The notes beneath the pieces are model-generated. The model was not told where the DNA came from, searched no databases, and worked only from the letters and a program-made list of their open reading frames with translations. Source: an uncultured Pedosphaera sp. (lineage in GTDB: Bacteria; Verrucomicrobiota; Verrucomicrobiia; Limisphaerales; Pedosphaeraceae). Taken from it: 64,000 bases of DNA. A program made the translations under genes and the position numbers. Shown here in pieces: positions 1 to 64,000 of this stretch. The first letter of the stretch is position 1. Each line of letters begins with the position of its first letter. The DNA lies in contig CAIXFN010000052.1 in assembly GCA_903918755.1 (NCBI GenBank), positions 1-64,000 of the forward strand. The letters are read 5' to 3'.

Positions 1-564
1 CCTTGGCGGCGGCGGTGGGAACAATGGTGCCACTGAGGGCTCCGTTGTCGTCCACCTCGGCATTCGCGGATCCTGGAAAATAGGTTTCCAGGCGATTCAC
101 CAACGCGATCTGGTTGGCAAAAAAGGCCTCAGTGAAGGAGTAGCGCCCCGGCTGTTCCACAAAATAATCCAGGCAACCCCAACCGCCGTAGCCATACGCC
201 GTGGGAATGGTATAGCCGAGCATCTGGCGAACCCCGGCACTGTTCATGTACGCAATGGCCATGGCGTCCGGGCCGTCCACATGGCCCATCAGACAATTGC
301 CGATCGGCATGTAAACTTTGGGACTGTCCGAATGGATCGGATGACGCTGACCGGCGGAGTCCAGTCCGTAAAGTTGCCCGTTCTCGCAACGAAAAGTGCC
401 GTTGCGATACCCGTAACCAATCATCCAGTTGCGCTCCGAGGCGTGACCGGAGGTGACGAACAGATCGGCCTGATCTCCGCTGAGCAAATCCGCCAGCGCC
501 TTGGTGGTGTCGTCCGGTCCTTTGAATTCCCGGGGTTCCTGACCGGCTTCCTTCCGCACCGCCG
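1..564 (-). pseudogene. Truncated second copy of the clan CD peptidase-like gene
   Basis: This stretch is a gap-free copy of positions 6875-7438, with roughly 20 base differences by eye. It corresponds to about residues 165-352 of the intact 481-residue protein encoded at 6486-7931 and keeps the TSGHA and GNC segments. The reading frame is open on the minus strand up to the window edge, so the C-terminal part may continue to the left. Similarity stops abruptly at about 564, where the N-terminal half should begin; the sequence there belongs to an oxidoreductase tail read on the other strand. No start codon for the peptidase frame is seen to the right. I read it as a 5'-truncated paralogue and not as an active gene. 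Confidence 0.75.
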
Positions 565-650
565 CCTACCGCCGCACCGAGGTGACCTGGGAACAGATCA
601 TCAAAGAAAACGAGAAATGGGAACTCGGCCTCAAAAATTTGCAGGCGTAA
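552..650 (+). pseudogene. Detached C-terminal tail of a Gfo/Idh/MocA-type oxidoreductase
   Basis: Read on the plus strand, this stretch encodes a short tail containing RTAAYRRTEVTWEQ and ending at a TAA at 648-650. The pattern TAAY-(x)n-VTWE-(x)n-NE close to a stop codon resembles the C-termini of Gfo/Idh/MocA dehydrogenases from Verrucomicrobia and Planctomycetes; this identification is from memory of the family. The remaining 300 or more residues are absent, because the sequence to the left is the truncated peptidase-like copy on the opposite strand. The boundary falls in a stretch (about 547-564) that fits both genes, which suggests joining at short shared sequence. Confidence 0.5.
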
Positions 651-1013
651 CGAAGTAGGTTCCTGGTCTAGACTGCAAAGCACTTGGGAATGCTCCGGTT
701 CTCCGAGTTCGGACACTTCTAGAAAACCGCGCGGTTAACGCCCCGCCGGCAATCTGCCAAACGGGAAGCGAGTGATTTGACACGGTTAAAGTTTTGGCCG
801 GACAAAGCGTGTGAGAGGACTCGATGAAGTCGGCGTGGCTGTAACGCACCTTATGGGTAGAAAGAAGCGCTAACTCCACAATCCAATCGTCACGCTTGTG
901 TAACCAGAAACATTTAGCGCCATGCCCTAGCTCTTGGGTTTGACCAGAAAACTCCAAAAGAACGCGATTACATTACTCTAGATAATCGACACCTGTCAAA
1001 AGAGTGGCGGTGA
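651..1013. other. Intergenic stretch, no convincing gene
   Basis: About 360 bases between the oxidoreductase tail and the end of the large lipoprotein gene. A 108-codon open frame exists on the minus strand (631-957), but I recognise no family in it, and it runs across the oxidoreductase tail. No repeat, RNA or terminator stands out. It may be decayed coding sequence. Confidence 0.5.
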
Positions 1014-4000
1014 TCATGGCCCTGCGTTCGCAAGCACGCGGAGTTGCGTGGAGAATGTCCTGACTGCGTCCGACCGCTGGCTGGTGAGATCCTTGATCGA
1101 GCTCCGCACGTCAATTTTCAGCTCGTTGGTCAATTGTTTATAAGTGGCATTACTACTGAGGCTAGAGTCAAAACGCCGCAATTGGTAAAGGACATTGACT
1201 TCAGCGGCCGCAATCGAAGAAACATTTGTGGCTGAACCAACGGCAGCCTCCAAGGCTTCGCCCTCCTTTTTCAGAATTCGCGTGAATGTATTCGTATAGC
1301 TTGCGTAATCCTCCTCTGCATTGGGCTTTACCGGGAAGGCGGCATTTATGGGATTGGGGTTGAGCGTCAAAAGAAAATTCGTGATCGCGATGCCTTGTTT
1401 TATGGTAGCGGTGGAGTATTCATTCGTAATCTGCCCAAACTCTTTACCCAACGTCGTGTTTGCAGCCGTTGAAGTCGCATTACTGCCTGATGAGGAGGTT
1501 GCTGTATTTGCGGCGCTTGTGATGGTAGTGGCGGCTTTCCCTGCGGCATTAGCAACCGCCAGAGGCGCGATGACTGCTTGCGCGCCCTCGATAATGGGTT
1601 TGGGATCCGCAGTGAAATTTTTCACATACCAGTTCCCAATGTCATCCTTGGTTATTACATAGCTGGTCATACCCGAGCCAGCGACCCGCACCCGGTTGAT
1701 GTTCTGCCAGAATTGCTTGTCGATGTCGGACTGAATCTTGGCCTTATTATAGTCCTCCATCGTGCCGTTACTGAGCCATTCTCCCAAAGGATGAGGAAGA
1801 GACTGCAAACCTTGATGGGCCAACATGTTATGCCACAAACCGTCATTACCATTATTCTGCTGTAACGAAGTTGCCGGATAGCCGTTGCGGAGATAATTCA
1901 TGGAAGGCAATATACCTATACTGTCGCATCGATACGCTAAAGCGAGGTCCAAAGCGTCTTGCGCTTGCTCGGCGCGTGCTTTGTCACCATTCAATTTCGC
2001 AGTAATCTGAATGTCGCGCAGGGTTTGGATCAATCTCTCCTGTGCACCTCGAACATCGGAGTTTGCGTTACCCTCTCCCAACGACAATGTTGCCAGGGTT
2101 CCGGCAGTTGTGCCAGACGGGCTGGTGGCTGTGGTTCCGGGAACACTTAAGGTGCCGCCTTTGAGCTCAGTTGAGCTTAGCGCTAATGCAACATCCACAC
2201 CGGTAAAAACCAGCGGTGATGGGAACGGAATGGCGAACGCATTACTACCAGGTTTGAACCGGATTTCTGACGTCACGTTTTCACGTGAGAAAGCTCCTAA
2301 GGACGGAGGGACGTTTGAAGGAGCGGGTATATACCGTGCCGTTAAACTCCCAACCGTAAGGACTAGATCCCCCCCGAAATTTGTGACAAAAGTGTTGACA
2401 TTGGTGACTATGATTGAGGCCACACCATTAGTGATGATAAAATAGTCAAAGCCATTGGTCTTGGCTACAAAAACATTAGCAGCCTTTAGGTTCATTTCGC
2501 CAATTTTCGGAAACGCCTCTGCTATCAATACGCCTGGAGATTTCGTTTCCGTAATGTGAATTTCCGATTGTGGCGCTTTGGTCGGAGCACTCTTGCCAGC
2601 AGAATTTAGATACTTGTTGGCAGCGTTCAAGCTCTGCCATTCCACTTGGTTTATAGCGTTGGTGAATTTTTCCTCATGCGAATTGCGTCGCTCGATGGCG
2701 TCTGCCAGCGATAAAATGGCATTACCAATAGATTCCAATACCAGCAAATCGTGGCTAGTTCCAGATTCAAAGGGTGCATTATCGGCGAGGAATTTAACTT
2801 TTTGGGCGAAGTCCACAACACTAACCATCACCGCGTGCTGCTTCATGGCCAAGTCTTGCCTTATGCAGATATCCGCCCGACCATAGTTTGTGCTTTCGCT
2901 GTCAAGATATTCTGAAATAACCAACCCCAAACCCTTCGTGGGACGACCAATTTCCAGGGGACCACAAATCACATTATAATTAAAGTCAATAGAATCTTGT
3001 GCCTGTAAGGAACTGGAAGGGGCTGTCTCTTGGAGTTGATTAGCCAATTGTTGCACTTTCTTTGATTGTTCATCAAGTGCCTTTATTGCATCAATCGCGG
3101 CAGATTGAGCCTCTTTCGCCTTTGTTGTAGCAAGGTCAAGATTTGTTTGCGCATTAGTTTTGGCGACCTTGGCATTATCCAAAACTTTTTGGGCACTCTC
3201 TAGTTTAGTGTTTTCTTTTGCGACACGTTCGCTAGCGCGCAAAGCGTTAGTAACGGCAATTCCAGCAAAAACTTTTGCCTCCTCGAGTTGTCGAGACATT
3301 TCATCTGCAATCTCGCGTTTCTTAGCTGCGTTGTTTGCCTTCACTGACACCGCGTGATCAGCCTCTTGTTTGGCTTGCGCGTACGATTTCACCAATGCCG
3401 CAACTTTTGCGGCAGGTTCCTTACTTGCAAGTTTAGCTTTCGATTCATCTGATTTTGCCGCGTTCAAGTCCTCGTTGGCACGCTTCCATGATAAGCTGGC
3501 TAGCTCCAAATCGCTTTGAGCCATTTCCACAGTATTAGTTAACGCTGCGAGAGCTGACAATTTCTGACTACTTTGCTGTTCGGCCTCTTTTGCTGCTTGT
3601 TTTTTTCTATCAAGTTCTGTGTTAGCTTCCCGGTATTTTTCAAGTGTGTCGCCGACGCCGGCAATCTTCTTTTTGGCATTTAGGAGCGAGCTTTTTGTAT
3701 CCAAATCCGCTTGGGCCACCTCACGGCTATTTAAGAACTCCTCTGCTCTTTGGTTGAGGTTTTTTGTAAGGTTTAAAAGGGTTGGTATAGAATTCGTTAG
3801 ATCACTGTTAACCGCAGCCGAGTCGAAATCTGCAAAGGCGGCTTTTAATCTCGAATATGCGCCGCGGAAAGAAGGATTAATCTTAGCTCCATCAGGATTA
3901 TTCTTGGGCATGTTTGTGTACAAAACTAGCAGGTTGTTTACATTTGAGCGCAGCAGCTGTTTTGTTATGTTTGGAAGAATCAGATCTGGTCCAGCAGTCA

Positions 4001-4274
4001 TTTGCTGCTTTTCGCTTCTGGGCGGTAGCTTCACCGGTTGTTTAATCTCGCTCATTTCCAATTCGAGTTCTCTATCTAGATTCATCAACAGCGGCCTTGC
4101 GGCCATTGCCATGGCCGCAAGCTGCTCGGTTTGGATCCGGGCGTCGTTGACGAGAGCACCTTTGTAAACGTCAACATCCACGGTTAAAACGGCGCAGCCT
4201 ACAAGCAACGCCCCAAAGGCAAAGATCAATAAGGAGAGGACGGCGCATTTGAGTGGCGAGAGAGTGAATCGCAT
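1014..4274 (-). CDS. Large coiled-coil lipoprotein of unknown function
   Basis: This encodes a 1086-residue exported protein. Residues 1-27 form a lipoprotein signal peptide with lipobox LVGC (Cys27), so the protein is probably lipid-anchored in the periplasm or outer membrane. A segment just after it contains DVDVYKGALVND. Residues of roughly 190-415 are rich in Ala, Lys, Glu and Gln with heptad-like spacing and should form a long coiled coil. The remainder has Ser/Thr/Asn-rich stretches and no recognised catalytic motif. It starts 10 bases after the stop of another lipoprotein gene, so the two are probably one transcript. Base composition is clearly lower in GC than most of the window, suggesting a different origin. 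I cannot assign a function; an envelope structural or scaffold role is a guess. Confidence 0.85.
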   Translation of the reverse strand: MRFTLSPLKCAVLSLLIFAFGALLVGCAVLTVDVDVYKGALVNDARIQTEQLAAMAMAARPLLMNLDRELELEMSEIKQPVKLPPRSEKQQMTAGPDLILPNITKQLLRSNVNNLLVLYTNMPKNNPDGAKINPSFRGAYSRLKAAFADFDSAAVNSDLTNSIPTLLNLTKNLNQRAEEFLNSREVAQADLDTKSSLLNAKKKIAGVGDTLEKYREANTELDRKKQAAKEAEQQSSQKLSALAALTNTVEMAQSDLELASLSWKRANEDLNAAKSDESKAKLASKEPAAKVAALVKSYAQAKQEADHAVSVKANNAAKKREIADEMSRQLEEAKVFAGIAVTNALRASERVAKENTKLESAQKVLDNAKVAKTNAQTNLDLATTKAKEAQSAAIDAIKALDEQSKKVQQLANQLQETAPSSSLQAQDSIDFNYNVICGPLEIGRPTKGLGLVISEYLDSESTNYGRADICIRQDLAMKQHAVMVSVVDFAQKVKFLADNAPFESGTSHDLLVLESIGNAILSLADAIERRNSHEEKFTNAINQVEWQSLNAANKYLNSAGKSAPTKAPQSEIHITETKSPGVLIAEAFPKIGEMNLKAANVFVAKTNGFDYFIITNGVASIIVTNVNTFVTNFGGDLVLTVGSLTARYIPAPSNVPPSLGAFSRENVTSEIRFKPGSNAFAIPFPSPLVFTGVDVALALSSTELKGGTLSVPGTTATSPSGTTAGTLATLSLGEGNANSDVRGAQERLIQTLRDIQITAKLNGDKARAEQAQDALDLALAYRCDSIGILPSMNYLRNGYPATSLQQNNGNDGLWHNMLAHQGLQSLPHPLGEWLSNGTMEDYNKAKIQSDIDKQFWQNINRVRVAGSGMTSYVITKDDIGNWYVKNFTADPKPIIEGAQAVIAPLAVANAAGKAATTITSAANTATSSSGSNATSTAANTTLGKEFGQITNEYSTATIKQGIAITNFLLTLNPNPINAAFPVKPNAEEDYASYTNTFTRILKKEGEALEAAVGSATNVSSIAAAEVNVLYQLRRFDSSLSSNATYKQLTNELKIDVRSSIKDLTSQRSDAVRTFSTQLRVLANAGP

Positions 4275-4284
4275 AGGGTTGACT

Positions 4285-4965
4285 CTAGTTGAGATCCTTT
4301 AGCAGTTGATCAAGTTGAGACTTCTGACCTTCGGCATCCATTAGACCGGTCAAAATTTGGCGGGCGAGCGCCGAATCACTCTGGGCAGGCGGGGTTGTAG
4401 AGGTTTTACCCAGCACCTGACTCACAGCGGCAAAGTATTTTGAGGGATCACCACTCATCACGATGACGAGCCGCTGATCGCGAGGGGCCTCCCGGAACCC
4501 TTCCGGCCCGAATAGCACGAGGCGGCGGCCCGCTTGGAGGGCGGAAGCCTTCAGGCTATCATCCTGCTTTACCAATTGAAGGTTGCCATTATCGCCATAT
4601 TGGATCTGAGAACTCAGGCTATCGGCGACCTGGGCGGGCACCCAACCCGATGCAAACTTGCAGAGACTGATCAGGCTGGCCTGGCCGTGCACCCGCACAC
4701 GGTAAATCATGGGGGGAACCTGTTCCCTGGGGTCGAAGACCCCTAAATAGTAGATTTGCTCCAATTCGGTGGTAGGCGCCTGCGCCAACAGCGCGGTCGC
4801 GGCACCGGCGAGGGTTGCAGTATGCAAGTTGCTGGCGCAGCCGGTTAGCAGCGCGGGCAAAGTGGCAGCAAACGCAAGTAGTAGTGAACCAACCTGGCCA
4901 GACAGGCCTGGCTTAGAAGGAAGGCGGAGGCAATCGTTCATGCGTTGGGGAGGTGCGGAATACAC
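4285..4965 (-). CDS. Small lipoprotein, first gene of the two-lipoprotein operon
   Basis: A 226-residue protein with a hydrophobic leader ending in lipobox LTGC (Cys43 from the first Met, Cys35 if the Met at residue 9 is the true start). The mature part has a compact region around residues 65-190 (containing YYLGVFDPREQVPPM and LVIVMSGDPSKYF) and a Gln/Leu-rich C-terminus. No known domain was recognised. It lies 10 bases upstream of the large coiled-coil lipoprotein gene, so the two products probably work together at the envelope. The start is uncertain because no clear Shine-Dalgarno sequence separates the two Met choices. Confidence 0.75.
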   Translation of the reverse strand: MYSAPPQRMNDCLRLPSKPGLSGQVGSLLLAFAATLPALLTGCASNLHTATLAGAATALLAQAPTTELEQIYYLGVFDPREQVPPMIYRVRVHGQASLISLCKFASGWVPAQVADSLSSQIQYGDNGNLQLVKQDDSLKASALQAGRRLVLFGPEGFREAPRDQRLVIVMSGDPSKYFAAVSQVLGKTSTTPPAQSDSALARQILTGLMDAEGQKSQLDQLLKDLN

Positions 4966-5635
4966 CAGAATCGGAGTTTAAGCAAAAACTCTACCTGAAA
5001 ATTGATTTTCTCTGAGTTTCCCATTTGTATTATTACCCACGACCACCGTGGGACCTTGTTGACTTTCGAGACCATCGTATACATATGAGGGCGATTTGCA
5101 AATTGTTTTTTTAATGTTTTTTCAAACCGCCTTATTTTGTTTCCTTTACTATTCGCTGGCCTGGCGCTCTTGACCCGTTGAGGTTTGCAGGGCGATGCGC
5201 TTTTCTATTGAACCAATAGCTCATAAAATTGTAGCTAACGAGCTTTTAGCGGGTCAACCCGTGTAAGGTCTGTTTTTGTCATAGGAAAACGAAAACAATT
5301 GATTTGCAATTACTTACAGCACATTGAAATGACCGCAAGATTCCACCTTTTGAGAGATCTGACTCAGTCTATCTAGTTCAAGCTCGGAGGACTTGCACCC
5401 AGCAGATGTTCCCAACTGGAACTTTGCCAGGCTAAGCCAACGGCAGCATCGGACAGGTAGCTCAGGGTGCAACGCTACCGGCCGAGCATCCGGAACAAAT
5501 TGCGAACTGCTGACGAGCTTGTGCTGTGCCTGGCGGCGTATGCCCAAACGAAACTCCGCGAGGCCTTGTGCCGTTCAACCCTCGCCGTTTCATGGCATAT
5601 TTGCTACGGTCCGGTGTACTTCGCTTTCTTCACCC
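4966..5635. other. AT-richer intergenic region upstream of the lipoprotein operon
   Basis: About 670 bases with T- and A-rich tracts (especially 5040-5310) and no convincing gene; the short open frames here show no family resemblance. It must hold the promoter of the leftward lipoprotein operon, but I could not pick out a confident -35/-10 pair. Its composition is lower in GC than the rest of the window, like that of the neighbouring lipoprotein genes. Confidence 0.5.
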
Positions 5636-6418
5636 TCAATTCCAGGTCTTTCGCCCAGTGGACCGATGCGAGAGAAGCCTGTGCGCAGTTGCTAGCAGTC
5701 GGGGTTCGGATTCTGTGTTGATCGCTGTCACTTGATAACTGCGCCCCGTCGCGTCCGCAAAAAGAGTGCCGGCAACCTGTTGGAGATCGAGTCGTGCAGG
5801 AAGCTGGGTACTGGTCTGCTCATTCTCACGGGAATTGCTGGATGAATCGTTTTTCGCTTCCGCCCCCAACCGGTGGCAAATCGGAATCACCAGGGTCAAC
5901 AGCACCAGCACCACGGAAACAGCCGCCATCCAGCGGTAATAGCCTTGATCATCGATGTGCCCCCAAACTGGCACAATCACCTGCCCCGCGAGCAGGGTAA
6001 CCAAGATCGACGAGGCATTCTGGATCCAACGATGGTGCGGAGCGAGTTTGGGCAGGCGCAGCAGGCAGCCATGGGCGATGCCCACCGCCACGACGCCGAC
6101 GGTAAATGCTGTTTTCCAATAAGTGTCCTGGGTGATTTTCGACCACACGCCGTTCACGACCAACCCCACGGTAATCCCCGCCGTGAGAATGCCGGTCATT
6201 CCCATCGCCCTGGGTCCATTCCGTTCCAGGAACGCGGCGCAGGACATGGCGCAGATGCTTCCGGCGGAAATCGCAAAGGTGGTGACTAGCACCTTGATCT
6301 CGGTCTGTCCAAACTGATGGCTGAGAAGGGAAATGACCGCCACCATTGCGGTCAGCGAAAGGAAGCCAATGAAAACCTTGAGCAACACCCGGCGCACTTC
6401 AGAGATATTCGTGTTCAT
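5636..6418 (-). CDS. Multi-pass membrane protein of unknown function
   Basis: A 260-residue protein whose first 180 residues or so contain about six hydrophobic segments, for example around LLKVFIGFLSLTAMVAVISL and VVLVLLTLVIPICHRL. A hydrophilic tail of about 80 residues follows and is probably cytoplasmic. No transporter signature or catalytic motif was recognised. It lies immediately downstream of the peptidase-like gene on the same strand (67-base gap), so co-transcription is possible. The last 40 residues are Arg/Ser-rich and look less constrained, so the true end may be affected by local rearrangement. Confidence 0.65.
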   Translation of the reverse strand: MNTNISEVRRVLLKVFIGFLSLTAMVAVISLLSHQFGQTEIKVLVTTFAISAGSICAMSCAAFLERNGPRAMGMTGILTAGITVGLVVNGVWSKITQDTYWKTAFTVGVVAVGIAHGCLLRLPKLAPHHRWIQNASSILVTLLAGQVIVPVWGHIDDQGYYRWMAAVSVVLVLLTLVIPICHRLGAEAKNDSSSNSRENEQTSTQLPARLDLQQVAGTLFADATGRSYQVTAINTESEPRLLATAHRLLSHRSTGRKTWN

Positions 6419-6485
6419 GGGGAAACTTTAGCCCCCTATGGAACCGATCCCCAAATCGAATAAACTGCGGGCGTTATCGAAAAAA

Positions 6486-7931
6486 TCAATCCACCCGGCC
6501 GGTTCGAAAGACCACCCGGTACGACTTGCCGGCTTCATACTTTCCCGGGTTGGGAACGAGCACGAAGTTGTCGGTGATCACGGGATTCAACTCGGCGCCT
6601 TCCATTACTTGGACGGTTTTGACGTGGCGCGGCAGGAATTGGACGATGGGACGCCCGCCCCGCTGGGAACCGTTCTGGTTGATGGGCTCGAAGGTCTTGG
6701 CGCCGCGGTTGGGTTTGATTTCGAAAGTCCACACGCCGTCCTGCTCCGTCAAGGTCTGCTCCCAGGCGGTCGGCAGCTTTCCCATGCGCGCTTCCCAGGC
6801 GGGATCGCCATAAAACGCCACGGTGTCCCGGTCGGAGACCAGCCAGCGCCCGTCGCCCGCGGTCAGGCCGGCGGCCTTGGCGGCGGCGGTGGGAACAATG
6901 GTGCCACTGAGGGCTCCGTTGTCGTCCACCTCGGCATTCGCGGATCCGGGAAAAAAGGTTTCCAGGCGATTCACCAACGCGATTTGATTGGCAAAAAAGG
7001 CCTCGGTGAAGGAGTAGCGCCCCGGCTGTTCCACAAAATAATCCAGGCAACCCCAACCACCGTAGCCATACGCCGTGGGAATGGTATAACCGAGCATCTG
7101 GCGAACCCCGGCACTGTTCATGTACGCAATGGCCATGGCGTCCGGGCCGTCCACATGGCCCATCAGACAATTGCCGATCGGCATGTAAACTTTGGGACGG
7201 TCCGAATGGATCGGATGGCGCTGGCCGGCGGAGTCCAGTCCGTAAAGTTGCCCGTTCTCGCAACGAAAAGTGCCGTTGCGATACCCATAGCCGATCATCC
7301 AATTGCGCTCCGAGGCGTGACCGGAAGTGATAAACAGATCCGCCTGATCCCCACTGAGCAGATCCGCCAGCGCTTTGGTGGTGTCGTCCGGTCCTTTGAA
7401 TTCCCGGGGTTCCTGACCGGCTTCCTTCCGCACCGCCTGGTTCTTCTTGAGTTCGGAATACCAAATCCCTGACTCGCACATATCCAACGCCACTTCCGTG
7501 GCCGATGCCGTCCGGTGAATCGTGAGCGGTTGGGTGCATTCGGCAATGCGCAGGGCATTGGCGGCGTCGTAGCCGGTGACAATTCCCCAGAAGCAATCCA
7601 CGTACGGATCGTCGTTAAAACGCCGGGTCAACCGCTGGATCTGCCGGACAAATTTCCGACCCGCTTCCGTGGGCTTGGCCACAAAGCAAACGTAACGCGG
7701 ATATTGCCGCCGCAATTCGGGCAGGGTGGCGGCCACGTCCGAGTCAAACGTAACGACCGAGGCCGCGTGTTCCTTGACCAAGGCATCCACCACTTTCTTC
7801 CAGCCGGCATCGGCGAGCGTTTGCGTGGAAACCACCACCGCGTAATCGTGGCCCTTGGGCTCCGCCAGCGCGGGCACAATCACGGCGGCGAAGAGCAGGC
7901 TGAACATCACCCCGGCTTTGAGGATTTTCAT
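6486..7931 (-). CDS. Secreted clan CD (caspase-fold) cysteine peptidase-like protein
   Basis: A 481-residue protein with a signal peptide (residues 1-23, ending ALAEP). Residues 195-206 (DQADLFITSGHA) and 247-258 (KVYMPIGNCLMG) match the pattern of clan CD peptidases such as gingipain/C25: a hydrophobic strand ending in a His flanked by small residues, and about 50 residues later another strand ending in Cys. This makes His205 and Cys255 the candidate catalytic dyad. A Gly/Tyr-rich segment follows (YGYGGWGCLDYF), and the last 100 residues look like a beta-rich C-terminal domain. A second, truncated copy sits at the left end of the window. Family membership is inferred from motif geometry, not overall similarity, and the substrate is unknown. 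Confidence 0.7.
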   Translation of the reverse strand: MKILKAGVMFSLLFAAVIVPALAEPKGHDYAVVVSTQTLADAGWKKVVDALVKEHAASVVTFDSDVAATLPELRRQYPRYVCFVAKPTEAGRKFVRQIQRLTRRFNDDPYVDCFWGIVTGYDAANALRIAECTQPLTIHRTASATEVALDMCESGIWYSELKKNQAVRKEAGQEPREFKGPDDTTKALADLLSGDQADLFITSGHASERNWMIGYGYRNGTFRCENGQLYGLDSAGQRHPIHSDRPKVYMPIGNCLMGHVDGPDAMAIAYMNSAGVRQMLGYTIPTAYGYGGWGCLDYFVEQPGRYSFTEAFFANQIALVNRLETFFPGSANAEVDDNGALSGTIVPTAAAKAAGLTAGDGRWLVSDRDTVAFYGDPAWEARMGKLPTAWEQTLTEQDGVWTFEIKPNRGAKTFEPINQNGSQRGGRPIVQFLPRHVKTVQVMEGAELNPVITDNFVLVPNPGKYEAGKSYRVVFRTGRVD

Positions 7932-8050
7932 AAGGGAATCGAATCAAGTAAGCGAGGGCAAGTCAATCGCCGCCGCGAAGTCCAGATCATCGAAGAGTAA
8001 TTTAGCATCCCGATTGCCTCACCACGGGCCCGGGAGGTGCGTTCCGGCAT

Positions 8051-8927
8051 TCAGGCTCGCGCGGGCCGCTCCCGTTTGCCGTTGAGCAGGGTCCCAGCCA
8101 GGTGGAGCGGACCAGCTTGTCGTACGTGACCAGTAGAAAGGCCGTCAGGGGCAAGGTAATGATCAGGAACTTCAGGAGCGCGGGCAGCGGCCAATCGCGC
8201 ACCTAAGCCTGGGCCAGGATGACCAGCGGGAGCAGGCACAATGCCCCGAGGAGATCCAGCACCACGGAATGGGAGGACGGGGGGCCGGCGGCGTTCAACT
8301 GGCGCAGAATTTTTTCCCGCCCCGGCTCGACGGCGGCGCGGTCCAATCGCAGATGCAACGCCCCGCCAATGGCTTCCACGACGCCATAATCAATCCGGGC
8401 AACGGCAGCCGGCGTCATGCCGGTGCCGTTGCGCGCATCCTGGCGGGCGCCGCGCCGCTACAACAATTCCGCGACCTCCGAGCGGCCAAAAAACGCGGCC
8501 GTGATCAGCGCTGTTCCGCCATCCCGGCTGGGGGCATCGACGGCCGCGCCCGCGTCGAGCAGAGCGGCGGCCAAATCCACCCGCCCCACGGCGGCGGCCC
8601 ACGCCAGTGGCGTCATGCCAGACTCCGGTTGCAGTTCCACCGGTGAGGCACCCTGCTTCAGTTGCGCCTGCAAGGCGGAGAGATCACCCGTGATGAGGGC
8701 GAGCCAGAAGACATCCGGAAGCCGTGCACCGCCGCCTGGAAAAAATAAAATCCGCGATTCGCAGTCCGATCCGTCACCAGCCACGGCAGACCGGCGGCGA
8801 AGGAGAGCGCGACATGGTAGGCAATGCCCAGCAGCATCATCGCCGCCCGCAGGGCATCGAGATCATGGCGGCGGAGGGGGGAAACGACGGCTCGATTTTC
8901 GCCGGGCAAAACGGGAGGCGCGTTCAT
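8051..8927 (-). pseudogene. Broken acyltransferase-3 family gene containing ankyrin repeats
   Basis: The N-terminal piece starts at 8927 and encodes RRHDLDALRAAMMLLGIAYH and FYFFQAAVHGFRM, typical of the first membrane segment of acyltransferase-3/OpgC-like proteins. After a frame change it continues as ankyrin-type repeats (GMTPLAWAAAVGRVDLAAAL, DGGTALITAAFFGRSEVAEL). An in-frame TAG (8458-8460) interrupts the ankyrin part; the same frame then continues (GMTPAAVARIDYGVVEAI) to a membrane segment ending at 8203. The C-terminal piece, with LVTYDKLVRSTWLG, is in yet other frames and ends near 8051. Most membrane helices of the family are missing, so a large internal deletion plus a stop and frameshifts have destroyed the gene. 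Acyltransferases with an inserted ankyrin segment are, from memory, found in Verrucomicrobia. Confidence 0.7.
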
Positions 8928-8964
8928 CGCTACGGGGACGGACGGGTCGGGGCAGAGCCAACTA

Positions 8965-9951
8965 CTACTTGGGCGGTTTGTCCCAATAGAGGGTCACGAC
9001 CACTTCCTGGCCCTTGCCGGAGAAAAAGGCGGCTTGCTCCGCCACGTCATCATAGCAGAAACCGTACGCTTTGTGACCCAGGCTGTGTTCATGCAGGAAT
9101 TTCGCGTAATAATTGCACGGCTCCGCCTGGTAAAAGGCAGCGGGGCGATGCCAATCCGCCGGATCAGCCAGCACATGACGGTTGATCGCCGCACAGAAGG
9201 GGGCATTGGTGGCGAGCACGCCGGTGCCGAGAAAGGCATCCTGCGTGCTGGGTTTGGCGGCGCAGGTGTAGGTGGGTCCGTTGCCTACCGGTTTGAAAAC
9301 CAGAGCACCATCGACTACCCGGCCGGTCCATCGACCGCTGGGGGTCTTTTGCTCCACCGCATAATGCTGCCAGACCTCGTCGATGTAGGCAGCAAAGTAA
9401 TGGGCGGCCGGACCGTCCGCGCGAAAGTCCGCCGCGCCCGGGGCCACGATCCAGCGGTCACCGAGAACACAATTTTTAAATGGTGCGGGAGCGTGCTTAC
9501 GAAATTGTTCAAACAAGGTCCGGCGGGATTCCGTGATCCCCACCCGCTGATTGCCCAGGGCAATGGTGATGGGGATGCCAAACGCGTCCACCTGGGTGGT
9601 GTTGCCGTGCCAGGTTTCACCGTTTTCGGACGCGTATTCGATGAAGTCCCAGATCGCTTCCCGGTCAGCCATATTTTTTGGCGCCGGCCCGAGGCGGAAA
9701 TAAAGACGTCCATTGCCCAGTGGGCAAGGCACCGTGGGTTCCTTGGCCAGCGAGTGCCACTCCTGCCCGGCATTCAGACTCCAAAAGCATTCGGCATCAG
9801 TGAATTTGGCGGTTTTGTTCACCATCCGGTAGAGCGGACCGTGACCCGCAGTCGCGGTCTGGGCCGGGGCACCAGCGGCAAAACCAAAGAGGCAAAGCAG
9901 CAACCCGATACCACGCAATTTCGCATGGCTTGGGGAGAGGGCGATATACAT
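8965..9951 (-). CDS. Secreted glycoside hydrolase family 64-like beta-1,3-glucanase
   Basis: Starting from the Met at 9951 gives 328 residues with a good signal peptide (KLRGIGLLLCLFGFAAGAPA); an in-frame Met at 10014 is also possible but would bury it. The body resembles the GH64 / thaumatin-like superfamily: YFRLG, a segment with WDFIEYAS, then NTTQVDAFGIPITIAL. The Glu of FIEY (about 105) and the Asp of QVDAFG (about 122) are spaced much like the catalytic Glu/Asp pair of laminaripentaose-producing GH64 enzymes. The C-terminal part contains AFLGTGVLATN and NRHVLADP. The expected role is extracellular or periplasmic cleavage of beta-1,3-glucans such as laminarin. It is transcribed divergently from the thioredoxin-fold gene. 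Confidence 0.75.
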   Translation of the reverse strand: MYIALSPSHAKLRGIGLLLCLFGFAAGAPAQTATAGHGPLYRMVNKTAKFTDAECFWSLNAGQEWHSLAKEPTVPCPLGNGRLYFRLGPAPKNMADREAIWDFIEYASENGETWHGNTTQVDAFGIPITIALGNQRVGITESRRTLFEQFRKHAPAPFKNCVLGDRWIVAPGAADFRADGPAAHYFAAYIDEVWQHYAVEQKTPSGRWTGRVVDGALVFKPVGNGPTYTCAAKPSTQDAFLGTGVLATNAPFCAAINRHVLADPADWHRPAAFYQAEPCNYYAKFLHEHSLGHKAYGFCYDDVAEQAAFFSGKGQEVVVTLYWDKPPK

Positions 9952-10040
9952 GGGGAAGATTTGAGCCGAGAAGGCGGGGTTGCGAAAGGCGAAACCGTTG
10001 GCAGGAAGCCCCAAGAGGAGATGATGGAAGGAATTCGGAG

Positions 10041-10075
10041 ATTAGCCACAAAAGGACACACAGAACACAAAGGGG
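10041..10075. repeat. CACA/GAACACA-type intergenic repeat element
   Basis: The short purine-rich sequence between the divergent glucanase and thioredoxin-fold genes contains AGCCACAAAAGGACACAC followed by AGAACACAAAGG. It matches, from memory, a dispersed intergenic element common in environmental bacterial genomes whose reverse translation gives a spurious LCVLCVLLW-like peptide. Only one copy was seen in this window. Confidence 0.4.
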
Positions 10076-10188
10076 GAACAAACCGAGCGAAGCGTCCGAC
10101 GCAGCTCCAACTCGCGCTGGATCAATGTTGTTTCTCGGAGCTCCCTTTCCCCCTCGACAACCAGGGCTTGCTGGGTCAACTTTCCGGC

Positions 10189-10764
10189 ATGGCACTGACA
10201 CCTTCGACGATGTTGCCGCTGGGTACGGTGGCGCCGGATTTCCGGTTGCCGGACACCCGGGGGCAAATGGTTTCCCTCGCCGACTATTCGGCGGCCCCGG
10301 CCTTGGTGGTGATTTTCATGTGCAACCATTGTCCCTACGTCAAACACCTCAGCGCCGGGTTGGCGCAATTCGGGCGCGATTATCTGGCCCGGGGCGTGGC
10401 CGTCGTGGGGATCAATGCCAATGATGCCGCGACCCATCCCGCTGACAGTCCCGAGCGAATGAAGGCCGAAGTGGTCGCAAGCGGCTATACCTTCCCGTAT
10501 TTGCATGATGCCTCCCAGGCGGTGGCCAAAGCGTATCGCGCCGCCTGCACCCCGGATTTCTTCCTCTTCGATGCCGCCCGGAAACTGATCTATCGCGGCC
10601 AGTTTGACGACAGCCGGCCCGGCAACGGCATCCCAGTGACCGGTCGGGACCTCCGGGCGGCCCTGGATGCCACACTCGCCGCCCGACCGGTCCCGGCCAG
10701 CCAGAAGGCCAGCATTGGTTGCAATATCAAGTGGCAGGCCGGCAATGAGCCGGAATATTTCTGA
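10189..10764 (+). CDS. Thioredoxin-fold (AhpC/TSA-like) protein with CNHC motif
   Basis: A 191-residue protein of the thioredoxin/peroxiredoxin-like superfamily, starting at ATG 10189. The N-terminus GTVAPDFRLPDTRGQMVSL is the usual AhpC/TSA beginning. The redox site is Cys45-Asn-His-Cys48 inside FMCNHCPYVKH. The segment around ACTPDFFLFDA supplies the cis-Pro loop, and YRGQFDDSRPGN is typical of this subgroup. No signal peptide is seen, so the protein is probably cytoplasmic. An open frame in the same phase extends far upstream (to 8824), but that part lies opposite the glucanase gene and is not coding. The rhodanese gene follows after 41 bases on the same strand, so both may be involved in sulfur or thiol chemistry. 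Confidence 0.85.
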   Translation: MALTPSTMLPLGTVAPDFRLPDTRGQMVSLADYSAAPALVVIFMCNHCPYVKHLSAGLAQFGRDYLARGVAVVGINANDAATHPADSPERMKAEVVASGYTFPYLHDASQAVAKAYRAACTPDFFLFDAARKLIYRGQFDDSRPGNGIPVTGRDLRAALDATLAARPVPASQKASIGCNIKWQAGNEPEYF

Positions 10765-10805
10765 CCAACCCCCGACTCAACTCGCTTACCATCCCTTACC
10801 TTGCC

Positions 10806-11240
10806 ATGAAATTCGCCCAACTCTGCCTGACCATTGTCCTCGCCACCGCCCTTACTCCCGCGGTGTTCGCGGATACCAATGCCCCGGCCAATCCCCCGGC
10901 CAAACACGCGGACGGCAAAAAAAGCCTGAAGGTCATCGACGCCACCGAGGCGGAGAAGCTGATCGCCGCCAAATCGGTGGTGGTGCTGGATGTGCGGACG
11001 GCGGCGGAATTTGCGGCCGGCCACATCGGGGGAGCGACCAATCTGGATTTCCGCGCCAAGGATTTCCGCGCCAAGGTTGACGCCCTGCCCAAGGACCAAG
11101 CCTACCTCGTCAATTGCGCGGCGGGAGTCCGCAGCGCCAAGGCCTGTGAAATCATGGGGGAACTTCAGTTCAAAACCTTGTTTGATCTCAAAGGCGGCAT
11201 GAAGGCCTGGGAAGCGGCCGGCAAACCGGTGGCCAAGTAG
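10806..11240 (+). CDS. Periplasmic single-domain rhodanese-like protein
   Basis: A 144-residue protein with a signal peptide (about residues 1-22, ending VFADT) followed by one rhodanese domain. Key features are VVVLDVRTAAEFAAGHIGGA, the active-site loop starting at Cys104 (NCAAGVRS), and LKGGMKAWEAAG at the end. Proteins of this kind carry persulfide sulfur or act as single-domain sulfurtransferases; the exported location suggests periplasmic thiol chemistry. The coding sequence contains a short in-frame duplication (FRAKDFRAK). It follows the thioredoxin-fold gene by 41 bases and is likely co-transcribed. Confidence 0.85.
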   Translation: MKFAQLCLTIVLATALTPAVFADTNAPANPPAKHADGKKSLKVIDATEAEKLIAAKSVVVLDVRTAAEFAAGHIGGATNLDFRAKDFRAKVDALPKDQAYLVNCAAGVRSAKACEIMGELQFKTLFDLKGGMKAWEAAGKPVAK

Positions 11241-11345
11241 GCGGATCGGGGACCCAAAGCCCCCTGCCACCGGCAGAATCGGATGCGGTGGGGGATTTTC
11301 GCCGAACCGGTAACCTTTAAGCCCTGAGGCTGTCTTGCCGGTTGA

Positions 11346-14108
11346 ATGAACACAATTTCTGCACCGCTTTCGAACGCCGAATTGGATGCGGTGGCCGTGG
11401 AAGCGGTCAAGCACGGCGATGGCGAGCGCTATCGCGAATTGGTGGAGCGCTACGAACAAAAGGTTTACGCGGTGGCCTGGTGCCGGCTCGGCAATCCGGA
11501 TCTGGCCCGCGAAGCCACCCAGGAAGCCTTCATCAAGGGGTACCGGCAACTGGCCTTCCTCAGTCAGGGCGGCAAGTTCGCCGCCTGGATCACCGCCATT
11601 GCGCGGAACGCCGCCATCAATCTCGGCATCCGGCAGCGCAATGACCTGAAGAAGCATGCCCGCTGGGCCCTGGAAACGGCCCCCACGCCCGAGGCCGCGC
11701 TCCCCGAGGAACCGTTTTCCCCGCAATCCCTTAGCACCGCCCTGGCGGCACTCCCCGCGCACCACCGGGAATCGCTGGTGTTGTTCTACCTCGAGGGGAA
11801 AAGCATCACGGAAGCGGCCGCCAGCCTGGGAGTTTCCGAAACCGCCTTCAAGACCCGCCTGCACCGCGCGCGGGGCATCCTGCGGGAGCAATTGGAGGAC
11901 GGCCTGGGCGAATCGTTGGGCCGCCTGCGGCCACGCCACGCACTCGCGCCGGGAATCATGGCCCTGCTGGCCACGACCCGGGCGGAGGCGGCCACCGCGG
12001 GAACGGGAATCGCCGGCAAACTGCTGTTGGGGACCGGAAAGCTGCTACCCCTGCCACTAATGACCGCCTGCGCGGGCCTGGCGGGAATCATGCCCGGCGC
12101 GCTACTGGCCTACCGGCTGGGAAAAATGGAACAGCGAAATTACCGCGAGCCGGGCGGCTTCCGGGTGGCCCTGCACCAAGCCGGTTTGCGCCGTGCCCTG
12201 CTGACCATTCCCCTCCTGGGTCTGGTGGTTCTGGCGCTCAGCCAGGGTACCATCACCCGTTGGGGCCTGACGGAGTTCTCCCGGGCTTGCGGACTTTTAT
12301 ACCTCGGCTGGCTTTTACTCGTGCTGGGCCCGTTGTGGCGCAATCGCAATCCGTTCCTGGCCTGGCAATACGCCGCGATCTCGCTGCTAGTGGCGGCCTT
12401 CCTGGGGGTCGGTTTCTTTCACCTGCCCATGGGGGCGTTTTCGATTTTTCAGGGTCTGTTTTTTGTCCTCTGCGCGTTTTCGCTCCGGCACCAACCCCTG
12501 CGGATGGATTACAATCTGTTCCTGCGCGCGCGGGAAAACCTGCTGCCGCCGGTCACGGACGAGCCACCGCCGGCGCGACCGTTTTCGCGATTGGAACTCC
12601 GGCTTTTCGCCCGGTTTCTCTGTCGGCGCTGGCTGGCGATCAATTACCGCGAGACCGCCGACGGGATGCAGTTCCGCCTGCCGCAGGTCCGGCCCGGTCG
12701 GTGGCGGGAGCTCGCGTTTCCCTTTCTCTGGCGCCACGCCTCCACGATCGCCATCGGTTGGGATGGTGAAATTAGCGCCACCTTGGGCCGGGCCGACTAC
12801 GGGGATCTCACCGGTGCCCCGCCAACTGCGGAAACCTTGACCCCGGCGGTCATTGGGGCGGTGAGAAGCGCTTTGGCGGCCTTGCTCACGGGAGACGTGC
12901 CGCGCGCCGAAGCCGTGCTGGGCCACCAACCTGAGGCGGAGATTTTCCGGCGACCGTTGGCACAATCCCGGGGCATCCGGTTACGATTCGCCCTTTTGCT
13001 CATTGCCGGCCCCCTGATCGTGGGCCTAAACCTGATCCCCTGGTGGCTTAGTCGCCCCCACAGTTGGCTGGCCCCGGTGAGACTGTCGGAAGCGGATGTT
13101 CGCGCCATGCTCGCCGAACCGCATCGGGTCCGCTGGGAGGCGCTGTCCTCTCCCGGGGAGGGAAACTTTTGGCTGCTCCAGACGGATCCGCCGAAAAGCC
13201 TGCTTTCCCCGGAGGTTTGGGCGGGAATGCGGGAGGACATCTGGCAGCAGCTGTTGGGAACGAATTTGTCCACCGCCATCGCTGCGGGTCGCCCGACCAT
13301 GGCACTCTTGGATCAACCGGCCTTGCAACGGGCGTATTTGAGCGGGCTGTTCACCGACGCGGATTTGAAATCCTGGGGCATAACGCCGGCGCAAATACGT
13401 CAGGAATTGTTGGGGCTATCAGCGGGCCGCGCCGTACAGTTGCTGCAACTCAAGCCAATAGTCATCGAGCCCCCGGCGGCGTCCACCCAGGCCGGCACCA
13501 ACTGGAATTATCTTCCGGTGGACCGCTTCGCCCCGTTCCTGCAGGCGCTGGAACGGTTCCATTGCCTCGATTTGATCGAGTCCAAGCCGATCATTGAGAC
13601 CCTGCGGGCGCAACAGGTCCGTCCGGGAAACACTCTCGCAGGTTATTCCCTGGTAGCGGATCTGGACGCGGCGGATGGTCTCTTTCACTGTGCTTACAAC
13701 CGGCCGCTCAAAGACACCTATGAGGCGTTGGTGATCCTGTCGCTGCTACACGGACTGGATGCCATCGATCAACCGGCGTGCATTCGGGGCATCCTCCGTT
13801 TGCACCGGGGCGGGGGCTGGTTTGCGCGAGTCAATCCGAGTGGGGATATGTATCTTCCCGGGGATGCGTCGGATACTTTCTTCGCCTACGAATCACTGCG
13901 GTTGCTCCACGCGCTGGATCAGGTACCGGATTTGAAGCGCTGGAAATTCCGGCCTGGGATAGAAGCGCCCCCAACTGGGGCAGGCCGGTCGGCGGGCATC
14001 ACCTGGAGCCAGGTGGAAGCCTGGCTTTACCAGCAGCGTCTGCAGCATTATCTGGAAGCGCGACGGCGGGATCTCAGGGTGACGGCCCCGTCTTTGCAAA
14101 CTCCATAA
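11346..14108 (+). CDS. ECF-type sigma factor fused to membrane and toroid-like domains
   Basis: A 920-residue protein. Residues 1-190 are a complete ECF sigma-70 module: region 2 includes ERYEQKVYAVAWCRLGNPDL, ATQEAFIKGYRQL and WITAIARNAAIN, and region 4 includes LAALPAHHRESLVLFYLEG and VSETAFKTRLHRARGILREQ. From about 205 to 385 several hydrophobic helices follow (MTACAGLAGIMPGALLAYRL, LLTIPLLGLVVLAL, LLYLGWLLLVLGPLW). Another hydrophobic helix is near 560 (FALLLIAGPLIVGLNLIPWW). The last 200 residues contain helical repeats like those of prenyltransferase/squalene-cyclase toroids (DTYEALVILSLLHGLDAI, RLHRGGGWFARV, DTFFAYESLRLLHALDQ). The protein is probably a membrane-tethered sigma factor whose extension senses a signal. 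No separate anti-sigma gene is adjacent. The continuous frame and coherent domains argue against a frameshift artefact. Confidence 0.85.
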   Translation: MNTISAPLSNAELDAVAVEAVKHGDGERYRELVERYEQKVYAVAWCRLGNPDLAREATQEAFIKGYRQLAFLSQGGKFAAWITAIARNAAINLGIRQRNDLKKHARWALETAPTPEAALPEEPFSPQSLSTALAALPAHHRESLVLFYLEGKSITEAAASLGVSETAFKTRLHRARGILREQLEDGLGESLGRLRPRHALAPGIMALLATTRAEAATAGTGIAGKLLLGTGKLLPLPLMTACAGLAGIMPGALLAYRLGKMEQRNYREPGGFRVALHQAGLRRALLTIPLLGLVVLALSQGTITRWGLTEFSRACGLLYLGWLLLVLGPLWRNRNPFLAWQYAAISLLVAAFLGVGFFHLPMGAFSIFQGLFFVLCAFSLRHQPLRMDYNLFLRARENLLPPVTDEPPPARPFSRLELRLFARFLCRRWLAINYRETADGMQFRLPQVRPGRWRELAFPFLWRHASTIAIGWDGEISATLGRADYGDLTGAPPTAETLTPAVIGAVRSALAALLTGDVPRAEAVLGHQPEAEIFRRPLAQSRGIRLRFALLLIAGPLIVGLNLIPWWLSRPHSWLAPVRLSEADVRAMLAEPHRVRWEALSSPGEGNFWLLQTDPPKSLLSPEVWAGMREDIWQQLLGTNLSTAIAAGRPTMALLDQPALQRAYLSGLFTDADLKSWGITPAQIRQELLGLSAGRAVQLLQLKPIVIEPPAASTQAGTNWNYLPVDRFAPFLQALERFHCLDLIESKPIIETLRAQQVRPGNTLAGYSLVADLDAADGLFHCAYNRPLKDTYEALVILSLLHGLDAIDQPACIRGILRLHRGGGWFARVNPSGDMYLPGDASDTFFAYESLRLLHALDQVPDLKRWKFRPGIEAPPTGAGRSAGITWSQVEAWLYQQRLQHYLEARRRDLRVTAPSLQTP

Positions 14109-14141
14109 AGGACACGATACGATGGAGGCGGGGAACAAAGC

Positions 14142-15971
14142 TCAGGATGACGTATTTTCTTCCTGCTGCAATTGGCCGCGAATGCTCATGATCATTTTAC
14201 CGATGGCGTTGAAACTGGTTCCCCTCCGTTCCAGCCAATACGAATCGCAGTTAGCATCGGAGATCAGCCTGGCATTTAGCGTGGCCAGCAGTTGCTGTTT
14301 CAACCCGAGGTTTTGTTGAAATTTGGCCAACAATGCGGCGCGCATGACGGCATCAAATGTGGCTGGCCAATGGGGACCAGGTTTGATCCCCGCATCCTGG
14401 AGGAGCGCTTTGGCGGCAGCAACGCTGGGAGTCCGGCGGACCCGCTCCCGTAATCGCGGGTCGGTGGTCTTTTGCGCATGGAAATAATGCATGCTGGAAG
14501 GCCAGAAGTCTCCATCCAGTTCAAAGCCGATCATCGCTGTCGGCAAAAATCCCAGGTAGGCCTCGGCACCCAGCCAGAGGAATCCGTCAGTCTGGGGCAA
14601 AGCCGGATTGAGCAATTCCAGATATTCATCGGGATAACGATAATCGGTCGCCAGACCAAACGCCGTCTTGCCGGCCTGGTTCATTTTCCAGAGATCTGCT
14701 CCGGCGGAAACGAGGGCTAAAAATGACGGAAATTCGACATCCGGACGGAATTCGTCGCTGAAAAACAGTCGGTGTAACGGCATGTTGCCGTCGTGGTCGC
14801 AGAGATTGACGGAAGCGCCGGCTTGCAGCAAGGCATGGATCGACGAGTGCGCCGCAGCGGAAGCCGCCAGATGGAGCGCCGTCCGCCCTTCGCCATTGGG
14901 TTCGTCGACTGGCAAACCCAACCGCAATACCAACTCCAGGCGGGTAGGATCCGCGGCAACGGCATGAAGCGCACCGTCGCCTTGGTGGTTGTGCGCTTGA
15001 GCGTTGGCACCCCGATCAAGCAAGATTGCGGTGGTTTCGGAGTGGCTCAACGCCACGAGCAACGGCGTATTTCCGGCATCGTCCAATTGTTCAATATCTG
15101 CCCCATGATCCAGCAGCCAGGCCACCACATCCGGGAGGTTACTGGAGGCGGCTGCATGCAATAATCCGGTGGTCTCCGGGTCAAATGTCAAACCCTCGGC
15201 CACGAGTCGGTTGGCCGTCGCCAGATTTGATCGTTCCAAGCATGTTTCAAACAGGGCCGCGGTTTCAGCTTGCGAAAGTGGCCTGATGAGGGCGCCATGT
15301 TTACAAAGCAAGGTCACCATTTCCGGTGGTCCGTGCTCTACTGCGTGCCGGAGGATCGAGACGTGGTGGCGATCCACCGCGGCAATATCCGCCTGGTGCT
15401 GGAGCAGGAGTTCGGCGCACTTCAGATAGCGTGGTTTTCCCCGAAGATCATCCGCCATTTCCGGATCCAAGGCGTCCAAATCAATTCCCCGGGCAGCAAT
15501 CTCATCCAGGAGTTGCTGGGGATTGGCCAGACAGTCCCAAGCGGCAGTGAACACGGCAGCATCAAATTCCGCCGGAAGATCATCCCCGGCTTCCAGTTCG
15601 GAAGGAATGCTGGCATCCTTGGTCTTGATGATTTCTGCCAGGACCTTGGCAACTGCAGGCGGGGTGGAGCGACGGCGATGACGGGAGGGATTCAGGGCGT
15701 GAAGATCCGGATCCAGCAAATCGAGCCCCCGACCATATGCGGCGGCCAAATGCAATGGTGTCTGGCCAGTGTGCAGCCGGCCATTCACATCCGCACCCGC
15801 GTCGATCAGGATGCCCGCCGATAAAAGGTCGCCGTCCTCGGCTGCCGCATGCAGGGCGGTGCGCCCGGATTCCGTGCTGGGCGTTACCCCATACTTTCCG
15901 ATCAACTTGCGAAGCCAATCGTGGCGGCGGGTCCGGACGGCGAATATTAATCGTTGAGCGGGCGTGGGCAC
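14142..15971 (-). CDS. Ankyrin-repeat protein with C-terminal NADAR/YbiA-like domain
   Basis: A 609-residue cytoplasmic protein. Residues from about 35 to 460 contain many ankyrin repeats, recognisable by GRTALHAAAEDGDLLSAGIL, GQTPLHLAAAYG, GNTPLLVALSHSETTAIL and GRTALHLAASAA. From about 470 the sequence follows the NADAR/YbiA pattern: FELDGDFWPSSMHYFHAQK, then PHWPATFDAVMRAALLAKF, LLATLNARLISDANCDSYW and FNAIGKMIMSIRGQL. In E. coli YbiA the segment reads SEHYFQAQKF with Glu48 in the active site; here that Glu is Met494 (codon at 14490-14492), while the Trp of KNW is kept as HW. NADAR proteins are N-glycosidases acting on riboflavin precursors or ADP-ribosyl adducts; this one may be altered or inactive. 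It converges with the sigma fusion gene, with 33 bases between them. Confidence 0.8.
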   Translation of the reverse strand: MPTPAQRLIFAVRTRRHDWLRKLIGKYGVTPSTESGRTALHAAAEDGDLLSAGILIDAGADVNGRLHTGQTPLHLAAAYGRGLDLLDPDLHALNPSRHRRRSTPPAVAKVLAEIIKTKDASIPSELEAGDDLPAEFDAAVFTAAWDCLANPQQLLDEIAARGIDLDALDPEMADDLRGKPRYLKCAELLLQHQADIAAVDRHHVSILRHAVEHGPPEMVTLLCKHGALIRPLSQAETAALFETCLERSNLATANRLVAEGLTFDPETTGLLHAAASSNLPDVVAWLLDHGADIEQLDDAGNTPLLVALSHSETTAILLDRGANAQAHNHQGDGALHAVAADPTRLELVLRLGLPVDEPNGEGRTALHLAASAAAHSSIHALLQAGASVNLCDHDGNMPLHRLFFSDEFRPDVEFPSFLALVSAGADLWKMNQAGKTAFGLATDYRYPDEYLELLNPALPQTDGFLWLGAEAYLGFLPTAMIGFELDGDFWPSSMHYFHAQKTTDPRLRERVRRTPSVAAAKALLQDAGIKPGPHWPATFDAVMRAALLAKFQQNLGLKQQLLATLNARLISDANCDSYWLERRGTSFNAIGKMIMSIRGQLQQEENTSS

Positions 15972-16174
15972 GGTTCAATGTTAAGTTCAGAGTGTCGGAC
16001 TAAAGATCCGTCACAAACGACCAGCCGACGCGGTGGTCGGCGGCGACGGTCGCGTTTCCGGGGACCTCCAGGCCACTTCACGCCCCGCCGCCTGCCATCC
16101 TTCGCTCAAGAGCTCCCTCCTTCGCATTAGCTTTGAAGGGCAGGTCGGAGGCCAGGGAAGGCGGGACCACAAGC

Positions 16175-17071
16175 CTAAACACGGGCCAGTTCGGCGCGGA
16201 TTTCGCGCACCATCGTTTCCAGGCGTTTGCCGTATTCGACAAAGTTGGCACGGGTGAGGTCTTCCGAAACGGTTTTGTTCTGGGCGTCGTGAAAGACCAC
16301 CACCATGTGGGGTTCGATGGAGATGCCGCCGTCATAACCATGCGCCAGGGCGTCCTTCAGGATCGCGCGGACCTGGCCCTGGCCTTCGCCGGGCCAGTTG
16401 TAGTCGGCATCATTTTTGGCCGGCACCCAGGTGGCATCCTTCACGTGAATGTGAACCACGTGGTCGCGGACATGGGTCCAGAACTCCCACGGATCCTGCC
16501 GGTGCCAGGGCTTGGGTCCCCGCCGGTCGGGATTGAAAACCGGGTTGGCGGTGTCAAAAACCAATTTGAGCCCGGGGCACTGCTGGAGCAGTTCCAGGGT
16601 GTGCTCCCAGCTCATGCCGCCGTAGTTCATGCAATTCTCATGCACGGGCTGGATGCCGGCGTCCAGAAAGCGCTGCGTCACTTCCCGCACGCGCTCAAAC
16701 ACCACCGCGGGGGTCCGCTCCTCGTCCTCGCCCGGTTTGAAACTCATGATCCGGACATACTTCGTGCCGAGTCGTTGCATCCGCGGAATGGCGCGGCCCA
16801 CTTCCCCCAGCGTCACGTCAAAGGGAGTCGCCACCGTCTTGGCCCAGTTCATCACCCCGGAGCCGAAGCAGCAGACTGAGATCCCGGCCGCGTTGACCTG
16901 CTCCGCGAACAAATCAAAGGCGGCGTCCGGGATTTCATGAACGTTGCCCTTGGGAAAGCCGGGCAACTGCGCGAAGCGGGCTTCCAGATGCCGCCAGCCG
17001 AGCTCCCGCAAGGCGGCAATTTGCGTGGTGACCAGGGCGCCCGCCTCATCTCCGATTCCGGTAAAATACAT
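16175..17071 (-). CDS. Sugar phosphate isomerase/epimerase-type TIM-barrel protein
   Basis: A 298-residue protein of the xylose-isomerase-like / AP endonuclease 2 superfamily. The start at ATG 17071 is chosen because longer versions run into the upstream dehydrogenase gene. Candidate metal ligands are visible in order: Glu in PVHENCMNYGG, Asp in LVFDTANPVFN, His in VVHIHVKDATW, and Glu in GGISIEPHM. These proteins epimerise or isomerise free or phosphorylated sugars or inositols; the exact substrate cannot be read from the sequence. It follows the Gfo/Idh/MocA gene by 25 bases, and such pairs commonly form sugar or inositol catabolic units. Confidence 0.85.
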   Translation of the reverse strand: MYFTGIGDEAGALVTTQIAALRELGWRHLEARFAQLPGFPKGNVHEIPDAAFDLFAEQVNAAGISVCCFGSGVMNWAKTVATPFDVTLGEVGRAIPRMQRLGTKYVRIMSFKPGEDEERTPAVVFERVREVTQRFLDAGIQPVHENCMNYGGMSWEHTLELLQQCPGLKLVFDTANPVFNPDRRGPKPWHRQDPWEFWTHVRDHVVHIHVKDATWVPAKNDADYNWPGEGQGQVRAILKDALAHGYDGGISIEPHMVVVFHDAQNKTVSEDLTRANFVEYGKRLETMVREIRAELARV

Positions 17072-17096
17072 AAGCTGGGGGAAAGTTCGCCGCCGG

Positions 17097-18251
17097 TCAG
17101 CGTTTGAAGGAACTGGTGAAATCGTCGGTGGTGACCGCCACAACCTTTTTCTGCATTTTGGAGCCGGCGATCAGTTGCTTAAGTTTCCGTTCGTAGGCGG
17201 CGCTGCTCATCGGCAGCTGGACGGTTTTGTCGATCAGCGAGGAATAGAGCATCACGTTCGCGAGTTCGACCGAGTGCAAGCCCTCCACCCCGGGAGCGAT
17301 CAAAGGTTCGCCGGAGCGGATGGCATTGACGAAATTTTGCATCAGCAGGGCATGCGGCGCGGAGGCGTTCGTGATCGGGATGTCCACCTGCCAGACTTCC
17401 GGTTTCGAGAATCCAACCTTGGCGGTTTTCGAGAAATCAGTCATGGGCACTTCATTCCGCGTGAAATGCAACTGATCATTTTCGAGGACCAGTTTGCCGC
17501 GCGTGCCGGCGATCTCCAACCGATTCGTCCCCGGCGCCTCGCCGGTGGAGGTGATGAACACCCCGGTCGCGCCACCCGGAAACTCCAGATAGGCGGTGAC
17601 ATTGTCCTCGACTTCGATCTTGTGGTAGCGCCCCAACTGGCAGAACCCGCGCACACTTGCCGGCATGCCGCAGAGCCATTGCAGGACGTCGAGATTGTGG
17701 AGGCACTGGTTGAGCAACACGCCGCCGCCCTCCCCCCGCCAGGTGGCCCGCCAACCGCCGCTGGCGTAGTAGGCCTCAGTGCGGTACCAGTCGGTCATGA
17801 TCCAGGAGATGCGGGCCAATTCGCCCAACTCGCCGTCCTGGATGAGCTTGCGGATCTTTTGATAACGCGGTTCCACGCGGAGCTGGAACATGCCGCCGAA
17901 AACCAGTTCCGGGTGTTTGCGATGGGCGGCGATCAGGCGTTCGGCATCGGCTTTGTGGGCGGAAATCGGCTTTTCGACCATTACATGCAGGCCGTTTTCC
18001 AAGGCGGCGATCCCGAGGGAGGTATGCTGGTAATGCGGCGTGGCGATCAGGACAGCATCCAGAATCCCGGCGCGGATCAGGCGCAAGCCGTCGTCATAAA
18101 CCTTCAACGGCTGATAGCCTTCCAGCTTGCCCGGGGAGGTGCTGCAAACGGCGACCAATTCGCAGTGACTCACCTTGCCCGCCATCAGGTAAGCTGCGTG
18201 GTGCTTGCCGATGTTGCCCATGCCAATGATGCCGATGCGCACTTTGTCCAT
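17097..18251 (-). CDS. Gfo/Idh/MocA family NAD(P)-dependent dehydrogenase
   Basis: A 384-residue cytoplasmic oxidoreductase. The N-terminal Rossmann fold shows GIIGMGNIGKHHA. The conserved EKPIS motif carries the catalytic Lys94. The C-terminal alpha/beta domain has GGGVLLNQCLHNLDVLQWL with the usual His, and EFPGGATGVFITSTGEAPG. No Tat signal is present, unlike many exported members in this phylum. It is the first gene of a two-gene unit with the downstream sugar isomerase-like gene. Together they probably oxidise and isomerise a sugar or cyclitol, but the substrate is not deducible. Confidence 0.88.
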   Translation of the reverse strand: MDKVRIGIIGMGNIGKHHAAYLMAGKVSHCELVAVCSTSPGKLEGYQPLKVYDDGLRLIRAGILDAVLIATPHYQHTSLGIAALENGLHVMVEKPISAHKADAERLIAAHRKHPELVFGGMFQLRVEPRYQKIRKLIQDGELGELARISWIMTDWYRTEAYYASGGWRATWRGEGGGVLLNQCLHNLDVLQWLCGMPASVRGFCQLGRYHKIEVEDNVTAYLEFPGGATGVFITSTGEAPGTNRLEIAGTRGKLVLENDQLHFTRNEVPMTDFSKTAKVGFSKPEVWQVDIPITNASAPHALLMQNFVNAIRSGEPLIAPGVEGLHSVELANVMLYSSLIDKTVQLPMSSAAYERKLKQLIAGSKMQKKVVAVTTDDFTSSFKR

Positions 18252-18323
18252 GCTTCAGCCTAGGCCAAACCACGCCGATTTCCAAATCCGATTTGCGCTG
18301 CGGACAACCGGCCCGCGGAAAGC

Positions 18324-18359
18324 AAAAAGGGCGGGCGGCGCCAGAGGCGCCGCCCGCCC
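18324..18359 (-). terminator. Strong intrinsic terminator of the sigma/anti-sigma operon
   Basis: A perfect 14-bp GC-only stem (arms 18329-18342 and 18346-18359) closes a three-base AGA loop. On the minus strand the stem is followed by five T residues (18328-18324). It lies 26 bases past the stop of the Gly-rich protein gene and so ends the leftward operon before the Gfo/Idh/MocA gene. Confidence 0.9.
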
Positions 18360-18385
18360 GGAAATCCCGGAAGCGAAACCGTAAC

Positions 18386-19864
18386 TCAGTAGATCGCGAT
18401 CTGGGCTTTCTTGCGGAATTCGTCCAGGTTCAGCTTGCCTTTGAAGAAGGCGTCGATATCCGATTTCTTTACCCGGATGGTCAGGGTGGCGGAGTGTCCG
18501 CCGCTATGGCTTTGGTCGCTGTCCGCGCCAAACAATTGATAGCCAAAGCCACCGCCGCTACCGCCGCCAAAACCGCCGCCGCCGCCACCACCGCCCCCCA
18601 CCGTAGTGACCGTCCCAGTGGCCGGATCAACGTGGGTGACGACGCTTTCCACGCGGTCAACGGTCCCGCCGCCGCCGATGCCCCCCGCACCCCCAACCCC
18701 GCCACCACTGCTGCTGCCACCGCTCCCGCCAGAACCACCCGCCCCGGCCACGGCTCGACCACCAAAACCGCCCGCGCTAGCGCTACCACCGCCGCTACCA
18801 CCACCGAACCCGCCGGCGCTGGCCACCGCTCCGCCGGAACCGGTGGAGGAGTAAACAGTGACCGTTCCGTCCCCCGCAGTAGTGTTGTAGGTTCGCGTGG
18901 TGTGAAGCCCGAAGGGAAACGACCCCTCTTCCGGTCCGCTGACGACGACGGTCACGAATTCGTCTTCTTTTAGCGCCCGGATGTTGCTCGCATTTTTCAG
19001 GGCCTCGAGCAAGGAATCCTTTAGTTCATCAACCCGCTTCGGATCAAACTCCGTTTTGTTTTTGGCGGGACGGCTGGCGGGGCGGCGCGGGCCGCCGTAC
19101 AGTTCTTGTCGGGCTTCATCCCAGGTGGAATTGGTCGGATCCTTGGGTTTCTCCTCGGTTGCCTTGGGAGCCGCGCCGGCCAGCGCAAAATTGGCGCGGA
19201 GCAGGAAAATAGCGCCGTAACCTTCGATCTCGAGATTCTTCACCCCATCATTGCCGGAAATGGTAACCCCCATCACCTGGTAGGGTTCATCCGCGACCTT
19301 CTTGGAAGCGGCTTTGCGCAGAATCCGAGCCATGACGTTTAAATCTTCCTCGGCGGCGGCCAGGGTTTTGGCATCCGTCGCCCCGTGCCGGATGACCAGG
19401 CTTTTTCCCTCGGTGACGCTCCGCGACTTGAAAGGACTGGTGAATCGTTCCCAGTTCGAGGCGTTCTGTCTGTCGAGTTCCGATTGGGCGACGCGGAGTT
19501 GCTCTTCGGCCTGGTCCTGCTGATGCCTCGCCGACTCCACCTGAACCCGGATGGTGTCCCCGGTCGCCACGGGTGCGCCGCCGCCGCGGGGGGTTTTGAG
19601 CCGGGCGGCCGGCTTGGGCAGATCATCCGCCTCAGGGGGCGCCGGGGGAACCGGGGCTACGGGGGCAACCGGCGCGACCGTGGTGACGGTCACCTCAACC
19701 GGGCGCTCGGTCTGCTCGACCACCACCGGGGTCGGCGGGTCTTCTTCCGTGCGGATTTCGACGGTGACCGGCCGGGGGGATCGGGCTTGGAGGGCCATTG
19801 GGAATATTACCGCGGGGCCGACGAGGGCCAGGCAGAGATTAAAACGGATCAGACTACTTTTCAT
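18386..19864 (-). CDS. Exported Gly-rich protein encoded with sigma/anti-sigma pair
   Basis: Starting at ATG 19864 gives 492 residues with a signal peptide (SSLIRFNLCLALVGPAVIF, then ALQARS). Upstream in-frame Met codons would add a leader-less extension reaching into the intergenic space next to the anti-sigma gene. After a Pro/Val-rich segment comes a helical part (RHQQDQAEEQLRVAQSELDR) and a conserved-looking region (SLVIRHGATDAKTLAAAEED, NVMARILRKA, YGAIFLLRANFALAGA). Residues from about 345 to 460 are a low-complexity Gly/Ser-rich tract with runs of up to nine Gly. The end is compact (TLTIRVKKSDIDAFFKGKLN). It is the third gene after the sigma factor and anti-sigma factor, ahead of a strong terminator, so it may be an envelope sensor or a target of that system. 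No enzyme motif was seen. Confidence 0.75.
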   Translation of the reverse strand: MKSSLIRFNLCLALVGPAVIFPMALQARSPRPVTVEIRTEEDPPTPVVVEQTERPVEVTVTTVAPVAPVAPVPPAPPEADDLPKPAARLKTPRGGGAPVATGDTIRVQVESARHQQDQAEEQLRVAQSELDRQNASNWERFTSPFKSRSVTEGKSLVIRHGATDAKTLAAAEEDLNVMARILRKAASKKVADEPYQVMGVTISGNDGVKNLEIEGYGAIFLLRANFALAGAAPKATEEKPKDPTNSTWDEARQELYGGPRRPASRPAKNKTEFDPKRVDELKDSLLEALKNASNIRALKEDEFVTVVVSGPEEGSFPFGLHTTRTYNTTAGDGTVTVYSSTGSGGAVASAGGFGGGSGGGSASAGGFGGRAVAGAGGSGGSGGSSSGGGVGGAGGIGGGGTVDRVESVVTHVDPATGTVTTVGGGGGGGGGFGGGSGGGFGYQLFGADSDQSHSGGHSATLTIRVKKSDIDAFFKGKLNLDEFRKKAQIAIY

Positions 19865-19916
19865 GGTTTTTACGTGGTTGGGCTGTGGAGACAGTTGACG
19901 GTTGAACAAAGTTGGA

Positions 19917-20558
19917 TTAGTGGGGCAAAATGTTGTGGTTGGCGTCCGAGGCACTCGCCAGGGTGACGATCTGTTGCTGGGCCTGCCAAAGGGTGTGCTC
20001 CGTGGTCAAAGCCATGCTTTCAAGTTCCTTTTGCAAGGCTTCATAATCCGCGCGGTGGAGGTTGCTGACATCCCGCAAGGCGGCGAGAATGAGCTGGTTT
20101 TCCTCGGTGCGTTTCTGATCCAGGACCCGCAGGGTCTCGCTCCGCAAAGCCGCGCGTTCGCGTTCCCATTCGCCATGCAGTTCCGCCTGCAATTCGCGAC
20201 GCAGATCCTGCCGTAACACCGCGGTTTCCCGGGCGCGGGCGGGAATGCTCACCGCCACACCCAGGAGCACGCCCAACCCCAGCAGGACAGCCGCCGCCGC
20301 CCAGCGCCAGGTGCCTTGCGGCACGCGCAGCGGCAGCACCCGGGGAGCCTTGATTTCATCGAGTTGGACCATCGTGGCGCGCCACTGCGCCAACTGCCGC
20401 CGGCATTCCGGGCAGCCACCCAGGTGCTCCGCGAGGCGCTTGGCTTCCGCCGGCGCTGATTCACCGTAGAGATAGGACATCCATTCCGCGGCGGCCGGGT
20501 GCGGCACGCGGTCAGACGGGACGGATGGATTTGGCTGGTTGGTATTCATGGGATTCAC
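19917..20558 (-). CDS. Zinc-finger anti-sigma factor, single membrane span
   Basis: A 213-residue protein. The N-terminal cytoplasmic part carries the zinc-binding anti-sigma motif H-x3-C-x2-C as His45, Cys49, Cys52 (EHLGGCPECRRQL), preceded by HPAAAEWMSYLYGES. A single membrane helix follows (WAAAAVLLGLGVLLGVAVSI). The C-terminal part after it is a charged, helical region of about 100 residues (RQDLRRELQAELHGEWERER), presumably periplasmic. The gene begins inside the end of the sigma factor gene (about 47-base overlap), so expression is translationally coupled. It probably sequesters that sigma factor at the membrane. Confidence 0.88.
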   Translation of the reverse strand: MNPMNTNQPNPSVPSDRVPHPAAAEWMSYLYGESAPAEAKRLAEHLGGCPECRRQLAQWRATMVQLDEIKAPRVLPLRVPQGTWRWAAAAVLLGLGVLLGVAVSIPARARETAVLRQDLRRELQAELHGEWERERAALRSETLRVLDQKRTEENQLILAALRDVSNLHRADYEALQKELESMALTTEHTLWQAQQQIVTLASASDANHNILPH

Positions 20559-21192
20559 TTTCGTTAAAACTGTGGCGCAGAATGCGATTGAGCTGATCGA
20601 GCGCCTCGGCCATGCGGGATTTCACGGTCCCTTCCGGAATTTCCAGAACCTCGGCAATCTCGCGAAATTTCAGACCTTCAAAATGGCGGAGAACCACCAC
20701 GGAGCGGTAAGCCTCATCCAGCCGGAGCAAGGCCAGCCGGATGGTTTCCGCCCGCTCCTGCTCCACCAGGCACAGGTCCGGCGCGGGACAGCCGGAAGCC
20801 GGTCCTTCCTCGGCCTCACCCGCGGGGGCATCGGCGAGAAACAACTCGCGGCGTCGCTTCAATCGCCGGAGTTCGTCGTAACACAAATTCAAGGCCACCC
20901 GCCAAAGGAAGGTTGAGAACCGGCCGGAAGACTCGTATTCCTTGCGCCGCCCAAATACCCGCGCGAAGGCTTCCTGGGCCAGATCTTCCGCGCCCTGCGG
21001 ATCCCCCACCATGCGCAGGCACAGCGCCTGGATGGGTTTCTCCCAGCGCCGGACCAATTGGGCGAACGCCTGCGGATCGTCCTCCAGCTTGACCCGCCAC
21101 ATCGCCTGCTCATCAGTCATGGTGAAGAGCGAGGGCAATGATTTGAAAAGCGACCGCGTCATGTTTTGGTTTGGTTCGGGCCGGGCCGACAC
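20512..21192 (-). CDS. ECF-family RNA polymerase sigma factor
   Basis: A 226-residue ECF sigma factor. Region 2 is seen in AFAQLVRRWEKPIQALCLRM, GDPQGAEDLAQEAFARVFGR and FSTFLWRVALNLCYDELRR. Region 4 is seen in LRLDEAYRSVVVLRHFEGL and FREIAEVLEIPEGTVKSRMA. Alternative starts at the Met of residue 11 (21162) or 25 (21120) are possible, since no clear Shine-Dalgarno sequence distinguishes them. It heads the operon and overlaps the zinc-finger anti-sigma gene. This is the classical arrangement in which an envelope signal releases the sigma factor, which usually also drives its own operon. Confidence 0.9.
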   Translation of the reverse strand: MSARPEPNQNMTRSLFKSLPSLFTMTDEQAMWRVKLEDDPQAFAQLVRRWEKPIQALCLRMVGDPQGAEDLAQEAFARVFGRRKEYESSGRFSTFLWRVALNLCYDELRRLKRRRELFLADAPAGEAEEGPASGCPAPDLCLVEQERAETIRLALLRLDEAYRSVVVLRHFEGLKFREIAEVLEIPEGTVKSRMAEALDQLNRILRHSFNESESHEYQPAKSIRPV

Positions 21193-21472
21193 TTCAGTCC
21201 GGCCCGTTACATGAGGTTAAACGCCAGCTGCCCCCTTTTAGTTCGGAAAATCTTTCCAACGTCCCGGGCGCCACTCAGCGGGCCGGTCCCCGCAACGTGT
21301 CCCCCGACTGTCCCCAGCCTTGTCCCCAGTACTGGTGACTGGTGAGGGAAAGCCATCCGGACTAAGGTTTCATTGTTGACGGTGCAAAACGCAGTGTTCC
21401 ACGTGTGCTAGAGGCGTATGTCTGCGGCGCCGCAGCGGTCAACGCAAAGAATTTTAAAAGCTTTGTTCTCAG
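21193..21472. other. Intergenic region upstream of the sigma operon
   Basis: This region lies between the start of the leftward sigma factor gene and the terminator of the next leftward gene. It should contain the sigma operon promoter on the minus strand. A TTGACG hexamer is present on the plus strand (21376-21381), but it has no well-spaced -10 box. No gene or RNA was recognised. Confidence 0.4.
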
Positions 21473-21500
21473 GAAAGGCCGGACGAAAGTCCGGCCTTTC
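21473..21500 (-). terminator. Hairpin terminator after the GspC-like secreted protein gene
   Basis: A perfect 12-bp stem (21473-21484 with 21489-21500) closes a GAAA tetraloop (TTTC when read on the minus strand). It lies just past the stop of the leftward gene. On the plus strand the tail is TGTTT, and on the minus strand CTGAGAACAAAG, so the U-tract is weak in both directions; the terminator may be bidirectional or inefficient. Confidence 0.65.
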
Positions 21501-21521
21501 TGTTTCCCGGAACGACCGGGC

Positions 21522-22175
21522 TCACGGCGGGTTCAGCAAGGCCCGCATCCCGGGACCGGGAGGCGGCAACGGCGGACGACTGCCCCCCCCGCGATTGGCC
21601 AACCGGTTGGCCTCCAGCAATAAAGCTGCCTCCTCGGCACTGGCCGGCCCGGGCGGTGTCACCATCGCCGGAGGGGTGCCCGCTGGAAGTTCCGGGCGGG
21701 GCCGGAAATTTGGCGGCCCGGGATGACCCGCATCCCCCGTGGCGGCGGCAACCGCCGGCAGGCTTAACTGCATTTCCTCGCCATGGTAGCTGACTTTGGC
21801 CGTTCCACCCGCTTCATCCACCTCCAGCAGGAGCAAACCATTCACCCGTTCACCCAGCGTGAGAATAACCGATTCATCGGCGGCGGGCGGGCCGCCCGCC
21901 GGGGCCGGGGCTGGAGCCGGGGTCTTGCGGACGAGGAAAAGGGCGCGGGGCGGCCCGAAAATGGTGGTGATCCCGGTCAACTTCACCGTGCCGGGGGGTG
22001 GCGTGGGAGTGACCACCACCGGCTCGGTGACGGGGGCCGGCCGGAGGTCGAATACATTTCGGGCCGGAATGGCCTCGTAATTGTTGCCCTCGTCGGCCGC
22101 ATGGCAGCTCCCGGCCAGGGCCAAAACCACGCAATTCAAAGTCCAGGCCGAAATTTTCCAGCAGGGAGATTTCAT
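21522..22175 (-). CDS. Exported Pro-rich protein with GspC/PilP-like core
   Basis: A 217-residue protein with a signal peptide (NCVVLALAGSCHAADE). The mature part begins NNYEAIPARNVFDLRP. A beta-rich core follows (KLTGITTIFGPPRALFLV and SVILTLGERVNGLLLLEVDE), and then a Pro/Gly-rich tail of about 70 residues. The IPxRNVFxL start followed by a KLTGI strand resembles the periplasmic homology domain of type II secretion/type IV pilus proteins of the GspC/PilP type; this is a weak, pattern-level resemblance. No other secretion genes are adjacent, so its role is unknown. Confidence 0.6.
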   Translation of the reverse strand: MKSPCWKISAWTLNCVVLALAGSCHAADEGNNYEAIPARNVFDLRPAPVTEPVVVTPTPPPGTVKLTGITTIFGPPRALFLVRKTPAPAPAPAGGPPAADESVILTLGERVNGLLLLEVDEAGGTAKVSYHGEEMQLSLPAVAAATGDAGHPGPPNFRPRPELPAGTPPAMVTPPGPASAEEAALLLEANRLANRGGGSRPPLPPPGPGMRALLNPP

Positions 22176-22296
22176 GGCCGGTTGGTATTATTCCGCATCA
22201 TCGAAAGGACAAACACCTGGGCGCGGGTGAAGTTGCGGCCGGGGCGGAACATTGACAGGCCCCGGGCGGGTGGGTAGAACAGGGCCGGAATCTGAC

Positions 22297-22668
22297 ATGC
22301 GCCCATTTCAAATTATTTTCAACCCGACCAGCGCGGCCGAATTGGCCCGCATGCCCAAGGAATTGCAATTGCAGATACTGGGGGATTTTCGCGGACTGCC
22401 CGCGCAAGTCCGCAACACGGAATTGGATTCGTTTGGCAAGCTGGAGCGGGCCGGACGGATTTTACATCGGTTTCGCGTGGGGGATTACCGGGTGTATTTC
22501 GAGAAGCACGATCTCGGCGTGGTGGTGCACCGCATCCTGAGCCGGCACACCCTCAAGGATTTCTATTTCCGATCCGGGCTGAAACTGGAAGAGGACCAGG
22601 CCCTGCAGCAGAATCCCAAATTCTGGGAACTGATCGAGAACGCCCGTGGCACCACCGAAGCCGCCTGA
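22297..22668 (+). CDS. RelE/ParE-fold toxin-like protein without an obvious antitoxin
   Basis: A 123-residue protein, starting at ATG 22297; the in-frame Met 45 bases upstream would add an uncharacteristic extension. It follows the RelE/ParE superfamily order: an N-terminal strand (FQIIFNPTSAAELARMP), a helical hairpin, then beta strands (GRILHRFRVGDYRVYFEKHD, GVVVHRILSRHTLKDFYF). It is longer than a typical RelE by a 25-residue charged tail. No short antitoxin-like gene lies within 300 bases on the same strand. It may be a solitary or housekeeping member of the fold. It converges with the HNH gene. Confidence 0.7.
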   Translation: MRPFQIIFNPTSAAELARMPKELQLQILGDFRGLPAQVRNTELDSFGKLERAGRILHRFRVGDYRVYFEKHDLGVVVHRILSRHTLKDFYFRSGLKLEEDQALQQNPKFWELIENARGTTEAA

Positions 22669-22686
22669 ACTCGCGCCGAAGCCGGG

Positions 22687-23313
22687 TCAGCCGGTGGGCA
22701 GATCCTCGCCCAACTCGACGTTCCAATAGGCGAGGTCGATAAAATGCTTCCAACTATCGTGGTGCAACAACCCGAAGTTGACCTGCACGAAAGGACGCCA
22801 TTTCGGTCGCTTTGGTTTCCGGATCAAATGCAACCCGGCCTCTTGCGGCGTGTGGTTGGCCTTGCGCGTGTTGCAAGGAATACACGAGCACACGATGTTC
22901 TCCCAGGTGGTCGGCCCGCCGCGATCCCGGGGGATGACGTGGTCCAGATTCAAATCCTTGCGATCAAACACCCGGCCGCAATACTGGCAGGTGTTGTGGT
23001 CGCGCTCAAAAATATTGTGCCGCGTGAATTTGACTTCCTTTTTCGGCAGCCGGTCAAACATCACCAGCAAAATGACGCGGGGAATGCGAATCTTGAAGGA
23101 AATGGTGTGAACGCTCTCAGGATGCGGCTTTTGCCGGGAAAAATCCTGCCACTGCGTGAAGCTGAAGGTTTGGAAGGAGCCATCTTCGGCGCCCTGCACC
23201 ACCTGGGCCTGCCCCTCGAACAACAAGGTGAGCGCCCGGCGGGCGGTGCAGATGTTGACAGCTTGCCAAAGCCGGTTGAGCACCAGCACGTGTTGGTTTA
23301 AAAACGAGTTCAT
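22687..23313 (-). CDS. HNH endonuclease family protein
   Basis: A 208-residue protein. The zinc-knuckle HNH core is complete: CQYCG (Cys109, Cys112), LNLDHVIPRDRGG (Asp124-His125) with the following TTWENIVCSC Asn, and CIPCNTRKANHTP (Cys144, Cys147). The N-terminal 95 residues (containing LNRLWQAVNICTARRALTLL) are typical of the common free-standing HNH proteins found across many phyla, not of homing endonucleases. No intron or intein context is visible. The biological role of these stand-alone HNH proteins is not well established. Confidence 0.88.
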   Translation of the reverse strand: MNSFLNQHVLVLNRLWQAVNICTARRALTLLFEGQAQVVQGAEDGSFQTFSFTQWQDFSRQKPHPESVHTISFKIRIPRVILLVMFDRLPKKEVKFTRHNIFERDHNTCQYCGRVFDRKDLNLDHVIPRDRGGPTTWENIVCSCIPCNTRKANHTPQEAGLHLIRKPKRPKWRPFVQVNFGLLHHDSWKHFIDLAYWNVELGEDLPTG

Positions 23314-23423
23314 AACCCGCGCGTCGCGGCGGAAAGTAACATGTCCTTTCCGGCACTGTCAACGGCCGAACGCGTGACAATCAGGTAAAATGGCAGGAAT
23401 TATCTGATTTTCGCGTCGGCAGC

Positions 23424-25532
23424 TCAGGGCTCGCGGTAGGCTTGTCCGGTCCGGTACGCGGCCAACCGACGGTTCGCGGCCTCCGCCAGGTCTTTCTGAC
23501 CACCCGCGGTGGCCAGATCCCGTACTTTCTCGGCGGTGACCACGGCTTCCGGAAAACGCCCCGCCGCCGCATAAGCCGCGTCCAGGGTGCCCAAGTAACT
23601 GGTCTGCTTCGGCTCCAATCGGACCGCCTGTTCCGCCAACCGGACCGCCTCCAAGCCCATTTCCGCCGTCGCCTGCGCGTGGGTGGCCAGCAGCCAGGCC
23701 AGGTCATTCTGGGCCACGGCCCAGGCGGGACGCAGCGCGAGCGCAGCGCGATACGCCGTAATGGCGGCTTCCTTCCGGCCCGCCATGACCAAGCCAAGCG
23801 CGAGATCATAACGGGCCTGGGCATCGTCTGGATGGTACCGCAACGCCGTTTGCAAGTGCGCCAGCGCCGCCTCCATCCGGCCCAGGCGGGCGAGCACCCG
23901 CCCGCATTCCTGGTGGGCGATGGCGTCGTCCGGCGCGCCCTGCAATCCGCGCTCATAGTGCTCCGCGGCCGCCGCCCACTGTTCCTGGGCTGCGAGCAAC
24001 GACCCATAGCGGAATTCCACGGGCGGCCAGGCCGGACGGTCGCGGAGGGCCAGTTGGAATTCTTCTTCCGCGGCCCGGGAATCCTTCTGCAGCGCGCGCA
24101 GGACGCCGAGATGATAATGAATCATATAAAAGCCCGGTTCGATGGCCAGGGCTGATTGGTAGTTGGTCAGGGCGGCGGCGTAACGGCCCGCGTTCATGTG
24201 CTCGATTCCAAGATTGTCGTAGGCTTCGTAATTGTTTTGGGTAACCGCCAGCGCATGCGCCCAGAGATCGCTGGTGGTCCGCCAGACGTGGACCTGGGCG
24301 GCCGTCAAGCCGAGGAGAATCGCCAACACCATGGGGGTGGCGATTGGAACGATTCGGCGGGCGACCGGAAAACGCCCCGTCAGTTCGCCCAGACCCCACG
24401 CCGCGGCGATGAAAAGACCCACGTACGGCAGATAAGTGTAACGATCCGCCATCGATTGCGTCCCCACCTGGACGAGACCGATCACCGGACCCAGTGTTTC
24501 GAGAAACCAAAACCATCCCACCAGCAGCCAGGGACGCAACCGGGCCTGGGTCAGGGCCACCACGGTCAAGACCAGCAGGAAAAGGCCCGCGGCCAGCACG
24601 ACTCCGATTGGCCAACCGTGCGGCATCGGATAAAAGATAGCCAAATTCACCGGCCAAAAGGCCTCCAAAACATACCGCGCGTAAGCCACGACCGCATTGG
24701 TCAGGCGCAGGCTGAGGGGCACCAATCCAAGCGAGTTCACGGCCCCGCCGTGATCCTGGGCGAGGTAGGTCATCACGCAAGAAATTACGAGGAGCACGCC
24801 AAACGGCAATTTCTCCAGGAGCAACCAGCGCCAGGTGGGTGGGCGAGCGCGGACGGGAGGGGCCGAGGTTTGCGACTCAGCCGCCGGCCAACCCGGCCAC
24901 GGGAGTCGGCGCAAGGGCCAGAAATCCAGGAGGCAAAACAGGAAGGGAAGTCCCACCAGCATGGCTTTGGAAAGCAGGGCGGCCGCGAAAAAAATCAGGG
25001 CGAAGCCATACTGCCAGAGCGCGGACCGCCGGCCGGCGGCGGCTTGCACCGTGTACCGAAAATAGGCGCCCAGGGTCAGTAGCCCAAAGAACACACTCAA
25101 CACATCCTTGCGCTCCGCAATCCAAGCCACGGATTCGACGTGGGCGGGATGCCATAAGAACAAGGCCGCCACGAGCGCGCTGCGCCAGACCGCCCCGGTC
25201 ATTCGTCGCAGCAAGCCGAACAGTAAGATCCCGTTGGCCGTGTGGAAGAGCACGTTCATCAGGTGATGGCGGCCGGCCTGCAACCCGAAAAACTGGCAGT
25301 CCAGCATGTGGGAAAGCCAGGTCACCGGATGCCAATTGCTGGCGTGCTCGGCGGCGAAGGCCCACTGCAACCCCTGCCAGGTCAACCCCGCCCGCACCAC
25401 GAGATTGTTGGCCACGTAATCGGGGTCGTCGTAATTGGTGAAATCATACCCGGCCACCCGCCCGAAAACGGCGAGGGTGAGAAGTCCCAGTCCCGCATAG
25501 ATCAGCGCGACGCGTTGTTTGTCAAAGCCCAC
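23424..25532 (-). CDS. Multi-pass membrane protein with TPR tail (TMTC/GT-C-like)
   Basis: A 702-residue protein. The first 410 residues or so contain roughly ten membrane helices and loop motifs of the tetratricopeptide O-mannosyltransferase-like (TMTC/DUF1736) group: FTNYDDPDYV, SNWHPVTWLSHMLDCQFFGL, HHLMNVLFHTANG, HPAHVESVAWIAERKDVLS and QSMADRYTYLPYVGLF. From about 430 to the end there are repeated TPR units (NYEAYDNLGIEHMNAGRYAA, MIHYHLGVLRALQKDSRAAE, HQECGRVLARLGRMEAALAH). Bacterial members are presumed GT-C-type glycosyltransferases with an acidic DD motif in the first loop (here YDDPD). The acceptor is unknown. It precedes the leftward HNH gene at 110 bases and follows recQ at 47 bases. 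Confidence 0.85.
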   Translation of the reverse strand: MGFDKQRVALIYAGLGLLTLAVFGRVAGYDFTNYDDPDYVANNLVVRAGLTWQGLQWAFAAEHASNWHPVTWLSHMLDCQFFGLQAGRHHLMNVLFHTANGILLFGLLRRMTGAVWRSALVAALFLWHPAHVESVAWIAERKDVLSVFFGLLTLGAYFRYTVQAAAGRRSALWQYGFALIFFAAALLSKAMLVGLPFLFCLLDFWPLRRLPWPGWPAAESQTSAPPVRARPPTWRWLLLEKLPFGVLLVISCVMTYLAQDHGGAVNSLGLVPLSLRLTNAVVAYARYVLEAFWPVNLAIFYPMPHGWPIGVVLAAGLFLLVLTVVALTQARLRPWLLVGWFWFLETLGPVIGLVQVGTQSMADRYTYLPYVGLFIAAAWGLGELTGRFPVARRIVPIATPMVLAILLGLTAAQVHVWRTTSDLWAHALAVTQNNYEAYDNLGIEHMNAGRYAAALTNYQSALAIEPGFYMIHYHLGVLRALQKDSRAAEEEFQLALRDRPAWPPVEFRYGSLLAAQEQWAAAAEHYERGLQGAPDDAIAHQECGRVLARLGRMEAALAHLQTALRYHPDDAQARYDLALGLVMAGRKEAAITAYRAALALRPAWAVAQNDLAWLLATHAQATAEMGLEAVRLAEQAVRLEPKQTSYLGTLDAAYAAAGRFPEAVVTAEKVRDLATAGGQKDLAEAANRRLAAYRTGQAYREP

Positions 25533-25579
25533 AGTCCGATCCTAAAGCAATGCGCCCCGAGTCGCCACGGGAAATCAGG

Positions 25580-27742
25580 TTAGCGCCCGCGGGCGGCGCG
25601 GTAGAGGCGCAGTTGGTCGTACTCGAAAGCGTCCCCCAGCAATTCCCGGGCGCCGGTGAGGTTGGCCGGGCCGCAGCGTTCCAACGCATCGCCGATCCGC
25701 CGCTGTTGCTCGGGTGTCAGGAGTTGATTGAGATCCAATTTCTCCCCGGCCTCCAGCGCGGCGACCAGGTGTCCGTAAATGGTGCCGGTGGTCAGGCCGC
25801 GGTTGGCGGCCACCTGCGCCACGGACCGGCCCTGCCGGACGCTTTGCACACTGAGGGCAATGGTATCGCTGATGCGCGGCTTGGCTGGCGGCGGGGCGGT
25901 GAAGGAATCATCGGCAAACATCTGGCGCGGATTGACGGTGAGATGGGCCGCGATTTCCGCCAGGAAAATGTCGCCAAACTCGCGCAGCTTTTTCTCGCCC
26001 ACGCCCGAGATGCGCGCAAAATCGCGGGCCACGGCGGGGTATTCGCGGGCCATTTGCCGCAACGCCACATCGGAAAAGACAATATACGCCGGCAGGTCGC
26101 GTTCGTCGGCGAGGCGTTTGCGCAGGAGCCGCAATTTTTCGAACAACAGCTCGTCGCAGGCAATTTCGCCGGCCCGGGGCGCGCGCGCCTCGCCCGGAGC
26201 CACCGGACGGGTGAGGGTCACTTTTTGCCGCTGGGTCAGCACCGCCCGGCCTTCCGGAGTCAGTTCGAGCGTGCTGAACTTTTCGGTGGATTGGCGCAAA
26301 AACCCCAGGCGGATCAATTCGCGGCCAATCGCCCCCCACTCGGCGCGATGGTGCTCCCGGCCAATCCCGTAAGTGGAAAGCTGGGTATGGCCCCAGCGGC
26401 GGATCTTGTCGGTGTCCGCGCCCGTCAACACCTCCACGACATGGTTCAAGCCCACGCCAAACTGGCTGCGTTCGCGGATGCGGTAAACACACGAAAGGAA
26501 TTTTTGGGCCGCCAGCGTGCCGTCATACGTGGCCCGCGGTGAGAGGCAGTTGTCGCACGCCCCGCAATTGTCGGTGGTGAAATCCTCGCCGAAATACCCC
26601 AGCAACTCGGCGCGGCGGCAGGTGCCGGACTCGGCATAGTGCACCATCTGGCGCAATTGCTCCCGGGCGATCTGCTGCTCCTGGGGATCGGGCTTTTCCT
26701 CGATGAACTGCGTTTGTTTCGCCACATCGCCCGGGCTGAACAGCAGCAGGCATTCCGCCGGCAGACCGTCCCGCCCCGCGCGCCCGGTCTCCTGATAATA
26801 GCCCTCCACATTTTTGGGCAGATCGTAATGGATGACGAAGCGGACGTTCGGTTTGTTGATCCCCATGCCGAAGGCGATGGTGGCGCAGACCACGCGGATT
26901 TCATCGCGCAGGAATAATTCCTGGTTGCGGCCGCGCTCGTCCCCACTCAACCCGGCGTGGTAGGCACGGGCCTTCACCCCGTCCGCATTCAGGCGTTGGG
27001 CGACCGTTTCGGCGGATTTCCGACTGTGGCAATAAATGATTCCCGATTCGCGCGGTCGCCGACGGATGAATTCCAGCGCCTGGTCGTAGGGACCCGATTT
27101 GGCGAGGACGCGGTAGGTCAGGTTCGGGCGGTTAAAGCTCGCCACAAAACAGGAGGGCTCCCGCAGTTGCAGGTGCTGGACGATGTCCGCCCGCACGCGA
27201 TCGGTGGCGGTGGCGGTCAGGGCAATGACCGGGACGTCGGGGAAATGGGTGCGGAGTTCCGCCAGTTGCCGGTACTCGGGCCGGAAATCATGACCCCACT
27301 CGCTGATGCAGTGGGCCTCATCCACGGCCAGGAGGGTGACCTGCCAGCGCTGCAAGTCGCTGATCATGCCGGAAAGCATCAGGCGCTCGGGGGCCAGGTA
27401 GAGCAACCGGTATTCCCCCTGGTGCAAGCCGCGGAGACGGACCCGCGCCTCGCCGGGCGGGAGGGAGGAATTCAAAAACGTGGCGGCAATGCCTGCCGAC
27501 TGCAAAGCGTCCACCTGATCTTTCATCAGGGCGATCAAAGGGGAGACGACCACGGTGAGGCCGGGCCGGGCCAGGGCCGGCAATTGGAAGCACAGCGACT
27601 TGCCGCCCCCGGTGGGCAGTAAGGCAAAGACATCCCGGCCCGCCAGGGCATCGCGGATGATCTCCTCCTGCAAGGGCCGAAAGGAGCGGAACCCGAAGTA
27701 TTGCTTCAGGAGCGGCAACAAATCAGGTTCACCGGTCGGCAT
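25580..27742 (-). CDS. recQ: ATP-dependent DNA helicase RecQ
   Basis: A 720-residue RecQ helicase with the full bacterial layout. Helicase core: Walker A LLPTGGGKS (residues 41-49), VVVSPLIALMKDQVDAL, the DEAH box in AVDEAHCISEWGHDFRPEY, FNRPNLTYRVL and ATIAFGMGINKPNVRFVIHY. The zinc-binding part of the RQC region has Cys residues in GTCRRAELLGYFG and NCGACDNC. An HRDC domain (RKRLADERDLPAYIVFSD, ARISGVGEKKLREFG) is followed by an extra C-terminal helix-turn-helix-like region (GRSVAQVAANRGLTTGTIYG). It unwinds 3'-5' at replication and recombination intermediates. The length is somewhat above E. coli RecQ because of the extra C-terminal region. Confidence 0.95.
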   Translation of the reverse strand: MPTGEPDLLPLLKQYFGFRSFRPLQEEIIRDALAGRDVFALLPTGGGKSLCFQLPALARPGLTVVVSPLIALMKDQVDALQSAGIAATFLNSSLPPGEARVRLRGLHQGEYRLLYLAPERLMLSGMISDLQRWQVTLLAVDEAHCISEWGHDFRPEYRQLAELRTHFPDVPVIALTATATDRVRADIVQHLQLREPSCFVASFNRPNLTYRVLAKSGPYDQALEFIRRRPRESGIIYCHSRKSAETVAQRLNADGVKARAYHAGLSGDERGRNQELFLRDEIRVVCATIAFGMGINKPNVRFVIHYDLPKNVEGYYQETGRAGRDGLPAECLLLFSPGDVAKQTQFIEEKPDPQEQQIAREQLRQMVHYAESGTCRRAELLGYFGEDFTTDNCGACDNCLSPRATYDGTLAAQKFLSCVYRIRERSQFGVGLNHVVEVLTGADTDKIRRWGHTQLSTYGIGREHHRAEWGAIGRELIRLGFLRQSTEKFSTLELTPEGRAVLTQRQKVTLTRPVAPGEARAPRAGEIACDELLFEKLRLLRKRLADERDLPAYIVFSDVALRQMAREYPAVARDFARISGVGEKKLREFGDIFLAEIAAHLTVNPRQMFADDSFTAPPPAKPRISDTIALSVQSVRQGRSVAQVAANRGLTTGTIYGHLVAALEAGEKLDLNQLLTPEQQRRIGDALERCGPANLTGARELLGDAFEYDQLRLYRAARGR

Positions 27743-27816
27743 TCCACCAGCTTAATCGGCGGGACCGGGACATTCCAAACGAAAACCGGCGCGCGGGGTC
27801 CGGAGTGATGTCTGCC

Positions 27817-28689
27817 TCAGTCCCGTTCAAAGGGAACGCCCAGGGCCTTGGGCGCGCGGGACTGGCCCACGAAACCGGCGAGCACCAGGATGGTGACCAC
27901 GTACGGCAGAATTTGGATGAATTGCACGGGAATGGGCTCCCGCCCCCAAACCACCACCCCTTGCAGGCGATCCTGGAGGGCGTCGGTGAAACCGAACAGC
28001 AGACAGGCCAGCGCGGCCGGCAAGGGACGCCATTTGCCAAAGATCAGCGCCGCCAGCGCCATGTAACCGCGGCCGCCGGCCATGTCCCGGGAAAAAAAGG
28101 AGGACGAAAAGGTGGAAAGAGCCGCTCCGCCGAGACCGGCCAGCGCGCCGCTGGCCAGGACTGCCAGCCAGCGGACGCGCGTCACCGAAATGCCCGCGGC
28201 ATCCAAGGCGCCGGGGTGCTCGCCCGCAAACCCCAGCCAAAGTCCCGGCCGCGTGAAGCGCAACACGAACCACGCCAGCGCCACCCCGATCCAGGCCCCG
28301 TACATCGGCGCGGCCTGGAAATGTTCCGCCAGAGGAATGGCCGGCGTCCGGCCCGTTTGATCATAAAGCATTTTGCAAAATTCCGGAGTGAGCCCGAGCG
28401 CAAGCATGTTGATGCCCATGCCGGCGACGACCTGATTGGCCCGCCAGCGGAGGACAACGAGCCCATAAACCGCGGCGAGCAGCACTCCCGACCCCAGGCC
28501 GCAGAGCGCGCCCAACCACGGGGAATGGGTCGCCAGGGTGCCCACGGCCGCGCCCAGGGCGCCGAACAGCATCATGCCTTCAAGCGCGAGGTTGACCACC
28601 CCCGCCCGTTCGCTGGCCAGTCCGCCGAGCATGGCAAACACCAGCGGGGTGGAAACCCGGAAGGTTGAACCGATGAGTTGAATCAGCAT
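27817..28689 (-). CDS. BMP-type nucleoside ABC transporter, second permease
   Basis: A 290-residue inner-membrane permease of the BPD_transp_2 family (NupQ/YufQ-like). Characteristic segments are FAMLGGLASERAGVVNLALE near the N-terminus, VVLRWRANQVVAGMGINMLA, and FIQILPYVVTILVLAGFVGQ at the end. About eight hydrophobic helices are present. Its start overlaps the preceding permease gene by 7 bases, so the two are translationally coupled. With the ATPase, the other permease and the periplasmic binding protein it forms an ABC importer. The family transports purine nucleosides or related compounds. Confidence 0.9.
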   Translation of the reverse strand: MLIQLIGSTFRVSTPLVFAMLGGLASERAGVVNLALEGMMLFGALGAAVGTLATHSPWLGALCGLGSGVLLAAVYGLVVLRWRANQVVAGMGINMLALGLTPEFCKMLYDQTGRTPAIPLAEHFQAAPMYGAWIGVALAWFVLRFTRPGLWLGFAGEHPGALDAAGISVTRVRWLAVLASGALAGLGGAALSTFSSSFFSRDMAGGRGYMALAALIFGKWRPLPAALACLLFGFTDALQDRLQGVVVWGREPIPVQFIQILPYVVTILVLAGFVGQSRAPKALGVPFERD

Positions 28690-29711
28690 GAGGACCTCCG
28701 CCGGTGCAGCCAGCTCCAGAGTCCGTCCGCCGAAACGGAAAGGATGATCAACGCCTGGAACACGAGGGACAATTCGCGCGTGACGTGCTCCGTTTCCATA
28801 TCCAGCGAGGTGGCCCCCTTGTGCAGGGCGCCAAACAGCAGCGCGGCGGCCAGAATGCCCCCGGGCCGGTTGCGCCCGAGCAAAGCCACCGCGATGCCGA
28901 GGAAACCGTATTCGGGGGAGAAACCAACGCGAAAACGGCCCACGTTGCCGAGCACCTCCGCGACGCCCACCAATCCCGCCAAACCACCGGCCAGGGCAAA
29001 AGCAAGCAACTGGACCCGGCCGGTCGCAATCCCCGCCGCGCGGGCGGCCGCTTCGTTCTGGCCCACTGCCCGGATCTCAAATCCCAACGAAGTTCGCCAT
29101 AACAGCACCCCGACCCCGGCCGCGGTCACGAGCGCCAGCGGCGTGGCCCAACCGACCGGGGCACCGCCGAGCCAACTGAAGGGGGCGAGCAGGTATCCAT
29201 CGCCCACGGCCCGGGTTTCCGGGTTTTGCGATTCCGGGTTTTTCAGCAGGTACAGCGTCACGTAGTTGGCCAGCCCCGCGGCGATAAAATTGAGCATGAT
29301 GGTGTTGATCACCTCGTGGCTGCCCCGGCGCGCGCGCAGCCAGCCGGGAATCGCCCCCCAGAGCGTACCGGCGAGGACGGCCGCCACGCCGGCGAGCAAC
29401 GGGGCCCACGGCGACGCCACGCGGAACAAAATCGCGCCGGTCGCGGCGGCGGCCAGCGCGCCCATCGTGAGCTGCCCTTCTGCGCCGATATTAAAGAGCC
29501 CGGCATGAAAGGCCACCGCGACTGACAAACCGGTAAACACCAGGGGCGTGGCGTAAAACAAAGTCATCCCGAAATCGTAGCCGGTGCCGAAAGCACCGCT
29601 GGCGAGAATTTTCAACACCGTCCAGGGATTCTCCCCGGCCAGCGCAGTGACGCCCAGACCCAGGGCCAGACCCAGCAGCACCGAGAGGAGCGGTTGCAGG
29701 AGGCGTTTCAT
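28683..29711 (-). CDS. BMP-type nucleoside ABC transporter, first permease
   Basis: A 342-residue permease (NupP/YufP-like) with about nine hydrophobic segments. Family landmarks include ATPLVFTGLSVAVAFHAGLF, FNIGAEGQLTMGALAAAATG, RARRGSHEVINTIMLNFIAA and FSPEYGFLGIAVALLGRNRP. The final segment is the membrane-proximal LQALIILSVSADGLWSWLHR. Its start overlaps the ATPase gene by 4 bases (ATGA), and its stop overlaps the second permease gene by 7 bases. It is therefore the third gene of the four-gene importer operon. Confidence 0.9.
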   Translation of the reverse strand: MKRLLQPLLSVLLGLALGLGVTALAGENPWTVLKILASGAFGTGYDFGMTLFYATPLVFTGLSVAVAFHAGLFNIGAEGQLTMGALAAAATGAILFRVASPWAPLLAGVAAVLAGTLWGAIPGWLRARRGSHEVINTIMLNFIAAGLANYVTLYLLKNPESQNPETRAVGDGYLLAPFSWLGGAPVGWATPLALVTAAGVGVLLWRTSLGFEIRAVGQNEAAARAAGIATGRVQLLAFALAGGLAGLVGVAEVLGNVGRFRVGFSPEYGFLGIAVALLGRNRPGGILAAALLFGALHKGATSLDMETEHVTRELSLVFQALIILSVSADGLWSWLHRRRSSC

Positions 29712-31240
29712 GATCCCCCCATTTTCAACCCCAGTTCAGCTTCGGAAACCTCCCCGCGCGCAAATTCCGCCGTGATACGCCCCTCATAGAGCACGAGAAT
29801 GCGATCCGCCAGCGCGAGAATCTCCTCGATCTCGAAGGAAACGAGCAGGACTCCCGCCCCTTCGTCCCGCGCCCGGACCAGGCGGCGGTGGATGAATTCG
29901 ATGGCTCCCACATCGACGCCCCGCGTGGGTTGGGCGGCAATGACCAGGCGGGGTCGCTCCTGAAACTCGCGGGCGAAGATCAGCTTTTGCTGGTTCCCCC
30001 CGGAAAGCCGGCCCACAGCCAGGCCCAGGTCCGCCGGGCGGACATCATATTCTTCCACGGCGGCCGCGGCGGCGGATGTCAGGGCGGACGGACGCAGAAA
30101 ACCACCGCGGCTGAAAGGGGATCGTCGTTGCCATCCCAGCAAAAAATTCTCCCGGAGCGGGCGCTCCAGCAGCAGACCTTCGCGGTGGCGATCTTCCGGC
30201 ACCAGCGCCACCCCCAGTTCGCGAATCCGGCCCGCCTCCCAATGGGTGACATCCTGGCCGAGACAGCGCACCGTGCCGCTGGTGCGGCACCGCGGATCCC
30301 GCGGGTGCAGCAGGGCTTGCAGCAACTCGGACTGCCCGTTGCCTTCGACTCCGGCGATCCCCACGATCTCCCCCGGTCGCACCTGGAGGCTGACTTGGGC
30401 AAGGCGGGTTCGACCGCCGACGGCGGGACCGGCCAGATGCAAATCGGCGGCTTCCAGAGCCACCCCAACCTGCGGTTTGGCCGGGGCCACGGCCAGGTTC
30501 AGCACCACGTCCCGGCCGACCATCAAGCGCGCGAGTTCCGTGGGATTGGTGTTCGCGGTGACCCGCTCCCCCGTGACGCGGCCGGCGCGAAAAACCGTCA
30601 CCTGATCCGTGATGGCCATCACCTCTTTTAGTTTATGCGTGATCAGCAGGATGGTTTTGCCTTCGTTGCGCAGGCGCCGGAGGTTGGCGAAAAGCTCGGC
30701 GGTTTCCCGCGGGGTCAGAACCGCGGTCGGTTCATCCAGAATCAGGATGTTGGCGTCCCGGTAGAGGAGCTTGAGAATTTCGATACGCTGCTGCACGCCC
30801 ACGGGGAGTCGTTCCACCGGGGAATCCCAATCGACCGGCAGGCCGTATTGTTGACGGAGAAGTTCCAGCCGGGTGCGGGCCTGCCGCCGGTTGATCATCC
30901 CCCCGCGCACCGGCTCGGCGCCGAGCAAAATGTTGTCGAGCGCGGAATAGGCGCCGGCCAGCATGAAATGCTGATGCACCATCCCCAGGCCCCGGGCCAT
31001 GGCGGCGGCGGGAGAGGCCCAGATACACGGCTGGCCATGGACGAAAATTTCCCCCGAGTCCGGCCGCAGCAAGCCGAGCAGCAGCTTCATGGCGGTGGAT
31101 TTGCCCGCGCCGTTTTCCCCCACGATGCCGTGTATGGTGCCGGCCGCCACCCGCAAATGCACGTCCGCATTCGCCAGTACGCCGCCGAACCGTTTGCTCA
31201 GCGCGCGCAATTCGACGGCGGCGGGAGGGGCGGCAGCCAT
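29708..31240 (-). CDS. BMP-type nucleoside ABC transporter ATP-binding protein
   Basis: A 510-residue protein with two fused nucleotide-binding domains, as in NupO/YufO and RbsA. The first has Walker A GENGAGKST (residues 41-49) and Walker B ILILDEPTAVLTP. The second has the degenerate GVEGNGQSELLQALL and the signature LSGGNQQKLIFAREF, with AAQPTRGVDVGAIEFIHRRL. The degenerate second Walker A is normal in this family. The gene shares one base with the stop of the binding-protein gene (TAATG) and overlaps the next permease gene by 4 bases, so the operon is tightly coupled. Confidence 0.93.
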   Translation of the reverse strand: MAAAPPAAVELRALSKRFGGVLANADVHLRVAAGTIHGIVGENGAGKSTAMKLLLGLLRPDSGEIFVHGQPCIWASPAAAMARGLGMVHQHFMLAGAYSALDNILLGAEPVRGGMINRRQARTRLELLRQQYGLPVDWDSPVERLPVGVQQRIEILKLLYRDANILILDEPTAVLTPRETAELFANLRRLRNEGKTILLITHKLKEVMAITDQVTVFRAGRVTGERVTANTNPTELARLMVGRDVVLNLAVAPAKPQVGVALEAADLHLAGPAVGGRTRLAQVSLQVRPGEIVGIAGVEGNGQSELLQALLHPRDPRCRTSGTVRCLGQDVTHWEAGRIRELGVALVPEDRHREGLLLERPLRENFLLGWQRRSPFSRGGFLRPSALTSAAAAAVEEYDVRPADLGLAVGRLSGGNQQKLIFAREFQERPRLVIAAQPTRGVDVGAIEFIHRRLVRARDEGAGVLLVSFEIEEILALADRILVLYEGRITAEFARGEVSEAELGLKMGGS

Positions 31241-32256
31241 TAGGGCTTTTTATAGTAATCCGGCACCGTGATCCGGCCCGCGATGATGTCCGCTTTCAAG
31301 GCGTCCGCCTGCTTCCTCACCGATGCGGTCAGAATCGCGGCGTTGTGTTCATCCACCGAGTAATCGATGCCCTGGTTGGCCAGGCCAAAATGTTCGACGC
31401 CGCCGGCAAATTTGCCGCTTTGGGCGGCGGCGATCGTGGCATACACCGCGACATCCACCCGCTTCAACATGCTGGTGAGCACCCGCCCGGGCTTGATCCA
31501 ATCCTGGTTGGCATCCACGCCGATGACGAACTGGTGCTTCTCCTCGGCGGCGTCAAACACTCCCAAGCCCGACGCGCCGGCCGCCGCAAAAATAATATCC
31601 ACCCCGGCCGCATACTGGTTGACCGCGAGTTCTTTGCCCCGGGGCGGGTTGTTCCAGGCCGCGCTGGTAATGCCCACGTAATTGGCCGTCACCGTCACTT
31701 CCGGCTTAACGTGCCGCGCCCCCGCCTCATACGCCAAGGCAAACCGGTGGATCAACGGGATGTCCATGCCGCCAATGAAACCCAGTTTGCCGCTTTTGGT
31801 ACTGAGCGCGGCCATGGCCCCGATGACATATGCCCCTTCGTGCTCCTCGAACAGGAGCGAACGGACGTTCGGGGCGTCCACTTCCGAATCGACAATGGCA
31901 AAATGCTTTTTGGGAAAGAGCGCGGCGACTTTCTTGATCGCCTCTTTTTGCGCAAAGCCAATGCCGATGATCAGGTCGTAGTCCTTCATGGCAAACCCGC
32001 GCAGCATGGGCTCAAACGCGTTGTCATCGGGGGCCTCGACATATTTGAGGGCGATCCCCAATTTGGTTTTGGCCTCCGTGGCGCCGGCAAAAGCGGAAGA
32101 ATTGAACGACTTATCATCCTTGCCCCCGCGGTCCAGCACCAGGCCCACGCGGAAATCCGCGGCCGGCAAACGTCCGGTGGTCACCAGTCCCAGAAGCCCC
32201 CAAAGCACCATCCGCCGGAGTGGTTGCCCGGCCGCGCCGAAAAGCCATCGCATCAT
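31240..32256 (-). CDS. BMP-family substrate-binding protein (PBP1-like)
   Basis: This is the first gene of the importer operon. Starting at the ATG at 32256 gives 338 residues with an AGAAG ribosome-binding-like sequence about seven bases upstream; an in-frame ATG at 32292 exists. The signal sequence (MVLWGLLGLVTTGRLPAADF) has no lipobox Cys, so this member appears to be a free periplasmic protein and not the usual lipoprotein. Family features are RVGLVLDRGGKDDKSFNSSA near the N-terminus, YDLIIGIGFAQKEA, EEHEGAYVIGAMAALSTKSG, LGFIGGMDIPLIHRF and FVIGVDANQDWIKPG. It delivers the substrate, probably a nucleoside, to the two permeases. Confidence 0.9.
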   Translation of the reverse strand: MMRWLFGAAGQPLRRMVLWGLLGLVTTGRLPAADFRVGLVLDRGGKDDKSFNSSAFAGATEAKTKLGIALKYVEAPDDNAFEPMLRGFAMKDYDLIIGIGFAQKEAIKKVAALFPKKHFAIVDSEVDAPNVRSLLFEEHEGAYVIGAMAALSTKSGKLGFIGGMDIPLIHRFALAYEAGARHVKPEVTVTANYVGITSAAWNNPPRGKELAVNQYAAGVDIIFAAAGASGLGVFDAAEEKHQFVIGVDANQDWIKPGRVLTSMLKRVDVAVYATIAAAQSGKFAGGVEHFGLANQGIDYSVDEHNAAILTASVRKQADALKADIIAGRITVPDYYKKP

Positions 32257-32335
32257 GCCGATTCTTCTAGGCTCATTGCCGCGCCCGGTCAAGGTAGGAA
32301 CGGCGATTACGCCCGTCCATTGCTGGGAATCGGGC

Positions 32336-33052
32336 TTACAACTCGCGCAACCCGGCCGAATTGCGACGCAACCATTGTTCCGCGGCGTCGGTTTCGGGAA
32401 AGGCCGTCCGCAACAACTGCCAGTAACGCGCCGAATGGTTCATCTCCCGCCGGTGGATTAATTCATGCATGATGATATAATCGCGGACGAAATCCGGCAT
32501 CTGGACCAGCCGCCAATTCAAGGAAATCACCCCGCGCGCGGAACACGAGCCCCAGCGGGAGCGCTGATCGCGAAGGCTGACCCGGCGCACCGACAAGCCT
32601 TCGCGGGCGGCGAGTTCGGCCACGCGCGACGGCAGTTCCCGGGTCGCCATTTGGCGCAACCGTTCCTTGATGGCTGCCCGCAGATCGCGGTCTCCGGGAG
32701 CGATCGCCAGGGTCTGATCGCCGAACCGCGCCACGCCATCCAGCCCCACAAGCACCGGAACCCTTTCCCCGCGGTAGAAAACCCCGGACTCGGACACCGG
32801 AGGGACCACCCGGGCCAGGAATTTACGCCATTGCGCCGCCAACCAGGGCGACTGGCGGTCCACAAAATGCTGCGCTTCCCGGGCGGAACCACCCCGCGGG
32901 ATGGTCACACTGGCCACGCCGTCCGCCGTCACCCGCAAGATGTAGCGCCGCGCCTGGGGGCGCCGCCGGTAAATCACCGGAATCACCAGGTCCCCGATCG
33001 TGACCGATTCGGGAGGGGCGGTAATTCGGGGCTTGGCCAATTGTGCGGGCAC
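32336..33052 (-). CDS. YgjP-type (DUF45) zinc metallopeptidase-like protein
   Basis: A 238-residue cytoplasmic protein of the YgjP/DUF45 family. The N-terminal half is a beta-rich domain (RRYILRVTADGVASVTIPRG). The C-terminal catalytic part has SLRDQRSRWGSCSARGVISL, the family signature, followed by HELIH at 196-200 and the third ligand His206 in REMNHSARYWQLL. It is most likely a zinc-dependent peptidase; its physiological substrates are unclear, and in many genomes such genes lie near restriction systems. Here none is nearby. It sits upstream of, and in the same direction as, the importer operon, with an 80-base gap. Confidence 0.88.
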   Translation of the reverse strand: MPAQLAKPRITAPPESVTIGDLVIPVIYRRRPQARRYILRVTADGVASVTIPRGGSAREAQHFVDRQSPWLAAQWRKFLARVVPPVSESGVFYRGERVPVLVGLDGVARFGDQTLAIAPGDRDLRAAIKERLRQMATRELPSRVAELAAREGLSVRRVSLRDQRSRWGSCSARGVISLNWRLVQMPDFVRDYIIMHELIHRREMNHSARYWQLLRTAFPETDAAEQWLRRNSAGLREL

Positions 33053-33204
33053 GGCAAAGGGTGCCCCGCCACCTTGGGAAATTCAACCGCACAAGTTCAA
33101 TTCGCATTTTGGTCGGGATCGGTTAGGATCCAACCCGGTCGGGACAGCGGGCAAAAACACCTTGGGGTGGCGGGAATCTGCTCCCCGATCACGCGGGGAT
33201 CTTT

Positions 33205-34158
33205 ATGAGCAAATTAAGCGCGGGCATTTTCACAATCCTGGCAGTGGGCGCCGTGGGTTACGCAGTGCTGCAACAGCGTGCCGTGGAGCAATTGCGCAGT
33301 GAAAACCGCACCCTTCGCGAGCAAATGGAGGCCGGCGGGACGTCGGTGCCCGGTAATGTGCCAGCGAAGGGGGCGGCATCCGCCCCGGGCTCCCGGGAAT
33401 CCGCCGCCACCAGCACTGGCACCGCCGCCGCTGGCGCCGCCCCGACCGGAGCAGCGCCGGCCGGGAGCGGCTTGGCCACACCCGCCACCGACCCCATGCG
33501 CGAATTGCTCCGCCTCCGGAGCGAGGTCGGCCAACTACGCCGCTCGGTCCAAGAAAGCGCCGCCGCCGCGGCTGCCGCCCGCCGCGCCGGTGCCAATGCC
33601 GCCGCGGGAGCGGGAACCGGCGGTCCGGGAAGCGGCCCCCCGAGCCCCAACCCCGGGGAGGACAACCAGCCCTATACCGCCCACTTGAGCGCCAATGTGG
33701 TCAAGGGCAACACCTTGGTGGCGGGGGGATGGTCAACGGAACCCGGCAAACGCACCTTATTGCTGCTCACGCCCGATTTCGGGACGGACAATCTCACCAC
33801 CGGCCAGGTGTCCCTGCATTCGGTTTTTGTGAAAGCGCCCGAAGAGGTCCTCACCCGGCTGGGGCTCGGCAGTTTTCAAACCGAGGGGCGCGCGAGCACT
33901 TACACGAGTTCGTTGGGCAGTGCGGAACTGGCCGCCTTGATGTCCAGTTTTGCCGCCACCGATGGCGTGGACATCCTGACCGCGCCCCAGATTACCACCG
34001 CGGAGGGACGCGCGGCGGAAGTCACCATCGGCCCCACCGGGCAGGGACCCAGTGTCACCTATGTTCCCCGGCTGAGCGCGGACCAACAGGGCGTGGACAT
34101 CGCGATTAAAGCCCAATTGCCCGGCCGGCCACCCGGAACCAATGCGCCAGCCAACTGA
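33205..34158 (+). CDS. Membrane-anchored protein with secretin-like segment
   Basis: A 317-residue protein with an N-terminal membrane anchor (GIFTILAVGAVGYAVL) followed by a coiled coil, and then an Ala/Gly/Pro/Ser-rich low-complexity linker (about residues 45-150) containing another helical stretch (LLRLRSEVGQLRRSVQES). The C-terminal part (from about 155) contains VDILTAPQITTAEGRAAEVT. This resembles the strand-turn segment of bacterial secretins (pattern: ...ILSxPxxTTxxGxxAxI...), preceded by ELAALMSSFAATDG. The rest of a secretin barrel is absent. Stand-alone proteins of this shape, from memory, occur in Verrucomicrobia and Planctomycetes with unknown roles. Confidence 0.65.
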   Translation: MSKLSAGIFTILAVGAVGYAVLQQRAVEQLRSENRTLREQMEAGGTSVPGNVPAKGAASAPGSRESAATSTGTAAAGAAPTGAAPAGSGLATPATDPMRELLRLRSEVGQLRRSVQESAAAAAAARRAGANAAAGAGTGGPGSGPPSPNPGEDNQPYTAHLSANVVKGNTLVAGGWSTEPGKRTLLLLTPDFGTDNLTTGQVSLHSVFVKAPEEVLTRLGLGSFQTEGRASTYTSSLGSAELAALMSSFAATDGVDILTAPQITTAEGRAAEVTIGPTGQGPSVTYVPRLSADQQGVDIAIKAQLPGRPPGTNAPAN

Positions 34159-34173
34159 GCGGGCGGGTGTTCA

Positions 34174-34201
34174 TTGACAGGACAAACCCATTCGCTTTAA
34201 C
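34174..34201 (+). promoter_or_regulatory. Candidate sigma-70 promoter for the beta-propeller gene
   Basis: TTGACA (34174-34179) and TTTAAC (34196-34201) are separated by 16 bases and lie upstream of the start at 34220. The -35 matches the consensus fully and the -10 in four of six positions. No experimental support. Confidence 0.45.
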
Positions 34202-34219
34202 TTTTTCACCCTGATTATC

Positions 34220-35458
34220 ATGAAAATTCCACTCGCCACCGGATTCCAAACCATGAACCCCAACCTCTCCCGGACCTGTGCCGTGCTGGCCTTGGTCCTG
34301 CTTTCGCAGGGCGCTCCGGCCGCGGATTGGAATCGTTTCCGCGGGCCGGATGTCAACGGCATCTCGCAGGAGACCGGTTGGCAGACCAAGTGGCCGGTCG
34401 AAGGGCCCAAGCAGCTTTGGAAAGCCTCGGTCGGGGTCGGTTTTTCCTCCGTCTCGGTCAGTCAGGGTCGGGTCTACACCCTCGGGAACAGCAAGGATGT
34501 GGACACGGTTTTTTGCTTCGACGCCGCCACGGGCGCGGTGCTCTGGAAATATTCCTACCCGAGCCCGCTGGACCCCAAGTTCTATGAGGGCGGCACCAGT
34601 TGCACCCCGACCGTGGATGGGGGCCGGGTTTACACGCTCAGCAAGAGCGGTGACTTTATCTGCGTGGACGCCGCGAAAGGCACGCTGATCCGGTCGAATA
34701 ACGTCACCAAGGAATTGGGGCTCAAGATTCCGACCTGGGGATTTGCCGGCTCCGTGCTGGCCGAGGGAAATTTGTTGATCCTCAATGCGGGATCCGCCGG
34801 CACTGCTTTCGACAAGACAACCGGCGCGGTGGTCTGGAAGTCCGGAGAGGGGGAATCTGGTTATGCCACCCCGCTGCCCGCCGACTGGGCGGGGGAACGC
34901 GTGGTGGCCATCATGGGTGCCCAAACCTTGAATGTGGTGAAAGTGCCGGATGGCGGCAAAGTGTGGAGTTTTCCGTGGAAAACCGAGTACGACGTCAATG
35001 CGGCCGCCCCGATCCTGCACGGTGACCAGGCGTTTGTCTCTTCCGGCTATGGCCACGGCGCGGCGCTCATCAAAGTGACGGGGAAGCAACCCGCGGTCGT
35101 TTGGGAAACCAAGAAGATGCGCAACCACTTCAATAGTTCCATTCTCTGGCAGGGTTTTCTCTATGGAGTGGATGAAGGCCAGTTGAGCTGCCTGGATTGG
35201 CAATCGGGAGAGGTAAAGTGGACCGACACCAAATTTGGCAAGGGCTCCCTCATGATGGCGGATGGCAAACTGATCGCCTTAAGTGAAAAAGGCGAACTGA
35301 TCATCGCGGAAGCCAATCCCAAGGCCTTCAAGGTGCTGTCCCGCGCCCAGGTGCTGGGCGGCAAATGCTGGACGGTGCCCGTGCTCGCCAATGGCCGCGT
35401 TTATTGCCGCAATGCCAAGGGCGACCTCGTCTGCCTGGACCTGAGTCCCCAGCCGTAA
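34220..35458 (+). CDS. Exported PQQ-like beta-propeller repeat protein
   Basis: A 412-residue protein with a signal peptide (TCAVLALVLLSQGAPAADWN). The mature part begins WNRFRGPDVNGIS, the usual opening of outer-membrane-assembly/PQQ-like beta-propeller proteins in this phylum. Repeated blades have the pattern VYTL...D...G..LWK (GRVYTLGNSKDVDTVFCFDA, GDFICVDAAKGTLIRS, GQLSCLDWQSGEVKWTD, GRVYCRNAKGDLVCLDLS). No residues for PQQ binding or a haem domain are evident, so it is probably a scaffold or binding protein, not a dehydrogenase. A second Met at residue 12 is an alternative start. The preceding secretin-like gene ends 61 bases upstream. Confidence 0.85.
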   Translation: MKIPLATGFQTMNPNLSRTCAVLALVLLSQGAPAADWNRFRGPDVNGISQETGWQTKWPVEGPKQLWKASVGVGFSSVSVSQGRVYTLGNSKDVDTVFCFDAATGAVLWKYSYPSPLDPKFYEGGTSCTPTVDGGRVYTLSKSGDFICVDAAKGTLIRSNNVTKELGLKIPTWGFAGSVLAEGNLLILNAGSAGTAFDKTTGAVVWKSGEGESGYATPLPADWAGERVVAIMGAQTLNVVKVPDGGKVWSFPWKTEYDVNAAAPILHGDQAFVSSGYGHGAALIKVTGKQPAVVWETKKMRNHFNSSILWQGFLYGVDEGQLSCLDWQSGEVKWTDTKFGKGSLMMADGKLIALSEKGELIIAEANPKAFKVLSRAQVLGGKCWTVPVLANGRVYCRNAKGDLVCLDLSPQP

Positions 35459-35687
35459 ACGCGGGCGGGAGCGGTGGTCCACCGACTCCCCGCCCCGGCT
35501 ATCAACTTACCGCCGACCTTACCGGGGTGCGCTCACGCGCCCCGGCGCGCTCGCGCCCGCATTCCGCCCCGGATAAGTTTTGACAAGCATCCGGTTAGCA
35601 TCCAGCATGCGTTCCGTTACCCATGACCGATCCATTGCAACCACAACTGCGAAGTCATATTACTGAACCGACCACCACACCAAACTC

Positions 35688-38639
35688 ATGAAACAAAAAA
35701 TACTATGCGCCCTGGGCATCATCGCCCTGGCGGCGACCAGCGCCATGGCCGGCGACGTCCGGCAAGGGCTGGTATCCTATTGGCCCCTCGACAACATTGA
35801 TCCCGACAATCTGATCACCCCGGATGTCGTGGCCAGCAACAACCTGGCGCTGTTCAACATCCCCGACGCTTCGTCGGTGGTCGGCGCCAAGTTTGGACAG
35901 GGCCTGACCTTCGATTCCAGCTTGCAGCAATGCGCTTATTTTACGACCCAAGCTGGGATTGATACCGGCCTGCCGATCTCCCAAAACGCGGCGTATTCCA
36001 TCCTGTTCTGGGTCAACGGCATAGGCAATGGCCAGTCGGACCTGCGTTATTTCTGCGAATCTGACGCGGCCCTGGCGAACAACAATCCGCTGTATGCGAT
36101 GGGCACGCAACAATACGGCACCAATTCTTTTTCCCGGATTTATCTCCGGAACAGTTCCGGCACGGTGCTGTTGGACACCACGACCACGAACAAGGTGCTG
36201 GACACCAACTGGCATCACGTCGCCCTGGTTTACAATGCGGGACCCGTGGTCATGTACGTGGACGGCAAACTGACGTTTACCAACAACTATAACCGCGACA
36301 TTACGGGGATCTGGGATACGACCTCCCTGGGCGGGATCGTGCGCGCCGCCAAGGGCAACTTCTTCAAAGGCACGCTGGACGACGTGGCCGTGTGGGCCCG
36401 GGCGCTGAGCCAGGGCGAGGTGCAAAATGTCATGACCAACAGCATCCAAACCCCGGTTCCCCAATTCGCTCCGGCCATCTCGCTTTCACCGGTGGGCGCC
36501 ACCAATCTGCTGGTGGGCGATAACTGGACCTTCGGTGCCGGCGCCTACGGCTCCCGCCCCATGACTTACCAGTGGAACAAGGATGGGGTGCCGGTGGCCG
36601 GAGCCACCAGCCTGGCTTTGGTCTTGACCGGGCTCGCCGCCACGGACTCCGGCGCTTACACCCTGGTGGTCACCAATGCCGCGGGCAGCGCGACCAGCGC
36701 GGTTGCCACTTTGACGGTCAGAACTCCCGCCGCCCCCAACATCACCAATGGACTCATTTCCTACTGGCCGCTGGATTCCATCATCGGGTCCAAGACGCCG
36801 GATTTGGTCAGTGGTTATGATATGACCGTGGTCAACATGACCACCGCCGGCAACATCGTCCCCGGCAAATTCGGCAATGCCTTCAGCTTTACGAACGCCA
36901 CCCACACGATTCTGCAACGGGTGGACAACGCGGGCGAAGATCTTCCGATCACCGGCAAGCCGGATTTCACCGTCTCCATGTGGGTCAACGGCGATCCCGC
37001 GCAAACCGATCGGCGCATTTTCTCCGAAGGTTCCACCGCCAACAACAATCCCCTCTTCAACCTGGGCACCGACCATCTCGGCACGCGGGGCGTGCTGGAC
37101 AATTACATCCGGAATGACTCCGGCACGGTGAACGGTGATCATCATTACTCCGCCGGCATCGCGTTTGATGACACCTGGCATAACATCGCCTATACACAAC
37201 GGCGTTTGGGGGTGACCGAAGTGGGTGCCTGGTACATTGACGGGGTGCTGGATCCCATTGTGCCCGGTCCCATCGGGCCGTTGACACTCAACACCACCAG
37301 CATCGGCGGGATCCTGCGCAGCAGCCCGTCCTCGTGGTTCCAGGGATTCATCGACGAGGTGGCCGTGTGGAATCGCGCCCTGTCCCCGGACGAATTGGCC
37401 ATCCTCCAAACAACGCCCATCACCAACCCGCCGACTCGCTTGCTCCCGCTGGCGATCAACTCCTTCAAAGCGGATTTGCCGGCGGTTGCGAACGGGGGCT
37501 CCACGGTCCTCCGTTGGGACGTGAGCAAGGATGCCGCCCAGGTATCCATCAGCCCGGTCCTGGGAGATGTCACGGCCAAAACCATCGTCGGCGTGGGCAC
37601 CAACGGCATCACCCCCACGAGCAACACCACCTATGTGCTGACCGTGCGCCGGGGTACCAGCACCCTGACCGCCACGACCACGGTGGCAGTGGTCACCGGG
37701 GTTGCCCCGCAGTGGGCATTGTTGGACAATTTTGACACCTATACCGTGGGCCCGCTGAATGCGACCCGGTATTGGCTGGATCTGCGCGGCAATTCAGTGC
37801 AGGTGGGCAGCCTTAGTGGCAACCGGGTGCTCACTCTCCTGGCGGGCGACAGCGATGCCATCCTGAACCTCCAGACGAACACCCTGAAGGAATTGCAAGC
37901 CGGCACCCTATTCTTCCGGATGAATCTTCCGGTCCCTGGCGCCACCACCCCATCCCAAGTGATCGGCTTGACGGATAAGAACTCCCGCTCTTATAGCGAT
38001 ATCGGCGGCAATGCGGCCGGCGGCATTGGCCCGGTGGTTTATGCCAGCTTATTGCTGGATCCCGTGGGCGGGACGAATGCCTGGTTCCTGGGGGCCAAGA
38101 ATGGAATTGGCGCGCCCATTGATTACACCCCCTCCCCCCTGACACCTGGTCAGTATGCCGTCTGGATCGACGTGACGAATGCGCCGATGAATGACGCCGT
38201 CGCGGGCTTCGTGAACGATACCTTCTCGGTGTTTCTCCAGGCGGAAGGCGATGCGGCCCGCACCAATGCGTTTCTGAACTATGCCAGTGATCGCGATCCC
38301 AACGTGATCGATGTCATCATCGGCGGCATGCAACCCAACCTCGACAAATTGGTGGTCGCGGGGAATAGCGCTTCGGACAGCGGGTTGTATGATGACTTCT
38401 ACCTCAGTACTGGCGGCTACAATGCGACCCTGCCGCGCCAATACGGCTACACGGGAGCTCCGCTGCCGGCCCTCAAAATTAGTCTCACCGGCAGCGCGGT
38501 CCTCGTCCAATGGACCGCCGGCACGCTCCAGAGCGCCCCGGGACTCAGCGGTCCCTGGACGGATGTGCCGGGTGCGGCCACCCCGTCGTTCACCACGCCG
38601 CTGACCGGCAGTCCGCAGTTCTTCCGGGCGCGGCCATAA
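35688..38639 (+). CDS. Secreted protein with two LamG domains and Ig-like domains
   Basis: A 983-residue protein with a signal peptide (ILCALGIIALAATSAMAGDV). Two related LamG (concanavalin A-like) domains occupy about residues 25-250 and 355-585; they share GLISYWPLD or GLVSYWPLD starts, a KFG segment, and GTLDDVAVWARALS or GFIDEVAVWNRALS ends. Between them lies an Ig-like domain (DNWTFGAGAYGSRPMTYQWN, DSGAYTLVVTNAAGSATSAV). A second Ig-like region at about 600-680 (TVLRWDVSKDAAQVSISPVL) is followed by a 290-residue C-terminal region of unknown type. No PEP-CTERM tail was seen. Such proteins probably bind polysaccharides at the cell surface. A TTGACA hexamer lies at 35580-35585, but without a convincing -10. 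Confidence 0.85.
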   Translation: MKQKILCALGIIALAATSAMAGDVRQGLVSYWPLDNIDPDNLITPDVVASNNLALFNIPDASSVVGAKFGQGLTFDSSLQQCAYFTTQAGIDTGLPISQNAAYSILFWVNGIGNGQSDLRYFCESDAALANNNPLYAMGTQQYGTNSFSRIYLRNSSGTVLLDTTTTNKVLDTNWHHVALVYNAGPVVMYVDGKLTFTNNYNRDITGIWDTTSLGGIVRAAKGNFFKGTLDDVAVWARALSQGEVQNVMTNSIQTPVPQFAPAISLSPVGATNLLVGDNWTFGAGAYGSRPMTYQWNKDGVPVAGATSLALVLTGLAATDSGAYTLVVTNAAGSATSAVATLTVRTPAAPNITNGLISYWPLDSIIGSKTPDLVSGYDMTVVNMTTAGNIVPGKFGNAFSFTNATHTILQRVDNAGEDLPITGKPDFTVSMWVNGDPAQTDRRIFSEGSTANNNPLFNLGTDHLGTRGVLDNYIRNDSGTVNGDHHYSAGIAFDDTWHNIAYTQRRLGVTEVGAWYIDGVLDPIVPGPIGPLTLNTTSIGGILRSSPSSWFQGFIDEVAVWNRALSPDELAILQTTPITNPPTRLLPLAINSFKADLPAVANGGSTVLRWDVSKDAAQVSISPVLGDVTAKTIVGVGTNGITPTSNTTYVLTVRRGTSTLTATTTVAVVTGVAPQWALLDNFDTYTVGPLNATRYWLDLRGNSVQVGSLSGNRVLTLLAGDSDAILNLQTNTLKELQAGTLFFRMNLPVPGATTPSQVIGLTDKNSRSYSDIGGNAAGGIGPVVYASLLLDPVGGTNAWFLGAKNGIGAPIDYTPSPLTPGQYAVWIDVTNAPMNDAVAGFVNDTFSVFLQAEGDAARTNAFLNYASDRDPNVIDVIIGGMQPNLDKLVVAGNSASDSGLYDDFYLSTGGYNATLPRQYGYTGAPLPALKISLTGSAVLVQWTAGTLQSAPGLSGPWTDVPGAATPSFTTPLTGSPQFFRARP

Positions 38640-38697
38640 GATTGCCGTAAAGGGCCATCCAGCGGCACGGCCGGATGGCCGTCACTGATCTGTTTAC

Positions 38698-38736
38698 AAG
38701 GCACGAACCACCCCGGTGGTTCGTGCCTTTCTGTTT
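38698..38736 (+). terminator. Intrinsic terminator after the LamG protein gene
   Basis: A perfect 15-bp inverted repeat (38698-38712 with 38715-38729) is followed by the tail TCTGTTT. A second, shorter hairpin (8-bp arms 38653-38660 and 38673-38680) lies just before it. The tail after the stem (CCTTTCTGTTT) is the same as that at the terminator near 21500. Confidence 0.8.
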
Positions 38737-38881
38737 ACCTGACCGGGAAATCCAAGCGGTGAGGCTGCGAGGCGGGGGGGCCGCCAACCCCGGAAAGGGG
38801 AACCAACCCGGAACCGCCCCGTTGCGCTTGCGCCAGTCCTTGATTTGGCTGGGGCGGGTGCCGCCCCGAAAGTTGTCTTAC

Positions 38882-39706
38882 TCAGGGATGACCGTGGAGG
38901 AAGCTCAAGACGTTCAAAATGGCGGGCGGAAGATCTTCCTGATAAAAGTAGTAAATCCGCGAACCATCGGCATTCCACGTGGTCAGGCGATACATTTGCT
39001 CAAACCGGATCCAACTCGCGGAACCGTCGATAAAGACCTGATTGCCTCCTTTGGGCGGCGAATGTTGTTTCGAACCATGCTGGGGCGTGTTGGAATAGAT
39101 GATGTCATCCCGGGTGCTCCCCGGCGCCAACCCCCAAATACCATCAATCTTGGAGACCGAGTCAGCCGCCAGCGTCCAGGAAGGCCGGGAAAGCCCCAGT
39201 TTCACCGGACTATAAGCCGCAAAATTGCCCGCTTCGTTGTGCCAATTGGTGATGCCCCCAAAATACTGGTAACCGATGTCCCATTGCGGATACTCCGGCT
39301 CATAGATGGGAAACCCCGGCCGATTTGGACAACTCCAGATGGAGTTGACATTGGAACTCACCAGCAGGCCCATCGCGGCGGAGGCCGCTTGCTCCGGGGG
39401 ATTGAGACAGACCTGCACATACAGGGTCGGGGAACCACCGCCATCGCGGGCTTGGAGCAATTTGTCCATGTTATCCATGGCGTAAGTATTCGCCCCGATG
39501 GCCAACTGGCGCAAATTATTGAGGCATTGCGTGCGCTTGCCCTTTTCCTTGGCCGCCGCCAGCGTCGGCAGCAACATCGCTGCCAGGATGGCGATGATGG
39601 CGATTACCACCAGAAGTTCAATCAGTGTAAAGGCCGCCTTCCGGGCCGGTTCCGTTGGCACACCGTTGGAGCACCGCATTGATTGGCGTGGGCTGAGTGG
39701 GCACAT
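38882..39706 (-). CDS. Prepilin-leader exported protein (DUF1559/H-X9-DG type)
   Basis: A 274-residue protein with a 25-residue basic leader followed by the type IV prepilin motif [20 protein letters not shown]; cleavage would fall before Phe26 with the conserved Glu at +5 (Glu30). After the helix, [20 protein letters not shown] is the standard continuation in Verrucomicrobia and Planctomycetes. The C-terminus contains [20 protein letters not shown] with the His...Asp-Gly pattern of the family. These proteins are present in dozens of copies per genome in this phylum and are probably processed by a prepilin peptidase; their function is unknown. Confidence 0.88.
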
Positions 39707-39747
39707 GTTAACAATGACTGTCGGATGTTTTTTGGTGGAGACGTGGC

Positions 39748-39777
39748 AATATAGGCACCAACGCCCACGTGTGGCAA
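39748..39777 (-). promoter_or_regulatory. Candidate sigma-70 promoter of the prepilin-like gene
   Basis: Read on the minus strand, TTGCCA (39777-39772) and TATATT (39753-39748) are 18 bases apart, each matching the consensus in five of six positions. The start codon at 39706 would follow a leader of about 35 bases. Confidence 0.55.
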
Positions 39778-40190
39778 GCCCATTACGGGTCCCGATGAAG
39801 GGTCCCTGCCCCCTCCCCCGGCCCTCTTCCCCGGCGCCGGAATCATGTCCTGCGAATGTCCGTGTCCAAATCCTGCCTGCAATTATTGTTGCCTTGGCCG
39901 GTTTGGCGACGCATCATTCTGCCTTATCTTTCGAAGATAAACGGCTGGCGGGGATGACAATTTGAACGGGTGCTGAGGATCTTTACATCTTTGATTTAGG
40001 GCTGGCTCTCCGGCAATGGGCACGCAGTTCCTCCCAGCCGCGTACCAATTGCAATCCCGGAGGGCAGCCCGCTAACTTTGTCCCTACCCCTTACGCCGAC
40101 TCCCTTGAATTGTTTCATTCCTGCCACGACGCCACCGCCACCGCTCCCAAAAGCAGCCCTTGGCGGCACTTGCGACCAGGGGGCTGGCCG
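39778..40190. other. Intergenic region between divergent prepilin and glycosyltransferase genes
   Basis: About 410 bases with no recognised gene, repeat or RNA. A TTG-initiated extension of the glycosyltransferase frame (from 40110) overlaps the end of it but is not favoured. Confidence 0.4.
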
Positions 40191-40913
40191 GTGATTTCCG
40201 TGATTGTCCCTACCCTCAACGAGGGTTTGGAATTGCCCATCACCCTCGGCACGCTGCGGGAGTCGACGGCGCCTTATGACCTCGTCGTGGTGGATGCCGG
40301 TAGCCGGGACGATACGGTGGCCATCGCACAATCCGTCGGGGCGCGCGTCATCGCGTCCCCGGTCCGCCAACGGGCGCACCAACTAAACCTGGGTGCCGCC
40401 GCCGCGAAGGGAGAGTTCCTCTTGTTTCTCCATGCGGATACGCACCTACCCCCCGGGGCTCTCGATCACATCCAAAAGGCCCTGACCGGCCCGGCCGATG
40501 GCAGCCCCGGGGTCCACCAACCTGTTGGTGGGGGCTTTGTCCGCCACTTTGATAGCTCGTCCCGGCTGTTGCGGCTGACCTGCCGGCTGGCAGCATGGCG
40601 ATGTCGCCGGTGGGGATGGTTTTTGGGGGATCAGGGAATTTTTGTGCGACGCACGACGTTTCAGCGTTTGGGCGGCTTTCGGGAAATCGCGCTGTTTGAG
40701 GATCTGGATTTTTCCCGGCGCCTGGCGCGATCCGGCCCCGTGGTCACCCTGTCGCCCGGGGTGGTTACCTCCGCGCGGCGTTTTGCGGCCCGGGGGGCGC
40801 TGGTCACCACACTCCGGGATTTGTGGCTGACTATCCAGTATTTGGCTGGTCGGGACCCGGACAAACTACGGGCTCGGATAACCCCGCCGAAGGGGCCGAA
40901 GGAAAGGGAATGA
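40191..40913 (+). CDS. Family 2 glycosyltransferase (TIGR04283-like)
   Basis: Starting at GTG 40191, chosen because AGGGGG lies about eight bases upstream, the product has 240 residues and begins directly with the GT-A fold (ISVIVPTLNEG). A TTG at 40110 would add 27 poorly conserved residues. Motifs are DLVVVDAGSRDDTVAIAQS, RAHQLNLGAAAAKGEFLLFL with HADTHLPPGAL (the DxD-like position), WGWFLGDQGIFVRRTTFQRL and LFEDLDFSRRLARSGP. The RAxQxNxGA...LFLHADT pattern is that of rSAM/selenodomain-associated transferase 2 proteins (TIGR04283). The acceptor is unknown. Confidence 0.85.
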   Translation: MISVIVPTLNEGLELPITLGTLRESTAPYDLVVVDAGSRDDTVAIAQSVGARVIASPVRQRAHQLNLGAAAAKGEFLLFLHADTHLPPGALDHIQKALTGPADGSPGVHQPVGGGFVRHFDSSSRLLRLTCRLAAWRCRRWGWFLGDQGIFVRRTTFQRLGGFREIALFEDLDFSRRLARSGPVVTLSPGVVTSARRFAARGALVTTLRDLWLTIQYLAGRDPDKLRARITPPKGPKERE

Positions 40914-40930
40914 GCCCGCGGCGGCCCGGC

Positions 40931-43900
40931 CTATTCCTCGAGGGCCGGCCGGGCCGCAAACCGGCCAAACCGCAACGCCAACGTCGGGAGGACCAGCAAA
41001 TTCAACACCGTGGAGGTGAACAAGCCCCCCAGGATCACGACCGCCATGGGCCCCTCAATCTCCCGCCCGGCTTCGCCGGAACCCATCGCCAAAGGCAGCA
41101 AACCCAATCCGGTCACGACCGCAGTCATCAGGATGGGAACCAGCCGCTCCCCTGCCCCCCGCAAAGCCGTCGCCAGATTCCAGACGGCGCCTTCCTGTTG
41201 GACTAGGTGTTCGTAGTGGGAAATCAGCATGATGGAATTCCGGGTGGTGATCCCAAACAAGGTGACGAAGCCCACGAGCGATCCGATGGTCAGTCCGCCT
41301 TCCCCCGGATCGCCGAATTTGGCCACGAGAAACACGGTCAAGATTCCGCCCACCAAGGCAAAGGGGAGATTGGCCAGGATGAGCAAGAGATTGCGCCAAT
41401 TGCCCGTCACCACCACGAGCAGGAGAAGAATTCCCGCCGCGGCGATGGCGGAATTGATCAGGAGTTCCTGGCGCGCCCGGGCGGTGGCCTCGGCCGTGCC
41501 ACTGAAGCGGGCGTAAACTCCCTTGGGAAAATTCACATGGGCCGTAATCTGCTTCCGGGCATCCGCGACCACCGAAGTCACATCCCGGCCGTCGGGCACG
41601 CAGGTGACCACCTGGCGGCGGCTCGCGCCGTCGTGCAGGATGGCGTATCGCCCAGTGGTGAGGTAAACCGCCGCCAATTCGCGCAGCGGGAACACCGCTC
41701 CCGCATTGTTCCTGATGAGCAAAGCCCCGATGTTTTCCGGGTCGCGTCGGTCCGCATCGTTTAGCAGCACCACCACGTCCGCCACCCGGTTGCCTTCATG
41801 GACCTGGGCCGCCACGGTGCCTTGGTAAGCCGTCTGCACTGCCTCGAGCACTTCCAAAGGGCGGAAGCCCAACTGCGTGAGCCGGTCCGGCCGCAGCTTG
41901 ATGTTCACCCGCGGACCGCCCGGCGGGGATTTCACCTGGACATTCCGGGCGCCGGGCACCAGTTCGGGGTTGCCAAGCACCTGCGCAATTTCCCGGGCTT
42001 TTTCGTCGATGACCTCCAAATCCTCACCGTAAACATTAATCACAATGGGGGCCGTTTCGCCGCTGATGGTTTCGCTGATCCGGTCGCCCAGGAAGGTCAG
42101 CACTTCGCCCGAGATCCCCGGGAAATCATCCAGCAGACCCCGGAATTGCTTCATGATGTGTTCCTGCTCCTCGCCCGGCACGCCCGGATTCAATTCGATA
42201 TGGAATTCACAACGGTGCGAGGCCCAGGTGTCCTCGCCCTGCTCCGCGCGTCCCGCCTGTTGCTCCACCGTGGCCACATTGGGATTCTTCCGGATTTCCC
42301 GGGTCAAATCAGCCCCGATCCGCGTCATCTCCGCCAGTGACGTCCCCGGGGTGGCCTGTACTTGCATGACAAAGTGTCCTTCGCGGAATTCCGGCAGGAA
42401 TTCGCTGCCAAAGTGCGGCAACATTGCCAGCGTCGCGGCACAGACGAGCCCCACCACCAGGATCACCGCCCGCGGCCAGCGGGCAAAGCCGGTCAGCACG
42501 GTGGCATAAGCGGATTTCAAAACCCGCTGCAGCCGGGGTTCCCCGGTCACCCGCACGCCCCGGGCGAAAAACACCAGCGCCAGCGCGGGAGTCAGCGTCA
42601 GCGCCACCGCCAACGACGCCAGGATCGCGAGGATATAGCTCAGGGCCAGCGGGGCGAAAAAGCTGCCTTGCAACCCCGTGAGGGTGAGAACCGGGAGGAA
42701 AACCAGCGCCACGATGAAAGTGGCATACACCACCGCGCTCCGCACCTCGATCGAGGCGTCCAGCACCACCCGGAAGGTGGAACGCGGGGATTGGGAAAGC
42801 TGGTTTTCCTGTAAGCGGCGGAAGATGTTTTCCACATCGATGATGGCATCGTCCACCACCTCGCCGATGGCAATGGCCAGGCCCCCGAGAGTGATGGTGT
42901 TCAGGGTGATCCCGAATTTATCGAGGAGAATGATGGCCGTGAGCAGGGAGAGCGGGATTGCCGTCAGGGAAATGAAGGCGGTGCGAAAATGCCCGAGGAA
43001 CAGGAACAATACCACGCCAACCAGGACGCCGCCCAACAGCAGCGAGTGTTTAATGTTCGCGAGGGAAGTCTCAATAAAGGTCGCCGGGCGGTGCAACCGC
43101 GCATGGAGAATCACCCCCTCTTTTTCAAATAACGGTTTCAGTTCCTCCAGCGCCGCCTCCACGGCCACGGTGGCCTCCATCGTGTTGGCGCCGTACTGGC
43201 TCGACATTGCCAGGAGAATACCCGGCCGGCCCTGGACCAAGGTGTCGCCGAAACGCAGGGCGGCGCCTTCCTGCACGGTGGCGACGTCTTTCAAGCGCAC
43301 CGCCTGCCCTTCCTTCTGCACAATCACCACCTCGCCCAACTGCGACGGCGTCAAGAGTTGTCCTTCCGTCTGCAGGATGATCCGCTGGTTCGCGTTTTCG
43401 ATAAAACCGGCGCCGACGATACCCGTGGCGTTGCGCGCGGCCGCCAGCACATCACTCAACGCCAGCCCATAGGCCACGAGGCGATCAGGTCGCACCTGGA
43501 TTTGGAGTTGGCGCACCTGCCCGCCGAAGACGATGCACCGGGCCACGCCCGGCACCGCCAGCAAACGCGGCTTGACGGTCCAATCCGCCAGGGTCCGGAG
43601 CGCCATCGGCGATAGTTTGTCGGAGACCAGGCCGATTTTCAGCAGGTCCATGGTGGACGAGGTCAAAGGCGACATCGTCGGCGCCTTGGTTCCCAACGGC
43701 AATTCACCGATGGTTTCGGTCAATTTTTCCGCGAGCATCTGGCGCGCGATGAAGATGTCTGTCTTTTCCTTGAAGACCGCGGTCACCACCGAAAGCCCGG
43801 GGATGGATTCCGAGCGCAGGGAAGCCATGTTGCCCAAACCATTGATGGTATTCTCAATAGGCCGCGTGATGAGCGCCTCCACTTGTTCCGGAGAAAGTCC

Positions 43901-44062
43901 GGGCGCTTCGGTCTGCACCTCAACCTGGGGAGGGACAAAGTTGGGAAAGACGTCCAACTTGGCGTGTTCGGCCACATACAGCCCATAGCCGGTGAGGAGG
44001 CACGCCAGCGCAATGACCACCCCGCGATAGCGCAGGGAGAGATGGACAATCCGGTTCAGCAT
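40931..44062 (-). CDS. CzcA/CusA-type heavy-metal RND efflux pump
   Basis: A 1043-residue inner-membrane RND transporter with the expected twelve helices in two halves. The N-terminus (VVIALACLLTGYGLYVAEHA, KLDVFPNFVPPQVEVQTEAP) is typical of the heavy-metal (HME) class. The proton-relay helix reads AIGEVVDDAIIDVEN (residues 398-412) with Asp404, Asp405 and Glu411. This differs from the DFGxxVDGAVVxVEN of Zn/Co/Cd pumps and the AIG-type Cu/Ag pumps, and resembles the group Nies called HME5, for which nickel was suggested. It works with the adaptor and outer-membrane genes just upstream to expel metal from the periplasm or cytoplasm. Confidence 0.9.
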   Translation of the reverse strand: MLNRIVHLSLRYRGVVIALACLLTGYGLYVAEHAKLDVFPNFVPPQVEVQTEAPGLSPEQVEALITRPIENTINGLGNMASLRSESIPGLSVVTAVFKEKTDIFIARQMLAEKLTETIGELPLGTKAPTMSPLTSSTMDLLKIGLVSDKLSPMALRTLADWTVKPRLLAVPGVARCIVFGGQVRQLQIQVRPDRLVAYGLALSDVLAAARNATGIVGAGFIENANQRIILQTEGQLLTPSQLGEVVIVQKEGQAVRLKDVATVQEGAALRFGDTLVQGRPGILLAMSSQYGANTMEATVAVEAALEELKPLFEKEGVILHARLHRPATFIETSLANIKHSLLLGGVLVGVVLFLFLGHFRTAFISLTAIPLSLLTAIILLDKFGITLNTITLGGLAIAIGEVVDDAIIDVENIFRRLQENQLSQSPRSTFRVVLDASIEVRSAVVYATFIVALVFLPVLTLTGLQGSFFAPLALSYILAILASLAVALTLTPALALVFFARGVRVTGEPRLQRVLKSAYATVLTGFARWPRAVILVVGLVCAATLAMLPHFGSEFLPEFREGHFVMQVQATPGTSLAEMTRIGADLTREIRKNPNVATVEQQAGRAEQGEDTWASHRCEFHIELNPGVPGEEQEHIMKQFRGLLDDFPGISGEVLTFLGDRISETISGETAPIVINVYGEDLEVIDEKAREIAQVLGNPELVPGARNVQVKSPPGGPRVNIKLRPDRLTQLGFRPLEVLEAVQTAYQGTVAAQVHEGNRVADVVVLLNDADRRDPENIGALLIRNNAGAVFPLRELAAVYLTTGRYAILHDGASRRQVVTCVPDGRDVTSVVADARKQITAHVNFPKGVYARFSGTAEATARARQELLINSAIAAAGILLLLVVVTGNWRNLLLILANLPFALVGGILTVFLVAKFGDPGEGGLTIGSLVGFVTLFGITTRNSIMLISHYEHLVQQEGAVWNLATALRGAGERLVPILMTAVVTGLGLLPLAMGSGEAGREIEGPMAVVILGGLFTSTVLNLLVLPTLALRFGRFAARPALEE

Positions 44063-44069
44063 GACGATC

Positions 44070-45074
44070 TCAATCCGGCTTCAGGGACGCCTTCGTTTCC
44101 TGGGACAGCAAGGTCTGCGCCCCCACCACCACCACATGATTGGTGGCGGCAACTCCCTGGTTGATAAACCAGCCGTTCTCCGCCGGCCGATCCAGCGTAA
44201 TCGGCGTCCGGGTCAGGGCTTCGGCTCCATTGTTCAGCACGTAAATCCAAGCCGCCCCTTCCGTGCGGACCACCGCGTCCCGCGGAATGATCACGCCGGG
44301 CAGCGGCTCGCCGGCCGCCTGGAGATACCCGGCGACCGCCTCTCCCGGTCGCAGGTGGGACTGGTTGGGCGCCACCATGAAAATGAATCCCTGGCCTTGG
44401 AATTGCGGGTCAACATTCAGCGCGGGTCCAATCAGTTGCCCGATGGCGGACGTTCCCGCCAGGTTCACCAAGCGCGCCCGGACCGGGGGCGCGGCGAGCG
44501 ACTCGCCCGCGGGCAGATCGATCCGGACCAGGGCCGTTTCCTGCGCCGTCAACAATTGCGTGAAGCGCGCCAGATCCCGGTGGTGCGCGATATCCTGTCC
44601 CCAGGCCTGCGCTAACCGGTCCTGCAGGGCGCGCACCGCTAACTCATCGTGGCGGGCCGCGGCCTCCGCGGCCACGGCGACGCGCGCCGAAGTGTTCCCC
44701 TGACTCTGCAAAACCTTGGTGCGGTCCCACTCGGCTTGGGAAGCGGCGGCGGCGATCTGGGCGGTCGCCAGGTCGTTGGCCAACGCCGCCAGCGGAGCCG
44801 GATCCAGCACCCGGCCGTAGCCCCGCGTTTCCGGTGGCGCGGTCGCCGGCTCCGGGTGCGCGACGACGATCCCGATGTTCCCCTGAGTCTCGTCATTAAT
44901 GTTCACCACCACATTACCGCTGGCGTCATGGGTGATGGTGATCTTGGCCTCTTCGGCGGGGGCGGCTTCCGCGCCCGCGGGCGCCACCCCGGCAGCGCCG
45001 TGGGTTTGCCGCCAATAAAGCACGCCTCCGCCCGCGATCACGAGGAGCAGGATGGCCCAAAATGCACGTTTCAC
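44070..45074 (-). CDS. RND efflux periplasmic adaptor (CzcB/HlyD-like)
   Basis: A 334-residue membrane-fusion protein with an N-terminal membrane anchor (FWAILLLVIAGGGVLYW). A helical hairpin region (AAAASQAEWDRTKVLQSQGN, AARHDELAVRALQDRLAQAW) is followed by lipoyl/beta-barrel elements (VRIDLPAGESLAAPP, RPGEAVAGYLQAAGEPLPGV, IPRDAVVRTEGAAWIYVLNN). It bridges the CzcA-type pump and the TolC-type channel in the periplasm. The start overlaps the TolC-type gene by 4 bases, and the pump gene follows after 7 bases. No His-rich metal-binding N-terminus is present. Confidence 0.88.
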   Translation of the reverse strand: MKRAFWAILLLVIAGGGVLYWRQTHGAAGVAPAGAEAAPAEEAKITITHDASGNVVVNINDETQGNIGIVVAHPEPATAPPETRGYGRVLDPAPLAALANDLATAQIAAAASQAEWDRTKVLQSQGNTSARVAVAAEAAARHDELAVRALQDRLAQAWGQDIAHHRDLARFTQLLTAQETALVRIDLPAGESLAAPPVRARLVNLAGTSAIGQLIGPALNVDPQFQGQGFIFMVAPNQSHLRPGEAVAGYLQAAGEPLPGVIIPRDAVVRTEGAAWIYVLNNGAEALTRTPITLDRPAENGWFINQGVAATNHVVVVGAQTLLSQETKASLKPD

Positions 45075-46489
45075 GGTTTTTGTTCCTTTGATTGAAGGGC
45101 CGGCGGCGGGGATTCGATCCGGACCGGTGCCAGGGACGCCAGCGGCCGTTGCAGGGCGTCTTCCAGCGCCCCCCGGGCCTGTTGCAATCGGACTTGTCCG
45201 TCCCAGCGCGCCAGTTCCGTCACCCCAGCTTCCAATTCCGCCGTCACCCGATCCAGCGGATCCGCCGCGCCCGCCTGAATTTGCCCCAGCACGCCTTCAC
45301 TCTGCTTTTGCTGGCTCGCCGCCACGGCTTCCAATGCGGCCAATTGGGCGGCCGCCGCCTCCTGGGCCGTACGCGCATGATCCAATTCCGCCAGCACCCG
45401 CGCCTGCAACGCCTTAAAGCGGGCGGCCGCGGCTTCCCGGCGGGCCCGGGCTTCGGCGATCGGCCCCTGGTTCTGGTTGAGGAGCGGCAATTCCGCGGTC
45501 AGGCCGAAAGTGAATTTGTGGTCGCCCTGATCAAATTGGTAACCGGGGCCCAGGTGAAGATCGGGGTATTGTTTCGCGATTTCCAGTTGCAAGGCCGCCT
45601 GGCTGGCCTGGTAATTGGCCAGTGCGGCCAGGACATCCGCGCGGCCGATCAGGGCCTGCTCCCGGGCGGCCGCGGCGGTGATTCCATCCGCCGCGGTCGG
45701 GGTCGGCAATTCGGCAGAAATCTCAATGTCCTTCAAAGCGGCCACCGGCAGCCCGATGGCCTCCGCCACGCGGGCCCGCGCCTCGCGCCCCAGCCGTTGG
45801 GATTCGAGCCAGTCGAGCCGCGTCTTGTCCCGGGCGAGTTGGGCGGTCGCCAAGTCCGTCCGGGCCACGGCTCCCGCCTGCAGGCGCTGCTCCACCGAAC
45901 GCACGATCCGCTCCTGCAACGCCAACTGTCCCCGCAAACGCCCCTCACGGCCGTGCGCCGCGACAAAATCCAACAACGCGCCGCGCAACCCGGCCCGCAC
46001 CTGCCAGGCGGTGGTGGCAATGTTAAGCCGGGCCGCCTCGGTCAATTGCCGGGCCTGTTCCCGGCGATAAGCACGCTTGCCAGCCAGCTCGATCGGGAGG
46101 TCAAACGAAAGGGCGGGAATCCAGGGGCTGGCGCCGTTGGCGGCGCTGAAATTGTAGCCCGGAATCGCACTGACGGTGGGATTGAGCCGAGCCGCCGCCG
46201 TCCGGTCGCCACCCTGCGCCACTGCCCAATCCGCCCGCGCCACCTCCAGACTGGGGTGGAAATACATGGCGGCAACCGTCAGCAGTTCAAAATTCCAGAC
46301 CGCCGGGGGTCCCGCCGGGAGGGGCGGAGTGGAATTGGTATGAAGAAAGCACTGAAAGGCGCTCTCGCTGAGGGAACGGGCGTCCAGTTCCGCCGCCAAC
46401 TGCGCGGGCACCATTGGCCGGTCTTGAAATCGGGCGCAGCCCCCCAGCGCGCAAACGCAGGCGAAGACGGGTATGAGGCGGTGTTTCAA
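45071..46489 (-). CDS. TolC-family outer-membrane efflux lipoprotein (CzcC-like)
   Basis: A 472-residue protein with a lipoprotein signal (IPVFACVCALGGC, Cys18). Two homologous outer-membrane efflux halves are visible: long helices such as VEQRLQAGAVARTDLATAQL and ARARREAAAARFKALQARVL, with LDRVTAELEAGVTELARWDG in the second half. The segment HLGPGYQFDQGDHKFTFGLT forms part of the barrel/strand region. It provides the outer-membrane channel of the efflux system and is the first gene of the pump trio. The 67-base gap to the HupE gene suggests they may share a transcript. Confidence 0.88.
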   Translation of the reverse strand: MKHRLIPVFACVCALGGCARFQDRPMVPAQLAAELDARSLSESAFQCFLHTNSTPPLPAGPPAVWNFELLTVAAMYFHPSLEVARADWAVAQGGDRTAAARLNPTVSAIPGYNFSAANGASPWIPALSFDLPIELAGKRAYRREQARQLTEAARLNIATTAWQVRAGLRGALLDFVAAHGREGRLRGQLALQERIVRSVEQRLQAGAVARTDLATAQLARDKTRLDWLESQRLGREARARVAEAIGLPVAALKDIEISAELPTPTAADGITAAAAREQALIGRADVLAALANYQASQAALQLEIAKQYPDLHLGPGYQFDQGDHKFTFGLTAELPLLNQNQGPIAEARARREAAAARFKALQARVLAELDHARTAQEAAAAQLAALEAVAASQQKQSEGVLGQIQAGAADPLDRVTAELEAGVTELARWDGQVRLQQARGALEDALQRPLASLAPVRIESPPPALQSKEQKP

Positions 46490-46555
46490 GCGGGTTTACT
46501 TAAGAAGGAACCCGCCGCGAAAGCAAGCCACCGAAAATGACAATCTTTTAACGGA

Positions 46556-47161
46556 TCAAAGCACCCCCAGCACGAGGCCCGCGAGGGCAATGGCCGCGCC
46601 GGCAATCCGGAGCACGGGAAACCCCGGTTGGACCCGGGCCAGACGGCCGGCGGCCAGACCGAGCGCGTGCAACGCCACGGTGGCGGCAATAAAGCCCGCC
46701 CCATAAGCCAGCGCGGAGGCGCCCACCGGCAGTTCACTGCCGTGCGCATGGCCATGAAACAGGGCAAAACCGCCCACCAGCGCCAGACTCGCGAAGCCAG
46801 GCAGGCGCACCGTCCGCGCGATGAGCAGGCCCAGGACCACCACGGAAGCCAGAATGCCCGCCTCGACGCCCGGCAGGGGCATTCCGCTCATGCCCAACAA
46901 TCCGCCGAGCGACATCACCCCCACAAAGGTGGCAGGCAAGGCCCATTGGGAACGCCCCCCGAGCTGCCCGGCCCAGAGACCGACCGCCACCATGGCCAGC
47001 ACGTGATCCAGACCCAGCCAGGGATGAACCAAGCCGCTGGTAAAGCTGGCGCTGGTGCCGGGGACGTGGTGAGCCTGCGCCAAGGCCGGCAGCAAACTCA
47101 CGCCCGCCACCAAGGCGAGCTGTTTCATACGGGATCCGGATGTGGGAGACGGTTTTTTCAT
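46556..47161 (-). CDS. HupE/UreJ-family membrane protein (probable nickel permease)
   Basis: A 201-residue protein with a signal-like first helix ending in AQAHH and about six further membrane helices. The HupE/UreJ signature HPWLGLDHVLAMVAVGLWA is present, as are FHGHAHGSELPVGASALAYG and the final AGAAIALAGLVLGVL. A Met at residue 12 (47128) may be the real start, since it gives a cleaner signal peptide. HupE proteins are nickel permeases linked to [NiFe] hydrogenase or urease, but no hydrogenase or urease genes are visible in the window. Its position just before a CzcCBA system suggests metal homeostasis. Confidence 0.85.
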   Translation of the reverse strand: MKKPSPTSGSRMKQLALVAGVSLLPALAQAHHVPGTSASFTSGLVHPWLGLDHVLAMVAVGLWAGQLGGRSQWALPATFVGVMSLGGLLGMSGMPLPGVEAGILASVVVLGLLIARTVRLPGFASLALVGGFALFHGHAHGSELPVGASALAYGAGFIAATVALHALGLAAGRLARVQPGFPVLRIAGAAIALAGLVLGVL

Positions 47162-47190
47162 AATAAAAACAGGATTGACTGGTCGATTAA

Positions 47191-48369
47191 TTAACGCGTG
47201 CCCATCCCGACGCTTTGGACGGTCTGGAACAATTTGCCCTCGGTTTTGATACTGGGGGCAATGATGATCTCGGTTTCTTGAAATTCCCGGATCGTCGCGG
47301 CTCCCACATTGCCCATGCAGGTGGTGATGGCGCCAACCAGATTTTGCGAACCATCATCCACGGTCGCGGGACCGAAGAGAATCTGCTTGAGGGAGCCCGT
47401 GACCCCCACCTTGATGCGCGTACCCCGCGGCAAATTCGCGTGCGGCGTCGCCATACCCCAATGATTGCCCTTGCCCGGAGCCTCTTTGGCGCGCGCGAAG
47501 GCGCTGCCCACCATCACCGCATCCGAACCGCAGGCCAGCGCTTTGCAGACATCGCCACCCTTGCTCATCCCGCCGTCGGTGATGATGGGCACATAGCGTC
47601 CGGTCTTCTTGAAATGCGCATCGCGCGCCGCGGCACAATCCACGGTGGCGGTGACCTGGGGAACCCCCAAACCCAGCACCCCGCGACTGGTGCAGGCCGC
47701 CCCCGGCCCCACGCCGATCAACACGCCCGCCACACCGCACCCCATCAATTCCAAGGTAACGCTGTAAGTGACCGCGTTGCCAATAATCACCGGGATTTTG
47801 AGACTCCGGGTGAAATCGGCCAGTTCCAGGGATTTGTATTGGGTGGAAATGTGCCGGACGGTGGAAACCGTGGATTGCACAATGAAAATATCGGCGCCTG
47901 CCTCCTGCGCCAGCGCGGCAAAGCGTTCGGCCTTTTGGGGAATCGAACTCACCGCCGCGAGCACGCCGGCCTTTTTCAGTTCCTCGACCCGCCGGCCGAT
48001 CAATTCTTCTTTGATGGGCTCCAGGTAAAGCTTTTGGATGAGGGAGGTGACTTCGTCCTTGTCCGCCTTCACCACCTGTTCCAGCACTTCGGCGGGATTT
48101 TCATAGCGGGTTTGCACCCCTTCCAGGTTGATCACCCCCAGGCCGCCGAGTCGCCCCATCTCAATGCAAAACTTGACGTCGGTGACGCCGTCCATCGCGC
48201 TGGCAATAATCGGAATCTTGAGCGCGATGCTAGAGCCATCCTTGCGGGGGATCAGGAATCCGGTGTCCACTTCCAGCGGGTTGATCGTGACTTCACCGGG
48301 CACGAGCGCGATTTCATCAAACCCGTAAGTGACCCGGGCTTTTCGGTTACGACCGATCCACATTCCCAT
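47191..48369 (-). CDS. GuaB3-type IMP dehydrogenase family protein
   Basis: A 392-residue TIM-barrel protein of the IMP dehydrogenase/GMP reductase family without CBS domains. The flavin- and nucleotide-binding loops and the catalytic Cys226 are in GVLIGVGPGAACTSRGVLGL. Other landmarks are IPIIASAMDGVTDVKFCIEM, IITDGGMSKGGDVCKALACG and SDAVMVGSAFARAKEAPGKG. The GAACTSR form, in place of GSICTTR, and the length of about 390 are typical of the GuaB3 group. Such proteins use IMP and NAD in guanine nucleotide synthesis or balance. It lies between the TonB-like cluster and the HupE gene on the same strand. Confidence 0.9.
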   Translation of the reverse strand: MGMWIGRNRKARVTYGFDEIALVPGEVTINPLEVDTGFLIPRKDGSSIALKIPIIASAMDGVTDVKFCIEMGRLGGLGVINLEGVQTRYENPAEVLEQVVKADKDEVTSLIQKLYLEPIKEELIGRRVEELKKAGVLAAVSSIPQKAERFAALAQEAGADIFIVQSTVSTVRHISTQYKSLELADFTRSLKIPVIIGNAVTYSVTLELMGCGVAGVLIGVGPGAACTSRGVLGLGVPQVTATVDCAAARDAHFKKTGRYVPIITDGGMSKGGDVCKALACGSDAVMVGSAFARAKEAPGKGNHWGMATPHANLPRGTRIKVGVTGSLKQILFGPATVDDGSQNLVGAITTCMGNVGAATIREFQETEIIIAPSIKTEGKLFQTVQSVGMGTR

Positions 48370-48428
48370 AATATTATATTAAGATTGCTCTAACTTATTC
48401 CGGGCGCGGCCTGCCCGGCTCATCCGGA

Positions 48429-48653
48429 TCAGAACTCGATGGCGTTGTTCAACCGCCCGCATTGCGAGCAGCGCGAGCGGTCCACATCGGGATCATCCGT
48501 GTAAACGAGTCCGCAGTTCTGACAACGGAAAATCCGGTCTTCCGTTGCCGCCGGACCAAAACGCCTGCGCCGCAGTTCGTAATATATCGCGAGGGCCGAA
48601 AGCCCCGCAAGCAAAGAAACCACGTAGGCGAGAATGAGCGTTTGGCTGGCCAT
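48429..48653 (-). CDS. Small membrane protein with cytoplasmic zinc ribbon
   Basis: A 74-residue protein. One membrane helix (LILAYVVSLLAGLSALAIYY) is followed by a basic stop-transfer stretch (ELRRRRFG) and a zinc ribbon with two CxxC knuckles (FRCQNCGLVY, RSRCSQCGRLN). It begins 3 bases after the TonB-like gene ends and is probably translated with it. Function unknown; its place at the end of an Exb/Ton-like unit suggests an accessory role. Confidence 0.8.
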   Translation of the reverse strand: MASQTLILAYVVSLLAGLSALAIYYELRRRRFGPAATEDRIFRCQNCGLVYTDDPDVDRSRCSQCGRLNNAIEF

Positions 48654-48656
48654 GAC

Positions 48657-49451
48657 TCAGGGGGTGCCCGGGGAGGCATTGGTGGCGGGCGGCGGGGCGA
48701 TGGTTTGCCACTGGAAAATCAACCGGCCCCAATCCAACCGACCCACCGGCGCCGGCTCGCCTCCGCCGGTGGCCCCCGGAGCGGCGGTGAAGCGCAATTC
48801 CCGCGCCAGGGACAGGGCCGCGTTGTCCGCGTCTTTCGACCCGCTCGGGGTGAGGGGGGTGACGGTCAGCACCCGGCCGCCGGGGTCCACCACGATTTGC
48901 ACTTCCGTGGCCGCCAGCACCGTGTTGGTAGCCGGCCAGGCCGTCAGCAGCGGAGCCGCCAGCAAAGGCCGATTCGCGAGGCTGCCTTCAATCCGCAAGG
49001 TGGATTGTGTCGGCGTCAATTCGAGCATCGGATAAATCTCGGGATGTTCCAGTTGCGGATCCGGCCGCCGCGCCACTTCGAGGGACCGGAGGCCATTGGT
49101 CTGCACATAGCCGCGCAGCGCCTCGCCCAGGCGATCCACCGAAGGATCCAGCCAGCGCGCCCTTTCGTTCCACTCGGTCACCGGATACTCCGGAGGCGGC
49201 AGGTGCGCCCAGACCCGGCCGGAAAAACCCTCCGGATGGGCCAGCGCCAGCAAAGCGGGATCCTCCGCCCACACCCCCTCTGGCCCAAGCGGCAGGGACT
49301 CCGTCAGGCCCGCCGCGGTCACACCGCGCGCCGGAATCGCTCCCCGATCCAGCCAAAAAATGATCCCGGTCTGCGCCAGCATCAATCCGGCGATGATCAA
49401 CCCCATCTGGCGCCGGGACCAGCCGGGGGATTCGGCGGCCACCGCGTTCAT
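48657..49451 (-). CDS. TonB-like protein of an ExbB/ExbD cluster
   Basis: A 264-residue protein with one N-terminal membrane helix (MGLIIAGLMLAQTGIIFWL) and a long exported part. The C-terminal segment (VQIVVDPGGRVLTVTPLTPS, ALSLARELRFTAAPGA, WGRLIFQWQ) follows the beta-alpha-beta order of TonB C-terminal domains (...V..dG.v..v.v..SG...D.aAl.alr.wrF.Pa...). It lacks the usual Pro-rich linker. It overlaps the exbD gene by 4 bases, so it probably transmits ExbB/D energy to an outer-membrane partner. The resemblance is at pattern level only. Confidence 0.6.
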   Translation of the reverse strand: MNAVAAESPGWSRRQMGLIIAGLMLAQTGIIFWLDRGAIPARGVTAAGLTESLPLGPEGVWAEDPALLALAHPEGFSGRVWAHLPPPEYPVTEWNERARWLDPSVDRLGEALRGYVQTNGLRSLEVARRPDPQLEHPEIYPMLELTPTQSTLRIEGSLANRPLLAAPLLTAWPATNTVLAATEVQIVVDPGGRVLTVTPLTPSGSKDADNAALSLARELRFTAAPGATGGGEPAPVGRLDWGRLIFQWQTIAPPPATNASPGTP

Positions 49452-49888
49452 GGCGCCGGCTTCCCGCCCGCCCGCGGATCGAAGATCCGCGGCAGGGTCT
49501 CTTCCACCGCGTTGGTGATCCCGGCCGCCACGGCCAAGTCAACCACCTGCAAGAGCATCTCCCGGGTCGCCTCGCGGTCCGCCCGCACCACCAGGGTTGG
49601 CGGCCGGGTAAACCGGGCCACCTCCGTCGCCAGGCGCCGCCGAAACTCATTGGTGCCCAAGGCCTGGCTTTGGAAGTAAATCCGCCCGTTCTTGTCCAAG
49701 GCCACCCCCAGGGTGGGGCCCGGCAGACCCGGCAAACGGGAACCGGCCAGCGGCAGTTGCAGCCGGATTCCCGGCGTGTACACCCGCGTGCCCAGCAGCA
49801 CAAAAATCAGCAGCAAAAAGAACACCCCGGCAAACGGGGCGGCATCCAGGTGACCGCGGAAAATTTTGGCATTGCGGGGAAACTTCAT
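49448..49888 (-). CDS. exbD: ExbD/TolR-family proton channel subunit
   Basis: A 146-residue protein starting at ATG 49888. A single membrane helix (AAPFAGVFFLLLIFVLLGTR) follows FRGHLDAAPF; the usual helix Asp appears as the Asp just before it (HLDAAPF). The periplasmic domain contains IRLQLPLAGSRLPG, LGVALDKNGRIYFQSQALGT and PTLVVRADREATREMLLQVV, all standard for ExbD. It overlaps exbB by 4 bases and the TonB-like gene by 4 bases, so all three are coupled. It forms the proton-driven motor with ExbB. Confidence 0.9.
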   Translation of the reverse strand: MKFPRNAKIFRGHLDAAPFAGVFFLLLIFVLLGTRVYTPGIRLQLPLAGSRLPGLPGPTLGVALDKNGRIYFQSQALGTNEFRRRLATEVARFTRPPTLVVRADREATREMLLQVVDLAVAAGITNAVEETLPRIFDPRAGGKPAP

Positions 49889-50559
49889 TTGCCCTTGAAG
49901 CCCGGCGTCTCGGCCACAATGTTGACGATTTCCGTGGCGGCTTTTTCCATGTCCAGCACGATGGAGTTCACCCGGCTGACGAGATAATTGTAACCCGCAT
50001 GACTCGGAATCGAGACCGCCAGGCCGGCGGCGGTGCAAATGAGCGCCTCCCAAACTCCGCCGGACAGGGTGGGCAGGTCGGCGCTCAGCCCGTCGGCCTG
50101 CATTTTCCCAAACACCTGCATCAATCCCAGCACCGTGCCCAGCAATCCCATCAGGGGGGCGACTTGGGCAATGGTGGCCAGCAAATTCAGTTTTTCCTCC
50201 AACCGGGGCACTTCCGAGAGCCCCGCCTCCTCCAAGGCCTCCCGCACCCGCTCCCGGCCGTGATCCCGGTTCAGGATCGCCGTTTTTACCAGACGTGCCA
50301 CCGGCCCCGGTGTCGCATCGCAAATCGACAGCGCTTCCACCACGTTATCGCGTTTGAGCACCGTTTTGACGCCGTTGAGGAACTCGGCGGAATTGATTTG
50401 CGCCCGGTGGCAATGCAGGACCCGCTCAATGAACACGGCCACCCCCACCGCGCTGGTCAGCACGAGCACCCAAAACATCAACCCGCCGTCGCGAAACATA
50501 CTCGGCAACATGCCGCCTTTATATGCCCCCAAAAGCCAAACTTCAAAGGCTAATTCCAT
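49885..50559 (-). CDS. exbB: ExbB/TolQ/MotA-family proton channel subunit
   Basis: Starting at ATG 50559 the protein has 224 residues; upstream in-frame codons overlap the divergent dUTPase-like gene and are not used. The first helix is FWVLVLTSAVGVAVFIERVL. The family motif APLMGLLGTVLGLMQVFGKM lies in the second helix, and GGVWEALICTAAGLAVSIPS in the third. It assembles with ExbD to use the proton gradient. It is the first gene of a minus-strand cluster: exbB, exbD, TonB-like, zinc ribbon. Confidence 0.93.
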   Translation of the reverse strand: MELAFEVWLLGAYKGGMLPSMFRDGGLMFWVLVLTSAVGVAVFIERVLHCHRAQINSAEFLNGVKTVLKRDNVVEALSICDATPGPVARLVKTAILNRDHGRERVREALEEAGLSEVPRLEEKLNLLATIAQVAPLMGLLGTVLGLMQVFGKMQADGLSADLPTLSGGVWEALICTAAGLAVSIPSHAGYNYLVSRVNSIVLDMEKAATEIVNIVAETPGFKGK

Positions 50560-50611
50560 CCCCGGCGACCACCGGCTTGAACCCCGCCCCCGGAGCTGGC
50601 ATGCTCGAGCC

Positions 50612-50992
50612 ATGGAAAATCCTGACCAACTCCGTGAACTCTTCCGCATGCAACGGGCTTTGAACCAGCGGATCGGTGTCAATACCGACACGATGGACGA
50701 AGCCGAGAAGACCAAGTGGATTCTCAACTATTGCCGGGCGATGTCCCAGGAGATGGCCGAACTCACCGACAGCGTCCCGTGGAAATGGTGGGCCAAATAC
50801 CAGAAGTTCGATGAACAAAATGCCCGGGTCGAGGTGGTGGACCTGTTCCATTTTCTCATCAGCATGGCCCAAGTACTCGGCATGAGCGCCGACGACGTGT
50901 TCCAGGCGTATCTCAAAAAGAACGCCGTCAACTTTCAGCGACAGGATTCCGGCTACGTCGCGAAGGACCACGACGATTCCCGCCACATCTAA
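50612..50992 (+). CDS. All-alpha dUTPase/MazG-superfamily protein
   Basis: A 126-residue protein starting at ATG 50612. The metal-binding acidic motifs of the all-alpha NTP pyrophosphatase superfamily are visible: SQEMAELTDSVPWKWW (E-x2-E/D type) and ARVEVVDLFHFLISMAQVLG (E-x2-D). The WKWW and FHFLI segments are those of the dimeric dUTPase-like branch. It probably hydrolyses dUTP or a related nucleotide to the monophosphate. It is divergent from exbB, with only 52 bases between the two start codons. Confidence 0.85.
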   Translation: MENPDQLRELFRMQRALNQRIGVNTDTMDEAEKTKWILNYCRAMSQEMAELTDSVPWKWWAKYQKFDEQNARVEVVDLFHFLISMAQVLGMSADDVFQAYLKKNAVNFQRQDSGYVAKDHDDSRHI

Positions 50993-51008
50993 AACCCGGC
51001 GAGGTGCG

Positions 51009-51044
51009 CCCCCGCATTCCGAAGCTGGCGCCGGAACGCGGGGG
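51009..51044 (+). terminator. GC-rich hairpin after the dUTPase-like gene
   Basis: Thirteen-base arms (51009-51021 and 51032-51044) pair with one mismatch, around a ten-base loop, 17 bases past the stop codon. No T-tract follows, so it may slow transcription or stabilise the transcript end without being a classic terminator. Confidence 0.4.
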
Positions 51045-51215
51045 GGGTAAGTCGTGACCCGGTTTTGGAAAGGATATTGCACCACCCTTCCCTGCCTGTA
51101 GGCGTGCCCGGCGTGACCAAAACCATCCCGACCATTTACCCGGCCCGCTGAGGAACGTCTGACAAATCCGCCTTTATGGTGGAAAAGGCCTGCTGGGAGT
51201 GCTAGGGTCCGCGCG

Positions 51216-52619
51216 ATGAAATTTCTGCCCCTGATATTTCGCGCCACTTTGGCCGGGCAGAGAAGTCAATGGGCGTTTGTTCACCCGGGCAGTCTGGCTG
51301 GGGTGATTGTTCTAATCCTGGCGGCCTGGTTCTACGCCGTCCCGTGTTCCGCGCAGACCACCGCAGATATCAGCGAGCAACTCCGGGCCCTGCAGCGGCA
51401 AAACGAGGCCTTTCTGGAACAACTTCACCGGCAGCAGGAAATCATCGCGACCCTCACCAACCAGGTCAACCAGTTGCAGGCGGAGGCGACCCGGCGCGAC
51501 CGGGCGGTGGTCCCGCCCCAGACCGTCCCGGAGATCACAGAACCGCCCCGCCGGCTGCCCGGCTGGCTGCCGGTGGGACCGGTGCACCTTTCGGGGGAAG
51601 GCGGAGTGGGCTTCTTCCATTCCGCGCGCGGGGGTAACGCACCCAATGCCGAGTTCCGGGTGGATGAAGCCCGGCTATTCCTGGAAGCGCCCCTGGGCAA
51701 GGATGCTTTTTTCTATGGCGAATTGAACCTGGCCACGCGGGAATACAATTACGGCCTCGATGTGTTCCTGGGGGAGTTGTACGTGGACATCGAAAACCTG
51801 TCGCGACTCTGGAATCGCGAGGGCATGTTGAGTCTCCGGCTGGGCCGGTTTTACATTCCCTTTGGCGAGGAGTACCTCACTCGCAATGCCATCGATAACC
51901 CCCTCATCTCCCATTCCCTGGCGGATTTTTGGGGGGTCGACGAAGGGCTGGAACTCTACGGCAAACTGGGCCCCGTCGACTATGTGATGGCGATCCAAAA
52001 TGGGGGCCACCCCGGGGTCCGGGATTTCACGGCGGACAAAGCGGTGGTGGGACGCCTCGGCTATGATCCCTTCCGTTGGCTGCACCTGGGGGTCAGCGGC
52101 ATGCGGACCGGTGACCTGGATGTCAAAAACGACATGCTGTCCGAGCTCTGGTTTGCGGACGGATTCATCCGTTCGCTCGGCTCGACCGCCACCACGCAGT
52201 TCCACGCGAACCTGGCGCAGGGCGACCTGCAAGTCCGCCTGCCTCATGGGCACCTGGGGGCCGCGGGGGGACTTTTGCATTATGGCGATAACGATTCCGC
52301 CCGCGCCAACAGTCGCGCGGTTTACTTTTACTCCTTGGAAGGGGCGCATGATCTCACGCGGGACCTCTATGCGGCCGGGCGGTTCAGCCACATCCTGGCC
52401 GGGCAGGGTTTTCCCCTGGTCGGCAGTGGTGATTTTAGCGAATATTTTTATCGGGAACTTACCCGGGACCTGTGGCGTCTTAGTTTGGGCCTCGGCTATC
52501 GCTGGAGTCCCAATCTCGTTTTGAAAATGGAATACACGTTCGAGCGGGGCGCGGATTACCCGACGGGCAGGGAAAGCCGCCGGGACCTGATATCCGCCGA
52601 GGCCGCGTTTCGTTTTTGA
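51216..52619 (+). CDS. Coiled-coil outer-membrane porin (OprP/OprO-like)
   Basis: A 467-residue protein with a long signal region (LAGVIVLILAAWFYAVPCSA). A coiled coil comes next (ISEQLRALQRQNEAFLEQLH, LTNQVNQLQAEATRRD), and then a barrel of alternating strands ending in Phe (ISAEAAFRF), as in outer-membrane proteins. Barrel segments include FRVDEARLFLEAPLGKDAFF and GMLSLRLGRFYIPFGEEYLT, the latter a hallmark of phosphate-selective porins O and P. The solute is unknown. It is the first gene of a plus-strand operon with the cupredoxin-like protein and the hybrid kinase, with only two bases to the next gene. Confidence 0.82.
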   Translation: MKFLPLIFRATLAGQRSQWAFVHPGSLAGVIVLILAAWFYAVPCSAQTTADISEQLRALQRQNEAFLEQLHRQQEIIATLTNQVNQLQAEATRRDRAVVPPQTVPEITEPPRRLPGWLPVGPVHLSGEGGVGFFHSARGGNAPNAEFRVDEARLFLEAPLGKDAFFYGELNLATREYNYGLDVFLGELYVDIENLSRLWNREGMLSLRLGRFYIPFGEEYLTRNAIDNPLISHSLADFWGVDEGLELYGKLGPVDYVMAIQNGGHPGVRDFTADKAVVGRLGYDPFRWLHLGVSGMRTGDLDVKNDMLSELWFADGFIRSLGSTATTQFHANLAQGDLQVRLPHGHLGAAGGLLHYGDNDSARANSRAVYFYSLEGAHDLTRDLYAAGRFSHILAGQGFPLVGSGDFSEYFYRELTRDLWRLSLGLGYRWSPNLVLKMEYTFERGADYPTGRESRRDLISAEAAFRF

Positions 52620-52621
52620 CC

Positions 52622-53326
52622 ATGAAACTCCTCCTGGTAATCGCGCTGGCGGGCGGGCTGGCGATACTGCCCGCCCGGGCGGGCAGTATCACGGGAACCG
52701 TGCAGGCGCAGGGAAAAGCCGGGACGGACGCAGAGGCGGCAGGCGGCAAATATGGCAGCCGGAAATTCAAGTTTGTCGAGCGGGTCAATTATGCCGCGTT
52801 GCACGACTTCGTGGTTTATATCACGGGTCCGCTGACGAATTCCCCATTGCCCAAGCCCCCGGCGGAGGCGGCCCCGCAACGGGTGGTAACCCGGCGAATT
52901 CTGCAGCGCGAAGCCAACTTCGTCCCCCATGTACTACCCATCCAGGTTGGCACCACTATTGAATGGCCCAATCAGGACGACATCCTGCATAACGTTTTTT
53001 CCATTTCGGATCCCAAACCTTTTGACCTCGGCCTCTACAAGGACCCGGAACTCAAGCGGGTGACTTTTGACAAACCCGGGAGGGTGGATGTCTTCTGCTC
53101 CATTCACACCACCATGAGTTGCATCATCCTGGTGCTCGAATCTCCGTGGTTTGCGGTCACGGACGACCGGGGACATTACACCATCAACGGCGTGCCTCCC
53201 GGCGTTTACCAAGTGCGCGCCTGGCATGAGCGGCTGCCCGCCCAGGAGCGGGAAATCAAGGTGCCGGAATCCGGGGAAGTCCGGATGGATTTCGTGCTCG
53301 GCATCAAGAATCTGCCGCAATACTGA
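52622..53326 (+). CDS. Periplasmic cupredoxin-like protein with carboxypeptidase-regulatory domain
   Basis: A 234-residue protein starting at ATG 52622, two bases after the porin stop. The signal peptide is MKLLLVIALAGGLAILPARA. A plastocyanin-like domain follows with candidate type-1 copper ligands His123 (DDILHNVFS), Cys159, His162 and Met165 (VFCSIHTTMSC). The C-terminal 60 residues (FAVTDDRGHYTINGVPPGVY, VRAWHERLPAQE) match a carboxypeptidase-regulatory-like fold. The pairing is typical of methylamine-utilisation-type cupredoxin proteins. It probably binds copper in the periplasm. A perfect 28-bp palindrome lies over its signal-peptide cleavage region. Confidence 0.85.
   Translation: MKLLLVIALAGGLAILPARAGSITGTVQAQGKAGTDAEAAGGKYGSRKFKFVERVNYAALHDFVVYITGPLTNSPLPKPPAEAAPQRVVTRRILQREANFVPHVLPIQVGTTIEWPNQDDILHNVFSISDPKPFDLGLYKDPELKRVTFDKPGRVDVFCSIHTTMSCIILVLESPWFAVTDDRGHYTINGVPPGVYQVRAWHERLPAQEREIKVPESGEVRMDFVLGIKNLPQY
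52663..52690. repeat. Perfect 28-bp palindrome inside the cupredoxin-like gene
   Basis: Two 14-base arms (52663-52676 and 52677-52690) are exact reverse complements with no spacer. The left arm is GATACTGCCCGCCC. The palindrome encodes the stretch around the signal-peptide cleavage site (ILPARAGSI), about 40 bases after the start codon. Confidence 0.9.
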
Positions 53327-53329
53327 ACC

Positions 53330-55582
53330 GTGCCTGGCAGGGATGTCATGTTGCGGGACAGTTTGCGCGCCAAAGTGCTGCTGCCGGTGGTCGTGAGCAT
53401 GGGGCTGGCCCTGGTCCTCACCGTGTGGACGGTCAACCATCGGCTAACCCAGGAATTTAAAGCGGATGCGGCTCGCACCCTGGCAATGGCGGAAGACGTT
53501 TTTCGCAACTCGCAAAAAATCCGCACCCGCTCCCTGCTGGAGCGTTACCGCAATCTGCCCAATGAACCCCGGTATAAGGCGGTGTTTCAAGCCGCCGACC
53601 CGCCCACGATCCGTCATCTCTTTGCCGAATTGCTCGGCGAACAGGGCGCGGACGTGATCGGTTTCACCTCGGACAAATTGGAACTCGTGGCGGGGGCCAG
53701 GCGGGACCCCGCCATTTCAATGAGTCTGTTGGAAACCGCGAGCGCCGTCCCCGTCAATAAGGCGCTTGGGGGCGAGGAATCCGTCGCCACGGTACGGGTG
53801 GGTGATCGCCTTTTTGACGTAATTGTGATCCCGGTGACCGGCGTGGGCGAAAGTCTCATCGGCGCGCTGACCATCGGGGTGGAACTGGGCGGGGCTGCGG
53901 CCCGGGAATTCAACCGGCTCCCACGGAGCCAGATCGTGCTGCTGGCTGACGGGCGGGTGGTCGCTTCCACCCTGCCCCACCCGGAATCCAACCAGAGCAT
54001 AGTAGCCTTGTTGCGCGAGGCTCCCGGCCCGGCGGGGCCGCTCGATGCTCCCGGAACCGTCCGCCAACTATTGTTAGAGGGCGAACATTACTTCTGCTCG
54101 GCCGGCCGCTTCGACTCCGGCAATGGGGATAAGGACCCCGGCTACCTGTTGTTGTGGTCTTACGAACAACCCCTGCGGGCACTGCAAGCCACCCGGCAGG
54201 AGTTGATGGGGGTCAGCTTGCTGGGCATCCTCCTCGCCACGGGTATCATCTGGCTCTTTGTCCGCCGGGCCACCCGCCCGCTCCTGGAACTCCGCGCCCT
54301 CGCCGATGCCGTAGGTCACGGGGATTTCTCCCGCCGGGCGGCGGTGGCCACCCGTGACGAGTGCGGCCAGCTGGCGGCGGGCTTCAACCGCATGACCGAA
54401 AATCTCCGGAGTTCCCGCGACCGATTGGAGGAGACGGTTGCGCGGCTCAAGACCACCCAGGCGCAACTGGTTCAGAGCGAGAAACTGTCCGGCATCGGCC
54501 AGTTTGTCGCCGGCGTGGCGCATGAATTGAACAACCCGCTGACGATCGTGCTGGGCTTTTCCGAACTGGTGCAAGGTCGCAGCCAGGATCCCGAGCAACG
54601 CGCCGAGTTAGCCATGATTTACAATAACGCGCAGCGCTGTCACCGGATCGTGCAAAGCCTGCTGAGCTTTGCCCGGCGACACGCGCCCGAACGGAAGCTT
54701 GTCTGCCTGAACCAGCTCCTGCAATCCGTCCTCGAGTTCCTGGCCTACGAATTGCGCACCAGCAACATCGCCGTCGTCACGCGTTTCGATCCGCACTTGC
54801 CGCTGGCGAGCGTGGATCCCCACCAATTGCAACAGGTTTTTCTTAACCTCATCAATAACGCCCGCCAGGCAATCGAAGCCCACCAGCCCAAAGGCTGCGT
54901 AACCATCATCACCGAGTCTTCGGCGCCCACTATCCGGGTCACGATCCAGGATGACGGCCCGGGCATCGCACCGGAGAATCTTTCCAAAATCTTCGATCCC
55001 TTCTTCACCACCAAGGAAGTCGGCAAGGGCACCGGCTTGGGCCTAAGCCTCTGCTACGGTATTCTTCAGGAGCATGGTGGCACCATCTTCCCACGCAGCC
55101 GCCCGGGGGAAGGGGCCGCCTTCATTATTGAGTTGCCCGTTTCCCGCACGGCAATTGATGCAGCCATGCCCCCCACCGCCCGCGATCAGGAAGCGATTAG
55201 TCGCGAGGGGTCCGGCAAACGGGTACTGGCGATTGATGATGAACCGGCGATTCTGCAACTGGTCCGCCGCCTGCTCGAGTGCGGCGGTTTTGAAGTGGAT
55301 GTCGCGGCGGATGGAGAAACCGGGCTTCGCCGTCTCAGCGAACGGCCCTATGATGTGATATTGTGCGACTGGAAAATGCCGGGGTTGACCGGTCAGGACG
55401 TTTACGAGCGTTTGCAGTTGAGCCAGCCCCACCATTGCCGCCGGATGATTTTCATGACGGGCGATGTGGTCAGCGAGCGCACCCGCGCATTCCTGGAGTC
55501 CCCCAAGAAGGTTTACCTGCCGAAACCGTTCACGGTGGAGGAGTTTCGCGCCGCGCTTAGCCAGATTCTGGCCGGCGGCTGA
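53330..55582 (+). CDS. Hybrid sensor histidine kinase with C-terminal receiver
   Basis: A 750-residue inner-membrane kinase. A first membrane helix (KVLLPVVVSMGLALVLTVWT) is followed by a periplasmic sensor domain (about 40-290) and a second helix (LLGILLATGIIWLFVRRATR). Then come HAMP (about 310-365), HisKA with phospho-acceptor His398 (VAGVAHELNNPLTIVLGFSE), HATPase (NNARQAI, DDGPGIAPENLSKIFDPFFT, GTGLGLSLCYGILQ) and a receiver domain with Asp636/637, phospho-acceptor Asp680 (LCDWKMPGLTG) and Lys732 (LPKPF). An alternative start lies at the Met of residue 7. It begins 3 bases after the cupredoxin-like gene, so it probably senses a metal or solute linked to that operon. No separate output regulator is adjacent. 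Confidence 0.92.
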   Translation: MPGRDVMLRDSLRAKVLLPVVVSMGLALVLTVWTVNHRLTQEFKADAARTLAMAEDVFRNSQKIRTRSLLERYRNLPNEPRYKAVFQAADPPTIRHLFAELLGEQGADVIGFTSDKLELVAGARRDPAISMSLLETASAVPVNKALGGEESVATVRVGDRLFDVIVIPVTGVGESLIGALTIGVELGGAAAREFNRLPRSQIVLLADGRVVASTLPHPESNQSIVALLREAPGPAGPLDAPGTVRQLLLEGEHYFCSAGRFDSGNGDKDPGYLLLWSYEQPLRALQATRQELMGVSLLGILLATGIIWLFVRRATRPLLELRALADAVGHGDFSRRAAVATRDECGQLAAGFNRMTENLRSSRDRLEETVARLKTTQAQLVQSEKLSGIGQFVAGVAHELNNPLTIVLGFSELVQGRSQDPEQRAELAMIYNNAQRCHRIVQSLLSFARRHAPERKLVCLNQLLQSVLEFLAYELRTSNIAVVTRFDPHLPLASVDPHQLQQVFLNLINNARQAIEAHQPKGCVTIITESSAPTIRVTIQDDGPGIAPENLSKIFDPFFTTKEVGKGTGLGLSLCYGILQEHGGTIFPRSRPGEGAAFIIELPVSRTAIDAAMPPTARDQEAISREGSGKRVLAIDDEPAILQLVRRLLECGGFEVDVAADGETGLRRLSERPYDVILCDWKMPGLTGQDVYERLQLSQPHHCRRMIFMTGDVVSERTRAFLESPKKVYLPKPFTVEEFRAALSQILAGG

Positions 55583-55644
55583 GCGGGCCGGGGGTCCGGG
55601 CACGGGCGGATCAGTGAGGCCATCCGCTTGCCATTCAGCAAAAA

Positions 55645-55785
55645 ATGAAGGATGTTCGGCGAGAAATTTTCACCAACCATGATCCGGTCTCCGGCACCGT
55701 TTACTACGCCCTGCTTTTGCTGTGCACCATCATGCCCTGGCTGGTTTGGCAGGGCACCGCTCGCCCGGTAAACCCCGAACCATGA
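55645..55785 (+). CDS. 46-residue single-span membrane protein
   Basis: A short frame not normally reported by ORF callers. It encodes MKDVRREIFTNHDPVSG followed by a hydrophobic helix (YYALLLLCTIMPWLVWQG) and a Pro-rich tail, ending at TGA 55783-55785. Its stop overlaps the ATG of the next small gene (ATGA), which favours real coupled translation. It lies 62 bases after the hybrid kinase and may belong to the same operon. Function unknown. Confidence 0.5.
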   Translation: MKDVRREIFTNHDPVSGTVYYALLLLCTIMPWLVWQGTARPVNPEP

Positions 55786-56120
55786 AACCTGTGAAAGGAA
55801 ACCGAAGGCTCTGCCTTTTCTGCCTCCCCATCCCGTCGCTCCGAGTAGTCCAGAGAAAGCTATTAATTCTGGGCGCCGCTATGGGAATCATTTACGTGCT
55901 CGGCTATGGATTGGTCCGGTGGCGAAAATTTATTGTCATGAAGGAATATGATGCCAAGGAAGAAAGACTCATGGTAAGGGAGGTTGGCCCGGGATGGGAT
56001 GTTCGGGACGATGGGAGAGGAATCTTGAAGAACCGGCTGGACCCAATGGTCTTTTCCTGGTTTCACCCAATGTGCTTTATTGAGAATGCCATTCGGGGAT
56101 CAAAAAAGCCCACATCGTAG
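55782..56120 (+). CDS. Small single-span membrane protein of unknown function
   Basis: A 112-residue protein starting at ATG 55782. A membrane helix (KLLILGAAMGIIYVLGYGLV) is followed by a basic stretch (RWRKFIVMKEYDAKEERL) and a hydrophilic part with Trp and Pro residues (FSWFHPMCFIENAI). Base composition is lower in GC than in neighbouring genes. It overlaps the 46-residue frame by 4 bases. I recognise no family. Confidence 0.5.
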   Translation: MKPVKGNRRLCLFCLPIPSLRVVQRKLLILGAAMGIIYVLGYGLVRWRKFIVMKEYDAKEERLMVREVGPGWDVRDDGRGILKNRLDPMVFSWFHPMCFIENAIRGSKKPTS

Positions 56121-56490
56121 AAACTGCGGGTTATCGAAGATTCTTTCCATGACGCTCCTACGGAGCTTGGCTGATTATTGTGGGGCGGTTCTATAAACGT
56201 GGCGCTCCTCTGGAGCTATTTTTGCCGCGATTAGCCATTCCCGCCCGGTCAGCGGGGTGGAGCCGCCAGCTTGAACGCTTAAACCGCTACTCGCGCGCCG
56301 GACGAATTCGCGGGCCAGCGTCGGCATAACTCACGGAAGCGCCAGCAGCGCGCCATATCTATAGCTAGCAAACTTACCCATTCATCCCAAGCTGAAGTGG
56401 GGCGGCACGATTCGAGGAAAAGGTGGTTAGCCAAGCCGACCGATCAAACACCCGGAAAGAAAAAGTTGGAGGATCTCGAAGGCACCGCGC
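56121..56490. other. Noncoding stretch with palindromic repeats
   Basis: About 370 bases without a convincing gene. It contains the GCTCC/GGAGC repeat pair described separately and a short CTATAGCTAG palindrome near 56360. It looks like an accumulation of intergenic repeats. Confidence 0.5.
56154..56216. repeat. 50-bp-period GCTCC-N3-GGAGC palindromic repeat, two units
   Basis: Two small palindromes, GCTCCTACGGAGC (56154-56166) and GCTCCTCTGGAGC (56204-56216), begin exactly 50 bases apart. They are separated by GGCGGTTCTATAAACGTGG. From memory, arrays with CTATAAAC and GCTCC-TACGG-AGC occur in intergenic regions of many environmental bacteria; here there are only two units. Confidence 0.65.
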
Positions 56491-56625
56491 TTAATCGCGC
56501 GGTTTGCCGCGTTCCTCGACGTTCGGGCCGTCCGATGAGCCAAAAGCGGCCACCCACAACGCCGGAGCGAAGAAAAACAAAATGCCGATGGGTACACACA
56601 GGACGCCCCAGATATTCGAATCCAT
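56491..56625 (-). CDS. 44-residue single-span membrane protein
   Basis: A short minus-strand frame from ATG 56625 to TAA 56491-56493. It encodes MDSNIWGVLCVPIGILFFFA, continuing PALWVAAFG, then a hydrophilic tail (SSDGPNVEERGKPRD). One clear membrane helix is present. The length and composition are plausible for a small membrane protein, but no family is recognised and no ribosome-binding site is evident. Confidence 0.45.
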   Translation of the reverse strand: MDSNIWGVLCVPIGILFFFAPALWVAAFGSSDGPNVEERGKPRD

Positions 56626-56815
56626 GGCCAGAATTATGCGGGTCCCGCCGGTTTTGGCAATCCCAAAAACGGGGGCAAACCGGACGGAAAAATCTTCACA
56701 TTAGGGTTGACGCCCGAACCAATGAAGGTGGATTATCCCGAAAATCACCCGAATTTATTCCCGCGCGGGGATCCGGTGATCAGGGTGGCGAAGGAGCCGG
56801 GAAAGGATTGGCAAC

Positions 56816-58147
56816 ATGAATCGACTCGTGGTGAATCCGAATACGCCGCAAGCTTGGGAAATCCAACTCAAGCCCGGAGAAAATTCCTTTGGGCGAGGCG
56901 ACGCCACTGATTTCACAATTCCCGACCCCAGTGTTTCCACCCGGCATTGTCGCGTGCTGGTGGCGGATGACGGCGTCATCCTGCAGGATCTGGGCTCCAC
57001 GAATGGGACATCCGTCAATGGCGTCGCCGGGCAGCAGTTCAAGCTGGAGAACGGCCAGGCGCTCCGCTTCGGCAACGTGGACCTGGTGTATTATTCCGAT
57101 ACCCCCGCAGCGGCTCCCCCCAAGCCCGCCGGCACCAAACTCCGGGTTTCGCTCGCCTCGCATGCGCCCGCGGCCCCGGTCGCAGCCGTGGCCGCCCTCG
57201 CGGAAGCCCCGCCGCCAACCGCCCCACCGCGAATGGCCGGGCCCGCCGCCGTGGCTGGGGGAAACCGGTTTTGCAAATTTCACCCGAAATCCCTGGCCCG
57301 GTTTTTCTGCGCCCAATGCGGACGCTCCTTCTGCGATCTCTGCGTTACCACCCGGCCATCCGAAGACGGCGCGGTGCGGACCTGCCGGAGTTGCGGCGTG
57401 GAAGTGACGCCGCTGGAGGTGCGGTCGGAGCGGGTCGTGCAGCGCAGCTTTTACAGCAAACTGCCGGGGGCCTTTATCTACCCATTCCGGGACATGGGCC
57501 TGGTGGTGGTGATATTTGCGACCATCGCCTTTGCCGCCGTGGGATTCATGGCCGGTATGTTTGCGATCGGGGCCAACGTGTTGTTTTATGGTTTTTTGTT
57601 CCTCTTCATGCAAAACATCATCCATACCACGGCGTCGGATGAAAGCGAGGGGTTGGCCTTTCCCGAGATGGACGGATTGATCGGGGCGGCGCTTGCCCTG
57701 CTCGGCACGGTGTTGATGTCTTTTTGGCTGACCATCTTGCTCCTGATCCTGCAGTATTCCGGCATCGAAATCCCGGGCGCCTTCATCATTGCCAGCACCA
57801 TCTTGGGGTGCCTGTACTTTCCCATGGCGTTCCTGGCGGTGGCCATCAAGGATACCCCGCTGGCGGGCAATCCACTCGTGGTGTTCCCTTCCATCATGAA
57901 AATACCCGCCCAATACTCGGTCGCCGCATTTGTACTGCTATCGGTATACGGAGTCCGGAAGTTGGGAGGGTACATTTCCGGCGAGGCCGGAGCCCTCGCC
58001 TTTCACACCCATGACATCAACACCGTCGTGCTCGCGCTGGGGTTGCGAGCCGTCTGGGCTTTCGTGAGTTTTTACCTGCTCACGGTCAGTATCCGGATTC
58101 TGGGCCTGCTCTACAACTCCACGAAAGACAAACTCGGTTGGTCCTGA
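56816..58147 (+). CDS. FHA, B-box zinc-finger and multi-span membrane fusion protein
   Basis: A 443-residue protein. Residues 1-95 are an FHA phosphopeptide-binding domain (ENSFGRGDATDFTIPDP, VSTRHCRVLVADDG, LQDLGSTNGTSVNG). An Ala/Pro-rich linker is followed by a B-box-like zinc finger (about 150-195: FCKFHPKSLARFFCAQCGRS, FCDLCV, CRSCGVEV). The last 230 residues hold about six membrane helices (MGLVVVIFATIAFAAVGFMA, SFWLTILLLILQYSGI) of a Yip1/DUF4013-like type. GGAAAGGA lies about eight bases upstream of the ATG. It may link Ser/Thr phosphorylation to a membrane process; no kinase gene is in the window. Confidence 0.8.
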   Translation: MNRLVVNPNTPQAWEIQLKPGENSFGRGDATDFTIPDPSVSTRHCRVLVADDGVILQDLGSTNGTSVNGVAGQQFKLENGQALRFGNVDLVYYSDTPAAAPPKPAGTKLRVSLASHAPAAPVAAVAALAEAPPPTAPPRMAGPAAVAGGNRFCKFHPKSLARFFCAQCGRSFCDLCVTTRPSEDGAVRTCRSCGVEVTPLEVRSERVVQRSFYSKLPGAFIYPFRDMGLVVVIFATIAFAAVGFMAGMFAIGANVLFYGFLFLFMQNIIHTTASDESEGLAFPEMDGLIGAALALLGTVLMSFWLTILLLILQYSGIEIPGAFIIASTILGCLYFPMAFLAVAIKDTPLAGNPLVVFPSIMKIPAQYSVAAFVLLSVYGVRKLGGYISGEAGALAFHTHDINTVVLALGLRAVWAFVSFYLLTVSIRILGLLYNSTKDKLGWS

Positions 58148-58159
58148 GCCGGCCCGGCA

Positions 58160-59293
58160 TCAGGGTTTGGGCAACTTGGGCAACGCGTTGGTCAGGGGAA
58201 TGAATTCCGCCGTGGATTTTCGCTTTCGCCAGCGGGCCTCCAACCGGGCAATCCGCTGGGCCAGGGCGGGATGGCTCTGGAAGGACTGCGGCAACCGGGG
58301 AGCCTGCGCCATTTTCTGCTCATATTGCTGAATTTTCTGGAAGAAGGTGATCATGCCCCGCGGGTCAATCCGGGCGGCCACGAGGTAATCCCAGCCGGCG
58401 TCATCCGCCTCGGTTTCATATTCCCGGGAGAATCCCTGCTGCAGCAGCAATCCGGAGCCGGAGGTGAACACCCGGGCCAGGTCGGTCCGACCGCCAAGAA
58501 AGATGCCAAATACCGCGAAGGAACCGGAGGAGGACACCAGTTTTTGCGCGTAATGCCGTTTCGCCACGTGCGCCAATTCGTGGGCCAGCACCCCGAGCAA
58601 TTCTTCCGGCCGGTCGGTCAATTCCAGCAAACCGGTGTTGACCAGCACGTCGCCGCCTGGGAGGGCAAAAGCGTTGGGTTCCTCATCAGTCACCAGGTGG
58701 AACCGCACGGAGTTGGACCCGAGGGCCAAGTTTTGCAGCAAAGGTGCAGCCAGGGCGGTCAGTTCGGCCACCTGGTTGGTGTACCGGTCCAGGTCCGACT
58801 TCTCCGCCAGATGTTCCAGCGCGGCCGCGCCAAACTCTTTTTCCCATCCGGGCGGGGCCTGGGCGGCGAGGGAACGGACCATGGCGCCGGTGGTTCGGGA
58901 AAAGATCCAGCCAATCACCAGGAATCCAATGACGAAGTAAGCGGTGAGGCGGAGGCTCCGGACCACTTCGCGGCGGCCGCGCTCCTGCCCGAGTTGGTCG
59001 CGCACGGCCTGCAACTGGGGGAAACCGGGCACGGTGAACACGCGCTGATCCTGGGTGTGAATGCACAACCCCGGACGGGCGCAATCATAAAAGCAAATGC
59101 GCCCCGCCGCTTCCTGCACCTCCACGGTGATCCGGTCCACGGGAATCTCCTCGGACCGCCGGGGGGACTCGAAGCGGAACCCGTGACGATGGATGAAAAT
59201 GCTCCCGGCCACCACCTCGTTGCCAAAATCCGGGTGGAGCAGGCCGGCACGGAAACCTGGCGCGGTCGAGCTCAAGCCCCCGCATTGGAACAA
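58160..59293 (-). CDS. M48-family membrane-bound zinc metalloprotease
   Basis: A 377-residue protein. The N-terminal 110 residues form a beta-rich domain (GNEVVAGSIFIHRHGFRFES) and are followed by one membrane helix (YFVIGFLVIGWIFSRTTGAM). The protease domain has NAFALPGGDVLVNTGLLEL, the HELAH zinc motif at 238-242 (LAHELAHVAKRHYAQ) and the third-ligand region EYETEADDAGWDYL (about 291-304). The end has SFQSHPALAQRIARLEARW, typical of M48C proteins. It probably degrades misfolded envelope proteins. It converges with the FHA gene (12-base gap). Confidence 0.9.
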   Translation of the reverse strand: MFQCGGLSSTAPGFRAGLLHPDFGNEVVAGSIFIHRHGFRFESPRRSEEIPVDRITVEVQEAAGRICFYDCARPGLCIHTQDQRVFTVPGFPQLQAVRDQLGQERGRREVVRSLRLTAYFVIGFLVIGWIFSRTTGAMVRSLAAQAPPGWEKEFGAAALEHLAEKSDLDRYTNQVAELTALAAPLLQNLALGSNSVRFHLVTDEEPNAFALPGGDVLVNTGLLELTDRPEELLGVLAHELAHVAKRHYAQKLVSSSGSFAVFGIFLGGRTDLARVFTSGSGLLLQQGFSREYETEADDAGWDYLVAARIDPRGMITFFQKIQQYEQKMAQAPRLPQSFQSHPALAQRIARLEARWRKRKSTAEFIPLTNALPKLPKP

Positions 59294-59329
59294 AATGCCG
59301 GGGCGACGGCCAATACTTTCTCCGGCGGA

Positions 59330-60469
59330 CTAATGGCCGATGGCGGCCGCGATGGCGGTGCCCATTTCCGTAGTTCCCACCCGGCGGGCGCCGGATTCAC
59401 TCGCGCTGTAAATGTCGCCGGTCCGGAGCCCGGCAGCGATGACCTGGCCCACGGCGGATTCAATGGCGACCGCCGGTTCGTTCAGGCCAAAACTGTGGCG
59501 CAGCATCAAGGCGGCGGAAAGAATCTGGGCGATGGGGTTCGCCAGATCCCGGCCGGCGATATCCGGGGCCGTGCCGCCCGCGGGTTCGTAGAAACCAAAT
59601 ACGCGATCGCCCGTGGCGGCCCCGAGGCTCGCGCTCGGGAGCATGCCGAGCGAACCCGCCAGGGCCGCGGCTTCGTCGCTAAGGATGTCGCCGAACATGT
59701 TCTCGCAGAGCAGCACATCGAACTGCGTCGGGCGCAGGACGAGTTGCATCGCGCCGTTGTCCACAAACATATGGTCAAGCGCCACATCGGGATATTCCCG
59801 GGACACCGCCGTCACGACTTCCCGCCAGAGCACCCCGTTTTCGAGCACGTTGGCCTTGTCGATACTGGTCAGCTTGCGGCGACGTAACCGGGCGGTGCGG
59901 AAGGCCACGTGGGCGATCCGTTCGATTTCCGGGGTGGTGTACACCATCGTGTCGATGGCGCGAAACCATTTCCGGGATGGTTCCCCGGCGGGCGCGGGAA
60001 TTTCCTCGGTCTTTTTGGGTTGGCCAAAGTACATCCCGCCGGTCAGTTCCCGGACCACGAGAATATCAATCCCCGCGCCCTGACGCTCGAGACTGAGGGG
60101 GCAGGCGTGGGCCAATTCCCGCGGCAATTTCACCGGCCGGAGATTGGCGAACAGGCCGAATTCCTTCCGCAACCGCAGGAGGGCGGCGCGTTCGGGCCGG
60201 GCTTCCTTGGGGATGGTGGGATCGCGATCCGGCAGGCCAACGGATCCGAACAGGATGCAGTCCGAGGCGCGGCACAACGCCAGCGTCGCGTCCGGCAGGG
60301 CCTGACCGGACGCATCAATGCCCGCCCAACCCACCGGGGCCGCGGTGATCTGCAAGGTCAATCCAAACTTGGCTTCCACCGCCCGCAGCACGCGGATGGC
60401 TTCGCGCATGACTTCCGGACCAATGCCGTCGCCCGCGAGGGCGGCGATTTTCAAAACAGTCGAACTCAT
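59330..60469 (-). CDS. leuB: 3-isopropylmalate dehydrogenase
   Basis: A 379-residue enzyme from ATG 60469. Family motifs are ALAGDGIGPEVMREA near the N-terminus, LLRLRKEFGLFANLRPVK with the substrate Arg residues, DILVVRELTGGMYFGQP, the catalytic Lys in LTSIDKANVLENG, and the metal-binding Asp residues in DHMFVDNGAMQL and GDILSDEAAALAGSLGMLPS. The NAD loop GTAPDIAGRDLANPIA is present. It catalyses the third step of leucine biosynthesis. No other leu genes lie in the window. It follows the MoeB-type gene by 21 bases on the same strand. Confidence 0.94.
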   Translation of the reverse strand: MSSTVLKIAALAGDGIGPEVMREAIRVLRAVEAKFGLTLQITAAPVGWAGIDASGQALPDATLALCRASDCILFGSVGLPDRDPTIPKEARPERAALLRLRKEFGLFANLRPVKLPRELAHACPLSLERQGAGIDILVVRELTGGMYFGQPKKTEEIPAPAGEPSRKWFRAIDTMVYTTPEIERIAHVAFRTARLRRRKLTSIDKANVLENGVLWREVVTAVSREYPDVALDHMFVDNGAMQLVLRPTQFDVLLCENMFGDILSDEAAALAGSLGMLPSASLGAATGDRVFGFYEPAGGTAPDIAGRDLANPIAQILSAALMLRHSFGLNEPAVAIESAVGQVIAAGLRTGDIYSASESGARRVGTTEMGTAIAAAIGH

Positions 60470-60490
60470 AATTTGCCGCAACGGTCGCCC

Positions 60491-61639
60491 TTAATACTTG
60501 GGAATGGTGGAATCGATTTCGTCGGACCAGGCGTTGATGCCGCCCTTCACGCTCTTGAGGTATTTGAATCCCTGCTCGCGCAGGAATTTCAGCGCCTTGA
60601 GGGAGCGGCCGCCCATCTTGCAATGGAGATAGATTTGCTGGTTCGGATTCAGTTCCGTGAACCGCTGGGGCAGTTCGCCCAGGGGGATTTGCGGCACGCC
60701 CTGAATGTGGGCGATCAAGTATTCATCCGGGTCGCGCACATCCAGGACCTTGATCCCCAGGCTGGGATCCGCCAAGGCGCGCTTCATTTCCTGGACGGTG
60801 ACCTCATCGGGATTGCTGAGCGGCACGGCCGGTTCAGTGGGAATGCCGCAAAACTGGTTATAATCGATCAACTGGGTGATGGTGGGATGATCCCCGCAAA
60901 TGGGGCATTGCGGATCGCGCCGGAGTTTCAACTCACGGAACTTCATGTCGAGCGCGTTGAACAGGAGCAAGCGGCCCACCAGGGAAGTGCCCTTGCCCAG
61001 GGCAAGCTTCAGGATCTCGGTGGCCTGAATGCAACCGATGATACCAGGCAGCACGCCCAGCACACCACCCTCGGCGCAACTTGGCACCATGCCGGGCGGC
61101 GGCGGTTCGGGATAAAGGCAACGATAGCAGGGGCCGCCCAAGTGGGGGGCGAACACGCTCGCCTGGCCTTCAAAGCGGAAGATCGAACCATAGACGTTCG
61201 GCTTCTTCAGCAGCACGCAGGCATCATTGGTAAGGTAGCGCGTCGGAAAATTGTCCGTCCCGTCCACCACGATGTCATAGGGCGCGATGAGTTCGAGAGC
61301 ATTCTCGCTGCTGATCCGGGTGTTGTGGATCACGACCTCGCAGGTGGGATTGATGCCGAGAATGGTTTCTTTCGCCGAATCCGCCTTGGCGCGCCCCACA
61401 TCGGCCGTGCCGTGAATGATCTGGCGCTGGAGGTTGGAATAATCCACCACATCGAAATCCACAATGCCAATGCGACCCACCCCGGCGGCGGCCAGGTACA
61501 TGGCAATAGGTGAACCGAGGCCGCCGGCACCGATGCAGAGCACGCTCGTGCCACAGATCTTCTTTTGGCCTGCCAATCCCACCTCGGGCAGGATCAGGTG
61601 CCGCGAGTAACGTCGGATTTGATCGTTGTCTAATTCCAT
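60491..61639 (-). CDS. moeB: MoeB/ThiF-type adenylyltransferase with rhodanese domain
   Basis: Starting at ATG 61639 gives 382 residues. The E1-like domain begins with NDQIRRYSRHLILPEVGLAG and has the nucleotide-binding VLCIGAGGLGSPIAMYLAAA, with VDGTDNFPTRYLTND and the zinc-binding pairs CYRC and CPIC. The C-terminal rhodanese domain (about 280-382) has LDVRDPDEYLIAHIQGVPQI and its active-site Cys in IYLHCKMGGRS. It activates the C-terminal glycine of a ubiquitin-like sulfur carrier and transfers sulfur, for molybdopterin or a related pathway. No sulfur-carrier gene is visible in the window. A longer open frame upstream overlaps the divergent phosphorylase gene and is not used. Confidence 0.93.
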   Translation of the reverse strand: MELDNDQIRRYSRHLILPEVGLAGQKKICGTSVLCIGAGGLGSPIAMYLAAAGVGRIGIVDFDVVDYSNLQRQIIHGTADVGRAKADSAKETILGINPTCEVVIHNTRISSENALELIAPYDIVVDGTDNFPTRYLTNDACVLLKKPNVYGSIFRFEGQASVFAPHLGGPCYRCLYPEPPPPGMVPSCAEGGVLGVLPGIIGCIQATEILKLALGKGTSLVGRLLLFNALDMKFRELKLRRDPQCPICGDHPTITQLIDYNQFCGIPTEPAVPLSNPDEVTVQEMKRALADPSLGIKVLDVRDPDEYLIAHIQGVPQIPLGELPQRFTELNPNQQIYLHCKMGGRSLKALKFLREQGFKYLKSVKGGINAWSDEIDSTIPKY

Positions 61640-61702
61640 AAATGCGTTTAAGAGGAGCGAGCGTAATTCAGTACCGGAATAAATCAAGCCGCCGAAATTT
61701 CC

Positions 61703-62539
61703 ATGACCCAGCCGCGCTCCATCAACCCGGCCAAGCCCGCCCGAGAATGGGCCCGGCTCTCCCGTTTGCGTCCCACCCTCGGCCTGGTATTGGGCAGCGG
61801 CTTTCAGGCGGCCCTGGCCAACCTGGCGGTAGATGCCGAAATTCCCTATGACCATGTCCCCGGATTCCCCCCCGTGGGTGTCGGCGGGCATGCGGGCAAG
61901 GTGGTTCTGGGTCATTTTGGGGAAACCCCGGTGGTCGCTTTAAGTGGTCGGGCGCACTATTACGAAGGTCACTCGCTCGCGGACGTGACGTTTGGCATCC
62001 GCGTGCTCGCGGCATTCGGGGTGCAGGACTTATTGCTGACGAATGCGGCCGGTGGCCTGAACCGGAAATTCCGGCCGGGCGATTTCATGGCTTTCAGCGA
62101 TCATATCAATTTCATGGGCGCGAATCCGCTGCGGGGACCGGCGCTGCCCGGGCTTCCCCGCTTTGTGGATCTCACCCGGGCCTACGATCCCGCGCTGGGC
62201 AAACTCCTCGCGCGGGCGGGCCGGGCGGCGCGGCTGCGGCTGCACACCGGCGTTTATCTGGCAGTCTCCGGACCGAGCTACGAGACCCCCGCGGAAATCC
62301 GCGCCTTCGCACGCCTCGGGGCCGATGCGGTCGGCATGAGTACGGTACCGGAAACCATCGTGGCGCGGCAATGTGGCCTCCGAGTCGCGGCGGTCTCCTG
62401 TCTCACCAACCTGGCCGCCGGGCGGGGGGGCGGAACGCTGTCGCATGCGGAAGTCTTGGAAACCGCCGCCCGGGTCCAAGTGCAAGCCGGGCGGCTGCTG
62501 GAGAATTTTGCCATCAATTATGGCAAAATCCGGTTATAA
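61703..62539 (+). CDS. Purine nucleoside phosphorylase (trimeric class)
   Basis: A 278-residue enzyme. The phosphate- and base-binding motifs are TLGLVLGSGFQAALANL, VPGFPPVGVGGHAGKVVLGH, ALSGRAHYYEGHS, LLTNAAGGLNRKFRPGDFMA and SDHINFMGANPLRGP. GPSYETPAEIRAF and ADAVGMSTVPETIVARQCGL complete the active site. It cleaves purine nucleosides with phosphate to free base and ribose-1-phosphate. It is divergent from the MoeB-type gene (63-base gap). With the BMP-type importer and the GuaB3 gene in the same window, it supports a purine-salvage capacity. Confidence 0.93.
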   Translation: MTQPRSINPAKPAREWARLSRLRPTLGLVLGSGFQAALANLAVDAEIPYDHVPGFPPVGVGGHAGKVVLGHFGETPVVALSGRAHYYEGHSLADVTFGIRVLAAFGVQDLLLTNAAGGLNRKFRPGDFMAFSDHINFMGANPLRGPALPGLPRFVDLTRAYDPALGKLLARAGRAARLRLHTGVYLAVSGPSYETPAEIRAFARLGADAVGMSTVPETIVARQCGLRVAAVSCLTNLAAGRGGGTLSHAEVLETAARVQVQAGRLLENFAINYGKIRL

Positions 62540-62704
62540 GACTCCATTATAAGCCGTTGCCCCGAGGGGAAGTGCCCCGGTTTGCCCGGTTTCCCCGCGG
62601 GCGGGTGGAACCCTGGCTCAAGCTTGCCACCCGGGGGTTATTTCAATTCCCTTCCACCGGCCGCGGGATCCCGAAAAAAAATTCCGCACTTTATCCCAGT
62701 TTTG

Positions 62705-62732
62705 TTGACTGACCCGTCGAATTCGTTCTAAA
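62705..62732 (+). promoter_or_regulatory. Candidate sigma-70 promoter of the LysR gene
   Basis: TTGACT (62705-62710) and TCTAAA (62727-62732) are 16 bases apart, just upstream of the ATG at 62745. The predicted leader is only a few bases long. Confidence 0.6.
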
Positions 62733-62744
62733 TTACCTCAACTT

Positions 62745-63623
62745 ATGCAAATCGAAAGTCTGAAAGTCTTCTGCGACCTGACCGAAACCGAAAGCTTCAC
62801 GAAGGCAGCGCAGATCAATAACGTGACCCAGTCGGCGGTCAGCCAGCAGATCAGCGCCCTGGAAAAGCAGTTCAAATCCCTTTTGATCGAACGCAGCAAG
62901 AAGAAATTCCGGCTCACCCGGGAAGGGCAGGTCCTGTACGATTTCAGCAAGCAGATCATTTACAGTTACGATTCCCTCCAAAGCAAATTGCAGGAGATCA
63001 AAGACGTGATTTCGGGCACCATCCGGGTCGCGACAATTTACAGCATCGGTTTGCATGACCTGCCGCCTTACATCAAGAGCTTCCTGAAGAGTTATCCCAC
63101 GGTGAATGTGCATGTGGAATACCGGCGCGCCAACCAGGTGTATGATGATGTGCTGAGCAACGTGGTGGATGTGGGTTTGGTGGCCTACCCGATCCGCGAC
63201 AACAAATTGGAAACGATCCCGCTCCGCAAGGATCCGCTGGTGCTCGTTTGCCATCCCCTGCATCCCTTCGCCAAATTGAAGAGCGTGAAACTGAAAGCGC
63301 TTTCGGGGCAGAAATTCATCGGTTTCGAACCGGACATCCCGACGCGCAAGGCGCTGGACAAGATTCTCAAGGACCACAGTGTGCAGGTGCAGCACGTGAT
63401 GGAGTTTGACAACATTGAAACCGTGAAGCGGGCCGTGGAAATCGACGCGGGAATCTCGGTCGTCCCGCTGGGCACCATCCTGCAGGAAGTTTCCAAGCAA
63501 ACCCTCGCCCAGGTGCAACTGGAAGATGGCGAATATTTCCGCCCCCTCGCGGCCATCTACAAGAAGAACAAAGTGTTGAGTCCGGCCGCCCGGCAATTCC
63601 TGGCCATTCTCAAGGAAGACTGA
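62745..63623 (+). CDS. LysR-family transcriptional regulator
   Basis: A 292-residue regulator. The winged helix-turn-helix covers about residues 5-60 (VFCDLTETESFTKAAQINNV, QSAVSQQISALEKQFKSLLI). The co-inducer domain follows (GTIRVATIYSIGLHDLPPYI, VDVGLVAYPIRDNKLETIPL, EIDAGISVVPLGTILQ). The Lys-rich linker and CysB-like layout do not identify the ligand. It is not paired with an obvious divergent target: upstream lies the phosphorylase gene on the same strand, and downstream is a convergent DUF1501 gene. It has its own predicted promoter and terminator. Confidence 0.92.
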   Translation: MQIESLKVFCDLTETESFTKAAQINNVTQSAVSQQISALEKQFKSLLIERSKKKFRLTREGQVLYDFSKQIIYSYDSLQSKLQEIKDVISGTIRVATIYSIGLHDLPPYIKSFLKSYPTVNVHVEYRRANQVYDDVLSNVVDVGLVAYPIRDNKLETIPLRKDPLVLVCHPLHPFAKLKSVKLKALSGQKFIGFEPDIPTRKALDKILKDHSVQVQHVMEFDNIETVKRAVEIDAGISVVPLGTILQEVSKQTLAQVQLEDGEYFRPLAAIYKKNKVLSPAARQFLAILKED

Positions 63624-63645
63624 GCGCGCCGTCGCGGGCGGGGGA

Positions 63646-63676
63646 GCCGGGATCGATTGACCGATCCCGGCGTTTT
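63646..63676 (+). terminator. Intrinsic terminator after the LysR gene
   Basis: Ten-base arms (63646-63655 and 63662-63671) pair perfectly around a six-base loop and are followed by GTTTT. It lies between the convergent LysR and DUF1501 genes. Confidence 0.85.
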
Positions 63677-64000
63677 CATGTCAACAGGTCCCGGACCACG
63701 TGCCCGTGCACATCGGTCAACCGGAAACGCCGACCCTGATAAGGAAACGTCAGGTGTTCGTGATCGATCCCCAGCAGGTGCAGGATGGTGGCCTGAAGAT
63801 CATGAACGTGGACGGCGCCGGAGGTGAACTTGCTTTTGTCCACCGGCAGCGGGTTGCCTTCCGCATCGGCAATGTTGTAACCGTAAGCATCCGTGTGCCC
63901 ATAAGCGAACCCGGGCTTCACCCCGCCCCCGGCAAGCCAGATGGAGAAGCACCGCGGATGATGGTCACGACCATAAGTGGTTTTGGTCAGTTGCCCCTGG
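63676..64000 (-). CDS. DUF1501 (sulfatase-fold) family protein, C-terminal part
   Basis: This is the 3' end of a gene that continues beyond the right edge of the window. The visible part includes [20 protein letters not shown] at the edge, [37 protein letters not shown] and [18 protein letters not shown] just before the stop. These are standard C-terminal landmarks of DUF1501 proteins, which are abundant in Planctomycetes and Verrucomicrobia and often paired with DUF1553 (cytochrome-type) genes. Members are predicted to be exported; no signal can be checked here because the N-terminus is outside the window. Confidence 0.9.

What the first reader, a model, noticed from the sequence alone, without database searches (positions are those of the whole stretch)
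14142..15971. Ankyrin-NADAR fusion in which the conserved glutamate is methionine
The C-terminal domain follows YbiA/NADAR closely, but the SEHYFQAQ motif reads SMHYFHAQ (Met494). NADAR enzymes have been linked to riboflavin-intermediate hydrolysis and to reversal of ADP-ribosylation; loss of the Glu in an ankyrin-linked version suggests a binding-only or altered role, such as reading ADP-ribose marks on targets chosen by the ankyrin repeats.
Basis: partly seen in the sequence, partly recalled or inferred. Interest (0 to 1): 0.7.

Follow-up and report, generated by a model that had tools for sequence, protein, structure and literature searches.

The report
Ankyrin protein with degenerate NADAR tail
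One bacterial genome carries an ankyrin-repeat protein with a changed copy of a known enzyme domain at its end; both acids that the enzyme's chemistry relies on are gone, so it is probably no longer that enzyme, which is a modest curiosity rather than a new system.

Summary
ORF 14142-15971(-), 609 aa, has ankyrin repeats and a C-terminal NADAR domain (Pfam E 2.3e-14); the motif Glu is Met494 (ATG; at least two base changes from a Glu codon). Published mutants make the second loss the more telling one. Of 205 other NADAR rows aligned, 200 have Glu at the first site and one lacks both acids. Further conserved sites are changed, while K501, W535, D576 and W579 remain. A relative in the same order has a 477-aa orthologue of the ankyrin part (40% identity) that ends where NADAR would begin; no second ankyrin-NADAR fusion was found among the frames examined. 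Most likely a lineage-specific fusion whose tail keeps the NADAR fold (predicted) but not the hydrolase activity (inferred). An ADP-ribose reader is not excluded but not supported: 8 of 13 named ligand-site residues are changed, and no DarT or macrodomain was detected in the genome. New variant of a known kind; low-to-moderate interest.

The parts
14142..15971 (-). Whole gene: ankyrin-repeat protein with C-terminal degenerate NADAR domain, 609 aa, GTG start
   Evidence: the start is supported by the orthologue that begins MPTHAQRLIFSVR
14586..15971 (-). Ankyrin-repeat part, residues 1-462, orthologous to a stand-alone 477-aa ankyrin protein in G216 (40% identity)
14169..14516 (-). NADAR domain as matched by Pfam PF08719 (residues 486-601); the fold model matches YbiA over residues 456-609 of the protein
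14490..14492 (-). Met494 (ATG) at the position of the conserved Glu (P. nicotianae E43, E. coli C7 E88)
14259..14261 (-). Ser571 (TCC) at the position of the second catalytic acid (P. nicotianae E125, E. coli C7 D171); Asp572 follows
14469..14471 (-). Lys501, retained (P. nicotianae K50, E. coli C7 K95)
14235..14246 (-). Asp576 and Trp579, retained (P. nicotianae D130, W133)
14367..14369 (-). Trp535, retained (P. nicotianae W89)

Best explanation
A lineage-specific gene fusion. An ankyrin-repeat protein that stands alone in a relative carries here a YbiA-type NADAR domain as a C-terminal tail. The tail is predicted to keep the NADAR fold but has lost both acids that hold the distal ribose (E to M494, E to S571) and several other conserved residues, so it is most likely not a NADAR hydrolase. 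What is left would be a binding or scaffolding tail on an ankyrin protein, its ligand unknown; if it binds anything small, the retained K501, W535, D576 and W579 suggest a phosphate-bearing ligand. Shown: the fusion, both substitutions, the NADAR-less orthologue, and that a predicted model matches the NADAR fold. Inferred: loss of hydrolysis, continued translation and usefulness of the tail, the direction of the change (gain here rather than loss in the relative), and any ligand.
For: Both acids changed in alignments without gaps at either site. First acid: Glu in 200 of 205 other rows (48/53, 80/80, 72/72; the other 5 are 2 gaps, L, N, K); second acid: Glu in 190 of 205 (42/53, 80/80, 68/72); both Glu in 186 of 205, and only L073 lacks both as this protein does. 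Mutants of the second acid lose efficient hydrolysis. 10 of 23 columns at least 95% conserved are changed here, and none of the 90 other rows was listed as departing at 4 or more of them; 25 of 51 columns at least 80% conserved are changed, against 0-17 in the 90 others. End branch 4.93 changes per column against a median of 0.43. Model pLDDT 86.5, VIA Z 18.9 to YbiA 2b3w and 16.3 to 8bau. Frame kept: one single-residue gap against YbiA over 132 residues and no stop, which pure decay would hardly give (inference). Orthologue without NADAR: G216, E 2.5e-91 over residues 1-462, and no significant NADAR profile match on its 6.8-kb contig (best E 0.51).
Against: No activity was measured. Asp572 stands next to Ser571, and the loop after it is the less confident part of the core model (block means 75 and 73), so a shifted acid is possible; in DarT1-linked NADARs the working acid is an Asp two residues from the aligned Glu. 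Retention of the family's commonest residue, set against its frequency, is about flat across conservation classes (13/23, 13/28, 12/23, 7/30, 7/36), which fits general relaxation and gives no sign of selection on special sites. Only one genome has the fusion, so no test of selection was possible.
Confidence: 0.6

Rival explanations
1. The NADAR tail is an active enzyme with altered chemistry or substrate: Asp572 takes over from the lost Glu, and Met494 is tolerated as Ala is in E. coli C7 NADAR.
For: [quoted passage not shown] Lys501, Trp535, Asp576 and Trp579 are retained. The SNA-3 paper speaks of four residues critical in YbiA; from the homologues it mutated (Glu, Asp, Trp; Trp, Asp) I infer Glu, Trp, Asp, Trp, of which three are kept here (passages).
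Against: Both acids and several further conserved sites changed together; the Asp is one residue further at a strand end, which would normally point it away (inference).
Confidence: 0.17
2. The tail is an evolutionary relic: a fused NADAR that is drifting and does nothing, the ankyrin part being the functional protein.
For: A relative has the ankyrin part alone; long branch; flat retention across conservation classes.
Against: No stop and only one single-residue gap against YbiA although about two thirds of the aligned residues differ; the fold model is confident (though its alignment of intact relatives helps that).
Confidence: 0.13
3. One reading: a non-hydrolytic reader of ADP-ribose marks on targets chosen by the ankyrin repeats.
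For: Predicted fold and four of six pyrophosphate-contacting residues retained (K501, W535, D576, W579); an inactive NADAR could still bind.
Against: 8 of 13 named residues around ADP-ribose changed (mapping), both distal-ribose acids among them; no DarT or macrodomain detected in the genome (other transferases were not searched).
Confidence: 0.07
4. Immunity-type, defence-type or effector-type protein: ankyrin repeats are known as immunity modules (Imm-ank) and in toxin proteins; the tail would help to block or hold a partner.
For: Imm-ank is described in PMC3482391 (passages). PADLOC's candidate model PDC-M72A matches residues 186-335, ankyrin repeats (E 3.1e-29), and PDC-M42C weakly matches the NADAR part (E 0.00048).
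Against: Ankyrin repeats match many models; NCBIfam's ankyrin effector models (best 84.7 bits against 600) and its NADAR anti-phage model (19.1 against 240) stay far under their cut-offs. No toxin was recognised among the neighbours scanned: a TIM barrel, a Gfo/Idh/MocA protein, a sigma-factor fusion and a rhodanese and ten further window ORFs.
Confidence: 0.03

Closest known systems
E. coli YbiA (PDB 2b3w), YbiA family of NADAR
   Same: Predicted fold (VIA Z 18.9, 33% identity); one single-residue gap over 132 residues
   Different: Both acids replaced (M494, S571); changes in FSNF, LGR, RxDW and GxGxN; fused behind ankyrin repeats
Phytophthora nicotianae NADAR with ADP-ribose (PDB 8bau)
   Same: Predicted fold (VIA Z 16.3); K50, K75, W89, D130 and W133 equivalents kept
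   Different: E43, G78, R79, V81, Y84, D86, R93 and E125 equivalents changed
G216 stand-alone ankyrin protein (477 aa, same order)
   Same: 40% identity over residues 1-462 including the start
   Different: Ends after the last ankyrin repeat; a likely start of the next gene lies about 14 bases on
Nematode SNA-3 NADAR domain 1
   Same: A NADAR domain in a larger protein in which the residues critical in YbiA are not conserved (passages of PMC9303266)
   Different: Nematode trans-splicing protein with three NADAR domains; no ankyrin repeats mentioned in the passages seen

Membership tests
NADAR domain (Pfam PF08719) | Profile score over the curated cut-off | tested here: met
   54.4 bits against 35.1
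NADAR domain (Pfam PF08719) | YbiA fold | tested here: met
   On a predicted model only: pLDDT 86.5; YbiA Z 18.9, rmsd 2.8, 154 aligned; 8bau Z 16.3, rmsd 2.4, 150 aligned
YbiA-family NADAR hydrolase | Conserved Glu of the SEHYFQAQK motif | tested here: not met
   Met494
YbiA-family NADAR hydrolase | Catalytic Glu (Asp or His in sister groups) of the last strand, E125/D171 | tested here: not met
   Ser571; neighbouring Asp572 not excluded as a substitute
YbiA-family NADAR hydrolase | Lys of the motif (K50/K95), and the Trp, Asp and Trp of the pocket | tested here: met
   K501, W535, D576, W579
YbiA-family NADAR hydrolase | Hydrolysis of ADP-ribosyl guanine or riboflavin intermediates | not testable with these tools
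   Needs purified protein
Riboflavin biosynthesis intermediates N-glycosidase (NCBIfam TIGR02464) | Score over the curated cut-off | tested here: not met
   48.7 bits against 73.7
DarT1-NADAR antitoxin (DarTG1) | Linked DarT gene | tested here: not met
   No DarT match in the genome, which is 96.9% complete
Ankyrin-repeat protein | Several ankyrin repeats by profile | tested here: met
   Ank_2 E 1.4e-31, five stretches

The most novel reading that the evidence does not exclude
A NADAR pseudoenzyme has been made into a ligand- or partner-binding module steered by ankyrin repeats: four of the phosphate-facing residues are kept while the two acids at the distal ribose are gone, so the domain would sense a phosphate-bearing compound or an ADP-ribosylated target without cutting it.
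Probability: 0.15. Interest if true: 0.6.

Novelty: new variant of a known kind. Interest (0 to 1): 0.33.

Why it matters
The NADAR papers seen here (passages or one section each) stress conserved catalytic residues and activity across the superfamily. A natural bacterial NADAR with both acids gone, fused to ankyrin repeats, is a clean case for asking whether the fold can serve without hydrolysis, as non-hydrolysing macrodomains do (recalled). It is one gene in one genome, so the weight is limited.

Tried and rejected
Tried without result: peptide-pattern scans with the window domain alone in genome contigs and viral contigs confirmed no relative. A profile search of the G216 contig for a hidden NADAR remnant found nothing significant. 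G109, G129 and G162, which matched the ankyrin part at 31%, appear from the ends of their frames to be another kind of ankyrin protein. The full-length model was poor in the ankyrin part (mean pLDDT 63.7, pTM 0.41), so nothing is said about how ankyrin repeats and NADAR pack. Third-position G+C is lower in this gene (0.63 ankyrin part, 0.64 NADAR part) than in the four neighbours tried (0.75-0.79), a hint of foreign origin or weak codon bias, not followed. tblastn of the whole protein in phages and plasmids gave ankyrin-only or NADAR-only places, none covering 80% of it.

Rejected: a single sequencing error (at least two changes needed for Met, three for Ser571 TCC from GAA/GAG); chance similarity (Pfam, phmmer and fold agree). 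Met as a trait shared by ankyrin-linked NADARs could not be tested (no second fusion found). Beyond the three NADAR entries Foldseek listed nothing under E 1.8 and VIA-align 2 nothing over Z 2.9 for the NADAR model.

Limits of the counts. The 53 rows from the genome search are those for which searches gave a locus, minus the window's own, and include fragments (L030 and L031 are identical; also L057, L064, L065, L066, L074, L075); L023, L026, L033 and L036 (halves of interrupted genes) and the matches listed without a locus were left out. Of 80 viral loci 72 were used and 8 look-alike copies dropped; one of the two patterns in that scan also demands E or M. The tree had 132 rows after dropping 10 fragmentary or degenerate rows (L073 and L076 among them), all but 9 viral rows and one duplicate; the place of the window's long branch is unsure. 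Long frames not scanned with Pfam, and so not excluded as fusions by profile: L048, L051, L071, L075 and L076 (301-344 aa, stop to stop) and the shorter ones.

Print: searches for NADAR with ankyrin (44 papers hold both words; the 20 listed were seen as titles and abstract starts), DUF1768 with ankyrin (0), ankyrin with YbiA (0) and pseudoenzyme with NADAR (4) showed no paper on an ankyrin-NADAR fusion or a NADAR pseudoenzyme in what was listed. Only open-licence PubMed Central papers are held; the founding NADAR survey of de Souza and Aravind (named in PMC11543638; title recalled) was not seen, nor was its list of domain fusions.

Full report
What is there. The minus-strand frame 14142-15971 encodes 609 residues from a GTG start. 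Pfam finds ankyrin repeats (Ank_2 E 1.4e-31) and a C-terminal NADAR domain at residues 486-601 (E 2.3e-14). It is the only NADAR match at E 0.001 in the 7.19-Mb genome. The start is supported by an orthologue that begins with nearly the same residues. The gene converges with a sigma-factor fusion (11346-14108, +) and lies about 200 bases downstream of a TIM-barrel gene on its own strand (16175-17143, -); no clear operon partner is seen.

The observation. Met494 is encoded by ATG at 14490-14492 and sits in SMHYFHAQK, aligned without gaps to the SEHYFQAQK of E. coli YbiA. A profile of 91 rows (the window's domain and 90 relatives) aligns both YbiA and the Phytophthora nicotianae NADAR 8bau. Counting along that alignment, with an offset of two between chain and paper numbers, ties the site to E43 of that structure and so to E88 of E. 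coli C7 NADAR as described in PMC11543638 (section 12 read; passages).

The second loss. The same alignments put Ser571 (TCC, 14259-14261) at P. nicotianae E125, equivalent to D171 of E. coli C7. [quoted passage not shown] substitutions at E88 and D171 and K95R failed to rescue cells from DarT1. So Met494 alone would not settle the matter, but Met494 with Ser571 makes hydrolysis unlikely (inference). The paper names 13 residues around ADP-ribose: kept here are K50 (K501), K75 (K521), W89 (W535), D130 (D576) and W133 (W579); changed are E43 (M494), G78 (L524), R79 (Q525), V81 (A527), Y84 (K530), D86 (G532), R93 (F539) and E125 (S571). G78 and V81 contact the ligand by their backbone, the paper says of K75 that it does not touch the ligand directly, and V81, Y84 and D86 also differ in YbiA, so this count is not all loss. 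Of six pyrophosphate-contacting residues, K50, W89, D130 and W133 are kept and R79 and R93 changed.

How unusual. In an alignment with 205 other NADAR rows (53 from whole-genome profile searches in the order, class and phylum; 80 from genome contigs; 72 viral), Glu stands at the first site in 200 and at the second in 190; both in 186. Only L073, a short protein in another genome of the phylum, lacks both. The genome contigs rows and part of the viral rows were chosen by a pattern allowing only E or M there, so the 48 of 53 from profile searches is the fairer figure; its five misses are two gaps and an L, an N and a K, the N and K in broken or fragmentary rows. Against 90 relatives the window protein departs at 25 of 51 columns that are at least 80% conserved; the others depart at 0 to 17. 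At the 23 columns at least 95% conserved it departs at 10, and no other row was listed with 4 or more: S476L, N477P, F478T, E494M, Q498H, G524L, R532G, E571S, G586S, L590I (family residue, number in this protein, residue here). These comparisons lean on relatives that were picked for likeness and by the motif. Its end branch is 4.93 changes per column against a median of 0.43, inside a 55-row set of YbiA-type rows (99/97), with the tool's warning about long branches.

Fold. AlphaFold2 on residues 440-609 with 90 relatives gives pLDDT 86.5 and pTM 0.81; the loop after Ser571 is the less sure part of the core. Foldseek finds 2b3w (E 6.1e-10) and 8bau (E 1.7e-6); VIA gives Z 18.9, 16.3 and 9.3 for 2b3w, 8bau and 8bat. 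The alignment of intact relatives helps such a model, so it shows that the sequence is compatible with the fold, not that it is stable.

Where the fusion comes from. In the order sample (284 genomes), G216 has a match over residues 1-462 with 40% identity (E 2.5e-91). Its protein is 477 aa, Pfam finds ankyrin repeats and no NADAR in it, and it ends where the NADAR would begin, with a likely next start about 14 bases on. By its handle number G216 was also in the NADAR sample, and it is not among the 19 genomes with a match there. In a class sample of 236 genomes only one other genome passed E 1e-18 with the ankyrin part, and only over residues 278-443. Counting the window's own genome, NADAR occurs in 1 of 8 genomes of the family, 19 of 293 of the order sample, 29 of 384 of the class sample and 18 of 387 of the phylum sample. 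No other ankyrin-NADAR fusion was seen: nine long genome contigs frames and one viral frame and seven long frames from the genome searches have other partners or none by Pfam; five further frames of 301-344 aa and the shorter ones were not scanned. With two ankyrin orthologues the direction (gain here or loss in G216) cannot be fixed.

Is the tail used? For: no stop and one single-residue gap against YbiA over 132 aligned residues, although about two thirds of the residues differ. Against: retention of the commonest residue is 13/23, 13/28, 12/23, 7/30 and 7/36 from the most to the least conserved class, where that residue's mean frequency is 0.99, 0.86, 0.68, 0.48 and 0.30, so relative to expectation it is about flat, as general relaxation would give. 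No selection test was possible with one sequence.

Mechanism. I take the tail to be a NADAR fold without hydrolase activity, serving at most as a binding or scaffolding part of an ankyrin protein (0.6). Other ADP-ribosyltransferases were not searched. A shifted acid at Asp572 could restore some activity (0.17). A drifting relic is possible (0.13), an immunity or defence role less so (0.03).

Known context. PMC11125620 (passages) states wide conservation of catalytic residues and activity of the E. coli host and phage NADARs characterised there. PMC9303266 (passages) reports that NADAR domain 1 of nematode SNA-3 lacks the residues critical in YbiA, a precedent for a NADAR domain without them. 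PMC9503650 (passages) and PMC10789625 (passages) describe NADAR as an ADP-ribose-processing domain. PMC3482391 (passages) lists ankyrin repeats among immunity proteins and as repeats in toxin proteins. No paper on an ankyrin-NADAR fusion was seen in the listings.

Noticed in passing
L077:4344-8150 (G435, same class): NADAR at the N-terminus of a 1269-aa protein with a DUF1156 match, in a row with a helicase-like and a 365-aa gene (judged by eye); looks like a defence or modification operon.
   Followed up: partly
L078:2651-4801 (G295, same phylum): NADAR fused to a type I restriction specificity (Methylase_S) protein, with a methylase-like gene and a gene like the 365-aa neighbour of L077 upstream (by eye). 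Two methylation-linked NADAR fusions in one phylum may be a pattern.
   Followed up: partly
L085:2737-4632 (Methyloceanibacter superfactus): NADAR followed in one frame by MASE7 and an adenylate/guanylate cyclase domain.
   Followed up: no
L073, minus-strand frame of 202 aa (G307, same phylum): A second NADAR lacking both acids (Leu and Tyr at the two sites), between two genes whose repeats look like Sel1 repeats (repeat name by eye and recall).
   Followed up: partly
L061:301-1905 (G367, same class): NADAR behind a phytase-like esterase domain in one open frame.
   Followed up: no
window 11346-14108, +: 920-aa protein with an ECF-type sigma factor at the N-terminus and a long C-terminal part that looks partly hydrophobic (by eye) with a weak prenyltransferase-toroid match.
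   Followed up: no
window 25580-27742, -: 720-aa protein scoring 798 bits to a PADLOC DpdF model; perhaps a RecQ-type helicase (recalled), not checked further.
   Followed up: no
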